Origin: Bacillota bacterium
GTDB taxonomy: Bacteria; Bacillota; UBA4882; UBA10575
Length of the DNA stretch: 43,414 bases
Assembly: GCA_012735135.1 (NCBI GenBank)
Contig: JAAYHY010000056.1
Location: forward strand, 1-43,414
Direction of reading: 5' to 3'
Shown: positions 1-43,414 of the stretch, piece by piece
Layout: each line of letters starts with the position of its first letter
Position numbering within the stretch: position 1 is the stretch's first letter
Notes under the pieces: model-generated
Told to the model about the DNA's origin: nothing
Seen by the model: only the letters and a program-made list of their open reading frames with translations
Databases searched by the model: none
Made by a program: the position numbers and the translations under genes

Positions 1-81
1 CCCCGGTTTCAACTGGAGCCGATGGGGTACCGGGGATATATTGAAGGCCGTCCGGTCAGGCCGTTGAATCGCAAAGAGTAA
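1..81 (+). CDS. C-terminal end of an unidentified protein (partial)
   Basis: An open frame enters from the left edge and stops at TAA 79-81. Only 26 residues are visible, ending GRPVRPLNRKE, a basic tail with no recognisable domain. A strong intrinsic terminator follows 15 bases after the stop, which supports this frame as the real end of a plus-strand gene. The protein cannot be identified from this fragment. Confidence 0.5.
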   Translation, partial: PRFQLEPMGYRGYIEGRPVRPLNRKE

Positions 82-96
82 TGGCGGTAAGGAAGA

Positions 97-130
97 AAGC
101 CGTTCCCGGTGCACCGGGAACGGCTTTTGT
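97..130 (+). terminator. Intrinsic terminator of the left-edge gene
   Basis: A perfect palindrome at 97-126 (arms AAGCCGTTCCCGGTG and its complement) is followed by TTTTGTT. It closes the plus-strand partial gene. Confidence 0.85.
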
Positions 131-171
131 TCAAAACCAGTGTGTTTGGTTTGCTTTAGGAAACGCTTTAT

Positions 172-597
172 TTAGCCCGCTTTTTCCAAAATGGGATATA
201 GCTCCTGATCTTCCTCTTCAATCCGGTGGAGCAAGAGAAGGAAAATATCCTTTGACTCTTGAATGAAAGAGTCCGGGTTTTCTCTGATCAAAACGGGGTT
301 GATCCATTTTTGTGAGTAGTTTTGAAAAACGATCATCAAGTCGCCCGTTTTCGCAAAGAATTTGTCGCCGAGGCTCTGCAGCCGTTGGTCATTTTTCTCT
401 TTTAAAGCCGGGTAGAGAAAATGATCCTCCATGGCAAAATGTATCATGAGTTTACCGGCTAAGGTGGAGAGTATGTAACGGACTTTGGCCGGATCCCGGG
501 TGAGCGGCTCGTGGTCGAGGAGAGGCGTTAGCGTGCCGATCAAGTCCCGGATTTCCCGGTGTTGCCGTTTGAAGTTTTTTAATACTATTAAGCTCAA
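172..597 (-). CDS. Hemerythrin-like (HHE domain) protein
   Basis: This is a 141-residue helical protein of the hemerythrin HHE cation-binding family. Likely di-iron ligands are H13 in RQHREI, H53 and E57-D-H59 in IHFAMEDHFLYP, and H124 with E128/D130/E132 in HRIEEEDQELYP. The spacing fits a four-helix bundle. I chose TTG at 595-597 because a perfect AGGAGG (605-610) stands seven bases upstream; the ATG further upstream at 658-660 has no ribosome site and would add 21 unconserved residues. It lies 136 bases downstream of hcp on the same strand. Bacterial hemerythrins bind O2 or NO or help with iron-sulfur repair, so a shared stress role with Hcp is likely but inferred. Confidence 0.85.
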   Translation of the reverse strand: MSLIVLKNFKRQHREIRDLIGTLTPLLDHEPLTRDPAKVRYILSTLAGKLMIHFAMEDHFLYPALKEKNDQRLQSLGDKFFAKTGDLMIVFQNYSQKWINPVLIRENPDSFIQESKDIFLLLLHRIEEEDQELYPILEKAG

Positions 598-689
598 GTG
601 TAAACCTCCTGATTTTAGGGGAATTCCGCAAATATAAGGGAAATTCCTTGTTAGATTCATTTTTCCCGTCCAAAAGGGAAAGGCGGGAG

Positions 690-714
690 GGGAAGAAGCC
701 GGGTTTCCAGCTTC
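690..714 (-). terminator. Weak hairpin after hcp
   Basis: On the minus strand GAAGCTGG-AAAC-CCGGCTTC forms an 8-bp stem, followed by TTCCCC rather than a clean T run. It may attenuate read-through from hcp into the hemerythrin gene. Confidence 0.4.
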
Positions 715-733
715 ATTCCCCCGTTGTTTTTTC

Positions 734-2299
734 TTAACCCAAGATCGCTTTCAGGTCTTCCTCCGGGGTGCTGATCGGTTTAATCCCAAACTTATCAACC
801 AGCACTTGCAGGACATTGGGGGAGACAAATGCGGGCAAGGTGGGCCCAAGGTAAATGTTTTTGATCCCCAGCGCCAGCAAGGTCAGTAAGATACAGACCG
901 CTTTCTGTTCATACCAGGAAAGGACCAGGGTCAGGGGGAGCTCGTTGACGTCACATTCAAAGGCTTTGGCCAGGGCCACCGCCACCTGGATGGCCGAGTA
1001 GGCGTCATTGCATTGCCCCATATCCAGGAGCCGGGGCAAACCGCCGATTTCACCCAGATCCAGGTCGTTGAAGCGGTATTTCCCGCAAGCCAGTGTCAAA
1101 ATCACGGTGTCTTTTGGCGTCTGCTTGACAAATTCGGTGTAGTAGTTCCGGCCGGGACGGGCGCCGTCACAACCGCCCACCAGGAAGAAATGCCTGATCG
1201 CGCCGGTTTTAACGGCATTGATTACTTGATCGGCAACGCCGAGCACCGTATTGTGGGCAAAGCCGGTGGTCAGAATGGTACCCCCGTTGATTCCGGTTAT
1301 TTTATGGTCTTCGGGCCAACCGCCCAGTTCCAGAGCTTTATTAATCACCGGGGTGAAGTCTTTCTGTCCGTTTTCATCCGCCGGGATGTGGGCAAGGCCG
1401 GGATAACCGACTACGGCCGTGGTAAAGACCCGGTCGGCGTAGGAGGGCCGCGGCGGCATCAAGCAGTTGGTGGTGAAGAGCACCGCGCCGGGGATTCCCT
1501 CCAGTTCTTTCTGTTGATTTTGCCACGCCGTACCGAAATTACCCTTCAGATGGGTGTGTTTCTTCAGTTCGGGGTAGGCGTGGGCCGGTAACATCTCACC
1601 GTGGGTGTAGATATTGATCCCTTTTCCTGCGGTCTGCTCCAGCAGTTGCTTTAAGTCGTGCAAATCATGGCCGGAGACAACAATGAAAGGTCCTTTTTCG
1701 ATGACGGTAGTCACTTTGGTGGGAACCGGGTGGCCGTAGGCGGAAGTATTGGCCTCATCAAGGAGGGCCATACACTTCAGGTTGATCTCACCAAACTCCT
1801 TCAACAAAGCAAGCCATTCATCAATGGTGTGTTCCTCGCCAACCGCCCGCATCCCTTGGTAGAACCAGTCGATAATCTCCTCATCTCTCCGGCCGAGGAC
1901 GGCGGCGTGCCAAGCGTAGGCGGCCATCCCCCGGAGCCCGAGGAGGAGCAGGGAACGTAAGGAAACGGGATCGGGGTCTCCCGTCCATAACCGGCCGGGA
2001 GCCAAGTCTTCGGCATTACCAAGGGTTGCTTTGGCGGCGCGGACCTGGGCAATGAGATCCTTGATCCGTGCGGCATCGAAATTGACATTGGTAATAGTGG
2101 CAAAAAGCCCTTGCATCATGAGATCATCAACCTGGCGGCCGGGTTTTTGGCCTTGCGCTGCCCGGGCCAGCCCCACCAGGGCGCCGGTCAGTTCGTCCTG
2201 GAGGTTGGCCACCTCCGGTTGTTTACCGCAGACACCTACCTTGGTACAGCCTTTGCCCCCTGCGGTTTGTTCACATTGGAAACAGAACATGTTACTCAT
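734..2299 (-). CDS. hcp: Hybrid cluster protein (hydroxylamine/NO reductase)
   Basis: This is a 521-residue Hcp (prismane protein). The N-terminal cluster motif is C6-x2-C9-x8-C18-x5-C24 in FCFQCEQTAGGKGCTKVGVC, the spacing seen in anaerobe-type Hcp with a [4Fe-4S] proximal cluster. The hybrid Fe-S-O cluster ligands are visible further on: TNCLMPP, VGGCDGARPGRNYY, LACGKYRFN, and the conserved H and E residues in GHDLHDL and HGEMLPAHAYPE. Hcp enzymes reduce NO to N2O or hydroxylamine to ammonia in the cytoplasm. The ATG at 2299 has AGGAGG ten bases upstream. The ferredoxin gene upstream, its usual partner, is the probable electron donor. Control by the divergent CRP/FNR regulator is inferred from the palindromes at 3375 and 3591. 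Length and motifs are normal. Confidence 0.97.
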   Translation of the reverse strand: MSNMFCFQCEQTAGGKGCTKVGVCGKQPEVANLQDELTGALVGLARAAQGQKPGRQVDDLMMQGLFATITNVNFDAARIKDLIAQVRAAKATLGNAEDLAPGRLWTGDPDPVSLRSLLLLGLRGMAAYAWHAAVLGRRDEEIIDWFYQGMRAVGEEHTIDEWLALLKEFGEINLKCMALLDEANTSAYGHPVPTKVTTVIEKGPFIVVSGHDLHDLKQLLEQTAGKGINIYTHGEMLPAHAYPELKKHTHLKGNFGTAWQNQQKELEGIPGAVLFTTNCLMPPRPSYADRVFTTAVVGYPGLAHIPADENGQKDFTPVINKALELGGWPEDHKITGINGGTILTTGFAHNTVLGVADQVINAVKTGAIRHFFLVGGCDGARPGRNYYTEFVKQTPKDTVILTLACGKYRFNDLDLGEIGGLPRLLDMGQCNDAYSAIQVAVALAKAFECDVNELPLTLVLSWYEQKAVCILLTLLALGIKNIYLGPTLPAFVSPNVLQVLVDKFGIKPISTPEEDLKAILG

Positions 2300-2410
2300 T
2301 GACGAAATTCCTCCTTAAAATATTGTCTTCAGCTTGTTTTTGCTTTTCCCGTTTTGGTGCGAAAGAGCCAGTGGATGGATTACTTAAATACGGTTTGGAA
2401 TTTTCACCGT

Positions 2411-3157
2411 TTAACTGGTTTCGAGGATTGAGCCATCGGTGCCGATCGTCACCACCTGCCAGGGAATGAGTTTACCGCTCTTCATTAAGGCCGTTTTTAC
2501 GGCGTGGACCAGGCCGCCGCAGCAAGGCACTTCCATGCGGAGAATGGTAATGCTTTTTATTTCATTGGCGGCTAAAATTGCGGCGAGCTTTTCGCTGTAA
2601 TCGACCGGGTCCAGTTTGGGACAACCGATTAAGGTCACTTTATTCCGCATGAAATCTTGATGGAAATTGGCATAGGCATAGGCGGTACAGTCGGCGGCCA
2701 TCAAAAGGCTGGCGTTCTGAAAATAAGGGGCATTGACCGGTACCAACTGCAGTTGACAGGGCCACTGCCGAAGCTGGGAGACGGGTGCGGCTTGGGGCGG
2801 GGTATTACTCTCCTGAACAACCGGGGCTTTGGGCCGGATTGTCCGGGCGGCCGTCCCCGGGCAACCGCCCGCCAGCGGCGGTGGGGTGTTTGTTTCCGTT
2901 TTGCCCTGCGCTTTACGGGCCATATTTTCTTTAACGGCGGCTTCATCATAGGGAGCCGCTTCCCTTTCCTCAATGGTGATGGCTCCCGTCGGACATTCAG
3001 GGAGACAATCTCCCAGACCGTCACAGTAGGATTCCGAGATTAATTTGGCCTTTCCATCCACCAGTTGTAGGGCGCCTTCATGGCAGGCCGTGACACAGAG
3101 GCCGCAACCGTTACACTTTTCTTCATCAATCGAAATGATTTTTCTTGTGGTCTTCAT
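2411..3157 (-). CDS. Hcp-associated ferredoxin with C-terminal domain
   Basis: This 248-residue protein has an N-terminal bis-cluster ferredoxin region. Cluster one has C15-x2-C18-x2-C21-x3-C25. The second motif reads C45-DGLGD-C51-LPE-C55-P, so the usual second cysteine is replaced by Leu48 and the site has only three standard ligands (a [3Fe-4S] cluster or an outside ligand). After a Pro-rich linker (about 75-130) comes a domain of about 115 residues with WPCQL, ADC, GCPKLD and EVPCCGG motifs, as in Hcp-linked ferredoxins of clostridia. The start is ATG 3155-3157 with AAGGAGAA six bases upstream; eight further in-frame codons lack a ribosome site. It is the first gene of the operon with hcp (111-base gap). 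Function as electron donor to Hcp is inferred from family and context. Confidence 0.9.
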   Translation of the reverse strand: MKTTRKIISIDEEKCNGCGLCVTACHEGALQLVDGKAKLISESYCDGLGDCLPECPTGAITIEEREAAPYDEAAVKENMARKAQGKTETNTPPPLAGGCPGTAARTIRPKAPVVQESNTPPQAAPVSQLRQWPCQLQLVPVNAPYFQNASLLMAADCTAYAYANFHQDFMRNKVTLIGCPKLDPVDYSEKLAAILAANEIKSITILRMEVPCCGGLVHAVKTALMKSGKLIPWQVVTIGTDGSILETS

Positions 3158-3222
3158 TTTTAATTCTCCTTTTGACTCCAATTTACTTTAGAAATCGTAC
3201 TTGTCGCTGGATAGCTGGTCCC

Positions 3223-3267
3223 TTGTCACCCGGCCGGCAGATCAACTTGATTTATCCGGCCGGGACA
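3223..3267 (-). other. GC-rich hairpin in the ferredoxin-hcp 5' leader
   Basis: CCCGGCCGG and its complement, extended outward by TTGT/ACAA, flank a 15-base loop that itself holds ATCAACTTGAT. It lies in the roughly 180-base untranslated leader predicted from the promoter at 3341-3353. There is no T run, so it is a leader structure rather than a terminator. Confidence 0.55.
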
Positions 3268-3347
3268 AAGGCGTTCTCCGCAAACGCAAAGAATCTGATA
3301 AAAGCGCAGGTTGTGACTGGCCTTTAACTTCTTCAGTTGTTAAGTAT

Positions 3348-3353
3348 ATTGTA
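3348..3353 (-). promoter_or_regulatory. -10 box of the ferredoxin-hcp promoter
   Basis: TACAAT on the minus strand. The implied transcription start is near 3341. That puts the centre of the palindrome at 3375-3390 about 41.5 bases upstream, the class II activator position of CRP/FNR proteins, which replaces the need for a good -35 box. None is visible. Confidence 0.6.
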
Positions 3354-3374
3354 ATTAAACGAAGGCCAAAGCGC

Positions 3375-3390
3375 GGTAACCAAGGTTACC
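3375..3390. promoter_or_regulatory. HcpR-like operator 1
   Basis: Perfect 16-bp palindrome GGTAACCAAGGTTACC. It is identical to the copy at 3591-3606, and both lie in the gap between the ferredoxin-hcp operon and a CRP/FNR-type gene. CRP/FNR dimers bind palindromes of this length. Confidence 0.75.
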
Positions 3391-3547
3391 AAATACTCCT
3401 CACTTCAATCCAGAGCCGGTTGCCTGTTCTCCCGGGGAAGCCCGGATTTATACCACCTATTGTTCGGGATTTCCAAACCATGCCCGAAGATCTGCCCGCG
3501 CCGGAGGAGACCATCCGGACCTGGCGATTGCAACCAACCTAATTTTC

Positions 3548-3576
3548 TTGCGCTGCTCAGTATGGTGTAATAAAAT
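3548..3576 (+). promoter_or_regulatory. Promoter of the CRP/FNR regulator
   Basis: TTGCGC (3548-3553), a 17-base spacer and TAAAAT (3571-3576) form a sigma-A type promoter. The start is expected near 3583, just before operator 2. Confidence 0.65.
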
Positions 3577-3590
3577 AAAGACAAATGCAT

Positions 3591-3606
3591 GGTAACCAAG
3601 GTTACC
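3591..3606. promoter_or_regulatory. HcpR-like operator 2 (autoregulatory position)
   Basis: GGTAACCAAGGTTACC, with T and A flanks extending the palindrome to 18 bp. It lies at about +8 to +24 of the regulator's transcript, where bound protein should block transcription. Confidence 0.7.
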
Positions 3607-3624
3607 AATAAGGTGGTGGCGGGA

Positions 3625-4317
3625 ATGTTTAGCAAATGGAAAACGCAATTATCAACTTGCCCCTTATTCGCGGGGATCAACCCTGATGAACTCCAGACCA
3701 TGCTGACCTGTCTTAATCCGCTAGTCCGTGCTTACAAAAAGAATGAATGCCTGACGGTAGCGGGTGAAAAATTTACGGGCGTAGGTGTGGTCTTGGCCGG
3801 ACGGGCGATGGTGACCAAAGAGAATGCGGCCGGGAACCGGGTGATCATTGCTACCTTGGAAGCCGGGGATCTTTTTGGGGAGATGGTGGCTTTTTCCGGG
3901 AAAAAAGTTTGGCCGGCCACCGTTCTCGCCCAGCAGAATGTGGAGGTCTTTTTTTTACCGCCCGAAAAAATTGTGGGAAATTGCCCCCGGCAATGTCTTA
4001 GCCACCGGTTTTTAATCACGAATATGCTGAGGATTATCTCGGAGAAAGCCCTGATCCTCAATAGGAAAGTCGAATACCTGACCATGAAGAGCCTCCGGGG
4101 GAAGATTGCGGCCGTACTGTTGGAAGAGGCCAAGAAAGCGGGGACGGCTACCTTCATGTTGCCTTTTAACCGTAATGAAATGGCGGATTTTCTCAGTGTA
4201 GCCCGGCCGTCCCTCTCCCGGGAGCTGGGGAAGATGAAAGCGGAGGGGTTGATCGATTTTCATGGCGCTTCCGTGAAGATTATTGATGTGGAAGCGCTCC
4301 GGCGGACGGCGGAATAA
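3625..4317 (+). CDS. hcpR: CRP/FNR-family regulator, HcpR-like
   Basis: This 230-residue CRP/FNR-type regulator has an N-terminal cyclic-nucleotide-binding-like beta-roll with GDLFGEMVAFSG (around residue 80-92). A long dimerisation helix follows (about 120-145), then a C-terminal winged helix-turn-helix with NRNEMADFLSVARPSLSREL as recognition segment. There is no FNR-type N-terminal cysteine cluster. Start choice: the ATG at 3589 lies inside operator 2, so I prefer ATG 3625, which has AAGGTGG five to eight bases upstream. The divergent hcp operon and the two identical palindromes make an HcpR role (NO-responsive activation of hcp) likely. The name rests on context and family, not on a direct match; a generic CRP/FNR regulator remains possible. 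Confidence 0.85.
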   Translation: MFSKWKTQLSTCPLFAGINPDELQTMLTCLNPLVRAYKKNECLTVAGEKFTGVGVVLAGRAMVTKENAAGNRVIIATLEAGDLFGEMVAFSGKKVWPATVLAQQNVEVFFLPPEKIVGNCPRQCLSHRFLITNMLRIISEKALILNRKVEYLTMKSLRGKIAAVLLEEAKKAGTATFMLPFNRNEMADFLSVARPSLSRELGKMKAEGLIDFHGASVKIIDVEALRRTAE

Positions 4318-4330
4318 GTTAAAAAAACCG

Positions 4331-4361
4331 TTGACTTTGACGTTACGTCAAGGTGTATAGT
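4331..4361 (+). promoter_or_regulatory. MerR-type promoter with 19-bp spacer and central dyad
   Basis: TTGACT (4331-4336) and TATAGT (4356-4361) are separated by 19 bases, the over-long spacing typical of promoters activated by MerR proteins. A perfect dyad, TTGACGT-T-ACGTCAA, lies at 4337-4351 exactly between the boxes. The MerR-like gene begins 24 bases downstream with AGGAGG at 4372-4377. Confidence 0.85.
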
Positions 4362-4384
4362 GATGACGGTCAGGAGGTGAGGAA

Positions 4385-5152
4385 ATGGATTATACGGTGC
4401 GGCAATTGGCAAAGCTGGCGGGGGTTAGCGCGCGGACCCTTCGCTATTATGACGAGATTGATCTGCTAAAACCGGCCGGGACCAGCCCTGCCGGTTACCG
4501 CCTTTACGGCCGGGTTGAGGTGGAACGGCTGCAACAGATTCTCTTCTACCGAGAACTGGGGGTGGACCTGAAGAAAATTAAGCAGATCCTCGCGGCGCCA
4601 TCCTTTAATGAACTGGAGGCTTTAAAGGAGCACCGGGCTAAACTCCTGGCCAGGCGGGAACAGTTGGATCATTTAATCGCCAATGTGGAGAAGACAATTG
4701 CGGTAAAGGAGGGAAGAGCAACAATGACCGACAAGGAGAAATTTGAAGGTTTCAAACGGAAAATGATCGAGGAGAATGAGGCGAAGTATGGGGCGGAAGC
4801 CAGAGCCAAATACGGGGATGAAGCAGTCGACCGCTCCAATGCCTTGCTGAAAAACATGACGCCGGAGCAATATGAAAAGATGCAAGAACTGGGCGCCGCC
4901 GTCCTGGCGACGCTGAAAGCGGCGATGGCCACCAAGGACCCTGCCGGGGAATTGGGGCAGAAAGTGGCGGATTTACACCGGCAGTGGTTGAGCTTCACCT
5001 GGGATCACTATGACAAAGAGGCCCATGCCGGATTAGCCCGGATGTATGTGGATGACCCGCGCTTTACAGCCTATTATGACGGGCAGGTTCAGCCGGGAGC
5101 CGCCGAATTTTTAAGGGACGCAGTGTTAATTTATACCGGGATGAACAAATAA
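4385..5152 (+). CDS. MerR-family regulator with TipAS domain
   Basis: This 255-residue protein is close in size and layout to TipAL/Mta-type regulators. Residues 1-70 form the MerR winged helix-turn-helix (VRQLAKLAGVSARTLRYYDEIDLL). Residues about 75-112 form the coiled coil. From about 118 a TipAS-like all-helical ligand domain runs to the end (WLSFTWDHYDKEAHAGLARMY is typical). TipAS domains bind many unrelated hydrophobic or peptide drugs, so the protein probably activates its own promoter when drug is bound. The target is probably its own gene, because the next stretch holds a terminator and no efflux gene. ATG 4385 has a well-placed AGGAGG. It is monocistronic, with a terminator 48 bases after the stop. 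Confidence 0.92.
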   Translation: MDYTVRQLAKLAGVSARTLRYYDEIDLLKPAGTSPAGYRLYGRVEVERLQQILFYRELGVDLKKIKQILAAPSFNELEALKEHRAKLLARREQLDHLIANVEKTIAVKEGRATMTDKEKFEGFKRKMIEENEAKYGAEARAKYGDEAVDRSNALLKNMTPEQYEKMQELGAAVLATLKAAMATKDPAGELGQKVADLHRQWLSFTWDHYDKEAHAGLARMYVDDPRFTAYYDGQVQPGAAEFLRDAVLIYTGMNK

Positions 5153-5200
5153 AAAATGTTGTGCCGGAAAGAAGACCGGAGGCAATTTCCTTCACTTTAG

Positions 5201-5233
5201 AAAGCGATCAGTTGAAAACTGATCGCTTTTTTT
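5201..5233 (+). terminator. Terminator of the MerR-like gene
   Basis: Arms AAAGCGATCAGTT and AACTGATCGCTTT with loop GAA, followed by TTTT. Confidence 0.9.
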
Positions 5234-5332
5234 AAGGATAAATAAAGAGAAATACGGTATTAATCTGGGGTTTTACGAAAGGGTAAAAAAAAGGGAAAAA
5301 ATCTCCGAATGAAAAAAGGATATTAAATAACT

Positions 5333-5482
5333 ATGGCGAAGAATAAAAGGGACATGGGTGAGATAGAACAAAAAGTTCATCCGTTAAATGGAGTAAGAAA
5401 AGAGATGGCTTCGTTATTCTGGTGGTACGAGCAATTGAAGGTGTTGTTCGAGAAGAAGTTTTATTCTTCTACGGAAAATTAA
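5333..5482 (+). CDS. Possible small protein, 49 residues
   Basis: ATG to TAA frame encoding a charged peptide starting MAKNKRDMGEIEQ with a WWYEQLKVLFEKKF helix-like segment. AAAAGGA lies about 12 bases upstream, farther than usual. No family is recognised. The gap between the MerR gene and the sugar importer otherwise holds no gene, so this may be a real short gene or chance. Confidence 0.3.
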   Translation: MAKNKRDMGEIEQKVHPLNGVRKEMASLFWWYEQLKVLFEKKFYSSTEN

Positions 5483-5502
5483 CGCCGTTTTGTTTAACCT
5501 TT

Positions 5503-5530
5503 TTCACAAACGTTTGTGATACTATATAGT
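5503..5530 (+). promoter_or_regulatory. Sugar-importer promoter with LacI-type operator
   Basis: TTCACA (5503-5508), a 16-base spacer and TATAGT (5525-5530). A perfect 16-bp palindrome TCACAAACGTTTGTGA (5504-5519) with a central CG, the hallmark of LacI/GalR operators, covers the -35 and spacer. No LacI-family gene is in this window. Confidence 0.65.
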
Positions 5531-5687
5531 AAATAGTAAATAAAAAAGCCCGGGCTAGAGATGATTGATCGACAACCAAGGAGGTGGTGAAAGGGAGGGC
5601 ACCAATCCCTGATGGGGACGGGGATGATGGTCGTGGTATCTGCGACCAAGAGAAAGAGATTTTGAATAATAAAAGGGAGGTTTACTG

Positions 5688-6953
5688 ATGTTTAGAAACA
5701 AAAAGGCGTTATTTGTTACGCTGTTTTTGGTGTTGGCGCTTTGTGTCGGTATGTTTTCGACTTCCGCCGCGAGTAAAGTAAAACTCACCATTTGGGGACG
5801 GGACTTACCCGACGATGATCCGTCCCATGCCTACATAAAGGCTCTGATCAACGGCTTCCAAGCGAAAAACCCCGATATCGAAGTAGAGTATATTGCCTTG
5901 GGTGACCCGGGGTTGATGGATAAGACCAAGGTCGTGATGGCTTCCGGACGGGATCTCCCGGATATCTTCCAGAGCTGGGGCGGTTCCGTGATGGGCGGCT
6001 ATGCCGATGCCGGCCGCTTGCTGGATTTAACCAATGAATTGAAGGATATTCCGGGAAGCGCGGCCGCGCAGGCGGCGATGACCTGGAAGGGCAAGATTTA
6101 CGGGGTTGCGCCGTTCTTCGCGATTGCCGGTATCTTCTATAACGAGCGGATCTTTAAGGAAAACAATCTTACCCCGCCGGAGACCATTGCCGATTTGGAG
6201 AAAATCGCCGATACGCTGTTGGCGAAAGGGATTCAGCCCTTTGCTTGCGGCGCGCGGGATAAATGGCCTGTCTTGGCCCTCTATATGTACCTGGTTGACC
6301 GTATTGGCGGGATTGATGCATTCAATAACGCCCAGGCCCGGAAAGGCCGTTTTGACGCTGAACCCTTTGTTGAAGCGGCTAAGATTTACCAAGAATGGGC
6401 AAAAAGAGGCTATTTCGGCAAGACTCCGTTGGGTGAATCCTATGATGATGCCCAACAATCGATGTACACCGGGAGAGCGGCCATGCACGTGACCGGTTCC
6501 TGGATGTGCGCCCAGTATGCCGACCCCAGCTTAACGGATCAGCCGATTGCTTTCGCGGCGTTCCCCATGTTGCCGGGCGGCAAAGGGAAAGCTACAGATA
6601 TGATGGGTCAAACCGACATCGGGTTTGCGGCGACCATCGCGGCTAAGGATAAGAAGGATGCCGTAGTCCGGTTTATGAAGTACGCGATGAGTGTCGAAGC
6701 TTGTTCGGCGGAACCGGGCCGGATTTGTTCGGTGCCCGGCGTGAAAGCGCCCAACCGCATCACCGATATGGCCGCGGCCGTCTTTGGCAAAGCCGAGAAC
6801 ATCCAGTTCTGGTGGGATCAGGATCTGCCGCCGACGGTAACCACTCCGATGAACGAAACGATCCAAAGCTTCTTACTGCCGGATACCGATGTGAAAAAAG
6901 CGTTGACTGCGTTCGAAACCTTGATGGAAGAGCACGTAGGACCGGCGAAATAA
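5688..6953 (+). CDS. Sugar ABC transporter substrate-binding protein
   Basis: This is a 421-residue family 1 (MalE/SBP_bac_1) extracellular binding protein. Residues 1-28 form a signal peptide ending STSAASK, a signal peptidase I type site. The only cysteine in it (C19) has Leu before it, so it is not a good lipobox. The mature part has LTIWGRD, DIFQSWGGS, KIYGVAPFFAIAGIFYNERIF and GRAAMHVTGSW, all typical of this family. GGGAGG lies seven bases before ATG. A LacI-type operator controls the promoter and a hairpin follows the stop. The two permeases start 560 bases later. The sugar cannot be told from sequence; alpha-glucosides or other oligosaccharides are usual for this subfamily. Confidence 0.93.
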   Translation: MFRNKKALFVTLFLVLALCVGMFSTSAASKVKLTIWGRDLPDDDPSHAYIKALINGFQAKNPDIEVEYIALGDPGLMDKTKVVMASGRDLPDIFQSWGGSVMGGYADAGRLLDLTNELKDIPGSAAAQAAMTWKGKIYGVAPFFAIAGIFYNERIFKENNLTPPETIADLEKIADTLLAKGIQPFACGARDKWPVLALYMYLVDRIGGIDAFNNAQARKGRFDAEPFVEAAKIYQEWAKRGYFGKTPLGESYDDAQQSMYTGRAAMHVTGSWMCAQYADPSLTDQPIAFAAFPMLPGGKGKATDMMGQTDIGFAATIAAKDKKDAVVRFMKYAMSVEACSAEPGRICSVPGVKAPNRITDMAAAVFGKAENIQFWWDQDLPPTVTTPMNETIQSFLLPDTDVKKALTAFETLMEEHVGPAK

Positions 6954-6983
6954 ACTGGTCGGTTAAATCAACCTTTGGAATGA

Positions 6984-7022
6984 GCGGGGGCGTAAAAAAC
7001 ATCCGCCCCCGCCCTTTCTCTT
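6984..7022 (+). terminator. Hairpin after the sugar-binding protein gene
   Basis: GCGGGGGCG and CGCCCCCGC pair across an 11-base loop and are followed by CCTTTCTCTTTC. It is likely a leaky terminator inside the transporter operon. Confidence 0.7.
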
Positions 7023-7196
7023 TCAAGAGCCTGCAGGTTTTTGGTAAAATCGTTTATGTGGCTACTACGTCAGAAAAAATCCTAGTTGTTCACCTGACTT
7101 TGATCAATTTGCTGACGGATACTGGTGGTATTCGGCGTGAACAACCAATTTAAGCGCCGCTGGGGCCTGTCGCCCACCTATATAAAGCCTTCGACG

Positions 7197-7400
7197 CTTG
7201 TCGACTCACCCGGCTTCAATTTTTAACCACTGCGAGGTACTTACGGAGGCCGGCGTGAGCGACTACCTGGCTTAGATTATCATCGTTTAGCTCAAGCTGT
7301 CGTAGCCGGGGTGAGCGACTACTTTATCGAATCGGGATAGGGTGGAAAAGCTGAACTGGGTAATTGACGGGTCGTTTACACCGGCTACCGCCCGCAACGC
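7197..7400. repeat. Cluster of REP-like repeats between binding protein and permease
   Basis: The core GTGAGCGACTAC occurs exactly at 7255-7266 and 7311-7322, each preceded by GCCGG. A third, inverted and decayed copy lies at about 7378-7398 (GGCTACCGCC). A 37-base block at 7198-7234 matches 23038-23074 at most positions. On the minus strand the core reads GTAGTCGCTCACCCCGGC, and a GTAG head is typical of REP elements. The rest of the 560-base gap (6954-7515) holds no gene I can support. Confidence 0.6.
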
Positions 7401-7515
7401 AGAGCGATAAAAAGGGAGCCTGGTGAATCGACAAGTGCAGAGAAGTCTTCTGTGTTGCCAAGAAGAAATTCTGTTTTGAAATAAGTATTCTAGTGGAAAA
7501 TGGAGGTGGCTGGGG

Positions 7516-8448
7516 ATGAGTATTGCACAATATACAATGGCTCCTCCGTCTAAAAAAAGAAAAAAACGGGACTGGAGCAGTATCGTTTTTCAGGTTCTTT
7601 TTCTTCTCCCAGCAGCGGCTTTTCTGATCATCTTTATGTTTTATCCCATTGAAGAGACCTTCCGTCTCTCTCTCATGCGTTACACCGGTTTAGGGAAACC
7701 AACTTATATCGGTTTACAAAACTATAGTCGCTTACTGGCAGATGACAAGTTTATCACCGCCTTTTTCAATGTTCTGGGCTGGGCCTTTTGGAGTGTAGTG
7801 ATCCAAATCCCCCTTGCTTTCTTTATTGCTTATTCATTAACGGCTTTCCGTAACCGGATTACCGGTCCGTTACGGGCAATTTATTACTTGGCCAGCGTTA
7901 TGCCGTCAGCGATTACGGCGATGCTCGGGAGGTTGGTTTTTGCTCCCCGTTATGGTGTGTTGGCCAGTCTTGCGGAGACCCTAAATTGGCAATGGCTAGC
8001 GAATATTGATTTTTTAGGCAATGCCAACCTTGCTTTTTGGTCGGTGTTTGCTGTGGCAACCTGGGCCTATACAGGATTTAATATTGTTTATTTGATGGCC
8101 AATATTGAACAGATTCCGGCGGAAATCCGGGAAGCCTCCATGTTGGACGGCGCCAACCGTTGGCAGTATGCGCGTTATGTTGTTCTACCGATGGTTTCCT
8201 ACCCGCTTCTGATTATTACGGTGACGACCATCGTCGGCAGCTTAAAGGTCTTCGATCTGCCCTACCTGTTGACCAATGGAGGGCCGGGATATGCCACGAC
8301 TACCCTCGTTATCTACCTGTATCAAGAAGGGTTCGTCAATTGGTTGTATGGCCGGGCTGCCGCAATTGGCGTGGTCATTTTCTTACTCTCGCTCTTCTTT
8401 GCCGTAACGCTCTTTACCATGCAAAAAAGGAAGGGTGACTTCGCATGA
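7516..8448 (+). CDS. Sugar ABC transporter permease 1 (MalF-like)
   Basis: This 310-residue integral membrane protein is of the MalF/UgpA type. A basic cytoplasmic N-tail (KKRKKRD) is followed by six predicted membrane spans. The EAA loop reads EIREASMLDGANRWQYARYVVLP (about 205-227), the contact site for the ATPase. ATG 7516 is preceded by GGAGG nine bases upstream. It overlaps permease 2 by four bases (ATGA). With the upstream binding protein it forms a sugar importer. No ATPase gene is present, so it probably uses a shared MsmK/UgpC-type ATPase encoded elsewhere. Confidence 0.93.
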   Translation: MSIAQYTMAPPSKKRKKRDWSSIVFQVLFLLPAAAFLIIFMFYPIEETFRLSLMRYTGLGKPTYIGLQNYSRLLADDKFITAFFNVLGWAFWSVVIQIPLAFFIAYSLTAFRNRITGPLRAIYYLASVMPSAITAMLGRLVFAPRYGVLASLAETLNWQWLANIDFLGNANLAFWSVFAVATWAYTGFNIVYLMANIEQIPAEIREASMLDGANRWQYARYVVLPMVSYPLLIITVTTIVGSLKVFDLPYLLTNGGPGYATTTLVIYLYQEGFVNWLYGRAAAIGVVIFLLSLFFAVTLFTMQKRKGDFA

Positions 8449-9320
8449 AAGCGCAAGCGAGAACAGTTAGTTATAACGAAGGTTGGCCCGGTCAGCGGGC
8501 AACGGTTTCCTCTTTTACTATAAATTTCCTTTTGATTATTCTTGCTTTATTGGTGATATTACCTCTCTTAATCCCTTGGTTTTCTGTTTTTAAGACCCAA
8601 TTGGAGTATTCTTATCATCCCTGGAGTTTACCGGAGAAAATCCGTTGGGAAAACTTTAAGGAAGCCTGGGTGGCCATTGACATCGGGCGGGGTTTACTCA
8701 ACACCTTTTATGTCTGTTTAGGTGCGATTGCTTGCACGGTGCCTTCGGCCGCGATGGCGGGATATGTTTTCGCCCGTTACCGGAACCGCATCACGGAAGT
8801 CATCTTCTATCTGGTAATGGCTGGTTACTTTGTACCCGTGCAGATGTGTTTGATCCCCCTTTATCAGTTGGTTGGAAATTTAGGGATTGGCAATACGCTT
8901 CCTGGTGTGTTTTTCCCGATGACCGCCTTTGGGATTCCCTTTTGGACAATCATTTACCGTTCCTTCTTCACCAGTCTGCCTGGGGAATTAGCGGAAGCAG
9001 CCCGGATTGACGGCGCGGGCCATTTTGCCACTTTCTTCCGGGTCATGCTCCCTCTGGCCAGACCGGCGACGGTACTGGCAACCTTAATGGTTTTTATGGG
9101 GTCTTGGAACGACTATTTACTCAGCTTAATCCTGCTGAATGATCTGAAGCTTTTCACCATGCAGCTACGGATTGCCCAGTTCCTCAATAATTATGGTGTT
9201 ACCAGGATGCCAAGGTATGCTGCGGCGGTGATCATTGCTTCAGCCCCGACCATCCTTTTGTACCTGATTGGCCACCGTTGGATTATCCAAGGGACTCTGG
9301 CCGGTGCCTTGAAGGGATGA
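8445..9320 (+). CDS. Sugar ABC transporter permease 2 (MalG-like)
   Basis: A 291-residue MalG/UgpE-type permease with six predicted spans. The EAA loop is ELAEAARIDGAGHFATFFRVMLP (about 182-204). Its start overlaps the permease 1 stop as ATGA, indicating translational coupling. An intrinsic terminator at 9365-9403 ends the operon. It forms the heteromeric channel with permease 1. Confidence 0.93.
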   Translation: MKAQARTVSYNEGWPGQRATVSSFTINFLLIILALLVILPLLIPWFSVFKTQLEYSYHPWSLPEKIRWENFKEAWVAIDIGRGLLNTFYVCLGAIACTVPSAAMAGYVFARYRNRITEVIFYLVMAGYFVPVQMCLIPLYQLVGNLGIGNTLPGVFFPMTAFGIPFWTIIYRSFFTSLPGELAEAARIDGAGHFATFFRVMLPLARPATVLATLMVFMGSWNDYLLSLILLNDLKLFTMQLRIAQFLNNYGVTRMPRYAAAVIIASAPTILLYLIGHRWIIQGTLAGALKG

Positions 9321-9364
9321 TTACGCCCTTTTCGGGTTTGTTAATGGCGAAAAAGCCAACACTT

Positions 9365-9403
9365 AAAAAAGCCGTCTCTCCTTCCGGGGGGACGGCTTTT
9401 TTT
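9365..9403 (+). terminator. Terminator of the sugar importer operon
   Basis: AAAAAAGCCGTC and GACGGCTTTTTT pair around a short loop, followed by further T. Confidence 0.85.
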
Positions 9404-9514
9404 GATCCGCCCGCCAGAGTTAAATTTCGCCATCCCCTTGCTTATGAAAAAGCAGCAGTGGTAGAATGGATAAAGTACCCCGGGGATTTATCAGGAAAGG
9501 TTGATGGAGTAGAG

Positions 9515-10162
9515 GTGACTTATCAATACATTCTTTTTGATTTGGATGGGACTTTGACCGATCCCGGCGCCGGTATTATTAATTCGGTCCTTTATGCTTT
9601 ACGGCGTTACGGGATCGAAGGTGATCCCCACTTTCTCCGCCGGTTTGTCGGTCCTCCGCTGATCAACTCCTTTATGGAATTTTACGGGTTTACGGAAGAG
9701 CAAGCCAGAGAAGCAGTGGAGTTTTACCGGGAGTATTACCGGGAACGGGGGATCTTTGAAAACCGTCTTTACCCGGGAATCCCGGAATTACTGGCCACAT
9801 TGACGGAACGGGGGAAGCAACTGGCGCTGGCGACCTCGAAACCGACGGTCTTTGCCCGGCAGGTTCTCACCCATTTTCAGCTCCACCATTATTTCGCGGA
9901 AGAAATGATCGTCGGCAGCTACTTGGATGGGAGACGGACCAATAAGGCCGAGGTGATTGCGGCGGTTCTGGCGCTCCTCCCTCCGGAACGGGAAAAGGCC
10001 GTGATGGTCGGCGACCGGAAATATGATGTGGAAGGGGCCCGGGCCAATGGGATTGCGGCCATTGGCGTGACTTATGGTTATGGGGAAGTGGCTGAACTTG
10101 AAAGGGCGCGCCCGGCGCAGATTGCCCATTCTGTACCGGAGCTATTGAATTTCCTGCTCTGA
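9515..10162 (+). CDS. HAD-family phosphatase (phosphoglycolate phosphatase-like)
   Basis: A 215-residue HAD hydrolase with all four motifs. Motif I is FDLDGTLTD (residues 7-15; the two Asp are nucleophile and acid/base), motif II is ATSKP, motif III is the Lys in TNKAEV, and motif IV is MVGDRKYDVEGA. A helical C1 cap between motifs I and II fits the Gph/PpaX/YfnB group. I chose GTG 9515 with GGAG five bases upstream; the long open frame running back to 9278 crosses the previous operon's terminator and is not translated. The substrate is unknown: phosphoglycolate, pyrophosphate or a nucleotide are the family options. Confidence 0.9.
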   Translation: MTYQYILFDLDGTLTDPGAGIINSVLYALRRYGIEGDPHFLRRFVGPPLINSFMEFYGFTEEQAREAVEFYREYYRERGIFENRLYPGIPELLATLTERGKQLALATSKPTVFARQVLTHFQLHHYFAEEMIVGSYLDGRRTNKAEVIAAVLALLPPEREKAVMVGDRKYDVEGARANGIAAIGVTYGYGEVAELERARPAQIAHSVPELLNFLL

Positions 10163-10172
10163 CCGTTACCGC

Positions 10173-10192
10173 GTTGCCGGGTGAGCGGGGTA
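10173..10192. repeat. Possible degenerate REP-like copy
   Basis: GCCGGGTGAGCGGGGTA resembles the repeat core GCCGGGGTGAGCGACTAC with one deletion and a changed end. It lies between two convergent genes. Confidence 0.3.
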
Positions 10193-10253
10193 AAACCGGC
10201 AGGAGCGGTCGGCTTTTCGTTTTTGGCCTTTCGTCAATGGCCTACAGAGGCAG

Positions 10254-10712
10254 TTATTCGCTTCTTGACGGAGAGCCCCCGCGTAAAAGGCGGAGGAGGA
10301 CCAACCCCATAACTAAGCCATAGGCCACGGCAGCAAGAAGATTGGAAAAGGAGGCGGCCAGGGTAACATAGGCCAGTTCCGGAACTTTAAAAAGGATGGT
10401 TATGGCGTAACTAATAAACCAAATCCCCAGCGCGAAGTGGATGGCTTTCAAGAGAAGGTAGGGTTTGGAAAGGGAAACAAAATAGATAAAGACTACACCG
10501 AGGGTGGCGGCAAACCCGAAAAAAGTAAGGATGGAGAAGATGGTTTCACCTATTCCCCTGGGAAAGTGGCCGAAAACGAAGACCCCGCTAAAATCGATGT
10601 ACCGGAGGATTCGCGTTTTAAAAATTAGATCAGCCACTAAATTAATGGCTGCTCCGACCAGTCCCCCACAAAAACCTGAGATCAAGCCCATGATGTAACG
10701 GTCTCTAATCAT
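10254..10712 (-). CDS. Four-span membrane protein of unknown function
   Basis: A 152-residue protein with four strongly hydrophobic segments (about 8-30, 50-75, 85-105, 112-140), a short basic N-terminus MIRDRY and a polar C-tail. I recognise no catalytic motif. It has the general shape of YqhR-like membrane proteins of spore formers, but I cannot confirm that. ATG 10712 was chosen over upstream GTG 10727 because the intervening GGGGGGA can serve as ribosome site. A run of nine G's in this leader is prone to slippage. It is monocistronic and convergent with the HAD phosphatase. Confidence 0.75.
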   Translation of the reverse strand: MIRDRYIMGLISGFCGGLVGAAINLVADLIFKTRILRYIDFSGVFVFGHFPRGIGETIFSILTFFGFAATLGVVFIYFVSLSKPYLLLKAIHFALGIWFISYAITILFKVPELAYVTLAASFSNLLAAVAYGLVMGLVLLRLLRGGSPSRSE

Positions 10713-10874
10713 GGTTCCCCCCCCCACTCATAGCTTGCCTTTATTATGCCACATCATGAACCCGTTGATTCAACTCAAGGCCCATTGGAGAGGACAACCG
10801 GACCTTCCCCGGAGCAAGCGGAGTTTTCTGGGGAGGGTTTCTCTTTTCCTGAGAATTTTAAGCGGACGGAGGGG

Positions 10875-11495
10875 TTACACCTGAAAGACCAGGTCACAGC
10901 GGTTGGCGATCTTTAGCTCTGTAAAATAGCGGTTTTCCAATGGGATCCATTCCTGAAGGAAACGGCGGTGCAGTTCCGGCCCGCATCTCTTTAAGAGGCG
11001 TTCGCTTTGGGCGGCTGCGTCGATGCGGAGAAAAACCTTGAGGTCATAATAGGGGAATAAAACGGGATGGAGACTATAAACCCCTTCGATTATATTCAAG
11101 GGTTTCGGGGTCACGGAGATCGTTTGGGTAAAGTCCTGTTGGTGGCAGTCGTAGATCCGGTACTGGAAGGGTTGCCTCTTCTGTAAGCCCAGGATCACTT
11201 CATTTTTAAAACGGAGATAATCCACATTGCCGCCGGCCTCTTTTAGGCGGGCTGCGGTCTTTAATTCGGGGGGGAGAAAGAAATCATCCATATGAAAGAG
11301 GTTACAATCGTAGACCGTTGCCAGGTAAGCGGCTAAACTGGTCTTCCCTGCCCCGCTCTGGCCATCGATGGCCACTAAAACTTGGTCTTTTTGGGCCAAG
11401 AGGGCGTCAATCCGCGGGAACAACAGGGCGAATTTTTGGTTTTGACCGGACTGTTCTTGGTTGAGGAGAATCTTGTCCATCTGCACCGGCTTCAC
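10875..11495 (-). CDS. Uridine kinase-like P-loop protein
   Basis: A 206-residue P-loop kinase-like protein. Walker A is AIDGQSGAGKTSL (about 42-54). A following FHMDDFFLPPE gives the Asp-rich motif of uridine/nucleoside kinases, and NIIEGVYSLHP matches the conserved EGVY loop. Arg-rich lid residues (LRIDAAAQSERLLKR) follow. It is related to Udk, but sequence alone does not prove a nucleoside substrate. GTG 11495 has AAAGGAAAG close upstream; ATG 11480 is an alternative. It sits downstream of the amino-acid importer on the same strand with a 108-base gap. Confidence 0.8.
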   Translation of the reverse strand: MKPVQMDKILLNQEQSGQNQKFALLFPRIDALLAQKDQVLVAIDGQSGAGKTSLAAYLATVYDCNLFHMDDFFLPPELKTAARLKEAGGNVDYLRFKNEVILGLQKRQPFQYRIYDCHQQDFTQTISVTPKPLNIIEGVYSLHPVLFPYYDLKVFLRIDAAAQSERLLKRCGPELHRRFLQEWIPLENRYFTELKIANRCDLVFQV

Positions 11496-11603
11496 CTTTC
11501 CTTTGGGGAGCCCTTTTTCCCTTGATTCCGGTTCAAGGGGGAACTGGGGGATGAAACCCCAATTTCAGTCATCATCTGTGATTATTTTCAAAGTAATGGT
11601 TGA

Positions 11604-12377
11604 CTAATAGCCGTTGGCATTAAAGTTGCTGAGAAAAGCTCTGGTCCGCTCGTTGGTGGGGGCGTCCAAAACGATTTCCGGGGGACCCTCTTCGATAATC
11701 TGGCCATGATCCATAAAGAGGACCCGATCGGCCACATCGCGGGCAAAACGCATCTCGTGGGTGACCACCATCATCGTCATCCGTTCCGCCGCTAAATTCC
11801 GGATTACTTTCAGCACTTCACCGGTTAACTCGGGATCAAGGGCGGAAGTCGGCTCGTCAAAGAAGAGAATGGCGGGTTTCATGGCCAAGGCCCGGGCGAT
11901 GGCTACCCGTTGAGATTGTCCGCCCGAAAGCTGATAGGGGTAGGCATTGGCTTTTTCGCTCAATCCGATCTTGGCCAACAGTTGACGGGCGATGGTTTCC
12001 GCTTCCTCCGGGGTCATTCCGGCCACCCGCACCGGCGCTTCGGTAATATTCCGCAGGACCGAGAAATGGGGGAAGAGGTTAAAGTTCTGAAAGACCATGC
12101 CCAGTTGGAGCCGGATCTTTCTTAATTCGGCTTCCGGAGCGTAGACGACCCGGCCCGAAGGGGAAGTGGTTACCATCGGTTGGCCGGCAACGAAGATGGA
12201 ACCACGATCGACCTTTTCCAGGAGGGTCAAGCAACGCAAGAGCGTGCTTTTACCCGAACCGGAAGGTCCGATCACGGCCACCACTTCCCCTTCGTTGATC
12301 TCGAAGGAGACACCGGTCACCACATCATCGGCGCCGGTAAAACTTTTATATAGGTTTTCGACTTTAAGGATTTCCAT
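11604..12377 (-). CDS. Polar amino-acid ABC transporter ATPase (GlnQ/HisP-like)
   Basis: A 257-residue ABC ATPase. Walker A is GPSGSGKST (about 37-45), the Q-loop is MVFQNFNLFPH, the signature is LSGGQSQRVAIARAL, Walker B is ILFFDEPTSALDP and the H-loop is VVTHEM. The QNFNLFPH segment is typical of polar amino-acid importers. AGGAG is nine bases before ATG. Its start is 12 bases after the permease stop. It energises uptake through the permease at 12390 with the binding protein at 13344. Confidence 0.95.
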   Translation of the reverse strand: MEILKVENLYKSFTGADDVVTGVSFEINEGEVVAVIGPSGSGKSTLLRCLTLLEKVDRGSIFVAGQPMVTTSPSGRVVYAPEAELRKIRLQLGMVFQNFNLFPHFSVLRNITEAPVRVAGMTPEEAETIARQLLAKIGLSEKANAYPYQLSGGQSQRVAIARALAMKPAILFFDEPTSALDPELTGEVLKVIRNLAAERMTMMVVTHEMRFARDVADRVLFMDHGQIIEEGPPEIVLDAPTNERTRAFLSNFNANGY

Positions 12378-12389
12378 GGCGCTCAGCTC

Positions 12390-13064
12390 CTACTTGTAAT
12401 AACTCAGTTTCTTCTCCGCCGCTTCAAAGATTTTAGTGACGATCCAGTTCATCAAGAGATAAAAAAGGCCGGCAATAAAGAGGGGAGTAGTGGAAAAGAG
12501 ACGGGATGCTTCGTTTTTGGCCACCCGGAAAAGCTCGGAGATCCCAAGCACCTGGATGAGAGCGGTGTCTTTCACGAGCGTAATAACCTCATTGCTGATG
12601 GGGGGGAGAATCCTTTTGACCACTTGTGGCAGGATAATCCGGAAAAAGGTTTGCCGTTTGGTAAAACCTAAGACAGCGGCCGCTTCGTACTGGCCCTGCG
12701 GGATGGACTCGATCCCGCCCCGGTAAATCTCGGCAAAGTAGGCGGCGTAATTCAGAGAAAAGGCCAGGACCGCCGCAGGGAAACGGGGGAGGCTAAATTT
12801 CCATCCCTCGGGCAGCATGTAAAAGGGGGCAAAATAGAAAAAGATCAGTTGCAAAATTAATGGAGTGCCCCGCATCACCAGGATAAATAGTCTAATGGGC
12901 GTGTTCAGCCATTTCGCCGGCGCCATCCGGCCGAGGGCAATGAGTAAACCCAAAGGTAAAGCGAAGAGAAGCGTTAAAAAGAAAAGGCGGAGGGAGGTTA
13001 GGGCCCCTTCGCCCAAGAGCGTCAGTTGTTTGATTAGCTGAGCGCCGCTTTCAAAGCTGAACAT
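12390..13064 (-). CDS. Polar amino-acid ABC transporter permease (HisM/GlnP-like)
   Basis: A 224-residue permease of the HisMQ family with about five membrane spans. The conserved EAA loop is GQYEAAAVLGFTKRQTFFRI, and RGTPLILQL is also family-typical. AAGGAG is eight bases before ATG. It is the only permease in the operon, so it probably acts as a homodimer. A hairpin separates it from the binding-protein gene upstream. Confidence 0.94.
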   Translation of the reverse strand: MFSFESGAQLIKQLTLLGEGALTSLRLFFLTLLFALPLGLLIALGRMAPAKWLNTPIRLFILVMRGTPLILQLIFFYFAPFYMLPEGWKFSLPRFPAAVLAFSLNYAAYFAEIYRGGIESIPQGQYEAAAVLGFTKRQTFFRIILPQVVKRILPPISNEVITLVKDTALIQVLGISELFRVAKNEASRLFSTTPLFIAGLFYLLMNWIVTKIFEAAEKKLSYYK

Positions 13065-13213
13065 GGAAATAACTCCTTTTCTATGAGATGAGAAATCGCT
13101 TATTGAGATTACATTTCATAAAAAACTCGAAAGGACCGGGATTCCTGGAGCGGGAAGTTTCCAATAGGCAAAGGATGTGCCGGGAAAAAAATGGGTTCCC
13201 GGGGCTGTTAGGG

Positions 13214-13257
13214 AAAAGGGTTATGAGCTCCCGGTTACCGCACTCATAACCCTTTTT
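13214..13257. terminator. Hairpin between amino-acid binding protein and permease genes
   Basis: AAAAGGGTTATGAG and CTCATAACCCTTTT pair around a 15-base loop, with T runs on both strands, so it can act in either direction. On the minus strand it lies after the binding-protein gene and before the permease. Confidence 0.8.
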
Positions 13258-13303
13258 ATTATTCCGCTTCCGATCGGAATTTCCTTCTCATATAACGTAT
13301 AAC

Positions 13304-13347
13304 GTGGGCGACTAGTAAGAAAATGGCGGTAGCCGCGTAGCGACTAC
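13304..13347. repeat. REP-like repeats overlapping the binding-protein stop codon
   Basis: GTGGGCGACTA (13304-13314) and GTAGCGACTAC (13337-13347) are variants of the repeat core. On the minus strand the second one reads GTAGTCGC, and its first bases supply the TAG stop of the gene at 13344. Confidence 0.5.
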
Positions 13348-14150
13348 TTACCAAGAATGGTAATATCTTCTCCAAACCATTTAATGGAGATGTCTGCCAA
13401 CGTACCATCTTTGGCCATGGCATCAAGGGTTTCCTGGACTTTGGCCATTAGTTCCTGATCATTTTTCCGGAAGCCAATCCCGTATTCTTCACCGGCTAAA
13501 GCCTCATCCAACACGATAAAGTTTTTATTCTTTTGTTGAATATAATAACGGGCTACGATCTCGTCCATCAAGACCGCATCCAAGCCGCCCATTTCCAAGT
13601 CCATGAGGGCGGTCATGTTTTCGTCAAATTCGATGATATCGGCCAAGGAGGCTTTAAAACTGGAAGCCTTGTCTAGAGCATCCTTGGCGCTGGATCCGGC
13701 TTGGAGACCCAGGCGTTTCCCGGCTAAAGAGGCTAAAGAGGTAAGACCGGCATCGCCACGGACGACTATGACTTGACGATTTTTCATGTATGGTTTGCTA
13801 AAAAGCAGGTTCTTTTGGCGTTCGGGGGTAATGGTCAAACCGTTCCAAATACAATCAATATTCTTTGTGTTCAGTTCCTGTTCTTTGGCATCCCAGTTGA
13901 TCGGTTGTAACTTTAGTTTAATCTGCAGACGCTCGCAAACAGCTTTTGCCACATCGATATCAAAACCGACGATCTGGCCTTGCTCATCCCGGAAGCCCAT
14001 CGGTGGAAAGCTGTCATCCAGACCTAACACAAATACGCCTTTCTTTGCAATATCCTCCCAGGAGGTATCCTTTTTCGGAGCGGCATTTCCGGAGAGAAGG
14101 AAAAGAAAGACCAACATTAAGGTCAACACAGTAAAAATGGATTTTTTCAT
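13344..14150 (-). CDS. Polar amino-acid ABC transporter substrate-binding protein
   Basis: A 268-residue family 3 (SBP_bac_3) binding protein. A signal peptide (1-24, ending SGNAAPKK) has no cysteine, so it is not a lipoprotein. Family hallmarks are FVLGLDDSFPPMGFRDEQG, IVGFDIDVAKAVCERL, DCIWNGLTITPERQK and FSKPYM. The start ATG has AGAGGTGA about seven bases upstream. A sigma-A promoter lies at 14181-14209, and the hairpin at 13214 follows. The ligand is probably a polar amino acid but not more precisely known. The stop codon lies in a REP-like repeat. Confidence 0.94.
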   Translation of the reverse strand: MKKSIFTVLTLMLVFLFLLSGNAAPKKDTSWEDIAKKGVFVLGLDDSFPPMGFRDEQGQIVGFDIDVAKAVCERLQIKLKLQPINWDAKEQELNTKNIDCIWNGLTITPERQKNLLFSKPYMKNRQVIVVRGDAGLTSLASLAGKRLGLQAGSSAKDALDKASSFKASLADIIEFDENMTALMDLEMGGLDAVLMDEIVARYYIQQKNKNFIVLDEALAGEEYGIGFRKNDQELMAKVQETLDAMAKDGTLADISIKWFGEDITILGK

Positions 14151-14180
14151 AAATAATCACCTCTAAAGTATTTATATACA

Positions 14181-14209
14181 ATTATACGCAAAAATGGGGG
14201 ATTAGTAAA
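14181..14209 (-). promoter_or_regulatory. Promoter of the amino-acid importer operon
   Basis: On the minus strand TTTACT, a 17-base spacer and a perfect TATAAT (14181-14186). The start is near 14174, about 25 bases before the ATG. Confidence 0.75.
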
Positions 14210-14388
14210 GGGAGATCCGGTGAAACAGTGGTTGCAAAAAGGCTTTTCGTAGGGAAACAAAGGAATTATAGTGTAATCTTACATTAAGATAAAAGGAAGG
14301 TCAAGGCCGATCAATCGGGCAACAACTTGCAGGAAATAAAAGGAAACGGTTGAAGTATTTTATGAAGGATAAAATGACCTTCTAAACC

Positions 14389-14417
14389 TTGCATCTTTTA
14401 TTAACATTATCTAAAAT
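14389..14417 (+). promoter_or_regulatory. Promoter of the BMP/nucleoside importer operon
   Basis: TTGCAT (14389-14394), a 17-base spacer and TAAAAT (14412-14417); the start is near 14424. The rest of the 325-base divergent gap (14151-14475) shows nothing else clear. Confidence 0.75.
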
Positions 14418-14432
14418 AGTAATGAAAAGATC

Positions 14433-14457
14433 TTTATTTCAGTTGATCTGAAATAAA
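14433..14457 (+). promoter_or_regulatory. Inverted repeat in the BMP-gene leader
   Basis: Perfect 10-base arms TTTATTTCAG and CTGAAATAAA with loop TTGAT, at about +10 to +34 and just before the AAGGAGG ribosome site. It could be an operator or an RNA hairpin. Confidence 0.55.
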
Positions 14458-14475
14458 ACGAAGGAGGCGCCTAAA

Positions 14476-15558
14476 GTGGTGAAGAAAGTCTTGGTAGCTT
14501 TGGTCATCCTGGTGGTGGCCGTACTGATTCTGGTCAATGTCGGTCAAAAAACGGGTGTGCTCAAGATGGGCCGGTTGAAGATCGGAATGGTGACCGATGC
14601 GGGAACGATTGATGACAAATCTTTCAACCAGGGTACTTGGGAAGGGGTTAAACAGGCCGGGGAAGAGTTAGGCCTGGAAATTAAGTATCTAAAACCGGCC
14701 GGGACCACCGAAGCGGATTACATGAAAGAGATTGGCAATCTTTATGATGCCGGGTTTAAATTCATTGTCTGTCCCGGGTTTAAGTTTGAAACAGCCATCT
14801 TCCAAGCTCAGGACAAATACAAGGACGCTAAATTTGTGATCATCGACGGTAATCCGCACGCCGGCGATTTTGTCCCCGTGGTTAAAGATAACACAGTATC
14901 CATCTTCTTTGCGGAGCACGAATCTGGATTTGTGGCCGGCCTTGCCACCGCTTTACAGCTGCAGGAAGGCGAATTGGGCTTCATCGGCGGTATGGAGATC
15001 CCGGCGGTCCAGAAGTTCAATTGGGGATTCCAACAAGGGGTCAAGTACGCCAATGAGAACTTCGGCACCAAGATGGTGATTAGACCAGAAAACGTGATTT
15101 ACCAAGGCTCCTTTGACAATGTGGCGGCCGGACAGCAACTGGCGGCCCAGATGTATGACCGTGGGGTGAAAGCGATCTTTGCCGCAGCCGGCGGCGTCGG
15201 GATCGGCGCAATTAACGAGGCCAAATCCCGGGCAAAAGCCGGTCAAAAAGTGTGGATTATCGGAGTGGACGTGGACCAGTACGCCGAAGGGATCTATGAC
15301 GGGGAGAAATCCGTGATCCTGACTTCTGCCATGAAACAGATTAAAAAAGCCACTTACGATATGATTAAAGCCGAAACCGAAGGGAAATTCCCCGGCGGCC
15401 AAATTCTCACCTTCGATGCTACCAACGACGGGATCGGGATTCCGGCGGAGAATCCGAATCTCAGCGCCGCCGTGGAAAGCAAAGTGGCTGAGGTCTACGC
15501 CAAATTAAAGAGGGGCGAAATTGTCGTCGCCGATGTCCAGGGCGATTTAATTAAGTAA
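14476..15558 (+). CDS. BMP-family (nucleoside/basic membrane protein) substrate-binding protein
   Basis: A 360-residue BMP/Med family protein: KIGMVTDAGTIDDKSFNQGTWEG and the GVKAIFAAAGGVGIGAINEA segment are diagnostic. Relatives (BmpA, Med, NupN-type) bind purine nucleosides. Residues 1-23 form a hydrophobic segment with no cysteine and no obvious cleavage site, so the protein is either anchored by its N-terminus or exported by a poor signal; family members in monoderm bacteria are normally lipoproteins. GTG 14476 has AAGGAGG nine bases upstream. A strong hairpin follows, then the ATPase and two permeases of the same importer. Confidence 0.93.
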   Translation: MVKKVLVALVILVVAVLILVNVGQKTGVLKMGRLKIGMVTDAGTIDDKSFNQGTWEGVKQAGEELGLEIKYLKPAGTTEADYMKEIGNLYDAGFKFIVCPGFKFETAIFQAQDKYKDAKFVIIDGNPHAGDFVPVVKDNTVSIFFAEHESGFVAGLATALQLQEGELGFIGGMEIPAVQKFNWGFQQGVKYANENFGTKMVIRPENVIYQGSFDNVAAGQQLAAQMYDRGVKAIFAAAGGVGIGAINEAKSRAKAGQKVWIIGVDVDQYAEGIYDGEKSVILTSAMKQIKKATYDMIKAETEGKFPGGQILTFDATNDGIGIPAENPNLSAAVESKVAEVYAKLKRGEIVVADVQGDLIK

Positions 15559-15601
15559 GATTAAATTTTTTTGAGGAAAGGGTTGTAATGCTTGGTAGCG
15601 G

Positions 15602-15642
15602 GAAGAGGATGGACGGTTCCATCCTCTTCTTTTCTTTTTTTT
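15602..15642 (+). terminator. Strong hairpin between BMP gene and ATPase
   Basis: GAAGAGGATGG and CCATCCTCTTC pair around a 6-base loop, followed by TTTTCTTTTTTTT. It is expected to stop most transcripts, leaving some read-through into the transporter genes. Confidence 0.9.
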
Positions 15643-15691
15643 AAAATATATTATAATGATGAGGGAGGAAAAAAGAAAAAGGAGCGATGTA

Positions 15692-17215
15692 ATGGAATAT
15701 ATTGTGGAAATGATCAAGATCCGGAAAGAATTTCCCGGTGTGATCGCGAATGATGACATTACATTTCGGCTGAAACCGGGTGAAATCCATGCGTTGCTCG
15801 GGGAAAACGGCGCCGGAAAATCTACGCTCATGAGTATCCTCTTCGGCTTGTACCAACCCGACAGCGGGATCATTAAAGTCCGTGGTCAAGAAGTGAAGAT
15901 TACTGACCCAAATGTCGCCAATGCGCTCGGTATTGGGATGGTGCATCAACATTTTAAGCTGGTTCATAATTTCACCGTTACCGAAAATATCATGTTGGGG
16001 ATGGAAATGACGAAAGGCCTGCTCATTGACCACACCACAGCGGCGGAGAAGATTAGGCAACTTTCGGAGCGGTATGGGTTGAAGGTGGACCCCTATGCCA
16101 AAATCGAAGATATCTCCGTCGGAATGCAACAACGGGTTGAAATTTTAAAAATGCTCTACCGCGATGCGGAAGTGCTAATCTTTGATGAACCCACGTCAGT
16201 CCTCACCCCCCAAGAGATCCACGATTTGATCGAGATTATGCGGAATCTGGCGCAAGAAGGGAAATCGATCATTCTCATCACCCATAAACTGAAGGAGATT
16301 AAAGCCATTGCCGACCGGTGCACCGTCATTCGCCGGGGACGGGTGGTCGGCACGGTTGAGGTGGCCTCCACCAGTGAAGAAGAGATGGCCCGGATGATGG
16401 TAGGCCGGGAGATCCGGTTTACGGTGGCCAAAACCCAGCGGGAAGCGGGCGAGGTTGTGCTCCAGGTGGAAAACCTTTCGGCGCTGAATAACCGGAAGGT
16501 GATGGGGTTAAAGAACTTCTCCTTAGCGGTGCACGCCGGGGAAATCCTGGGTTTGGCCGGAGTGGAAGGGAACGGCCAAACCGAATTGGTAGAAGTCATC
16601 ACCGGTTTGCGGAAGGCCGAAAGCGGCCGGGTTATTTTGAAAGGAACCGACATCACCAACTTTTCGGTCCGGGAACGGATCCGGATGGGGATGGCCCATA
16701 TTCCCGCCGACCGGCATAAACATGGTTTGATCCTGGATTACACTCTGCAAGAGAATATGATCCTAAAAATCTACGACCAGGCGCCCTACGCCGAAAAGGG
16801 TTTGTTAAACCAGACGGTGATCCGGGAGCATACGGAACGGCTGATGCAGGAGTTTGATGTCCGTTCCGGACAAGGTTCCTTCTCACTGGCCCGGTCGCTC
16901 TCGGGGGGCAACCAACAGAAGGCGATTGTCGGCCGGGAGATCGACCTGGATCCGGATCTCCTCATTGCGGTGCAACCGACGCGGGGTTTGGACGTGGGGG
17001 CGATCGAGTATATCCATAAACGCATTGTGGAACAGAGGGACAAAGGAAAAGCCGTGCTCCTGGTCTCCTTGGAGTTGGATGAGATTCTTAATCTCTCCGA
17101 CCGGATCGCCGTAATCTACAACGGTGAGTTGGTAGGGATTGTGGATGCGAAAGCCACCAATGAACAGGAGATCGGTCTGATGATGGCCGGCGTGCAAAGG
17201 AGGGAGACCGCGTGA
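15692..17215 (+). CDS. Nucleoside-type ABC transporter double ATPase (NupO/YufO-like)
   Basis: A 507-residue protein with two fused ABC domains, as in sugar/nucleoside CUT2-like importers. Domain one has GENGAGKST, VGMQQRVEILKML and LIFDEPTSVLTP. Domain two has the variant Walker A GVEGNGQTE (Lys replaced by Gln), signature LSGGNQQKAIVGRE and IAVQPTRGLDVG in place of DEPT, the degenerate second site normal for this family. ATG 15692 has GGAG seven bases upstream; 12 extra in-frame codons upstream have no ribosome site. Its stop overlaps the permease start (GTGA). It works with the BMP protein and the two permeases. Confidence 0.94.
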   Translation: MEYIVEMIKIRKEFPGVIANDDITFRLKPGEIHALLGENGAGKSTLMSILFGLYQPDSGIIKVRGQEVKITDPNVANALGIGMVHQHFKLVHNFTVTENIMLGMEMTKGLLIDHTTAAEKIRQLSERYGLKVDPYAKIEDISVGMQQRVEILKMLYRDAEVLIFDEPTSVLTPQEIHDLIEIMRNLAQEGKSIILITHKLKEIKAIADRCTVIRRGRVVGTVEVASTSEEEMARMMVGREIRFTVAKTQREAGEVVLQVENLSALNNRKVMGLKNFSLAVHAGEILGLAGVEGNGQTELVEVITGLRKAESGRVILKGTDITNFSVRERIRMGMAHIPADRHKHGLILDYTLQENMILKIYDQAPYAEKGLLNQTVIREHTERLMQEFDVRSGQGSFSLARSLSGGNQQKAIVGREIDLDPDLLIAVQPTRGLDVGAIEYIHKRIVEQRDKGKAVLLVSLELDEILNLSDRIAVIYNGELVGIVDAKATNEQEIGLMMAGVQRRETA

Positions 17216-18330
17216 AGAAAGAGACGGGCAAGGAATACACCATCGCCTTGGTCGCTGTTGGCCTCGGTTTACTCGCCGGCGCACTGCTGATGCTGGTGAC
17301 CGGGAATAATCCGATCCTCGGCTTCATCTATCTTTTTAGTGGCGGATTAATGAATATTGAACGGATCGGGAATACCCTGGCCACCGCGACGCCTTTGATT
17401 TTTACCGGGTTATCTGTTGCCTTTGCCTTCAAGACCGGGCTGTTCAATATTGGCGCCGCCGGCCAGATGCTGATTGGCGGCTTGTGCGCGACGGCGCTCG
17501 GGCTGACCCTTGCTTGGCCCAAACCGCTTTTACTGACGGTGATTATTATTGCTTCGGCCTTGGGCGGGGCCTTGTGGGGGTTGGTCCCTGGTTTGCTGAA
17601 GGCCAAATTTAACGTCCATGAAGTTGTCTGTACCATTATGATGAACTGGATTGCCTACTGGTCGGTGTATTACATTGTTCCCGCCTATTTTAAAGGCGCT
17701 TACCTGGAGACCGAATCCCGGCGGATTCCGGAAGCCGCTTCGTTAAAGGTGAAATGGTTGACCGGACTCTTCAACGGCTCCTATATTAATCTTGGCTTTT
17801 TCCTGGCGATCATTGCGGTGGTCGTGATCGCCTATATTTTGGAACGGACCACTTTGGGCTATGAATTAAAAGCCGTTGGCTTTAACCGTCATGCGGCGGA
17901 ATATGCGGGGATCCATGCCAACCGGAATATTATTTTATCCATGATGATTGCCGGTGCTTGCGCCGGTCTGGGGGGTGCCGCCTTTTATGTGGGCTATGCT
18001 TCCAATATGCAGATCGGCGTCTTACCAAGTCAGGGATTTGACGGGGTGGCGGTTGCGCTCCTTGGGTCCAATTCACCGTGGGGGGTTTTTCTGGCGGCCA
18101 TCTTTTTTGGGGTCCTCCATTCCGGAAAAGGGTTTATGAATGCCATGTCCCACGTGCCTCCGGAGATCGCCGATTCGATCATTGCGACCATTATCTACTT
18201 CTCGGCCACCAGTATGCTGATTGAGAAGTACTGGGGGCGGATCCAAAAACAATTGGCCGGGAAGGGGAAAACCGATCTTCCTTTGGCCGGTGAAGAAGAA
18301 TTCAAGGAAAAAGTGGGAGGTGCAAGCTAA
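17212..18330 (+). CDS. Nucleoside-type ABC transporter permease 1 (NupP/YufP-like)
   Basis: A 372-residue permease of the BPD_transp_2 family with about nine membrane spans. TGLSVAFAFKTGLFNIGAAG near residue 65-84 is the conserved family motif. GTG 17212 overlaps the ATPase stop, indicating coupling. The C-terminus ends in a charged cytoplasmic tail. It pairs with permease 2 as a heterodimer. Confidence 0.93.
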   Translation: MKKETGKEYTIALVAVGLGLLAGALLMLVTGNNPILGFIYLFSGGLMNIERIGNTLATATPLIFTGLSVAFAFKTGLFNIGAAGQMLIGGLCATALGLTLAWPKPLLLTVIIIASALGGALWGLVPGLLKAKFNVHEVVCTIMMNWIAYWSVYYIVPAYFKGAYLETESRRIPEAASLKVKWLTGLFNGSYINLGFFLAIIAVVVIAYILERTTLGYELKAVGFNRHAAEYAGIHANRNIILSMMIAGACAGLGGAAFYVGYASNMQIGVLPSQGFDGVAVALLGSNSPWGVFLAAIFFGVLHSGKGFMNAMSHVPPEIADSIIATIIYFSATSMLIEKYWGRIQKQLAGKGKTDLPLAGEEEFKEKVGGAS

Positions 18331-19281
18331 ATGTGGTGGAGTCTGGTTGAGCAGATCTTTCCATACGCCATTGCTTATACGGTTCCCTTGTTGATTACCG
18401 CTTTAGGTGGATTGTACAGCGAAAGAAGTGGAGTGGTCAACATCGGGCTGGAAGGGTTAATGATTGTCGGCTTCTTCACCAGCGCTTTTGTCATCTCCCG
18501 TCTGGAGAGTATGCTGCCGGGGACGGCCATTTGGCTCGGTCTCTTGTTGGCCATGATTGCCGGCGCTTTGTTCTCTCTCCTTCATGCGTTTGCCTGTGTG
18601 ACGCTCAATGCCAACCAGGTGATCAGCGGAACGGCCATTAATATGCTGGCCGGGGCGCTCACCGTTTATTTGGCCCGTCATATGACCGGGAGCGGGAATA
18701 TTCTTATTATGAACGGCTTAATCCGGCGGAACATCCCGGTTTTATCGCAGATTCCTATTATCGGGCGGCTCTTTTTTACCCAAACCTACGCCACCACCTG
18801 GGTGGTCTTGGCCATCCTCCTGGTTTCTTGGTTTCTTTTGTACAAGACCCCCTTCGGGTTGCGCCTCCGGGCCTGTGGGGAACACCCGCAGGCGGCCGAT
18901 GCGGCCGGGATTAACGTTTACCGGATGCGCTATATTGCGGTCTTGATCTCCGGGGCTTGCGCCGGCTTGGGCGGCGCCGTAATCCTGGTCACCTACTCGG
19001 GAGAATTCAACGGAAGCGTGGCGGGACTAGGATTTTTAGCCCTGGCGGCTTTAATCTTTGGCCAATGGAAACCCTTGGGGATCCTGGGGGCAACCTTCTT
19101 TTTCGGATTGGCGAGTACGATTGCCAACGTTTCCCAAGCGATTCCTGCGTTGGCCAAGATTCCCGGGATTTTGCTGAAGAATTTCCCCTATATCGTTACT
19201 CTGTTGGTGTTGGTCTTCTTCTCGAAATCGACTCAAGCTCCCCGGGCGGCCGGTGAACCTTACGACAAAGGGAAACGATAG
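18331..19281 (+). CDS. Nucleoside-type ABC transporter permease 2 (NupQ/YufQ-like)
   Basis: A 316-residue permease of the same family. LITALGGLYSERSGVVNIGLEG near residue 22-43 is the motif of the second subunit. ATG 18331 follows directly on the permease 1 stop. GGGAGGTG lies within permease 1's last codons as ribosome site. It is the last importer gene; the reductase gene starts 33 bases later and may be co-transcribed. Confidence 0.93.
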   Translation: MWWSLVEQIFPYAIAYTVPLLITALGGLYSERSGVVNIGLEGLMIVGFFTSAFVISRLESMLPGTAIWLGLLLAMIAGALFSLLHAFACVTLNANQVISGTAINMLAGALTVYLARHMTGSGNILIMNGLIRRNIPVLSQIPIIGRLFFTQTYATTWVVLAILLVSWFLLYKTPFGLRLRACGEHPQAADAAGINVYRMRYIAVLISGACAGLGGAVILVTYSGEFNGSVAGLGFLALAALIFGQWKPLGILGATFFFGLASTIANVSQAIPALAKIPGILLKNFPYIVTLLVLVFFSKSTQAPRAAGEPYDKGKR

Positions 19282-19314
19282 AAAAAAAAGAGATGAGCAC
19301 GGGAGGAGCATGTC

Positions 19315-20253
19315 ATGGGAACAATCCGTAGGGTTTATCTGATCGGGCTGGGCGCAATTGGCAGCGCCTATGCGGCGAAAATGGCGGAAGTCGAGCCCGG
19401 CTTGGTGAAGGTGATTGTCGATGCAAAGCGCCGCGCCGCCTACCAACAACAGGCGGTGATGGTGAACGGCGTACCATACCGGTTCCCTTTGGTCACACCG
19501 GAAGAGGCGGTGGAAAAGGCGGATTTAATCCTGATCGCCGTCAAAGGGTATCATCTGGCCGAAGCTGCGCTGGCGATCAAGCCTTTCGTCGGCGAGGGGA
19601 CGATCATCCTCTCCCTGCTGAACGGGATTACCAGCGAAGAGGAACTGGGGCGCTTGTATGGTCCGGAGAAACTTTTATATTCCTTTGTGGTGGCGACCGA
19701 TGCCACCCGGGAGGGAAGGGCGACCCGCTATTCCACCCTCGGGCGGATTGTCTTTGGTGAGCGGGAGAATAAAGTTTATTCTTCCAAAGTGCAAATGGTA
19801 AAGGAACTTTTTGACCGGACGGGGGTCCCCTATGAGATCCCCGGCGATATGCTCCGGGAGTTATGGTGGAAATTCTTGCTGAATGTGGGGGTAAACCAGG
19901 TTTCGGCGGTTTTAAGAGCACCCTACGGGGCTTTTCATAAGGTCGAGGAAGTCCGGGCGTTAACGGCCATGGCCTGCCGGGAAGTGGTCCAAATTGCCCG
20001 GCGGATCGGGATCAACCTCAAAGAGGATGATATCGCCGGTTGTTTACGGGTCATTGACGGACTGGCCCCGGAGGGAAAGACCTCCATGTTACAAGATGTG
20101 GAAGCCGGCCGGAAAACCGAAGTGGAAAGCTTTGCCGGAGCGGTGGTAGCTTTAGGGGAAAAATACGGGGTGCCTACCCCGGTCAATGCCTGTCTGAAAC
20201 TGATGATAACCGCCATCGAGCGGACTTATCCCCAACAAAAAGGGCCAAATTAA
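19315..20253 (+). CDS. panE: 2-dehydropantoate 2-reductase (ketopantoate reductase) family
   Basis: A 312-residue ApbA/PanE-family enzyme. The N-terminal NADP-binding motif is VYLIGLGAIGSAYAAKM (GxGxxG). The conserved substrate region is ELWWKFLLNVGVNQVSAVLRAPYG (about 182-205), including the catalytic Lys186-type residue, followed by the helical C-domain with the conserved SMLQDVEAGRKTEVE. Ketopantoate reductase makes pantoate for coenzyme A. The family also holds paralogues with other 2-oxo-acid substrates, and no pan genes are nearby, so the assignment is good at family level. GGAGG is eight bases before ATG. Confidence 0.87.
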   Translation: MGTIRRVYLIGLGAIGSAYAAKMAEVEPGLVKVIVDAKRRAAYQQQAVMVNGVPYRFPLVTPEEAVEKADLILIAVKGYHLAEAALAIKPFVGEGTIILSLLNGITSEEELGRLYGPEKLLYSFVVATDATREGRATRYSTLGRIVFGERENKVYSSKVQMVKELFDRTGVPYEIPGDMLRELWWKFLLNVGVNQVSAVLRAPYGAFHKVEEVRALTAMACREVVQIARRIGINLKEDDIAGCLRVIDGLAPEGKTSMLQDVEAGRKTEVESFAGAVVALGEKYGVPTPVNACLKLMITAIERTYPQQKGPN

Positions 20254-20395
20254 GCAGTGAACTTATCGACGACGACAAGTTTAAGCGGGGCTGTGTTTTG
20301 CCTGTCTATTGCCCGAAAGCTCTGCACGCGCGTGCTGATTGGATGAAAAGAGAATATACGGTTGGATGAAAAGAACAGACAAGAGGAGTCGTTGG

Positions 20396-21139
20396 ATGAT
20401 TATAATTCCCAATCTTTTTTACAGCCGGTTGGAACCGGCTGTTTTTCGTCGCCGTTTACACCGCTTTGCCGCGGAAGTGGAGACCGGGGAAGGCCGGGAG
20501 GTAGTCCATATCCCCAATTCCGGCCGGTTACGGGAGCTCTTGTTCCCCGGCAATCAGGTGGGATTGCATCTGGAAGGACATCAAGGCCGAAAAACCAAGT
20601 ATACGTTGGTAAGCGCAAATACGGAAGGAGGATGGGCGTTTATCGACGCCCGGCTGCCCAACCGGATCCTATCGCGATTCTGGCGGGAACTGCCCCCTTT
20701 GCGCCTTTATGAACAGGCTTACCCGGAAAAGACCTGGGGAAAGAGCCGGTTTGATCTGGCATTGCAAAGCGGGGGACCGTCACGGACCGACGAACCGTTG
20801 GTCTCGGGAGGAACGTTGACCACCGCTTGGCTGGAGGCCAAATGTGTGACTTTGGTGCAGGAAGGGACGGGGCTTTTTCCCGATGCCCCAACCGAGCGGG
20901 GACGGAAACACCTGCAGGAACTGATCCGTCTGACCAAGGGGGGCGGAAAGGCTTTTGTCTTCTTCTTCCTCCAGCACCCGGAAGGTGACCGTGTGCAGGC
21001 CAATGGGGAGACCGATCCGGAGTTTGCGGCGGTTATGACGGAAGCGGCCAAAAGCGGGGTTTCCTTCTATGCCTACCGGGTGGAACCGGAGGATGAAAAG
21101 GTGACGCTCACAGAAGTACCGGTCCTGACCGGGGATTAA
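20396..21139 (+). CDS. sfsA: SfsA family protein (sugar fermentation stimulation)
   Basis: A 247-residue SfsA homologue. The N-terminal OB-like part contains HIPNSGRLRELLFPG. The C-terminal nuclease-like part contains KSRFDLAL, AWLEAKCVTLV, FPDAPTERGRKHLQEL and FFLQ, the family's conserved D/E/K residues of a PD-(D/E)XK fold. I chose ATG 20396 because AGAGGAG lies seven bases upstream; the 19 upstream in-frame codons hold no ribosome site. The role of SfsA in this phylum is unknown. It may be expressed with the DUF2161 gene 74 bases downstream, which also looks like a PD-(D/E)XK protein. Confidence 0.92.
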   Translation: MIIIPNLFYSRLEPAVFRRRLHRFAAEVETGEGREVVHIPNSGRLRELLFPGNQVGLHLEGHQGRKTKYTLVSANTEGGWAFIDARLPNRILSRFWRELPPLRLYEQAYPEKTWGKSRFDLALQSGGPSRTDEPLVSGGTLTTAWLEAKCVTLVQEGTGLFPDAPTERGRKHLQELIRLTKGGGKAFVFFFLQHPEGDRVQANGETDPEFAAVMTEAAKSGVSFYAYRVEPEDEKVTLTEVPVLTGD

Positions 21140-21164
21140 TTTTTAGTTTTCATCCTTTACGTGC

Positions 21165-21190
21165 CCCGGCTTGCCGGGGTGGGCGACTAT
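21165..21190. repeat. REP-like repeat with hairpin
   Basis: CCCCGGC-TT-GCCGGGG forms a hairpin that runs into GTGGGCGACTAT, a variant of the repeat core. It lies between sfsA and the DUF2161 gene. Confidence 0.55.
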
Positions 21191-21213
21191 TTGGCGGGGA
21201 AGGAGGATTGCCG

Positions 21214-22023
21214 GTGAAGAAAGATGACAAGATCGAGGAAACCCAATTATTCGGGCCGATTCACGACTTTTTTGTGGAATTGGGGTATGAAGTCCACGGT
21301 GAAGTCGGGGTTTGTGATTTGACTGCTTCCCAAGGGGATGAACTTATTATTGTGGAGCTAAAGCGGAACCTGAATTTAGATTTGCTGATCCAAGGGGTCA
21401 AACGTCAACGGTTAACGCCCCTGGTCTATCTTGCTGTCGTCAAACCGAAGCTCAGTATTTATTCGCGAAAATGGAAAGATCTATGTTATCTCGTTCGCCG
21501 GTTGGAACTGGGGTTAATCACCGTTTCTTTTCTGACCGGCCATCCCCGTGTGGAGGTTGTCTTTCATCCTTCCCCTTTTGACCAGGAGAGAAGCAGGCGT
21601 GTTTCCCAAAAGAAAAAAAGCCGGCTGCAGAGGGAGATCGCCGGTCGCCATGGTAATTATAACCTTGGGGGCAGTACCGGAAGAAAACTGATGACTGCCT
21701 ATAAAGAAAATGCCATTCACATCGCTTGCTGCCTTCAAAAGTATGGCCCTTTGTCACCTAAAGCTTTACGCCTTCTCGGGACCGGCCCTAAGACCGCCTC
21801 GATTTTACAGAAGAATTACTACGGATGGTTCGACCGGGTCACCCGCGGTAGCTATCGGCTGACCGGGGCGGGCGAGGCCGAACTCGGGCGTTATCCCGAG
21901 CTGGTGGCTTATTATACAAGCTTGATCCAGGAAAAAGCCGGACAGGCTGGGCAACCGGCCGGGCAGGAAAAGGAGGAGACCGGCCGGGCGCAACCGGTGG
22001 AAAGGCCGAGAACCAACCAGTGA
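21214..22023 (+). CDS. DUF2161 family PD-(D/E)XK-like protein
   Basis: A 269-residue protein whose first half fits DUF2161, a putative PD-(D/E)XK phosphodiesterase: GEVGVCDLTASQGDELIIVELKRN carries the catalytic D...ExK triad near residues 35-52. The second half has a winged-helix-like segment (KYGPLSPKALRLLGTGPKTASIL) and a Gln/Glu-rich disordered tail. The GTG at 21214 was chosen because AAGGAGG is exactly seven bases upstream, while the TTG at 21208 is too close. Its biological role is unknown; no restriction or toxin partner lies beside it. Confidence 0.82.
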   Translation: MKKDDKIEETQLFGPIHDFFVELGYEVHGEVGVCDLTASQGDELIIVELKRNLNLDLLIQGVKRQRLTPLVYLAVVKPKLSIYSRKWKDLCYLVRRLELGLITVSFLTGHPRVEVVFHPSPFDQERSRRVSQKKKSRLQREIAGRHGNYNLGGSTGRKLMTAYKENAIHIACCLQKYGPLSPKALRLLGTGPKTASILQKNYYGWFDRVTRGSYRLTGAGEAELGRYPELVAYYTSLIQEKAGQAGQPAGQEKEETGRAQPVERPRTNQ

Positions 22024-22076
22024 GAGAAAGAATGCGTGAAGAATCCGGACACGGAAAGCAATCCCCAAAAGGGCTT

Positions 22077-22997
22077 TTATCGGGAAGAAGAAGACTCCGT
22101 CCGCGGGCGGGGGGTAGAGATCCGGTTGGTTCCCCAAACTCCCAAGAGAATCAGGGTCCCGCCGACCAGGTGGTACCAGTAAAAGGGTTCGCCCCGGAAA
22201 AGGATCCCGGCGGCCACCGAAACGATGGTCGAGAGGTTGGCGAAGACGGCGCTCCGGGCGGCGCCAAGTTTGGAAATGTAATAATTCATCCCAAAGAAGG
22301 CGACCACCGAAGAGAAGATACCCAGATACAGGACGGCGGACCAAACCTCCTTGATCTGTAGGAGGGACAGAACCGCAAGGGGATCGGGCCGGCGGACGGT
22401 GTCGAACAAAGCTGACCCGCCAAAAATGAGGGCGCCGGTGACCATCATAACATAGGTGATTTCCACCGGGCTGAATTCCCGAGATAACCAGCGGGAAAGG
22501 ATATTGAAAAAAGCGGCGGAGAGAACTGCGCCCAAGAGGGCCAGGAGGCCAATGGTATGGCCGGAGAGGGTAAGCTGCCCGCCCCCAAGGACGATGAAAC
22601 CGACACCGGCCACGGAGGTAAGGATTGCCCCGGCCTGGAGGGGATGGGGGTTCTCCTTCAGGATAAGGATGGCCAGGATGGTGACGAAGACCGGAATCAG
22701 CGCGATCATAAGGCCGGCTTCGGAAGAGGTGGTCAGATTAATGCCGGCGGTTTCAAAAATAAAGTAGAAGACCGGCTCAAACAAGGCCAAGAGGACCACT
22801 TTCCAGAGGGGCCGGTGGCGAAAGTCAATTTTAATCAGGCCCAGGGTCCGCAAGAGCGTCATGATGAAGGCGGCCGTCAGAAAACGAAAGGCCAATAATT
22901 GTTGGGGAGTTACATAGGCGAGGGCGCCTTTGGTAAAGAGAAAGGATAAACCGAAGATTAATGAGGTTATGATGGCGACGAGGTATGGATAGACCAT
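22077..22997 (-). CDS. EamA/DMT family transporter
   Basis: A 306-residue protein with ten predicted membrane spans in two repeated EamA halves (RFLTAAFIMTLLR in the first half; YWYHLVGGTLILLGVWGTNR at the end). Relatives export amino acids or metabolites; the substrate is unknown. ATG 22997 gives the conserved N-terminus MVYPYLVAIITSLIFG; TTG 23009 is also possible since AGGAAG lies between. It is convergent with the DUF2161 gene, with no clear terminator in the 53-base gap. Confidence 0.9.
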   Translation of the reverse strand: MVYPYLVAIITSLIFGLSFLFTKGALAYVTPQQLLAFRFLTAAFIMTLLRTLGLIKIDFRHRPLWKVVLLALFEPVFYFIFETAGINLTTSSEAGLMIALIPVFVTILAILILKENPHPLQAGAILTSVAGVGFIVLGGGQLTLSGHTIGLLALLGAVLSAAFFNILSRWLSREFSPVEITYVMMVTGALIFGGSALFDTVRRPDPLAVLSLLQIKEVWSAVLYLGIFSSVVAFFGMNYYISKLGAARSAVFANLSTIVSVAAGILFRGEPFYWYHLVGGTLILLGVWGTNRISTPRPRTESSSSR

Positions 22998-23036
22998 AAT
23001 TTGCAACACTTCCTATCTTAGAAAATGCCTTTGATC

Positions 23037-23104
23037 CTTGTCGATTCAACCGGCTTTAGCTTTTCACCACTACGCTCACGCCGGCGGCAGCCGGCGGGAA
23101 CGCC
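23037..23104. repeat. REP-like repeat copy upstream of the MATE gene
   Basis: The block starting CTTGTCGATTCAACCGGCTT matches 7198-7234. It runs into CGCTCACGCCGGC, an exact 13-base match to the complement of the copy at 7250-7262, then a GCCGGCGG tandem. Confidence 0.55.
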
Positions 23105-23253
23105 AGAATGAACCTTTATAACCGTTGATTATACCATAAAATCATTATTTTCATAGCTGCTTTTTGTGTTTCAGAAAAAAGCAGGTGTTTTCCTTTTGTT
23201 AACACTTTTCAGGGGAGGATTTTTGAAGGAATATCCGGGGAAGTGGGCAATTA

Positions 23254-24693
23254 ATGAAGTTAGGGATAAAAAAGCAGTTACAGGGCTTGATGGGGAGGAA
23301 ATCGAAACAAATGGCCTTTGCAAAGCGACTCCAACAAAAGTTGACCGCTAGAACCCATCCGATGTGGCGGGAGATTCTCGCGATCACGATTCCTGCTTTT
23401 ATTGAATTGGTAATGTCAACCCTCTTTGGTATGGTTGATATGGTGATGGTTGGGCGACTGGGGCCGGCGGCGATTACCGCCGTTGGTCTGACGAACCAAC
23501 CTTTTATGTTGTTATTGGCGGTTTTTGCCGCCGTGAATATCGGCACCACTACGTTGGTGGCCTGGAAAATTGGGGCGGGAGAACCCGAGGAAGCCCGGGG
23601 GGTTACCCGCCAGACACTGGTCCTGGCGCTGCTGATGGGGACGGTCATGAGTGGTTTCGGGGTGTTGGTCGCGCCGCTGATCGTCCGCTTTATGGGGGCG
23701 GGGCCGGACACTTTTGCCGATGCAAAGGTCTATTTTCAGATCGTGGCGGCCGGGTTAGTGTTTCAAGTCATCAATTTGGGGATTACGGCAGCCCTTAGGG
23801 GAGCGGGCGAGACGAAAATCCCCATGCTGTATAACGTAGGGAGTAACCTGTTTAATGTTTTTGGTAATTATGTGCTGATCTATGGTAAACTTGGTTTTCC
23901 CAAGTGGGGGGTGGCCGGGGCGGCGGTTTCCACTTCTTTCTCCCGTTTTTTAGGATGCCTTGCAGGCCTTTATGTCCTTTATTTTTCCCGGCGTACCCTT
24001 CTCCGGATTAGCCTGCGGGGAGACTACCGGCTCCACCGGCCGACGGTAGCCAGGATCTTCAATATCGGTATACCGGCGGCCCTCGAGCAGTTTGTGGTGC
24101 AAGGCGGGTTGATGCTTTTCGCGAAAACCGTCTCCGGTCTTGGCACAATGAATTTTGCCGCGCACCAGATTGGTCTGAACATTAGCGGTCTTTCTTTTGC
24201 GCCGAGTCAGGCCTTTTCTGTTGCCTCCACCACCTTGGTCGGTCAAAGCCTGGGGGCGGACAAGGTGGACCAAGCGGAAAGGAATGCTCATGTCGTGCAC
24301 AAAATTGCGCTTATCGTGGCTTTCCTCAACGCTTTACTCTTTATTTTCTTCTCGCATCCGCTGGCCCGTTTGTATACATCCGATCAAACGGTGGCGACGA
24401 AGGCCGGGACCATCCTGAAGATCTTGGCCCTCTCCCTTCCGGGACAATCGACCCAGCTTTCGTTGGCGGGGGCTTTGCGGGGGGCCGGCGATACCATGTA
24501 TCCCTTGTTTGCTTCGGCGACCGGGATCTGGATCTTCCGGGTGGTGGTCGCCTATCTTTTCGCCCATGTCCTCCACTGGGGGCTTTTCGGCGCCTGGGTG
24601 GCTTTCGTGCTGGACCAGTACACCCGGGCGGCCATGGTCTATTTCCGTTTCCGCTCCGGAAAGTGGAAATTCGTCAAAGCCCGGCTGGGCTAA
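23254..24693 (+). CDS. MATE family multidrug/metabolite exporter
   Basis: A 479-residue MatE transporter with 12 predicted membrane spans in two homologous halves. VGLTNQPFMLLLAVFAAVNIG in the first half and GAGETKIPML and RGAGDTMYPL at equivalent loop positions in each half are typical. These proteins export drugs or metabolites with Na+ or H+. The exact start is unsure: ATG 23254 has a weak GGGGAAGTGG, while an in-frame ATG about 18 codons later has GGGGAGG. A terminator at 24746 closes the gene. Confidence 0.92.
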   Translation: MKLGIKKQLQGLMGRKSKQMAFAKRLQQKLTARTHPMWREILAITIPAFIELVMSTLFGMVDMVMVGRLGPAAITAVGLTNQPFMLLLAVFAAVNIGTTTLVAWKIGAGEPEEARGVTRQTLVLALLMGTVMSGFGVLVAPLIVRFMGAGPDTFADAKVYFQIVAAGLVFQVINLGITAALRGAGETKIPMLYNVGSNLFNVFGNYVLIYGKLGFPKWGVAGAAVSTSFSRFLGCLAGLYVLYFSRRTLLRISLRGDYRLHRPTVARIFNIGIPAALEQFVVQGGLMLFAKTVSGLGTMNFAAHQIGLNISGLSFAPSQAFSVASTTLVGQSLGADKVDQAERNAHVVHKIALIVAFLNALLFIFFSHPLARLYTSDQTVATKAGTILKILALSLPGQSTQLSLAGALRGAGDTMYPLFASATGIWIFRVVVAYLFAHVLHWGLFGAWVAFVLDQYTRAAMVYFRFRSGKWKFVKARLG

Positions 24694-24745
24694 AGAGTTT
24701 CATGGATAAATCTTGATGTTAAGGAATAAGGAACGGAGGATCAAA

Positions 24746-24776
24746 AAACACCCGTAATTTACCGGGTGTTTTTTTC
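24746..24776 (+). terminator. Terminator of the MATE gene
   Basis: AAACACCCG and CGGGTGTTT pair, followed by TTTTT. Confidence 0.88.
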
Positions 24777-24893
24777 ATAATCTAGATCGACCTTCGCTCA
24801 CCATGGGCTCTGCCCGGAGTGGGGAGTGCTTGTCCGGCTGTTTTCTGCGGTCAATTCCCCTTTAACAAAAGGACTATGCTTAAGGAGGGTGAA

Positions 24894-25877
24894 ATGGGCG
24901 GCTTTACCCTGTTGGTTGTGGTGGTTTTAATCTTGGCGGCCGAATTTGTCAACGGATGGACCGACGCGCCAAACGCGATTGTGACGGTGGTGACGACCAA
25001 AGCGGTCAAACCCAAAACCGCGGTGGCCATTGCAGTGGTGGGAAATATGATCGGCGCCTTTTATGGCCGGGCGGTGGCACAAACTATCGGGACGGAGATC
25101 ATTAAACCGGAAGCCATTAACCTGGTTACCCTTGGGGCGGCTTTACTCGCTATTGTGATCTGGTCAACCGCCGCCTCCTGCTTCGGGATCCCGACCAGTG
25201 AAAGCCATGCTTTGCTGGCGGGATTGGCCGGCGCCGCTTTGGCCACGGCCGGACCGGCGGCGTGGTTGCCGGCCGGGTGGAAAAAGATCTTTGCCGGTCT
25301 GGTCATCTCGGTGCTTTTCGGCGCCGGTGGCGGGTTTGGTTTGGGCTGGGTTCTGAAAACCTTCAGCGCGAGCTGGCCAAAGGAGAAAAGCAACCGGGTG
25401 TTCCAGGTTTTGCAGGTCCTTGCTGCCGGCGGGATGGCGGTGAGCCACGGGAGTAACGACGGGCAGAAGTTTATCGGGATTTTTACCTTAAGTATGGTCC
25501 TGGCCGGTTTTCTCCCGGGGTTTCAGGTTCAACCCTGGATCATTATCTTATGCTCGCTGGTTATGGGGGTGGGGACTTCGGTGGGGGGATGGCGCATTAT
25601 CGAAAAGGTCGGGGTCAAAATGGTCAAACTGGAACCGGATCAAGGGTTGGCCGCGCAAACCGCAGCGGCGGCTTCGATCTTGTTTGCTTCCAGTTTCGGG
25701 ATACCCTTAAGCACCACCCATACGATTAACACTGCGCTGATGGGCGCCGGGGCGACCCGGGGGATATCCGCCGTCAACTGGGGAATAGTTAAAGAACTTG
25801 CCTGTGCCTGGCTTTTTACCTTTCCCGCCTGTGGCTTGATCGGGTATTTGACAGCGTGGCTTTTAATCCGGTTTTAA
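24894..25877 (+). CDS. PiT-family inorganic phosphate transporter
   Basis: A 327-residue PHO-4/PiT permease. The two signature repeats are present: NGWTDAPNAIVTVVTTKA near the N-terminus and GGMAVSHGSNDGQKFIGIF in the middle, with TSESHALLAG and LSTTHTINTALMGAG as the paired TxSH/TTH loops. About ten spans. I start at ATG 24894, five bases after AAGGAGGGT; the open frame further upstream is not preceded by a ribosome site. The usual PhoU-like (DUF47) partner gene is missing from both sides. Confidence 0.94.
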   Translation: MGGFTLLVVVVLILAAEFVNGWTDAPNAIVTVVTTKAVKPKTAVAIAVVGNMIGAFYGRAVAQTIGTEIIKPEAINLVTLGAALLAIVIWSTAASCFGIPTSESHALLAGLAGAALATAGPAAWLPAGWKKIFAGLVISVLFGAGGGFGLGWVLKTFSASWPKEKSNRVFQVLQVLAAGGMAVSHGSNDGQKFIGIFTLSMVLAGFLPGFQVQPWIIILCSLVMGVGTSVGGWRIIEKVGVKMVKLEPDQGLAAQTAAAASILFASSFGIPLSTTHTINTALMGAGATRGISAVNWGIVKELACAWLFTFPACGLIGYLTAWLLIRF

Positions 25878-25878
25878 G

Positions 25879-25928
25879 CTTGGCGGTGTTTTAAACGGGG
25901 AAACTTGGCGGTGATTTAAACGGCGAAA
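25879..25928 (+). repeat. Tandem duplication, 2 x 25 bp
   Basis: Two copies beginning CTTGGCGGTG and ending ACGG(G/C)GAAA, differing at two positions, directly after the phosphate transporter stop. Confidence 0.85.
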
Positions 25929-25998
25929 AGAGAACAGAATAGGAAGGAATGATGGGGAAAGGATAATTTGAACTTGATAACGATGGAGGGTAAAGGAT

Positions 25999-28026
25999 TT
26001 GAAGGCCAATCCGCATCTGGAAAGTATATGGAAAGAGTTGGCGCAGCGGCGCGGAGAAGGAACGGCCCGGTATTTTCTACCGGCCCTTTGGAACAGTTTC
26101 GGTTTTAAAGACTATACAATCGCCCCTGAGCGGCCGGGTGAGATCCAAGTTGACCCCTACCAATTTTACCTGGCGGCGATCGAGTTTATTACCGCCCAAG
26201 GGCAGAACCGTACCCCCCGGGGAGCGCAGGGAAGAACGGGGGCCGGGGGAAGGCCGGCGGGGACAAAAATTATATACGGCGCTTTTTTAAGGACGCTCAC
26301 GGCGTGGGACCATGTTCCCGGTGGTCCGGTGGAACCGGGTACCTTTCTTAAGGCGATTGCCCTTCTTCCTTTTTTGCAGACCTTGGGCGTGGAGATCCTC
26401 TATCTGTTACCTATCTTTGCCAGAGGGGAAAAATACAAAAAGGGGGAGTTGGGGAGTCCTTACGCGGTTAAGGACTTTTACCGCTTGGATCCGAGTTTAC
26501 ACGATCCGTTATTGGGCGCGCCGACGCCGGCCCGGGTGGAGACCGGGTTTAAGGCCCTGGTCGAAGCCTGTCATCTCCTGGGGATAAGGGTAATAGTTGA
26601 TTTTGTCTTTCGAACCGCCGCCCGGGATAGTGAGTTAATTCTGGAGCATCCCGAGTGGTTCTACTGGATTGACCTGACGACCGCTTCCACCTATCTCCCG
26701 CCGGTGGTGAAAGGGGTCAAGCCCCTTGCGGCCGGCAATGAAGATAATCTTAAAAACTTATATAAAGCTCCTTCCGTTCAGGAATACCTGACCAAGTTCC
26801 GGCCCGCCCCGAACATCACCGACCCGGCCAAATGGGAAAAGCTCCGGAAGGAACAGCAGCGAAGCGGGGAAAATATCCTGGATTTGGTGGAAAGGGAGTT
26901 CGGCGTCACGACGGCGCCCGGGTTTTCCGATGTGATCTGTGATCCCCAGCCACCATGGACCGATGTGACGTACCTCCGGTTTTATTTAGACCTACACCCG
27001 ATCGCCCGTCAGTTTGTGACTCCGGAACAACCGCCCTATGTTTTACAGGACATCGCCTGCCTCAATTTGTTCCGGGGCGAGAACCCCAACCAAGAACTGT
27101 GGGAGTATATTATTAATATTATCCCTTATTACCAGCAAAAATTTGGGATTGACGGCGCCCGGATCGATATGGGCCACGCTTTACCACCCGAATTAAACCG
27201 GGCGATTATCGAACGGACCAGAGCCCAAGCTCGGCATTTTCTTTTCTGGTCGGAAGAGTTTGACGTTAAGAATACGCCGGCGGCGAAAACCTGGGGGTAC
27301 GATTTGATCACCGGTGATCTCTGGCAATTATTTAAAACTGCCGGACGGAAAGGGTTTTGCCGCCAACTTTTCGCCCGGGTCCGCTCCGCCGTGCTTCCGC
27401 TCACCGGCGCCCTTGAATTGCCGGATACGCCCCGGGCCGCTTCCTATTATCCGGAACCACGTTTTCTTCCCTTCCTCGTGTTGCTCAATTATTTCCTCCC
27501 CAATATTTTTCCCTTTATCAACAGCGGTCTGGAATTATTGGAAAAACAACCGATGAATTTGGGGTTGGACAACACGGAGGCCGGCCGGTTTGTGCTGCCC
27601 CCGGAGGATCCAATGTACGGAAAACTGGCTTTTTTCGATCTTTACCGTCTCCATTGGTTACAGGAAGAAAGGAACCTGATCCTTCCGTTGTTGCGGTCAG
27701 CGGCGTTGTTAAGGCAACGGTTCGCCCCTTTACTCAGGCCGGATTATTTAATCCGGGATGGTGGGCGTTTCCCCCGCAGGAATGTGGTCTATTTTGTCTA
27801 CCGGGCGGCGGACCGGGGCCAATTACTGCTCTTTGCCGGTAACCCGGATCTACGCAAAAGGGTGGACGTGGTCTTCGACCGGTTAGTACCGGTCAAAACT
27901 CAGGCTGAGTTCCCGGAGCTCACTCTTATACTTACTGGCCAAAGGTTAACGAACCAGCCTTGGTCCTGGCGGCAGAAACACCGGTTGGAGCCGGGGGGAG
28001 TCGTCATCGCGCTAGGGGAGGCTTAG
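25999..28026 (+). CDS. GH13 (alpha-amylase superfamily) protein with altered motifs
   Basis: A 675-residue protein with a TIM-barrel GH13 core and a C-terminal beta domain. Region II is FGIDGARIDMGHALP (nucleophile Asp near 391). Region III is LFWSEEFDV (acid Glu near 419). Region I reads VIVDFVFRTAARDS, without the usual Asn-His. Region IV reads ELPDTPRA where most amylases have NHDTPR, so the transition-state His is gone but the Asp stays. EHPEWFYWID resembles the GlgE-like part of the family. A Gly/Arg-rich insert sits at about 70-90. There is no signal peptide, so the enzyme is cytoplasmic and probably acts on glucans or maltodextrins, perhaps as a transferase. TTG 25999 has GGAGGG eight bases upstream. 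It is monocistronic. Confidence 0.82.
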   Translation: MKANPHLESIWKELAQRRGEGTARYFLPALWNSFGFKDYTIAPERPGEIQVDPYQFYLAAIEFITAQGQNRTPRGAQGRTGAGGRPAGTKIIYGAFLRTLTAWDHVPGGPVEPGTFLKAIALLPFLQTLGVEILYLLPIFARGEKYKKGELGSPYAVKDFYRLDPSLHDPLLGAPTPARVETGFKALVEACHLLGIRVIVDFVFRTAARDSELILEHPEWFYWIDLTTASTYLPPVVKGVKPLAAGNEDNLKNLYKAPSVQEYLTKFRPAPNITDPAKWEKLRKEQQRSGENILDLVEREFGVTTAPGFSDVICDPQPPWTDVTYLRFYLDLHPIARQFVTPEQPPYVLQDIACLNLFRGENPNQELWEYIINIIPYYQQKFGIDGARIDMGHALPPELNRAIIERTRAQARHFLFWSEEFDVKNTPAAKTWGYDLITGDLWQLFKTAGRKGFCRQLFARVRSAVLPLTGALELPDTPRAASYYPEPRFLPFLVLLNYFLPNIFPFINSGLELLEKQPMNLGLDNTEAGRFVLPPEDPMYGKLAFFDLYRLHWLQEERNLILPLLRSAALLRQRFAPLLRPDYLIRDGGRFPRRNVVYFVYRAADRGQLLLFAGNPDLRKRVDVVFDRLVPVKTQAEFPELTLILTGQRLTNQPWSWRQKHRLEPGGVVIALGEA

Positions 28027-28110
28027 CGCGAAAGGGAAGACGGTGCCGTCAAGGTCAATTTTGACTACGAGTAAAAGTCTCGCCGGTCAGCAGGTCAGAA
28101 GAAGACCCAT

Positions 28111-28827
28111 CTAGAGCCCGGGCTTATCCCCCGTATGCACCGTGGCGATTCCCCAACTTAGCTCATAATATTGAACAGCTGTAAACCCAATCTGGCCAAA
28201 GATGGCGCTTACTTGGGCAGGGCTGGGGTAAGCCTGGACCGAACGGTGTAAATAGAGGTAAGGTTTTTTATCACCCGTGAGGAGGAGGCCTACTAAAGGG
28301 GGAAAGGTTGCGGAATATAAAGCATAAAGCTTATTTAAAAGGGGATAACGGGGTTTTCCCAGTTCCAGCCCGACGATGCGGCCGCCCGGTTTTAGTACCC
28401 GGTAGAGTTCCCGAAGGGCTTGACGCATATCGGCAACGTTTCGTAAACCATAACCGATCACCGCCCGGTCGAAGGAGTTATCGGGAAAAGGAAGGTCCAT
28501 GGCATTCCCTTCCACAAGTTGAATCCGGTGCGACCGGGAAAGTTCTCTCAAGTTTTTCGCGGCGATCTTGAGCATGGGCAGGGAGAGATCAAGACCGGCC
28601 ACGTAGCCGCGGGGGCCAACTTTTTGGGCCAAATCCTTGGTGATCAAACCGGTGCCGCAACAGACATCTAAAACTTGCTGGCCGGGGTGGAGATTGGCTT
28701 TTTCCACCGCAAACCGCCGCCAGAAATGATGAAGCCCAAAACTGATCAGCGTGTTCACGAGGTCGTAATGGGGAGCGATCTTTCGGAAATAGGTTGTGAG
28801 GCGCTGTTCTTTAAAGCTGACGGGCAA
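28111..28827 (-). CDS. menG: Demethylmenaquinone methyltransferase (UbiE/MenG)
   Basis: A 238-residue SAM-dependent methyltransferase. YFRKIAPHYDLVNTLISFGLHHFWRR is the UbiE N-terminal signature. LDVCCGTGLITKDLA is SAM motif I, DLPFPDNSFDRAVIGYGLRNV covers motifs II and post-II, and RVLKPGGRIVGLELGKP is the third. I chose TTG 28827 (AAGGAG eight bases upstream) because it gives the family's usual length; the frame extends 42 codons further without conservation. It would methylate demethylmenaquinone, implying a menaquinone chain. No other men gene is visible. Confidence 0.9.
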   Translation of the reverse strand: MPVSFKEQRLTTYFRKIAPHYDLVNTLISFGLHHFWRRFAVEKANLHPGQQVLDVCCGTGLITKDLAQKVGPRGYVAGLDLSLPMLKIAAKNLRELSRSHRIQLVEGNAMDLPFPDNSFDRAVIGYGLRNVADMRQALRELYRVLKPGGRIVGLELGKPRYPLLNKLYALYSATFPPLVGLLLTGDKKPYLYLHRSVQAYPSPAQVSAIFGQIGFTAVQYYELSWGIATVHTGDKPGL

Positions 28828-28996
28828 GGATGATTCTCCTTCTCCGCAAAAAGTGTGGTCGATAATCTTATTCTTCCTCCGAAGGCCGGTTTTATCAGCT
28901 TGGCAACGACCGGAAAGTTCTCTCAGCCCGACACGGACCCCTTTACGGCGCAATATTATGTGGTAGTGCTGTAGAAAAGGGAGGTGTGGCTGAAAG

Positions 28997-29101
28997 ATGG
29001 GTACTGTTGATACAATTGGTGGCGGAGGGTTTCTCCCGTTCTTAATTTTCTTAATCTTGATTCTACTGGTTTTAGGGATCGATAAAGGCCGGAAATATTA
29101 A
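28997..29101 (+). CDS. Single-span membrane micro-protein, 34 residues
   Basis: The frame starts MGTVDTIGGGGFLPFLIFL, continues as an Ile/Leu-rich span and ends GIDKGRKY. It has a Gly-rich N-tail, one membrane helix (about 12-29) and a basic C-tail, the layout of the small YjcZ-type proteins of spore formers. GGGAGG lies 12 bases upstream. A clean intrinsic terminator follows at 29138. Both support a real gene, although no family is certain. Confidence 0.6.
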   Translation: MGTVDTIGGGGFLPFLIFLILILLVLGIDKGRKY

Positions 29102-29137
29102 GGCCCTATCGATATAATAGTTTAATTTATCGCGAAG

Positions 29138-29168
29138 AAAGGACCCGTGCGCATCCGGGTCCTTTATC
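29138..29168 (+). terminator. Terminator of the micro-protein gene
   Basis: AAAGGACCCG and CGGGTCCTTT pair around an 8-base loop, followed by ATCTATTT. Confidence 0.8.
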
Positions 29169-29262
29169 TATTTGCGTGGATAGATCCGGCTGCTGACACC
29201 GGGCAGACATGGGCAAGGAAAAACTGGGGAGAGTACTGGGCAATTGATAGGTAAGATAGAAC

Positions 29263-29289
29263 AAAAAAATCCGGCTTAATCCGGATTTC
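29263..29289 (-). terminator. Terminator of the tRNA operon
   Basis: On the minus strand AAATCCGG-ATTAAG-CCGGATTT followed by TTTT, ten bases downstream of the tRNA-Thr CCA end. Confidence 0.85.
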
Positions 29290-29298
29290 TTTTTTAAC

Positions 29299-29374
29299 TG
29301 GAGCTGGCGATCCGAGTCGAACGGACAACCTGCGGTTTACGATACCGCTGCTCTGCCGATTGAGCTACGCCAGC
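29299..29374 (-). tRNA. tRNA-Thr (anticodon CGT)
   Basis: A 76-base cloverleaf. Acceptor stem GCTGGCG/CGCCAGC, D-arm GCTC...GAGC, anticodon stem GCGGT/ACCGC with loop ATCGTAA, T-loop TTCGACT, and an encoded CCA end after discriminator T. Anticodon CGT reads ACG. Confidence 0.95.
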
Positions 29375-29386
29375 ATAGACAGTAAA

Positions 29387-29461
29387 TGGAGCGGGCGACG
29401 GGATTCGAACCCGCGATCCTCGGCTTGGGAAGCCGATGCTCTACCACTGAGCCACGCCCGC
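29387..29461 (-). tRNA. tRNA-Gly (anticodon CCC)
   Basis: A 75-base cloverleaf. Acceptor stem GCGGGCG/CGCCCGC, D-arm GCTC...GAGC, anticodon stem TCGGC/GCCGA with loop TTCCCAA, T-arm GCGGG-TTCGAAT-CCCGT and encoded CCA. Anticodon CCC reads GGG. It is transcribed first, 12 bases before tRNA-Thr. Confidence 0.96.
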
Positions 29462-29473
29462 TTAGCAATGTAT

Positions 29474-29502
29474 ATTTTATGATAACCACGGGAAAAAGTC
29501 AA
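29474..29502 (-). promoter_or_regulatory. tRNA operon promoter
   Basis: On the minus strand TTGACT, a 17-base spacer and TAAAAT, 12 bases before the tRNA-Gly 5' end. Confidence 0.85.
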
Positions 29503-29550
29503 GCACAACTTTTCCCGCGTTTGCCACCTTTTGCTTAGGAAATCGAGAAA

Positions 29551-29595
29551 ATATTCATCGAAAAAAGAAGGGGGTTTTCTTTTTTCGAAGAATAT
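29551..29595. other. Long AT-rich hairpin between tRNA promoter and ferredoxin gene
   Basis: ATATTC-A-TCGAAAAAAGAA pairs with TTCTTTTTTCGA-A-GAATAT across loop GGGGGTT: 18 paired bases with a single A/A mismatch. The remainder of 29462-29699 holds no other gene. Confidence 0.75.
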
Positions 29596-29699
29596 AAATA
29601 TTTTGTTTGAGATCATCACCACCCATCCGCAGGTGGAAGGTTGAGGAGTCGTTACTGCAGCGCTGGAGTGGTGGGATACAGAATAAAGGAGGTGTCGAG

Positions 29700-29870
29700 A
29701 TGGCTTACAAAATCAATGACGAATGCATTAATTGTGGGGCCTGTGTTGCTGAGTGCCCGGTGGAAGCGATCAGTGAGGGTGCGGATAAACACGAGATTGA
29801 TCCGGAAAAATGTATTGAGTGTGGCGCCTGCGCCGATGTTTGTCCGGTAGGAGCTCCCCAGCCCGAATAA
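29700..29870 (+). CDS. 2[4Fe-4S] ferredoxin
   Basis: A 56-residue clostridial-type ferredoxin with two complete motifs: CINCGACVAECP (Cys 10, 13, 16, 20) and CIECGACADVCP (Cys 38, 41, 44, 48). Each holds one [4Fe-4S] cluster. It serves as a low-potential electron carrier in the cytoplasm. AAAGGAGGTG precedes ATG by about six bases; the frame further upstream is not part of the protein. A terminator follows directly, so it is monocistronic. Confidence 0.96.
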   Translation: MAYKINDECINCGACVAECPVEAISEGADKHEIDPEKCIECGACADVCPVGAPQPE

Positions 29871-29889
29871 TTATTACAAACAGAACTCA

Positions 29890-29918
29890 CCCCGCCATTT
29901 GGCGGGTTTTATTTTTTA
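29890..29918 (+). terminator. Terminator of the ferredoxin gene
   Basis: CCCGCC-ATTT-GGCGGG followed by TTTTATTTTTT. It touches the 3' end of the convergent RHH gene. Confidence 0.88.
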
Positions 29919-30095
29919 TAGACGGGGTGGCGCCACAAATTCCGGCTCCTCAAGGGCTTTTTCCTCTAAATATTCGGCGATCAGACGGCGCACAACCTCC
30001 GAAATACTTGACTGTTCATAAAAGGTTAGATGACGAAGTTTTTCATAGGTGTCTTCCTCAATCCGCACATGTAAGTTTTTTCTTTTTACGCCCAT
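29916..30095 (-). CDS. Ribbon-helix-helix (CopG/Arc-type) small DNA-binding protein
   Basis: A 59-residue protein. The N-terminal strand KNLHVRIEEDTYEKLRHL and the following helix pair SISEVVRRLIAEYLEEKA match the ribbon-helix-helix fold, then an acidic/proline tail. GGGGAGG lies four bases before ATG 30095. RHH proteins often act as antitoxins or repressors; the neighbour upstream is not a toxin family I recognise. The gap to that CheC-like gene is 70 bases on the same strand, so they may be one transcript. Confidence 0.8.
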   Translation of the reverse strand: MGVKRKNLHVRIEEDTYEKLRHLTFYEQSSISEVVRRLIAEYLEEKALEEPEFVAPPRL

Positions 30096-30165
30096 TTTAC
30101 CTCCCCATTTCCCCTTATGCCTATTATGCGCAAATCCGTAAAAATTATGGAGCATGGGACGGGGT

Positions 30166-30831
30166 TCAGGAAGACAAGGGTTCCCTTTCGGTGGAAGAGA
30201 TATGCTCTTCGAGACGGGCTAAAAACAGATTGAGGCTTTCTCCGGCCGGAATAAAGATTAATTCCATCTTAAATTCGGGATTATATGCGGAGATCTCCGC
30301 CATTAATACCCGGCGGTCGAAGGAATAGATCTTACTGGCGAGTTGGATGGATTTTAAGACATTATGAATGGGGCAGGGTGGCGTCAACCACCACCTGGTC
30401 GGGAGTTCCTGGTGGAGAGAATGCCAGAAAGTATTGATCAGAATATTCGTAATCTCGCTCAGAAAAGACTCGTCGATTTTGGAGAGGAAAAACTTGCGGA
30501 TGATCCGTTGTTTTTTCATTTCTATACTGACCAGTTCCATTGCGGTTTCACGGGAGAAACAAAGGTATAATTCGCCCTTGAGGTCACCGGTGACGCGGGA
30601 ATGGAAGCCCATCTCCGCGGTGGGGACATGTTCCAAGTTTTGGATTAACCAAGAAAAAGGAAGAAAGAAGAAACCGGTTAGTTCCATTTCAAATGGATGG
30701 GAGAAGAGCGAAGAAAGTTTTTGACTTAGGGAGCCAACTCCTGCTTGGTAAAGTTTCTCCAGTATGTTGACACCTCGTTCATTTATGAGGAGTGGAGAAT
30801 AAAAAAGACCTTCTCTCATTTCAAGTGCCAT
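30166..30831 (-). CDS. CheC/FliY/CheX-family phosphatase-like protein
   Basis: A 221-residue protein. Residues about 76-182 resemble the CYX phosphatase fold: TGDLKGELYLCFSRETAMELVSIEM is the beta-rich GD-x-G strand pair. Then comes the active-site pattern S122-x3-E126-x2-N129-x22-P152, an exact fit to the CheC/CheX motif (D/S)xxxExxN(x22)P. Only one such motif is present. The N-terminal 70 residues are unassigned. CheC-type enzymes dephosphorylate CheY-P-like receivers. No chemotaxis, flagellar or receiver gene is nearby, so the partner is unknown. GGGGTGAT is five bases before ATG. Placement in this family is inferred from motif spacing. Confidence 0.65.
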   Translation of the reverse strand: MALEMREGLFYSPLLINERGVNILEKLYQAGVGSLSQKLSSLFSHPFEMELTGFFFLPFSWLIQNLEHVPTAEMGFHSRVTGDLKGELYLCFSRETAMELVSIEMKKQRIIRKFFLSKIDESFLSEITNILINTFWHSLHQELPTRWWLTPPCPIHNVLKSIQLASKIYSFDRRVLMAEISAYNPEFKMELIFIPAGESLNLFLARLEEHISSTEREPLSS

Positions 30832-30900
30832 AATTTATCACCCCGTTTATGCTCTTGGTCATAATACTATTCGGTATTCGTTTCCGGGAGAGGAACTCCT

Positions 30901-30955
30901 TTCCATAAGATGGAAGGAATCCCCCGATTATTTACGTAATTTACATCTTATGGAA
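30901..30955. promoter_or_regulatory. Wide inverted repeat upstream of the CheC-like gene
   Basis: TTCCATAAGATG and its exact complement CATCTTATGGAA are separated by 31 bases containing TTACGTAA. They lie 70-124 bases upstream of the minus-strand start, where an operator pair could be. Confidence 0.55.
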
Positions 30956-31081
30956 TAAACGGGGACGGGCAGGCGGAAAGAGAGAAAAACGGGTAAGGAG
31001 CCGGGGGCAGCAACGGATTAAAACAAATATTGGCGGATAATCAATGATCTTTCCGTTTTTTGATGCAGCTACGAAACGGCG

Positions 31082-31114
31082 AAAAAACCGGGCCCCGTCA
31101 TGGACGGAGCCCGG
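31082..31114 (-). terminator. Terminator of the acyl-CoA synthetase gene
   Basis: On the minus strand CCGGGCTCCGTC and GACGGGGCCCGG pair with loop CAT, followed by TTTTTT. Confidence 0.88.
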
Positions 31115-31130
31115 CGTTGCGGATTATTTC

Positions 31131-32762
31131 TTATTTCTCTTCTTCTTTCTGTTCTTCCCGGAGGAGCCGGCGCAGCACTTTACCCACGGCATTCCTGGGT
31201 AAAGCATCGATAATCTGAATCTTGGGGACTTTAAACTTCGACAGGTGGGCAAGACAATATTGCCTGAGTTCCTTTTCCGTGGTTTCGACGCCGTCCTTTA
31301 AGACGACAAAGGCTTTCGGAACTTCACCCCGGAGCGGGTGGGGGATTCCCGTGACCGCTACTTCTTTGACGGCCGGATGGGTATAGAAAAAATCTTCAAG
31401 CTCCCGTGGGTAAATTTTCTCGCCTCCCATGATGATCATGTCTTTTAACCGGTCGGCGATAAAGATATAACCGTCGTCATCCATATAGACCAGGTCACCC
31501 GTGTGTAACCAGCCATCGGCCAGAACCATCTTGGTTTCCTCAGGATTGTTCCAGTACCCCTGCATGACTTGGGGGCCCTGCACCAATAGTTCACCGATCT
31601 CGCCGCTCTTGGTGATCTCTTCGCCGGTGGTCGGCTCAACAATTTTGATTTTCGTGTCCGCAATGGGAATGCCAATGCTGCCCGGTTTAACCGTTCCATA
31701 AATAGGGGTGACGGTAACAATCGGCGAACATTCAGAAAGCCCGTATCCCTCCACCAGTTTCCCGCCGGTTACCTCTTGAAACCGTTGCTGGACGGCCGGG
31801 GGTAGTGGCGAAGCACCGCTAACGCAAGCCCGGATCGAACTGAGGTCGTAATCCCCGCTATCGCGCATGGCGATGGCGGCGTACATGGCCGGAACACCCA
31901 TAAAGAGGTTGGGTTTGTATTTATTGATGGATTGCATAATTTCGTTGATATCGAACCGGGAGTGGAGAATAATGGCTGAACCGGTAAGGATCGGACCGTT
32001 GATCGTGGTTGTTAACCCGTAAATATGAAAGAAGGGGATCACACCTAAAAAGCGGCCGTCACCATCGTTATAAACATTCTTAAACCAGTCGCGGAACTGG
32101 ATGGCGTTGGCCAGAAGGTTGGCATGGCTAAGCATCGCCCCTTTCGGCCAGCCGGTGGTTCCTCCGGTATACTGTAAATTGGCGATGGCTTCAGGCCCGA
32201 TTGGCACTTCCGGATCGGCAGCGGCAGCCGTCGCCAGTAATTTTTCCAGAGCGAGGACCCCGGGGGACTCCGGTTGATTGCTTTCCGGATCCAGCTGTCC
32301 GGTTAAAGCAGTGGTGATGATCTGCAAATCGGCGGTCTTCGCCTGTTCGATTGTGGCCAGTGACTCGGCGCTGGTAATCAGGATCTTCATCCCGGTGTCT
32401 TTGATGATAAAAGTAAGATCCTGCCCGGTCAACATCGGGTTGATCGGAACGGCGATGCCGCCGGCACGTAAGATGCCGTAATAGACGATGAGAAACTGGG
32501 GTGAATTGGGAAGATAAATTCCTACCGTATCGCCGATGGCAAGTCCCAGATCAATTAAGATGTTGGCCATTTTGGAAACCAGTTCGTTGTATTGGCGGTA
32601 GGTCCAGTGTTTATCCAAGAAGATAAAGGCCGTATGATCCGGATACTTGGCGGTGGTTTGGTGGAGGACTTGGGAGAGGGTAAGCTTCGGATATTCTAAG
32701 TGGGTCGCGACCCCCGGTTCGTAATGTTTCCACCATTTGGGTTGTGAACCGTTTTGCATCAT
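31131..32762 (-). CDS. Long-chain acyl-CoA synthetase (AMP-forming)
   Basis: A 543-residue ANL-family ligase. The P-loop is YTGGTTGWPKGAMLSHANL (about 198-216), the A5 motif is EGYGLSECSP, A7 is GWLHTGDLVYMDDDG, the hinge follows at DRLKDMI, and the catalytic Lys is in RNAVGKVLRR near the end. It activates fatty acids in two steps through an acyl-AMP. There is no membrane segment. AAAGGAG precedes two adjacent ATGs; either may start. It is monocistronic, with its own promoter and a strong terminator. Confidence 0.93.
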   Translation of the reverse strand: MMQNGSQPKWWKHYEPGVATHLEYPKLTLSQVLHQTTAKYPDHTAFIFLDKHWTYRQYNELVSKMANILIDLGLAIGDTVGIYLPNSPQFLIVYYGILRAGGIAVPINPMLTGQDLTFIIKDTGMKILITSAESLATIEQAKTADLQIITTALTGQLDPESNQPESPGVLALEKLLATAAAADPEVPIGPEAIANLQYTGGTTGWPKGAMLSHANLLANAIQFRDWFKNVYNDGDGRFLGVIPFFHIYGLTTTINGPILTGSAIILHSRFDINEIMQSINKYKPNLFMGVPAMYAAIAMRDSGDYDLSSIRACVSGASPLPPAVQQRFQEVTGGKLVEGYGLSECSPIVTVTPIYGTVKPGSIGIPIADTKIKIVEPTTGEEITKSGEIGELLVQGPQVMQGYWNNPEETKMVLADGWLHTGDLVYMDDDGYIFIADRLKDMIIMGGEKIYPRELEDFFYTHPAVKEVAVTGIPHPLRGEVPKAFVVLKDGVETTEKELRQYCLAHLSKFKVPKIQIIDALPRNAVGKVLRRLLREEQKEEEK

Positions 32763-32907
32763 AAATCTCCTTTCGGCCCCGGACGAAAAAGGCGTTTTCT
32801 TGCCAAAGGCCTTGTCCGACCCGGGAACATGGGTATTGTTGATTATTTAACTAAACATCCCTCTACCTTGGCGAGGAGAGAGTGGACTCGGCGTTCCGAG
32901 CAAATAT

Positions 32908-32949
32908 TTAGTACCTACTAATTATACCAAGTAATAAATAATTGCGCAA
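32908..32949 (-). promoter_or_regulatory. Acyl-CoA synthetase promoter with palindromic operator
   Basis: On the minus strand TTGCGC (32944-32949), a 17-base spacer and a perfect TATAAT (32921-32926). A perfect palindrome TTAGTA-CC-TACTAA (32908-32921) covers the start site, placed for a repressor. The rest of 32763-33130 shows no gene. Confidence 0.75.
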
Positions 32950-33130
32950 CGGGAAAGATTAATTTTTTGTTTGACCGTTTTGTCCAGCCGGGACCATGGG
33001 TTTCTTCCCATGACGATTTGCTTGGTAAAGCCACCTTGTTCATTATGGCGAAGAAAATTACAGATCCAATGTATATAATTCCCCGGAATGGTAAATACTG
33101 ATTACAAATACTTTTCCGGGGGGGATTTTG

Positions 33131-33886
33131 ATGTTCCGTGCTTTTCTGCGGAAAATCCTCTTTTCACTCTGTTTTTTATTCCTCTTTACGATGCGTTACA
33201 TAGATCAGACTTTTAGCGTGGCCATCAATGACCATCCCTTACTGGCCGGATGGGAAGGAATGGGGGTTCCCCTGACCGAGATTCAGATCGAAGGTTGGAA
33301 AAAATTGAATAGTGAATTCATGGCCTCGGCCGATCTGATGAAACTCGCCACGAGTGTTGAGAAGCGGCTGAAACTGAAAAGGACCGCCCCGCCGCTAATT
33401 GGGGATGAGCTTGATTTCAGCTATTTAACTCTGGAGGGAAAGCTGGATGATCAGGTGCCGGTGGTGCTTACGTTGCAGTCGATCCGTGATGATGCCAATT
33501 TGGCGGAGTCCTTTTGCGGAGTCATTGCGTTGCCGAAGACCAAGGAAATGCTGACCGAGACGATGCTCCGGCTGAAGCGGGCTTTGGATCCGGTGGTGGG
33601 GGAGTTTCCCCTGGCGGTCATGTTGGGCGGGGTTAAGCCCGGGCAACTTACGGAAGGAGAAGCTTACCAACTGATGAAAAGGGCCTTCCAACGTTTACAA
33701 GTAACCGGCGGGAACGGTGGGGTTGATTTAACCTCCGGACGATGGTCGGCCTGGAGCAATCTCCTCGAAGGAAAGGTGGTCCGGGAGGGTAGACACATCA
33801 ACCTGGAGTTTGGTTACAGATATGTGGAAACGGAGAACTTAACCCGGATTATCCTTGCGTCGCCGACGTTGCCCGGTTATTTCTAG
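33131..33886 (+). CDS. ywmB: YwmB-like protein
   Basis: A 251-residue protein with an N-terminal membrane segment or signal (about 4-22). The exported part has the layout of the YwmB (TATA-box-binding-like fold, DUF1779) family, with the conserved C-terminal FGYRYVETENLTRIILASPTLPGYF. Its function is unknown. In Bacillus the gene heads the ywmB-murA-spoIID-spoIIQ-spoIIID-mbl neighbourhood, and the same downstream genes occur 6-9 kb further on here. ATG 33131 has GGGGGG six bases upstream. The match rests on faint similarity plus context. Confidence 0.72.
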   Translation: MFRAFLRKILFSLCFLFLFTMRYIDQTFSVAINDHPLLAGWEGMGVPLTEIQIEGWKKLNSEFMASADLMKLATSVEKRLKLKRTAPPLIGDELDFSYLTLEGKLDDQVPVVLTLQSIRDDANLAESFCGVIALPKTKEMLTETMLRLKRALDPVVGEFPLAVMLGGVKPGQLTEGEAYQLMKRAFQRLQVTGGNGGVDLTSGRWSAWSNLLEGKVVREGRHINLEFGYRYVETENLTRIILASPTLPGYF

Positions 33887-34007
33887 AGTAATATAATGGA
33901 AACCTGGTGAACAACCCGGGCTATTTTTCAAGGTAGAAAGAGGAATTTACGAAAGCGGCGCCTAATTCTAACCTCGAGCGGAGATCTTTCCCGCCGGAGG
34001 TGGAATG

Positions 34008-34856
34008 ATGAAAAAACTGGTCCTCAGCATTGTTGTATTAACCATCTTTTTTACTTCCCTGCCGATCATGGCCGCTTCTTGGCAGCTGGGTTTGGATTGG
34101 CAATGCAAGGAAGAGGTTGCTCCGGAAGCATTAAAGTTAAATTGGTGGTTTGCCCCCCGGTGGGGATTACGTTCCGTCTACACTTGGGAAGAGCAGGATC
34201 TGGGTTTAGCCGTGCTGTACATTCCGCAATCCCGGTCCGCTTTTCACTCCTACATTGGTCTAGGGGTACGGGACACGCTGGACTATAACAGGTTACCCAT
34301 CGACCAGCGGCTTGAGTTAACCACCGGTTTTGAACTCCGATTGGACCGGCTGCTCAAGGGACTCTCCACGGCTGTCGAAGGCCGTCTCGTTCTGGCGAAC
34401 CTGGTGGGAGCAGAGAACCGGTTGGCGCCTTTTTTTGGTTTTGCGCTTCATTACGGATTCACCCCGGTCACCTTCCGGGCGCCAAAGCATGTTGATTCGG
34501 ACCTTTACTTACTGGCCAAACTAATCCGGGCGGAAGCGGAAGGCGAGCCCTATGAGGGACAGGTGGCCGTTGGGGCCGTCGTGATGAACCGGGTGAAAAG
34601 TCCGCAGTTCCCCAATACGATTTACGATGTGATTTACCAACCCGGCCAGTTTAGTTGTCTGCCCAAACTGGCCACCCTGGAACCGAATGACCAGTCGTTG
34701 CAGGCGGCCCGGGAGGCGATGGCCGGCCGGGATCCTTCCCGCGGCGCTTTATATTACTACAATCCCAAACTGGCTTCCCGGGAAGGAGCGAGGTTTTTTC
34801 AGACCGCCAAGCTAAAGCGTACAGTCACCATCGGGAACCATCAATTCTTTAAATAA
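34008..34856 (+). CDS. SleB-type cell wall hydrolase with N-terminal beta-barrel-like domain
   Basis: A 282-residue exported protein. Signal peptide 1-23 (PIMAA-S). From about 165 to the end lies a Hydrolase_2/SleB domain: LYLLAKLIRAEAEGEPYEGQ with the candidate catalytic Glu, AVGAVVMNRV, GQFSC and ALYYYNP. SleB proteins are lytic transglycosylases of the spore cortex or cell wall. Residues 25-151 are not a peptidoglycan-binding domain: I count about eight amphipathic strands (e.g. ALKLNWWFA, WGLRSVYTW, LGLAVLYI, YIGLGV, LELTTGFELRL, APFFGFALHYGF) ending in Phe, as in small outer-membrane barrels. The second of two adjacent ATGs is seven bases from GGAGG. The barrel call is inference; the hydrolase is firm. 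Confidence 0.85.
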   Translation: MKKLVLSIVVLTIFFTSLPIMAASWQLGLDWQCKEEVAPEALKLNWWFAPRWGLRSVYTWEEQDLGLAVLYIPQSRSAFHSYIGLGVRDTLDYNRLPIDQRLELTTGFELRLDRLLKGLSTAVEGRLVLANLVGAENRLAPFFGFALHYGFTPVTFRAPKHVDSDLYLLAKLIRAEAEGEPYEGQVAVGAVVMNRVKSPQFPNTIYDVIYQPGQFSCLPKLATLEPNDQSLQAAREAMAGRDPSRGALYYYNPKLASREGARFFQTAKLKRTVTIGNHQFFK

Positions 34857-34862
34857 CAGGTC

Positions 34863-37412
34863 TTATCTTTCAACAGATCGCTGATTCCGCAATCGTAATT
34901 CACCCCAGCCGGCTTTGTCCGGTTGGGGTGAATTCTTTTCCGGTGCTTTCGGTTCGTATCCTCCGGCAGCTGCTTGGTTGGGCCGACCGGAATTATCCGC
35001 AGGCGGCACGGAGCGTTGGTCCCGGCCCGGCGCCGGTTGTTCGCTGTCTTGGGCGGACGTTTGGGCTGAAGGTTGCTTCGGGAGAGGATCCCAAGAGGGT
35101 CCGGAAGGCTTTTCCGGGGAATGTTCCCAAGACGGTCCAGAAGGCAGTTGGGGAATTTGACCCCAAGACGGTCCGGAAGGCTGTTGGGGAGTCTGGCCCC
35201 AAGACGGTCCGGGAGATTCTCCCGGTGGTTGGGCCGGGATCTCCTCCCCCTCTTCCGGGAGAGGCGCCTGCCCTAAAGACTGTTCGGGGCCTTGTCCCTG
35301 CTCCATCCGGCCCGGAATCTGCTCCGCGCCTTGATCGGGAACCTGTTCCACCCCTTGCTCCGGAATCTGTTCCGTCCCTTCCTCCGGAACCTCTTTTTCC
35401 GGTTTAATCTTTTTCGGCCAGGTGGTAAACCAACGCCAAATCTTATAGGAAGTACTTTCCGGCACCTTATTCTCGGCAAAGACTTCCGGATAGGAGTTTT
35501 TATTAACCCAAGCCGGAACGGCCTGGCCGGTTTCGGGATCCACATGCGCCCAGATGATCCCTTCCGGTTCGGGGAAGGCCGTTACCGGCAAGCCGGCGGT
35601 AATCTCGGCCATATAATCCCGCCAAACGGCGGCGGCGGTGCCGCCCCCCACTACGCCCTCTTTGTAGCGCATCGGTTCGTCCTGCCGGTCATTGCCAATC
35701 CAAACCGTGGTCAAATATTCGGGTGTGTATCCGACAAACCAAGCATTAGTGTAATCGCTGCTGGTTCCGGTTTTTCCCGCCACCGGGCGGCCGTCGGGAA
35801 GCTGGGCCCGCTGTCCGGTACCCTGGGCCACCACATCTTGTAACAATACGGTCATGATATAGGCGGTTTGCGGACTAATGACCGGCCGGCCTTCTTTCAG
35901 TTTGAAGGTCTTAATCGTCTTGCCCTGATAATCGGCGATGCGGACAACGGCGTAAGGCGCCATGTATTTACCCTGGTTGGCAAAGGAAGTATAAGCGGCG
36001 GTCAACTCCAGCGGAGTGACTCCCTTGGTCAATCCGCCCAAGGCCAGCGGGGCATAACCCAGATCATTAACTTGTCCTTCCCGGACCAGACTTTCAATCC
36101 CCATCTGCTCCATTTGGTTGGCCACGGTAGGAATGCCAAGGGTCTGGACCAGTTGAACCGCAATGGTGTTGACCGATTCCCTTAAAGCTTGACGAAGGGT
36201 GATCTTGCCCTGATACTCCCGGTTACTATTCTCCGGCGACCAGACCTGTCCATTGGCCAACGGGATCTCCAAAGGTTGATCATAAAGGATGGTAGCGGCG
36301 GTAAAATTCTGTTCCAAAGCAGTGGCGTAGACAAAGGGTTTCAAGGCGGAGCCCGGCTGCCGGTAAGCCTTCACGCTCCGGTTCAGTGGGCTGGTGGGAT
36401 AGTTGCGTCCGCCGACCATGGCCAGGATCGCGCCGGTTTTCGGGTCCAGCGTCACCAGGGCCGCTTCCGGTTGCACCTCCGCTGAGTAACGGGGGAGGTG
36501 CTTGAGGGTGACCTCCGCCGCTTGTTGGCAAGCCAGGTCCAAGGTGGTGTAAATCTGGTAACCACCCCAGAGTAATTCCTCTTCGGTAAAGCCCAGGTCG
36601 GCGGTTAGGTAATCGCGGAGGTAATCCAGGAAATAAGCGCCGACGGAGGAGCGCTCCTCTTGGGGTTTCACCCCTAAACCCTTGGCAATTGCCGTTTTAT
36701 ACTGTTTTTCCGTAATATACTCCTGTTCCCACATTTTGCGGAGGACCAGATCCCGCCGGCCTTTTGCCGCTTCCGGATGTTTGTAGGGGGAGTAGTTTTC
36801 CGGGCTCTGGATGATCCCGGCCAGCAACGCCGCTTCTTCCAGGTTAAGCTGGGCCGCGGATTTATTAAAGTAATAACGGGCGGCGGCTTCCACGCCCACG
36901 TTCCCGTGGGCCAGGTTGATACTGTTCAAGTAGAGTTCCAGGATCTCGTCTTTGGTATAGGTCCGCTCAATGAGGAGGGCATAGAACATATCTTGCAACT
37001 TCCGGGTGATGGTCCGGTCCAAAGTTAACAGGGAGATTTTGGCCAGCTGCTGGGTGATGGTGCTTCCCCCCTGGCGCAGTCCGCCCGGGATGATCGTTTG
37101 GTAGACCGCCCGGGCAATGCCGATGGGATCCAAGCCGAAATGCCGGTAAAAACGGGCGTCTTCCGTGGCCACGACCGCTTTCTTCAGGTAGGGGGAGATT
37201 TTGTCGGAGGAGACCCAGATCTTGCGGTGGGAAAATAAATTACCGATCAGTTGGCCGTTCCGGTCGTATACTTTAGAAACATAACGCATACTCTCCACTT
37301 TACTCCGGAGATCCTTCGGCAACGTTACCGTGGCGAAGAGAAAACCGGTCAAAAATAAGAGTAAGAAAAAGATATAATAAAGGGGAAATCGGCGTTTTTT
37401 ATTCCGAGGCAT
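34863..37412 (-). CDS. Class A penicillin-binding protein (bifunctional) with repeat tail
   Basis: This 849-residue PBP has a basic cytoplasmic N-tail and one span (about 10-28). The GT51 transglycosylase has ATEDARFYRHFGLD (catalytic Glu near 83) and GGSTITQQLAK. The transpeptidase has SALKPF (Ser near 354), SVN in ALRESVNTIAV and KTGTSSDYTNAWFVGY (near 546). After about residue 625 comes a 200-residue Pro/Gln/Gly/Glu-rich tail with 12-residue tandem repeats. It polymerises and crosslinks peptidoglycan outside the membrane. GGAG is eight bases before ATG. The tail is likely an extended wall-spanning segment. It may serve spore or vegetative wall synthesis; its place in a sporulation block suggests a PbpF-like role but does not prove it. 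Confidence 0.95.
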   Translation of the reverse strand: MPRNKKRRFPLYYIFFLLLFLTGFLFATVTLPKDLRSKVESMRYVSKVYDRNGQLIGNLFSHRKIWVSSDKISPYLKKAVVATEDARFYRHFGLDPIGIARAVYQTIIPGGLRQGGSTITQQLAKISLLTLDRTITRKLQDMFYALLIERTYTKDEILELYLNSINLAHGNVGVEAAARYYFNKSAAQLNLEEAALLAGIIQSPENYSPYKHPEAAKGRRDLVLRKMWEQEYITEKQYKTAIAKGLGVKPQEERSSVGAYFLDYLRDYLTADLGFTEEELLWGGYQIYTTLDLACQQAAEVTLKHLPRYSAEVQPEAALVTLDPKTGAILAMVGGRNYPTSPLNRSVKAYRQPGSALKPFVYATALEQNFTAATILYDQPLEIPLANGQVWSPENSNREYQGKITLRQALRESVNTIAVQLVQTLGIPTVANQMEQMGIESLVREGQVNDLGYAPLALGGLTKGVTPLELTAAYTSFANQGKYMAPYAVVRIADYQGKTIKTFKLKEGRPVISPQTAYIMTVLLQDVVAQGTGQRAQLPDGRPVAGKTGTSSDYTNAWFVGYTPEYLTTVWIGNDRQDEPMRYKEGVVGGGTAAAVWRDYMAEITAGLPVTAFPEPEGIIWAHVDPETGQAVPAWVNKNSYPEVFAENKVPESTSYKIWRWFTTWPKKIKPEKEVPEEGTEQIPEQGVEQVPDQGAEQIPGRMEQGQGPEQSLGQAPLPEEGEEIPAQPPGESPGPSWGQTPQQPSGPSWGQIPQLPSGPSWEHSPEKPSGPSWDPLPKQPSAQTSAQDSEQPAPGRDQRSVPPADNSGRPNQAAAGGYEPKAPEKNSPQPDKAGWGELRLRNQRSVER
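34897..34940 (+). terminator. sleB terminator embedded in the 3' end of pbp
   Basis: AATTCACCCCAGCCGG and CCGGTTGGGGTGAATT pair with loop CTTTGT (16-bp stem, one G-T pair), followed by CTTTTC. It lies antisense inside the last codons of the convergent PBP gene. On the other strand no T run follows. Confidence 0.75.
35067..35210 (-). repeat. Tandem repeat 4 x 36 bp in pbp
   Basis: Four units, each starting with GPSW and coding for 12 residues (GPSWGQTPQQPS, GPSWGQIPQLPS, GPSWEHSPEKPS, GPSWDPLPKQPS). The frame is kept in all. Confidence 0.95.
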
Positions 37413-37764
37413 GATATCATCTCCGCATGATCATAAATGTTTGTTGTTTTTGCTTATTTGTTCTATTTCTTATTTGCAGTATTTACGTTCGGGGAAGGGA
37501 TTATCCCAAAAATACATAGCTACCCACTTAGGGTTTTATGCTTGGTCCGCTCCTTTGTCTGCGCCGGCCGGCGCTTTTGAACCCGGGTTATATAAGTTAA
37601 ACGCTAAATATGATTCGAAAGTTTTCAACCAAGGCAACGGAAAAATATTATCCGAAGTCTTCAACGAAGACGACGGAAATGTGTTATGATATTGCTCATT
37701 ACTTTATAACTATCACATTCCAAGGGGTTTGAACAGTAGAATATGTTGTTAAGGAGGAATAATT
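37413..37764. other. Divergent gap between pbp and the leader ORF
   Basis: A 352-base region without a gene I can support. It holds an imperfect direct repeat with 36-base period (units near 37614 and 37650, core TTCAACNAAGNCNACGGAAA). No convincing sigma-A promoter could be fixed. A 92-codon plus-strand frame crosses it but overlaps the pbp start and has no ribosome site. Confidence 0.5.
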
Positions 37765-37926
37765 ATGGAAATTGGGCTAAGGGGGCTCTTGCGCCGGGCC
37801 GGGGCGGGCCAGGAAATTTCAAGCGGAAACCGGGTCCAGGAAGGAAAATCCGACGTCAACTCAGAATATACACTTATGTTTAGTTGGTTTGATTTGGCAG
37901 GCAGGAGGAGGTCCATCGCGAGGTGA
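37765..37926 (+). CDS. Small leader ORF, 53 residues, upstream of the NIF3-like gene
   Basis: ATG with an excellent AAGGAGG eight bases upstream. It encodes a basic peptide that begins MEIGLRGLLRRAGAG and ends LAGRRRSIAR, with no known family. Its TGA lies five bases before the TTG start of the NIF3-like gene, so translation of the two is probably coupled. GAGGTGAT for the next gene lies inside its last codons. It could be a regulatory leader or a real small protein. Confidence 0.55.
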   Translation: MEIGLRGLLRRAGAGQEISSGNRVQEGKSDVNSEYTLMFSWFDLAGRRRSIAR

Positions 37927-37930
37927 TCTT

Positions 37931-38692
37931 TTGATCGAGTTAGAAAAATTCCAGGCGATTATCGAAGAAATAGCCCCGGCAGCGCTGGCGGATAAATATG
38001 ATCCCCCGTTTTTCTGGCGGAAACCAGGTAATCTCCTTCAGAAAATTGGGGTTTGTGTCGATCCCACCGAGCGGAACTTCCTCATGGCAAAAGCGGACGG
38101 TGTCGACCTGCTGATTTCCCACCATCCCTGTCTGGAGAAGGACGCATCGCTACTGGACGGGACGGAGATGGGGGTTTTGGTTCTGCATAGCGTTTGGAAT
38201 AAAGCGCCGGAAGGAAATACCGCGACTCTGGCCCGGCTTTTAAACTTGAGAGATCCGGTCCAAGAAGGAGAGTTGATCTACGGTCGCCTGGAAATGACCT
38301 TGCGGGATCTTCTTTTCGCTTGTCAACGGCTTTTACAGACCCCCCTTATGCCTTATGCCGGTGATTTAAATGCCCAAACCGGCCAAGTTTTGATCATCTC
38401 CGGACCGGGCTTTGCCCCGGTCTACCGGGAACAGTGGGACAAGTATATCGCCCTGGGGTGTGATACTTTCCTCTCCGCCGAACTGGGGAGATTCGCCCTT
38501 TCCCACCTTACCCGGCAGGAGATTAAACTGGTTGATCTGGGGCATAGCGTAATGGCCCGTCCGGGGATGGAGCATCTGACCTATACTCTACAGACCCGGC
38601 TTAAGATCTTCCACTGCGAGGTTATTTTTTATCCGGACTTGTATACGGTAAACTATCAAGCGGCCTCCTTCTACCCGGGGCTTGAAGGATAG
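37931..38692 (+). CDS. NIF3-like protein with incomplete metal site
   Basis: A 253-residue NIF3/DUF34 family protein. LIELEKFQAIIEEIAPAALADK is the typical N-terminus, DLLISHHPC (about 58-66) gives the first His pair of the metal site, and GHSVMARPGMEHL is the C-terminal site. The usual His-Thr-Asn-x-Asp motif is replaced by PEGNTATLARLL, and the Glu of the C-terminal GHxxxE motif is Arg. The bimetal centre is therefore probably altered. NIF3 proteins form toroid hexamers, and their biochemical role is unsettled (GTP cyclohydrolase-like). TTG 37931 was chosen because the conserved N-terminus begins there, with GAGGTG upstream. Confidence 0.78.
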   Translation: MIELEKFQAIIEEIAPAALADKYDPPFFWRKPGNLLQKIGVCVDPTERNFLMAKADGVDLLISHHPCLEKDASLLDGTEMGVLVLHSVWNKAPEGNTATLARLLNLRDPVQEGELIYGRLEMTLRDLLFACQRLLQTPLMPYAGDLNAQTGQVLIISGPGFAPVYREQWDKYIALGCDTFLSAELGRFALSHLTRQEIKLVDLGHSVMARPGMEHLTYTLQTRLKIFHCEVIFYPDLYTVNYQAASFYPGLEG

Positions 38693-38722
38693 AAAGAGGA
38701 AAACGAAAATGGAGGGTTGTTG

Positions 38723-39955
38723 GTGGCAAAAAACCTACGGGAAAAGGCAATTATCGTAGGGAACGAAGAAGGCGGGAGTTTGGAAGAACTCGAAGCGTTA
38801 GTCGATTCGGCCGGCGGTCAGGTGGTTGGGAAGGTGGTTCCGAGAAAACTCAAACCTGATCCGGCTTTTTTTCTAAGTGAAGGCAAGCTTTGGGAGTTAA
38901 AGGGCGCCATCAGTGCCCACCAGGCGGCGCTGGTGGTTTTTGATGAAGAACTCACCCCGGTGCAAGCCAGAAACCTGGAGGAGGAATTGACCGTTAAGGT
39001 TCTGGACCGGACCGGGTTAATCTTGGATATCTTTGCCATGCGGGCCCGGACCAAAGAGGCGAAATTACAGGTGGAAAAGGCCCAATTGGAATATCATTTA
39101 CCCCGGCTGGTCGGGGAAGGCGTGAATCTTTCCCGCTTAGCGGGGGGGATCGGCACCCGGGGACCGGGGGAGAGTAAATTGGAGACGGACCGGCGGCGGG
39201 TCCGGGCACGGATTGCCGTGTTAAACCGGCGGTTAAAACAGGTCAAGGCCAACAGGCAGTTGCAAAGGGCGCCCCGACGCCGCTTGGCCTGGCCAGTGCT
39301 GGCTTTAGTCGGTTATACCAACGCGGGGAAATCTACCCTTTTCCGTCTGCTGACCGGGGCGGAGGTTGGGGTGGAGGATCGTCTCTTTTCGACCTTGGAT
39401 CCGACTTACCGGCGCTTGACCTTTCCCAACCAACTGGAGACGTTACTCATCGATACGGTGGGTTTGATCCGTAAGCTTCCCCATCAATTGGTTGACGCTT
39501 TCCGCGCCACCCTCGAAGAACTACAAGAGGCTGATCTCTTGTTACATGTGGTTAACCTGGCCAGTCCGTACCGGGATGAGGAATACTTGGCCGGGATAGA
39601 GCTCCTCCGGGAACTGGGACTGGAGCAAAAACCCTTTATCACCGTCTTGAACAAACGGGATTTGGTAGAGAATGAATTTACCGTCCTCCGCGCCGTACGC
39701 CAGTTTCCGCAGGCGGTGGCGGTCTCCGCCCGGACCGGAGCCGGGATCGAAGGGTTAAAGAAGAAAGTGGTGGACCTTCTTTCGGCCTATGTCTGCCGCG
39801 GGGCATTTTTCATTCCTTTTACCGAAGGGAACTACCTGGCGCTTTTACACGAGAAGGGAAAGGTGTATACGGAAGAATACCGCGCTTCCGGGGTTTATCT
39901 TGAGGCGGAGCTTCCGAAGGTTTGGTTTGAACGGTTGCGTAGATTTCAGGTTTGA
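38723..39955 (+). CDS. hflX: GTPase HflX
   Basis: A 410-residue HflX GTPase. The N-terminal HflX domain contains EELTPVQARNLEEEL and VLDRTGLILDIFAMRARTKE. A coiled segment with the Gly-rich GIGTRGPGESKLETDRRR loop (about 145-162) follows. The G domain has GYTNAGKST (G1), DTVGLI (G3), NKRD (G4) and SARTGAG (G5). It binds the 50S ribosomal subunit and splits stalled or stressed ribosomes. GTG 38723 is seven bases after GGAGG; two TTG codons just before it are alternatives. It is 30 bases after the NIF3-like gene and probably co-transcribed. Confidence 0.95.
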   Translation: MAKNLREKAIIVGNEEGGSLEELEALVDSAGGQVVGKVVPRKLKPDPAFFLSEGKLWELKGAISAHQAALVVFDEELTPVQARNLEEELTVKVLDRTGLILDIFAMRARTKEAKLQVEKAQLEYHLPRLVGEGVNLSRLAGGIGTRGPGESKLETDRRRVRARIAVLNRRLKQVKANRQLQRAPRRRLAWPVLALVGYTNAGKSTLFRLLTGAEVGVEDRLFSTLDPTYRRLTFPNQLETLLIDTVGLIRKLPHQLVDAFRATLEELQEADLLLHVVNLASPYRDEEYLAGIELLRELGLEQKPFITVLNKRDLVENEFTVLRAVRQFPQAVAVSARTGAGIEGLKKKVVDLLSAYVCRGAFFIPFTEGNYLALLHEKGKVYTEEYRASGVYLEAELPKVWFERLRRFQV

Positions 39956-40128
39956 GTGATTTTAAAGCAAGATCGCCCAGGGCATTTCTCATATCTTCCG
40001 GTTATAATCCGGCGCATTCGGGCATAGGGTAGATCGGGCTTTTTCCGCAAAGGGCGGAGGAAGGATGTAACACTTGGTTGGTGGGTGCTCCGGAAGAAGC
40101 TTAGCGTCTTAACGGACGGAGGAACGGA

Positions 40129-41067
40129 ATGCGACAGGCGATTGGCGGGATCTTTCTTTTTTTCTTTGCCCTCCTCTGTTTATTACCCCTTTTTTTGGTG
40201 AATTGCCAGCCTAAGCAGGCGGACTTGACGGTCCGTCTCTATTTAAAAGAGGAGAAAAAAACAATCACCCTGACTCTGGAGGAGTATGTCAAAGGAGTGG
40301 TGGCCGGGGAGATGCCGGCCCATTTTCACCTGGAGGCCTTGAAAGCCCAGGCGGTGGCGGCCCGGACCGTAGCGGTCCGCCGGTTAAAGCGTTTCGGCGG
40401 CGCCGGGTACCCGGGAACCGATGCCGATCTCAGCGACGATGTGCAGGACTCCCAAGCCTGGCTCAATAAAAAGCAGTTAATTGCCAAATGGGGCCTTTGG
40501 GGCTACTACCAAAACTGGAGCAAGATTGCGGCGGCGGTGGAGGCGACGGCCGGGTTAATCTTAACCTATAACGGAGAGCTTATTGATGCCCTTTACCATT
40601 CCACCAGCGGGCCGCGGACCGCCAATGCGGAAGAAGTTTGGGGGACGCCCGTTCCTTATCTCAAGAGTGTGCCGTGCTCCTTTGATCAACATTCTCCCCG
40701 CTACCGCCAAGAGCAGGTTTTTACCGTCGAAGCCCTCCTCTCCGCCTTGGGGCACGGTGGTAAACTGCCGGCGACCGCTCTTCCCCTCCGGGTTATAGAC
40801 CGGACGGCCAGCGGCCGGGTGAAGACAGTGCAGGTGGGGGAGAAACTCTACCGCGGCGTGGAGTTCCGTTCCCGTTTAGGTTTGGCTTCCACCAATTTTA
40901 CCATTCACCGGCAGGAAGACAAGGTGATTGTTACCACCACCGGTTACGGGCATGGGGTTGGCATGTGCCAGTATGGCGCCGACGGTTTGGCGAAGGAGGG
41001 CAAGACTTTCCAGGAGATTCTTCACTATTACTATCAGGGGGTGGAAATCAGGAAACTCCGGTTTTAA
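40129..41067 (+). CDS. spoIID: Stage II sporulation protein D (lytic transglycosylase)
   Basis: A 312-residue SpoIID. An N-terminal membrane span (about 5-24) is followed by the exported enzyme domain. LEEYVKGVVAGEMPAHFHLEALKAQAVAARTVAV holds the catalytic Glu of GEMP. YHSTSGPRTANAEEVWG and GYGHGVGMCQYGADGLA form the other conserved segments with zinc-linked residues. SpoIID cuts septal peptidoglycan in the mother cell during engulfment together with SpoIIM and SpoIIP. The GGAGG seven bases before ATG is clear. A weak sigma-E-like pair (TTATAAT at 40002, CATAGGGT at 40023) lies in the 173-base upstream gap. Confidence 0.95.
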   Translation: MRQAIGGIFLFFFALLCLLPLFLVNCQPKQADLTVRLYLKEEKKTITLTLEEYVKGVVAGEMPAHFHLEALKAQAVAARTVAVRRLKRFGGAGYPGTDADLSDDVQDSQAWLNKKQLIAKWGLWGYYQNWSKIAAAVEATAGLILTYNGELIDALYHSTSGPRTANAEEVWGTPVPYLKSVPCSFDQHSPRYRQEQVFTVEALLSALGHGGKLPATALPLRVIDRTASGRVKTVQVGEKLYRGVEFRSRLGLASTNFTIHRQEDKVIVTTTGYGHGVGMCQYGADGLAKEGKTFQEILHYYYQGVEIRKLRF

Positions 41068-41149
41068 CCAGAGCCTCGGGCTTGACTAGTTTTCCAGTTG
41101 GAAAGGCATGCCGCCGGTGGAGGAGTCAACGGAGGAGCTGATTTTTTAA

Positions 41150-41175
41150 GGCAATCCTTAGGGGTTGCTTTTTTG
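41150..41175 (+). terminator. Terminator between spoIID and spoIIQ-like
   Basis: GCAATCC-TTAG-GGGTTGC (one T-G pair) followed by TTTTTT. It separates the mother-cell gene from the forespore-type gene. Confidence 0.8.
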
Positions 41176-41182
41176 TCTTTAA

Positions 41183-41211
41183 GGATAATTTAGGATCAAT
41201 TGGGAAAACTA
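41183..41211 (+). promoter_or_regulatory. Possible sigma-F-type promoter of the spoIIQ-like gene
   Basis: GGGAAAACTA (41202-41211) fits the sigma-F -10 pattern GGnnAnAnTR fully. GGATA 14 bases upstream is only a fair -35. It fits the known forespore control of spoIIQ. Confidence 0.45.
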
Positions 41212-41255
41212 GTCTATCATAACCCGCATGCGACGGCGGGTCAGAGGTGACGAAG

Positions 41256-42029
41256 TTGAAGATAAAACAATTTAAATCAGGTTTGAATGATGTTTGGGAA
41301 AGCTGGAAGGGACGACTAGCCCGAATTCGCCGGTGGGGAGGCCAGGGCTGGGGCCGTTTTTACGCCCGGTGGCGTTTACTGGTGGGCGTGCTCAGTTTTT
41401 TGCTGCTCCTGGCGATCGGTTGGGGGATCGGCCGTGGGCTTAATCTCCCGGCCATTTCTCCTCTCTTGGTGGTGGAGGAGGCCGGGAAAGGGGAAACGGC
41501 GACGGGACCGGAAACACCCCCGGAGGATTTAAGGGCGGTGGTTCAGGCGCTGCAACAGGATCTATCGGCGCTGCGGCAAAGGCTTGAAACTAAGGAGACG
41601 CCCCGGTTGGAGGGAGAAGCGGAAGCGGCGCCCTCCCCTATACAATGGATCCCGCCGGTGACAGGGAAGGTGGTCCGGGAGAGCGGTTGGGAAAAGAAGG
41701 GGGGTGAATGGCGATATCATTCCGGGATTGATCTGACCGTCCCCCCCGGCACTCCAGTGCGGGCGGCAGCCGCGGGGAAGGTCGGGGCGTTAAAAACCGA
41801 TGTGACTTTGGGAACAGCGGTTACCCTCGAACATAGGGGCGGTTGGCGGTCTTTATATGGTCATCTCGCTAAAGTGCAAGTGACAGTTGGACAAGAAATC
41901 ACCGAAGGGACGGTGTTGGGCTATAGCTCTCCGGCGGCCTGCGGTCCGGAACCGGGGATCCATTTCAACCTTTATCAACAGGAAAACCCGGTTAATCCGC
42001 TCACGATCATTGTTTTTCCCCAAGAATAA
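41256..42029 (+). CDS. spoIIQ: SpoIIQ-like M23 domain protein
   Basis: This 257-residue protein has a long basic cytoplasmic N-tail, one span (about 43-65), a coiled segment (LRAVVQALQQDLSALRQRLE) and a C-terminal M23/LytM domain. Zinc ligands H and D are kept in YHSGIDLTVPPG, His in YGHL, and the last zinc His in GIHFNLY. The first His of the HxH pair is Gly, so the catalytic base is missing and the protein probably does not cut peptidoglycan. SpoIIQ spans from the forespore to bind SpoIIIAH. TTG 41256 is preferred: GTG 41247 lies inside the AGAGGTGA ribosome site. Its place between spoIID and spoIIID supports the name. Confidence 0.85.
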   Translation: MKIKQFKSGLNDVWESWKGRLARIRRWGGQGWGRFYARWRLLVGVLSFLLLLAIGWGIGRGLNLPAISPLLVVEEAGKGETATGPETPPEDLRAVVQALQQDLSALRQRLETKETPRLEGEAEAAPSPIQWIPPVTGKVVRESGWEKKGGEWRYHSGIDLTVPPGTPVRAAAAGKVGALKTDVTLGTAVTLEHRGGWRSLYGHLAKVQVTVGQEITEGTVLGYSSPAACGPEPGIHFNLYQQENPVNPLTIIVFPQE

Positions 42030-42063
42030 TTCCAGGCCTTGGACGGTAGGAGAAGTGTACGGG

Positions 42064-42092
42064 TAATATTGTTCCTCTTCCACCCATATAAT
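42064..42092 (+). promoter_or_regulatory. Sigma-E promoter of spoIIID
   Basis: TAATATT (42064-42070), a 14-base spacer and CATATAAT (42085-42092) agree closely with the sigma-E consensus (ATATT, CATACAAT). It lies 31 bases before the spoIIID start. Confidence 0.75.
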
Positions 42093-42123
42093 TTATTGAT
42101 AAATCAGGGGAGAGGGTGGAGGA

Positions 42124-42414
42124 GTGAAAGACTATATTCAACAGCGCGTGCTCGACCTAAGCAGGTTCATTGTGAAAGAAAAAGCCACTGTGCGTCAGGC
42201 CGCCGGACATTTCGGCGTCAGTAAAAGCACTGTCCATAAGGATGTTACCGAGAGGCTACCTGGGATCAATAAAATTTTGGCCAAGGAAGTTAAACGGGTT
42301 TTGGAGACCAACAAGGCGGAACGGCATATTCGCGGGGGGGAAGCAACTCGGCGTAAATACCAGACTAAGCTAGAAAAAGGGGAAAAAAAAGGAGGATATT
42401 CCAAAATAGTATAG
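42124..42414 (+). CDS. spoIIID: Sporulation transcription factor SpoIIID
   Basis: A 96-residue mother-cell regulator. VRQAAGHFGVSKSTVHKDVTERL (about 23-45) is the helix-turn-helix, and LETNKAERHIRGGEATRRKY and the basic tail are conserved in the family. It represses and activates sigma-E and sigma-K genes. GTG start with a GGAGG nearby. A sigma-E promoter precedes it. It is followed 45 bases later by mbl, the same order as in Bacillus. Confidence 0.96.
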   Translation: MKDYIQQRVLDLSRFIVKEKATVRQAAGHFGVSKSTVHKDVTERLPGINKILAKEVKRVLETNKAERHIRGGEATRRKYQTKLEKGEKKGGYSKIV

Positions 42415-42458
42415 AAAATATCAGTATTTCATAATTTACTCCGTGAGGGGGCGCCAGT

Positions 42459-43414
42459 ATGTTGAATCTCACTTGTGATATTGGCATTGATCTTGGAACC
42501 GCAAATATCCTTGTCTATGTACGGAGTAAAGGCATTGTGGTCCGGGAACCTTCGGTGGTGGCGTTAGACAAAGAATCCGGAAAAATTCTGGCCGTCGGCG
42601 AAGAGGCTCGACAGATGATCGGGCGTACCCCCGGGAATATCATTGCCGTGCGGCCGATGAAGGACGGGGTGATTGCCGACTATGACGTCACCGAAACGAT
42701 GTTAAAATACTTCATAGAAAAGGTGACTCCGAAACCCCGGTTGTTCCGGCCACGGGTGGTCGTCTGTATCCCTTCCGGAGTGACCAGTGTGGAAAAACGG
42801 GCTGTTTTGGAAGCGGCGGTACAGGCTGGGGCGAAAAATACATATTTGGTGGAAGAACCGATGGCCGCGGCGATTGGCGCCGGAATCAACATTGACGAAC
42901 CCAGCGGGAACATGGTGGTGGACGTGGGTGGCGGTACCACCGATATTGCCATTATTTCCCTGGGCGGCATTGTCGTCAGCCAATCCTTACGGATTGGGGG
43001 GGACAAATTTGACGAGGCCATTATCAAGTATATCAAAAAAATGTACAATCTCATGATCGGCGAGCGTACCGCCGAAGAGGTTAAAGTTCAGATTGGTTCC
43101 GCTTATCCGGAAGGAGAAGGAAAAACCATGGAGATTCGCGGCCGGGATCTGGTGACCGGTCTGCCGCGGACGATCACCTTCACTTCCGCCGATTCTTTTC
43201 AGGCGATGGCCGAGCCGATCAATAGTGTGGTCGACGGGATAAAATCCGTGTTGGAGCGGACCCCTCCGGAGTTGGCCGCCGATATCGTCGATAAAGGAAT
43301 TGTGCTTAGCGGCGGCGGCGCTTTGCTCCACGGTTTTGAAAAACTACTAAAGGAAGAGACGGGGATACCGATACATTTAGCAGAGGACCCTCTATCCTGT
43401 GTGGTCTTGGGCAC
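42459..43414 (+). CDS. mbl: Rod-shape protein Mbl/MreB (partial, runs off the window)
   Basis: The first 318 codons of an actin-like MreB-family protein. [14 protein letters not shown] is phosphate-1, [18 protein letters not shown] is phosphate-2, [12 protein letters not shown] is the connect region and [13 protein letters not shown] is the adenosine motif. It forms membrane filaments that guide cell-wall synthesis. The place after spoIIID matches mbl of Bacillus rather than mreB of the mreBCD cluster. GAGGGGG precedes ATG 42459. The C-terminus lies outside the window. Confidence 0.95.

Follow-up and report, generated by a model that had tools for sequence, protein, structure and literature searches.

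Within the window, that is, the whole 43,414-nucleotide stretch of DNA analysed from a Bacillota bacterium, we identified a gene whose product joins a signal peptide, a predicted eight-stranded outer-membrane-type barrel and a SleB-type hydrolase domain in one polypeptide. The protein very probably follows an OmpA-like plan, in which a secreted, BAM-inserted barrel would bear a periplasmic SleB-type lytic transglycosylase. The fold, the fusion, its conservation, and the outer-membrane and sporulation genes of the host were all demonstrated by computation. By analogy with known systems, the protein appears to be a new combination of known parts: an OmpA with an enzyme in the position of the peptidoglycan-binding domain, or a SleB with a barrel in the position of the same domain. 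We found no report of a barrel-SleB fusion in the open-access literature searched, and one may exist elsewhere.

Gene and domain layout

The features of the gene, its product and its surroundings are collected in Table 1. The program-listed open reading frame spans 34005-34856 (+); the ATG at 34008, which lies 7 nt from GGAGG (33996-34000), was chosen over 34005 as the start because of its better spacing to this motif. Residues 1-22, read by eye as the signal peptide, lack a lipobox Cys, and Pfam detected no SLH domain in the fusion protein. Farther upstream, an element of roughly GGAATTTACC ... GCCTAATTTA (window 33938-33978) is partly conserved across two genera; a promoter call from the upstream region was rejected, as this region is too variable and holds only a short conserved element. 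The flanking genes recur in close relatives to the extent given in Table 1, and distant members of the class carry other neighbours around the fusion gene.

Table 1 Features of the barrel-SleB fusion gene and its surroundings (positions in the window).
Feature	Position	Strand	Basis or remark
YwmB-like protein (DUF1779) gene	33128..33886	+	directly upstream; neighbour conserved in the family
Ribosome-binding site GGAGGTGG	33996..34003	+	read from the sequence; identical in 7/7 aligned same-genus sequences
Barrel-SleB fusion gene	34008..34856	+	encodes 282 aa
Signal peptide, Sec type, residues 1-22	34008..34073	+	judged by eye from the sequence
Predicted eight-stranded outer-membrane-barrel domain, residues 23-151	34074..34460	+	AF2, Foldseek, face analysis, orthologue PF13505 match
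Barrel strands 1-4, residues 24-32, 39-47, 52-59, 64-75	34077-34103, 34122-34148, 34161-34184, 34197-34232	+	AF2
Barrel strands 5-8, residues 79-87, 102-111, 119-128, 142-150	34242-34268, 34311-34340, 34362-34391, 34431-34457	+	AF2
Last strand FFGFALHYGF	34431..34460	+	alignment of 24 relatives
Flexible linker, residues about 152-162	34461..34493	+	low pLDDT; length and sequence vary
SleB-type lytic transglycosylase domain (Hydrolase_2, PF07486), residues about 163-282	34494..34853	+	Pfam, structure match
Glu176 codon, proposed catalytic glutamate	34533..34535	+	invariance and alignment to 4f55
Class A penicillin-binding protein (PBP1A type) gene	34863..37412	-	converging; neighbour conserved in most of the family
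SpoIID gene	40129..41067	+	TIGR02870, 350 bits vs cut-off 235

Predicted fold of the barrel domain and the attached hydrolase

The preliminary description had read about eight alternating strands, ending in LHYGF, between the signal peptide and the SleB domain, had likened them to small outer-membrane barrels, and had proposed structure prediction of the region both alone and in the whole protein. AlphaFold2 (AF2), run on a 24-sequence alignment of the domain, modelled residues 23-151 as exactly eight strands (mean pLDDT 88.3, pTM 0.79), the last of which ends in LHYGF; prediction of the whole mature protein from a separate alignment (n = 20) returned the same eight strands followed by a SleB fold. 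Both models therefore agree with that description, and residues 23-151 are predicted to form a closed eight-stranded barrel. The linker is the sole poorly predicted part of the whole-protein model (pLDDT about 47), and the pTM of 0.50 for this model suggests that the barrel and SleB domains have no fixed mutual orientation.

We compared the barrel model with solved structures in the PDB using Foldseek, and the membrane domain of OmpA ranked first (2ge4; E 1.9e-4, TMq 0.64, rmsd 6.8 Å), followed by PagL, Opa60, OmpW, a designed transmembrane barrel and OmpX. All 16 top matches are transmembrane barrels, the soluble nitrophorin appearing at rank 17 (E 0.023), so the nearest solved structures bear out the outer-membrane-barrel pattern noticed earlier; the likeness of the model to the OmpA structure itself is moderate. 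The whole-protein model matched both SleB (E 1.9e-10) and OmpA (E 5.7e-5). Loop lengths in the AF2 model alternate in the manner of outer-membrane proteins, with loops of 6, 4, 14 and 13 residues on one side and 4, 3 and 7 on the other. Beta-sandwich, SPOR-like and peptidoglycan-binding folds were considered for residues 23-151, and none was seen in the Pfam or Foldseek results.

Analysis of the two strand faces, with strand limits set by a model built on these same sequences, revealed a mean octanol-scale difference of 1.72 versus 0.69 ± 0.18 for shuffled sequences, and none of 20,000 shuffles reached 1.72. The apolar face consists of Leu, Val, Trp, Tyr, Phe, Ala and Ile, with 3.7% polar residues, and the second face of Gly, Ala, Glu, Arg, Ser and Asn, with 41% polar residues; the latter is better conserved (entropy 1.53 versus 1.77 bits). 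Composition and conservation together argue that the hydrophobic face would point outward.

Alignment of 24 relatives showed that Gly and Tyr positions and the aromatic end of the barrel domain are kept. The last strands of orthologues read GVSLQYKF, GLSLNYRF and GLSINYQF, and that of the window protein, FFGFALHYGF, resembles the beta-signal of outer-membrane proteins. Curated profiles lend support that does not depend on the model: the barrel domain of one orthologue (L119) scored 33.6 bits against PF13505 (OMP_b-brl; cut-off 28.7), and another copy, L160, matched the same family weakly (E 0.009). Over the barrel domains of the 24 members, the best-scoring Pfam families were OMP_b-brl, Opacity and OmpW, with scores ranging from weak to significant. 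The barrel domain of the window protein itself matched no Pfam family, and a sequence search of this domain against the PDB gave no match.

The C-terminal domain is certainly of the SleB type. It matches PF07486 (Hydrolase_2) with an E value of 1.6e-32 (112.5 bits against a cut-off of 27), by sequence it is closest, among solved structures, to the SleB catalytic domains 4f55 and 4fet, and comparison with Bacillus anthracis SleB (4fet) gave 39% identity and a TM score of 0.86. Glu176, within the AEAxGEP motif, is invariant in 24 of 24 sequences, as is the SleB core, and its counterpart in the alignment with 4f55 is the YGESRGEP glutamate. In Bacillus, SleB depends on a glutamate for its lytic transglycosylase activity (PMC12331253). 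The fusion protein scored 125.6 bits against the SleB equivalog TIGR02869, below the cut-off of 236.5. No Pfam match to the N-terminal peptidoglycan-binding domain of SleB proper was found in the fusion protein, where the barrel occupies that place. That SleB proteins usually carry a peptidoglycan-binding domain there, as the preliminary description held, agrees with published accounts (PMC12331253) and with the LysM-type paralogues of the same genome: the host encodes four other Hydrolase_2 proteins, two of which contain LysM domains by Pfam (C147, C96), with LysM-like repeats in C51.

Distribution of the fusion and the host envelope

The search for the same fusion in related genomes, another step proposed at the outset, returned full-length matches to the fusion profile in 22 of the 29 genomes of the host's class. 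Genome G027 encodes two copies (L119, L110), and G028 has a second copy, L160 (4404-4961), which is cut by the end of its contig; the second copies in these two genomes carry the barrels most like PF13505. The contig-cut gene (G028:C174) was at one point a candidate stand-alone barrel and was rejected as such, so it gives no evidence for free barrels. Among named records, the highest identities are to unclassified Bacillota MAGs and to a Hydrogenispora sp.

Beyond the host's class, a phylum sample of 398 genomes contained a single clear fusion, L133 in G040 (E 2.9e-4 with the first profile, and 1.6e-24 with a later profile that includes L133 itself). Weak matches in the same sample, with per-genome E values of 0.002-0.1, are no more than chance would give across 398 genomes, and the four that we inspected (L145, L148, L149 and L150) contained no fusion. 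One of these, L145 (1339-2241 in G348), is a 301-aa frame with a Tyr/Gly/Leu-rich end and a barrel-profile E value of 0.0024, about one such match being expected over 398 genomes; it has no attached hydrolase and is possibly a free small barrel.

The SleB domains of 24 fusion proteins examined, that of G040 included, form one clade (support 0.965), which stands apart from LysM-type and other paralogues, with C147 and C51 on separate branches. This single clade suggests one old fusion event. The dN/dS ratio of the barrel was about 0.07-0.19 in four same-genus pairs, a fifth pair being saturated, and as judged from these ratios the barrel domain is under purifying selection. In the phylum sample (n = 398), the fusion occurred in 14 of 102 Omp85-positive genomes and in none of 296 Omp85-negative genomes (Fisher p 2.6e-9, a value uncorrected for, and hence inflated by, kinship).

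The preliminary description considered a hydrolase hung from an outer membrane to fit a diderm spore former and pointed to BamA and Lpt genes as a check, and the host genome proved consistent with both. It contains four Omp85 (BamA-type) matches, one of which shares a cluster with genes for OmpH, an LpxD-type acyltransferase, LptF/G and a protein of the LptA type. The LptF/G and LptA-type genes flank one for a 736-aa signal-peptide protein (G000:C131:4785-6992, L152) with no Pfam or NCBIfam match; judged by position, it is possibly a divergent LptD. Omp85 is present in all 29 class genomes and in G040. SpoIVA was found in 28 of 30 genomes searched, the host among them, and SpoIID lies in the window; both agree with a spore former. 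Several spore-formers of the class do not have the fusion, and one genome with the fusion, G026 (89% complete, highly fragmented), gave no SpoIVA match. Only its Hydrogenispora relative and the preliminary description tie the host genome to the Limnochordia; members of this class are described as diderm Firmicutes, with Limnochorda pilosa cited as a Gram-negative spore-former (PMC11456536).

The envelope of the host was also searched for tethers. MotB is the only PF00691 match in the genome, so the PF00691 search yields no OmpA or Pal tether, and an SLH search revealed no SLH-porin (OmpM). Two short proteins (G000:C29:45732-45845 and G000:C79:6136-6258; L169, L170) combine a signal peptide, one SLH domain and a coiled coil with a hydrophobic helix at the C terminus, the plan of Thermotoga Omp-alpha, and are candidate outer-membrane tethers.

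Proposed role, alternatives and relation to known systems

We propose that the Sec system would export the fusion protein and that the BAM machinery would insert residues 23-151 into the outer membrane as an eight-stranded barrel. Both barrel ends would lie in the periplasm, because the number of strands is even and the longer loops are opposite the ends. The flexible linker would then suspend the SleB-type domain on the periplasmic side, where Glu176 would cleave the glycan strands of peptidoglycan, in either the vegetative wall or the spore cortex; membrane insertion, topology and enzymatic activity are what we infer from the models and alignments. The barrel would stand in for the usual PG_binding_1 or LysM peptidoglycan-binding domain and would thereby keep the enzyme at the sacculus's outer edge. 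The protein may also link the outer membrane to the wall.

Alternation of faces alone cannot tell which face is outside, and soluble barrels, nitrophorin included, do turn up further down the Foldseek ranking (E 0.02-0.1); both points favour a soluble lipocalin-type eight-stranded barrel with its hydrophobic face inside, which would not span a membrane but would target the SleB domain and bind, in the periplasm or the spore, a lipid or muropeptide. We regard such a barrel as very unlikely, however, since every higher-ranked structural match is a transmembrane barrel, an orthologue passes the OMP_b-brl cut-off, the last strand is OMP-like and clear fusions occur only in Omp85-positive genomes. 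Moreover, in a lipocalin the hydrophobic core should be the conserved part, whereas here the Gly/Ala/Glu/Arg face is more conserved, which a packed polar membrane-barrel interior fits better. An outer-membrane barrel whose SleB-like domain mainly binds peptidoglycan, making the protein an OmpA-like tether and not an enzyme, would agree with its OmpA-like plan and with the sole PF00691 match being MotB. This, too, is improbable: the invariance of Glu176 and the SleB core exceeds what binding alone needs, and the Omp-alpha-like SLH proteins may already act as tethers.

A membrane-inserted barrel bearing an active enzyme is our preferred reading, and one sub-case compatible with it concerns germination. 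Diderm spore-formers have an outer spore membrane that is proposed to become the outer membrane, and the fusion protein could sit in this membrane with its SleB domain toward the cortex, replacing CwlJ and SleB or acting beside them. The SleB-type domain, the occurrence of SpoIVA in nearly all genomes searched, the adjoining YwmB gene and the nearby SpoIID gene in the window all speak for such a role. The score below the SleB equivalog cut-off, the four other Hydrolase_2 proteins that could be cortex enzymes, the missing SpoIVA match in the fragmented G026 and the spore-formers of the class without the fusion speak against it, and no sporulation promoter was recognised upstream of the gene. 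On balance, we hold a germination role to be plausible but somewhat less probable than its absence. The fuller version, in which a germination enzyme in the outer spore membrane holds its cortex-lytic domain against the cortex exterior and goes back to an ancestor, shared by at least two classes, that was diderm and formed spores, is doubtful.

Comparison with known systems places the protein between established families. It shares with enterobacterial OmpA, the best solved-structure match of its barrel model, an N-terminal eight-stranded outer-membrane barrel, a short linker and a C-terminal periplasmic domain acting on peptidoglycan; unlike OmpA, whose periplasmic domain is the peptidoglycan-binding PF00691, it has a SleB-type transglycosylase, and its barrel gave no sequence match to OmpA. 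Assignment as OmpA proper was rejected, since the PF00691 domain is absent from the fusion protein. Bacillus SleB has the same catalytic fold and catalytic Glu (4f55, 4fet), but an N-terminal peptidoglycan-binding domain where the fusion has a predicted membrane barrel. With PF00691 absent and the TIGR02869 cut-off not reached, the protein is a strict member of neither OmpA nor SleB. The LysM-Hydrolase_2 proteins of the host (C147, C96, C51) likewise combine a signal peptide with Hydrolase_2, but bear wall-binding LysM repeats in the place of the barrel. The PF13505 OMP_b-brl, Opacity and OmpW families are small outer-membrane barrels with profile matches to some fusion members, and we know of none among them with an attached cell-wall hydrolase. 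OmpM of diderm Firmicutes also pairs an outer-membrane barrel with a periplasmic part touching peptidoglycan (PMC10628300), but OmpM is a porin that forms trimers and carries its SLH domain at the N terminus, whereas the fusion has a small barrel first and an enzyme as its wall domain; identity with OmpM was rejected, as the protein has no SLH domain, only eight strands and no large C-terminal porin barrel.

We consider the arrangement to bear on how wall enzymes reach the outer membrane. Outer-membrane peptidoglycan hydrolases of well-studied diderms are typically lipoproteins. Only Gracilicutes have the Lol lipoprotein machinery, and most Terrabacteria diderms are without the well-characterised tethers (PMC10628300). 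A transmembrane barrel anchoring a wall-cutting enzyme would be another route for wall enzymes to the outer membrane in this lineage. With an enzyme domain of the spore cortex-lytic family, the protein may also offer a handle on the connection between wall remodelling, the outer membrane and sporulation in diderm Firmicutes. If the outer-spore-membrane reading were true, one protein would link spore germination to the origin of the outer membrane in diderm Firmicutes.
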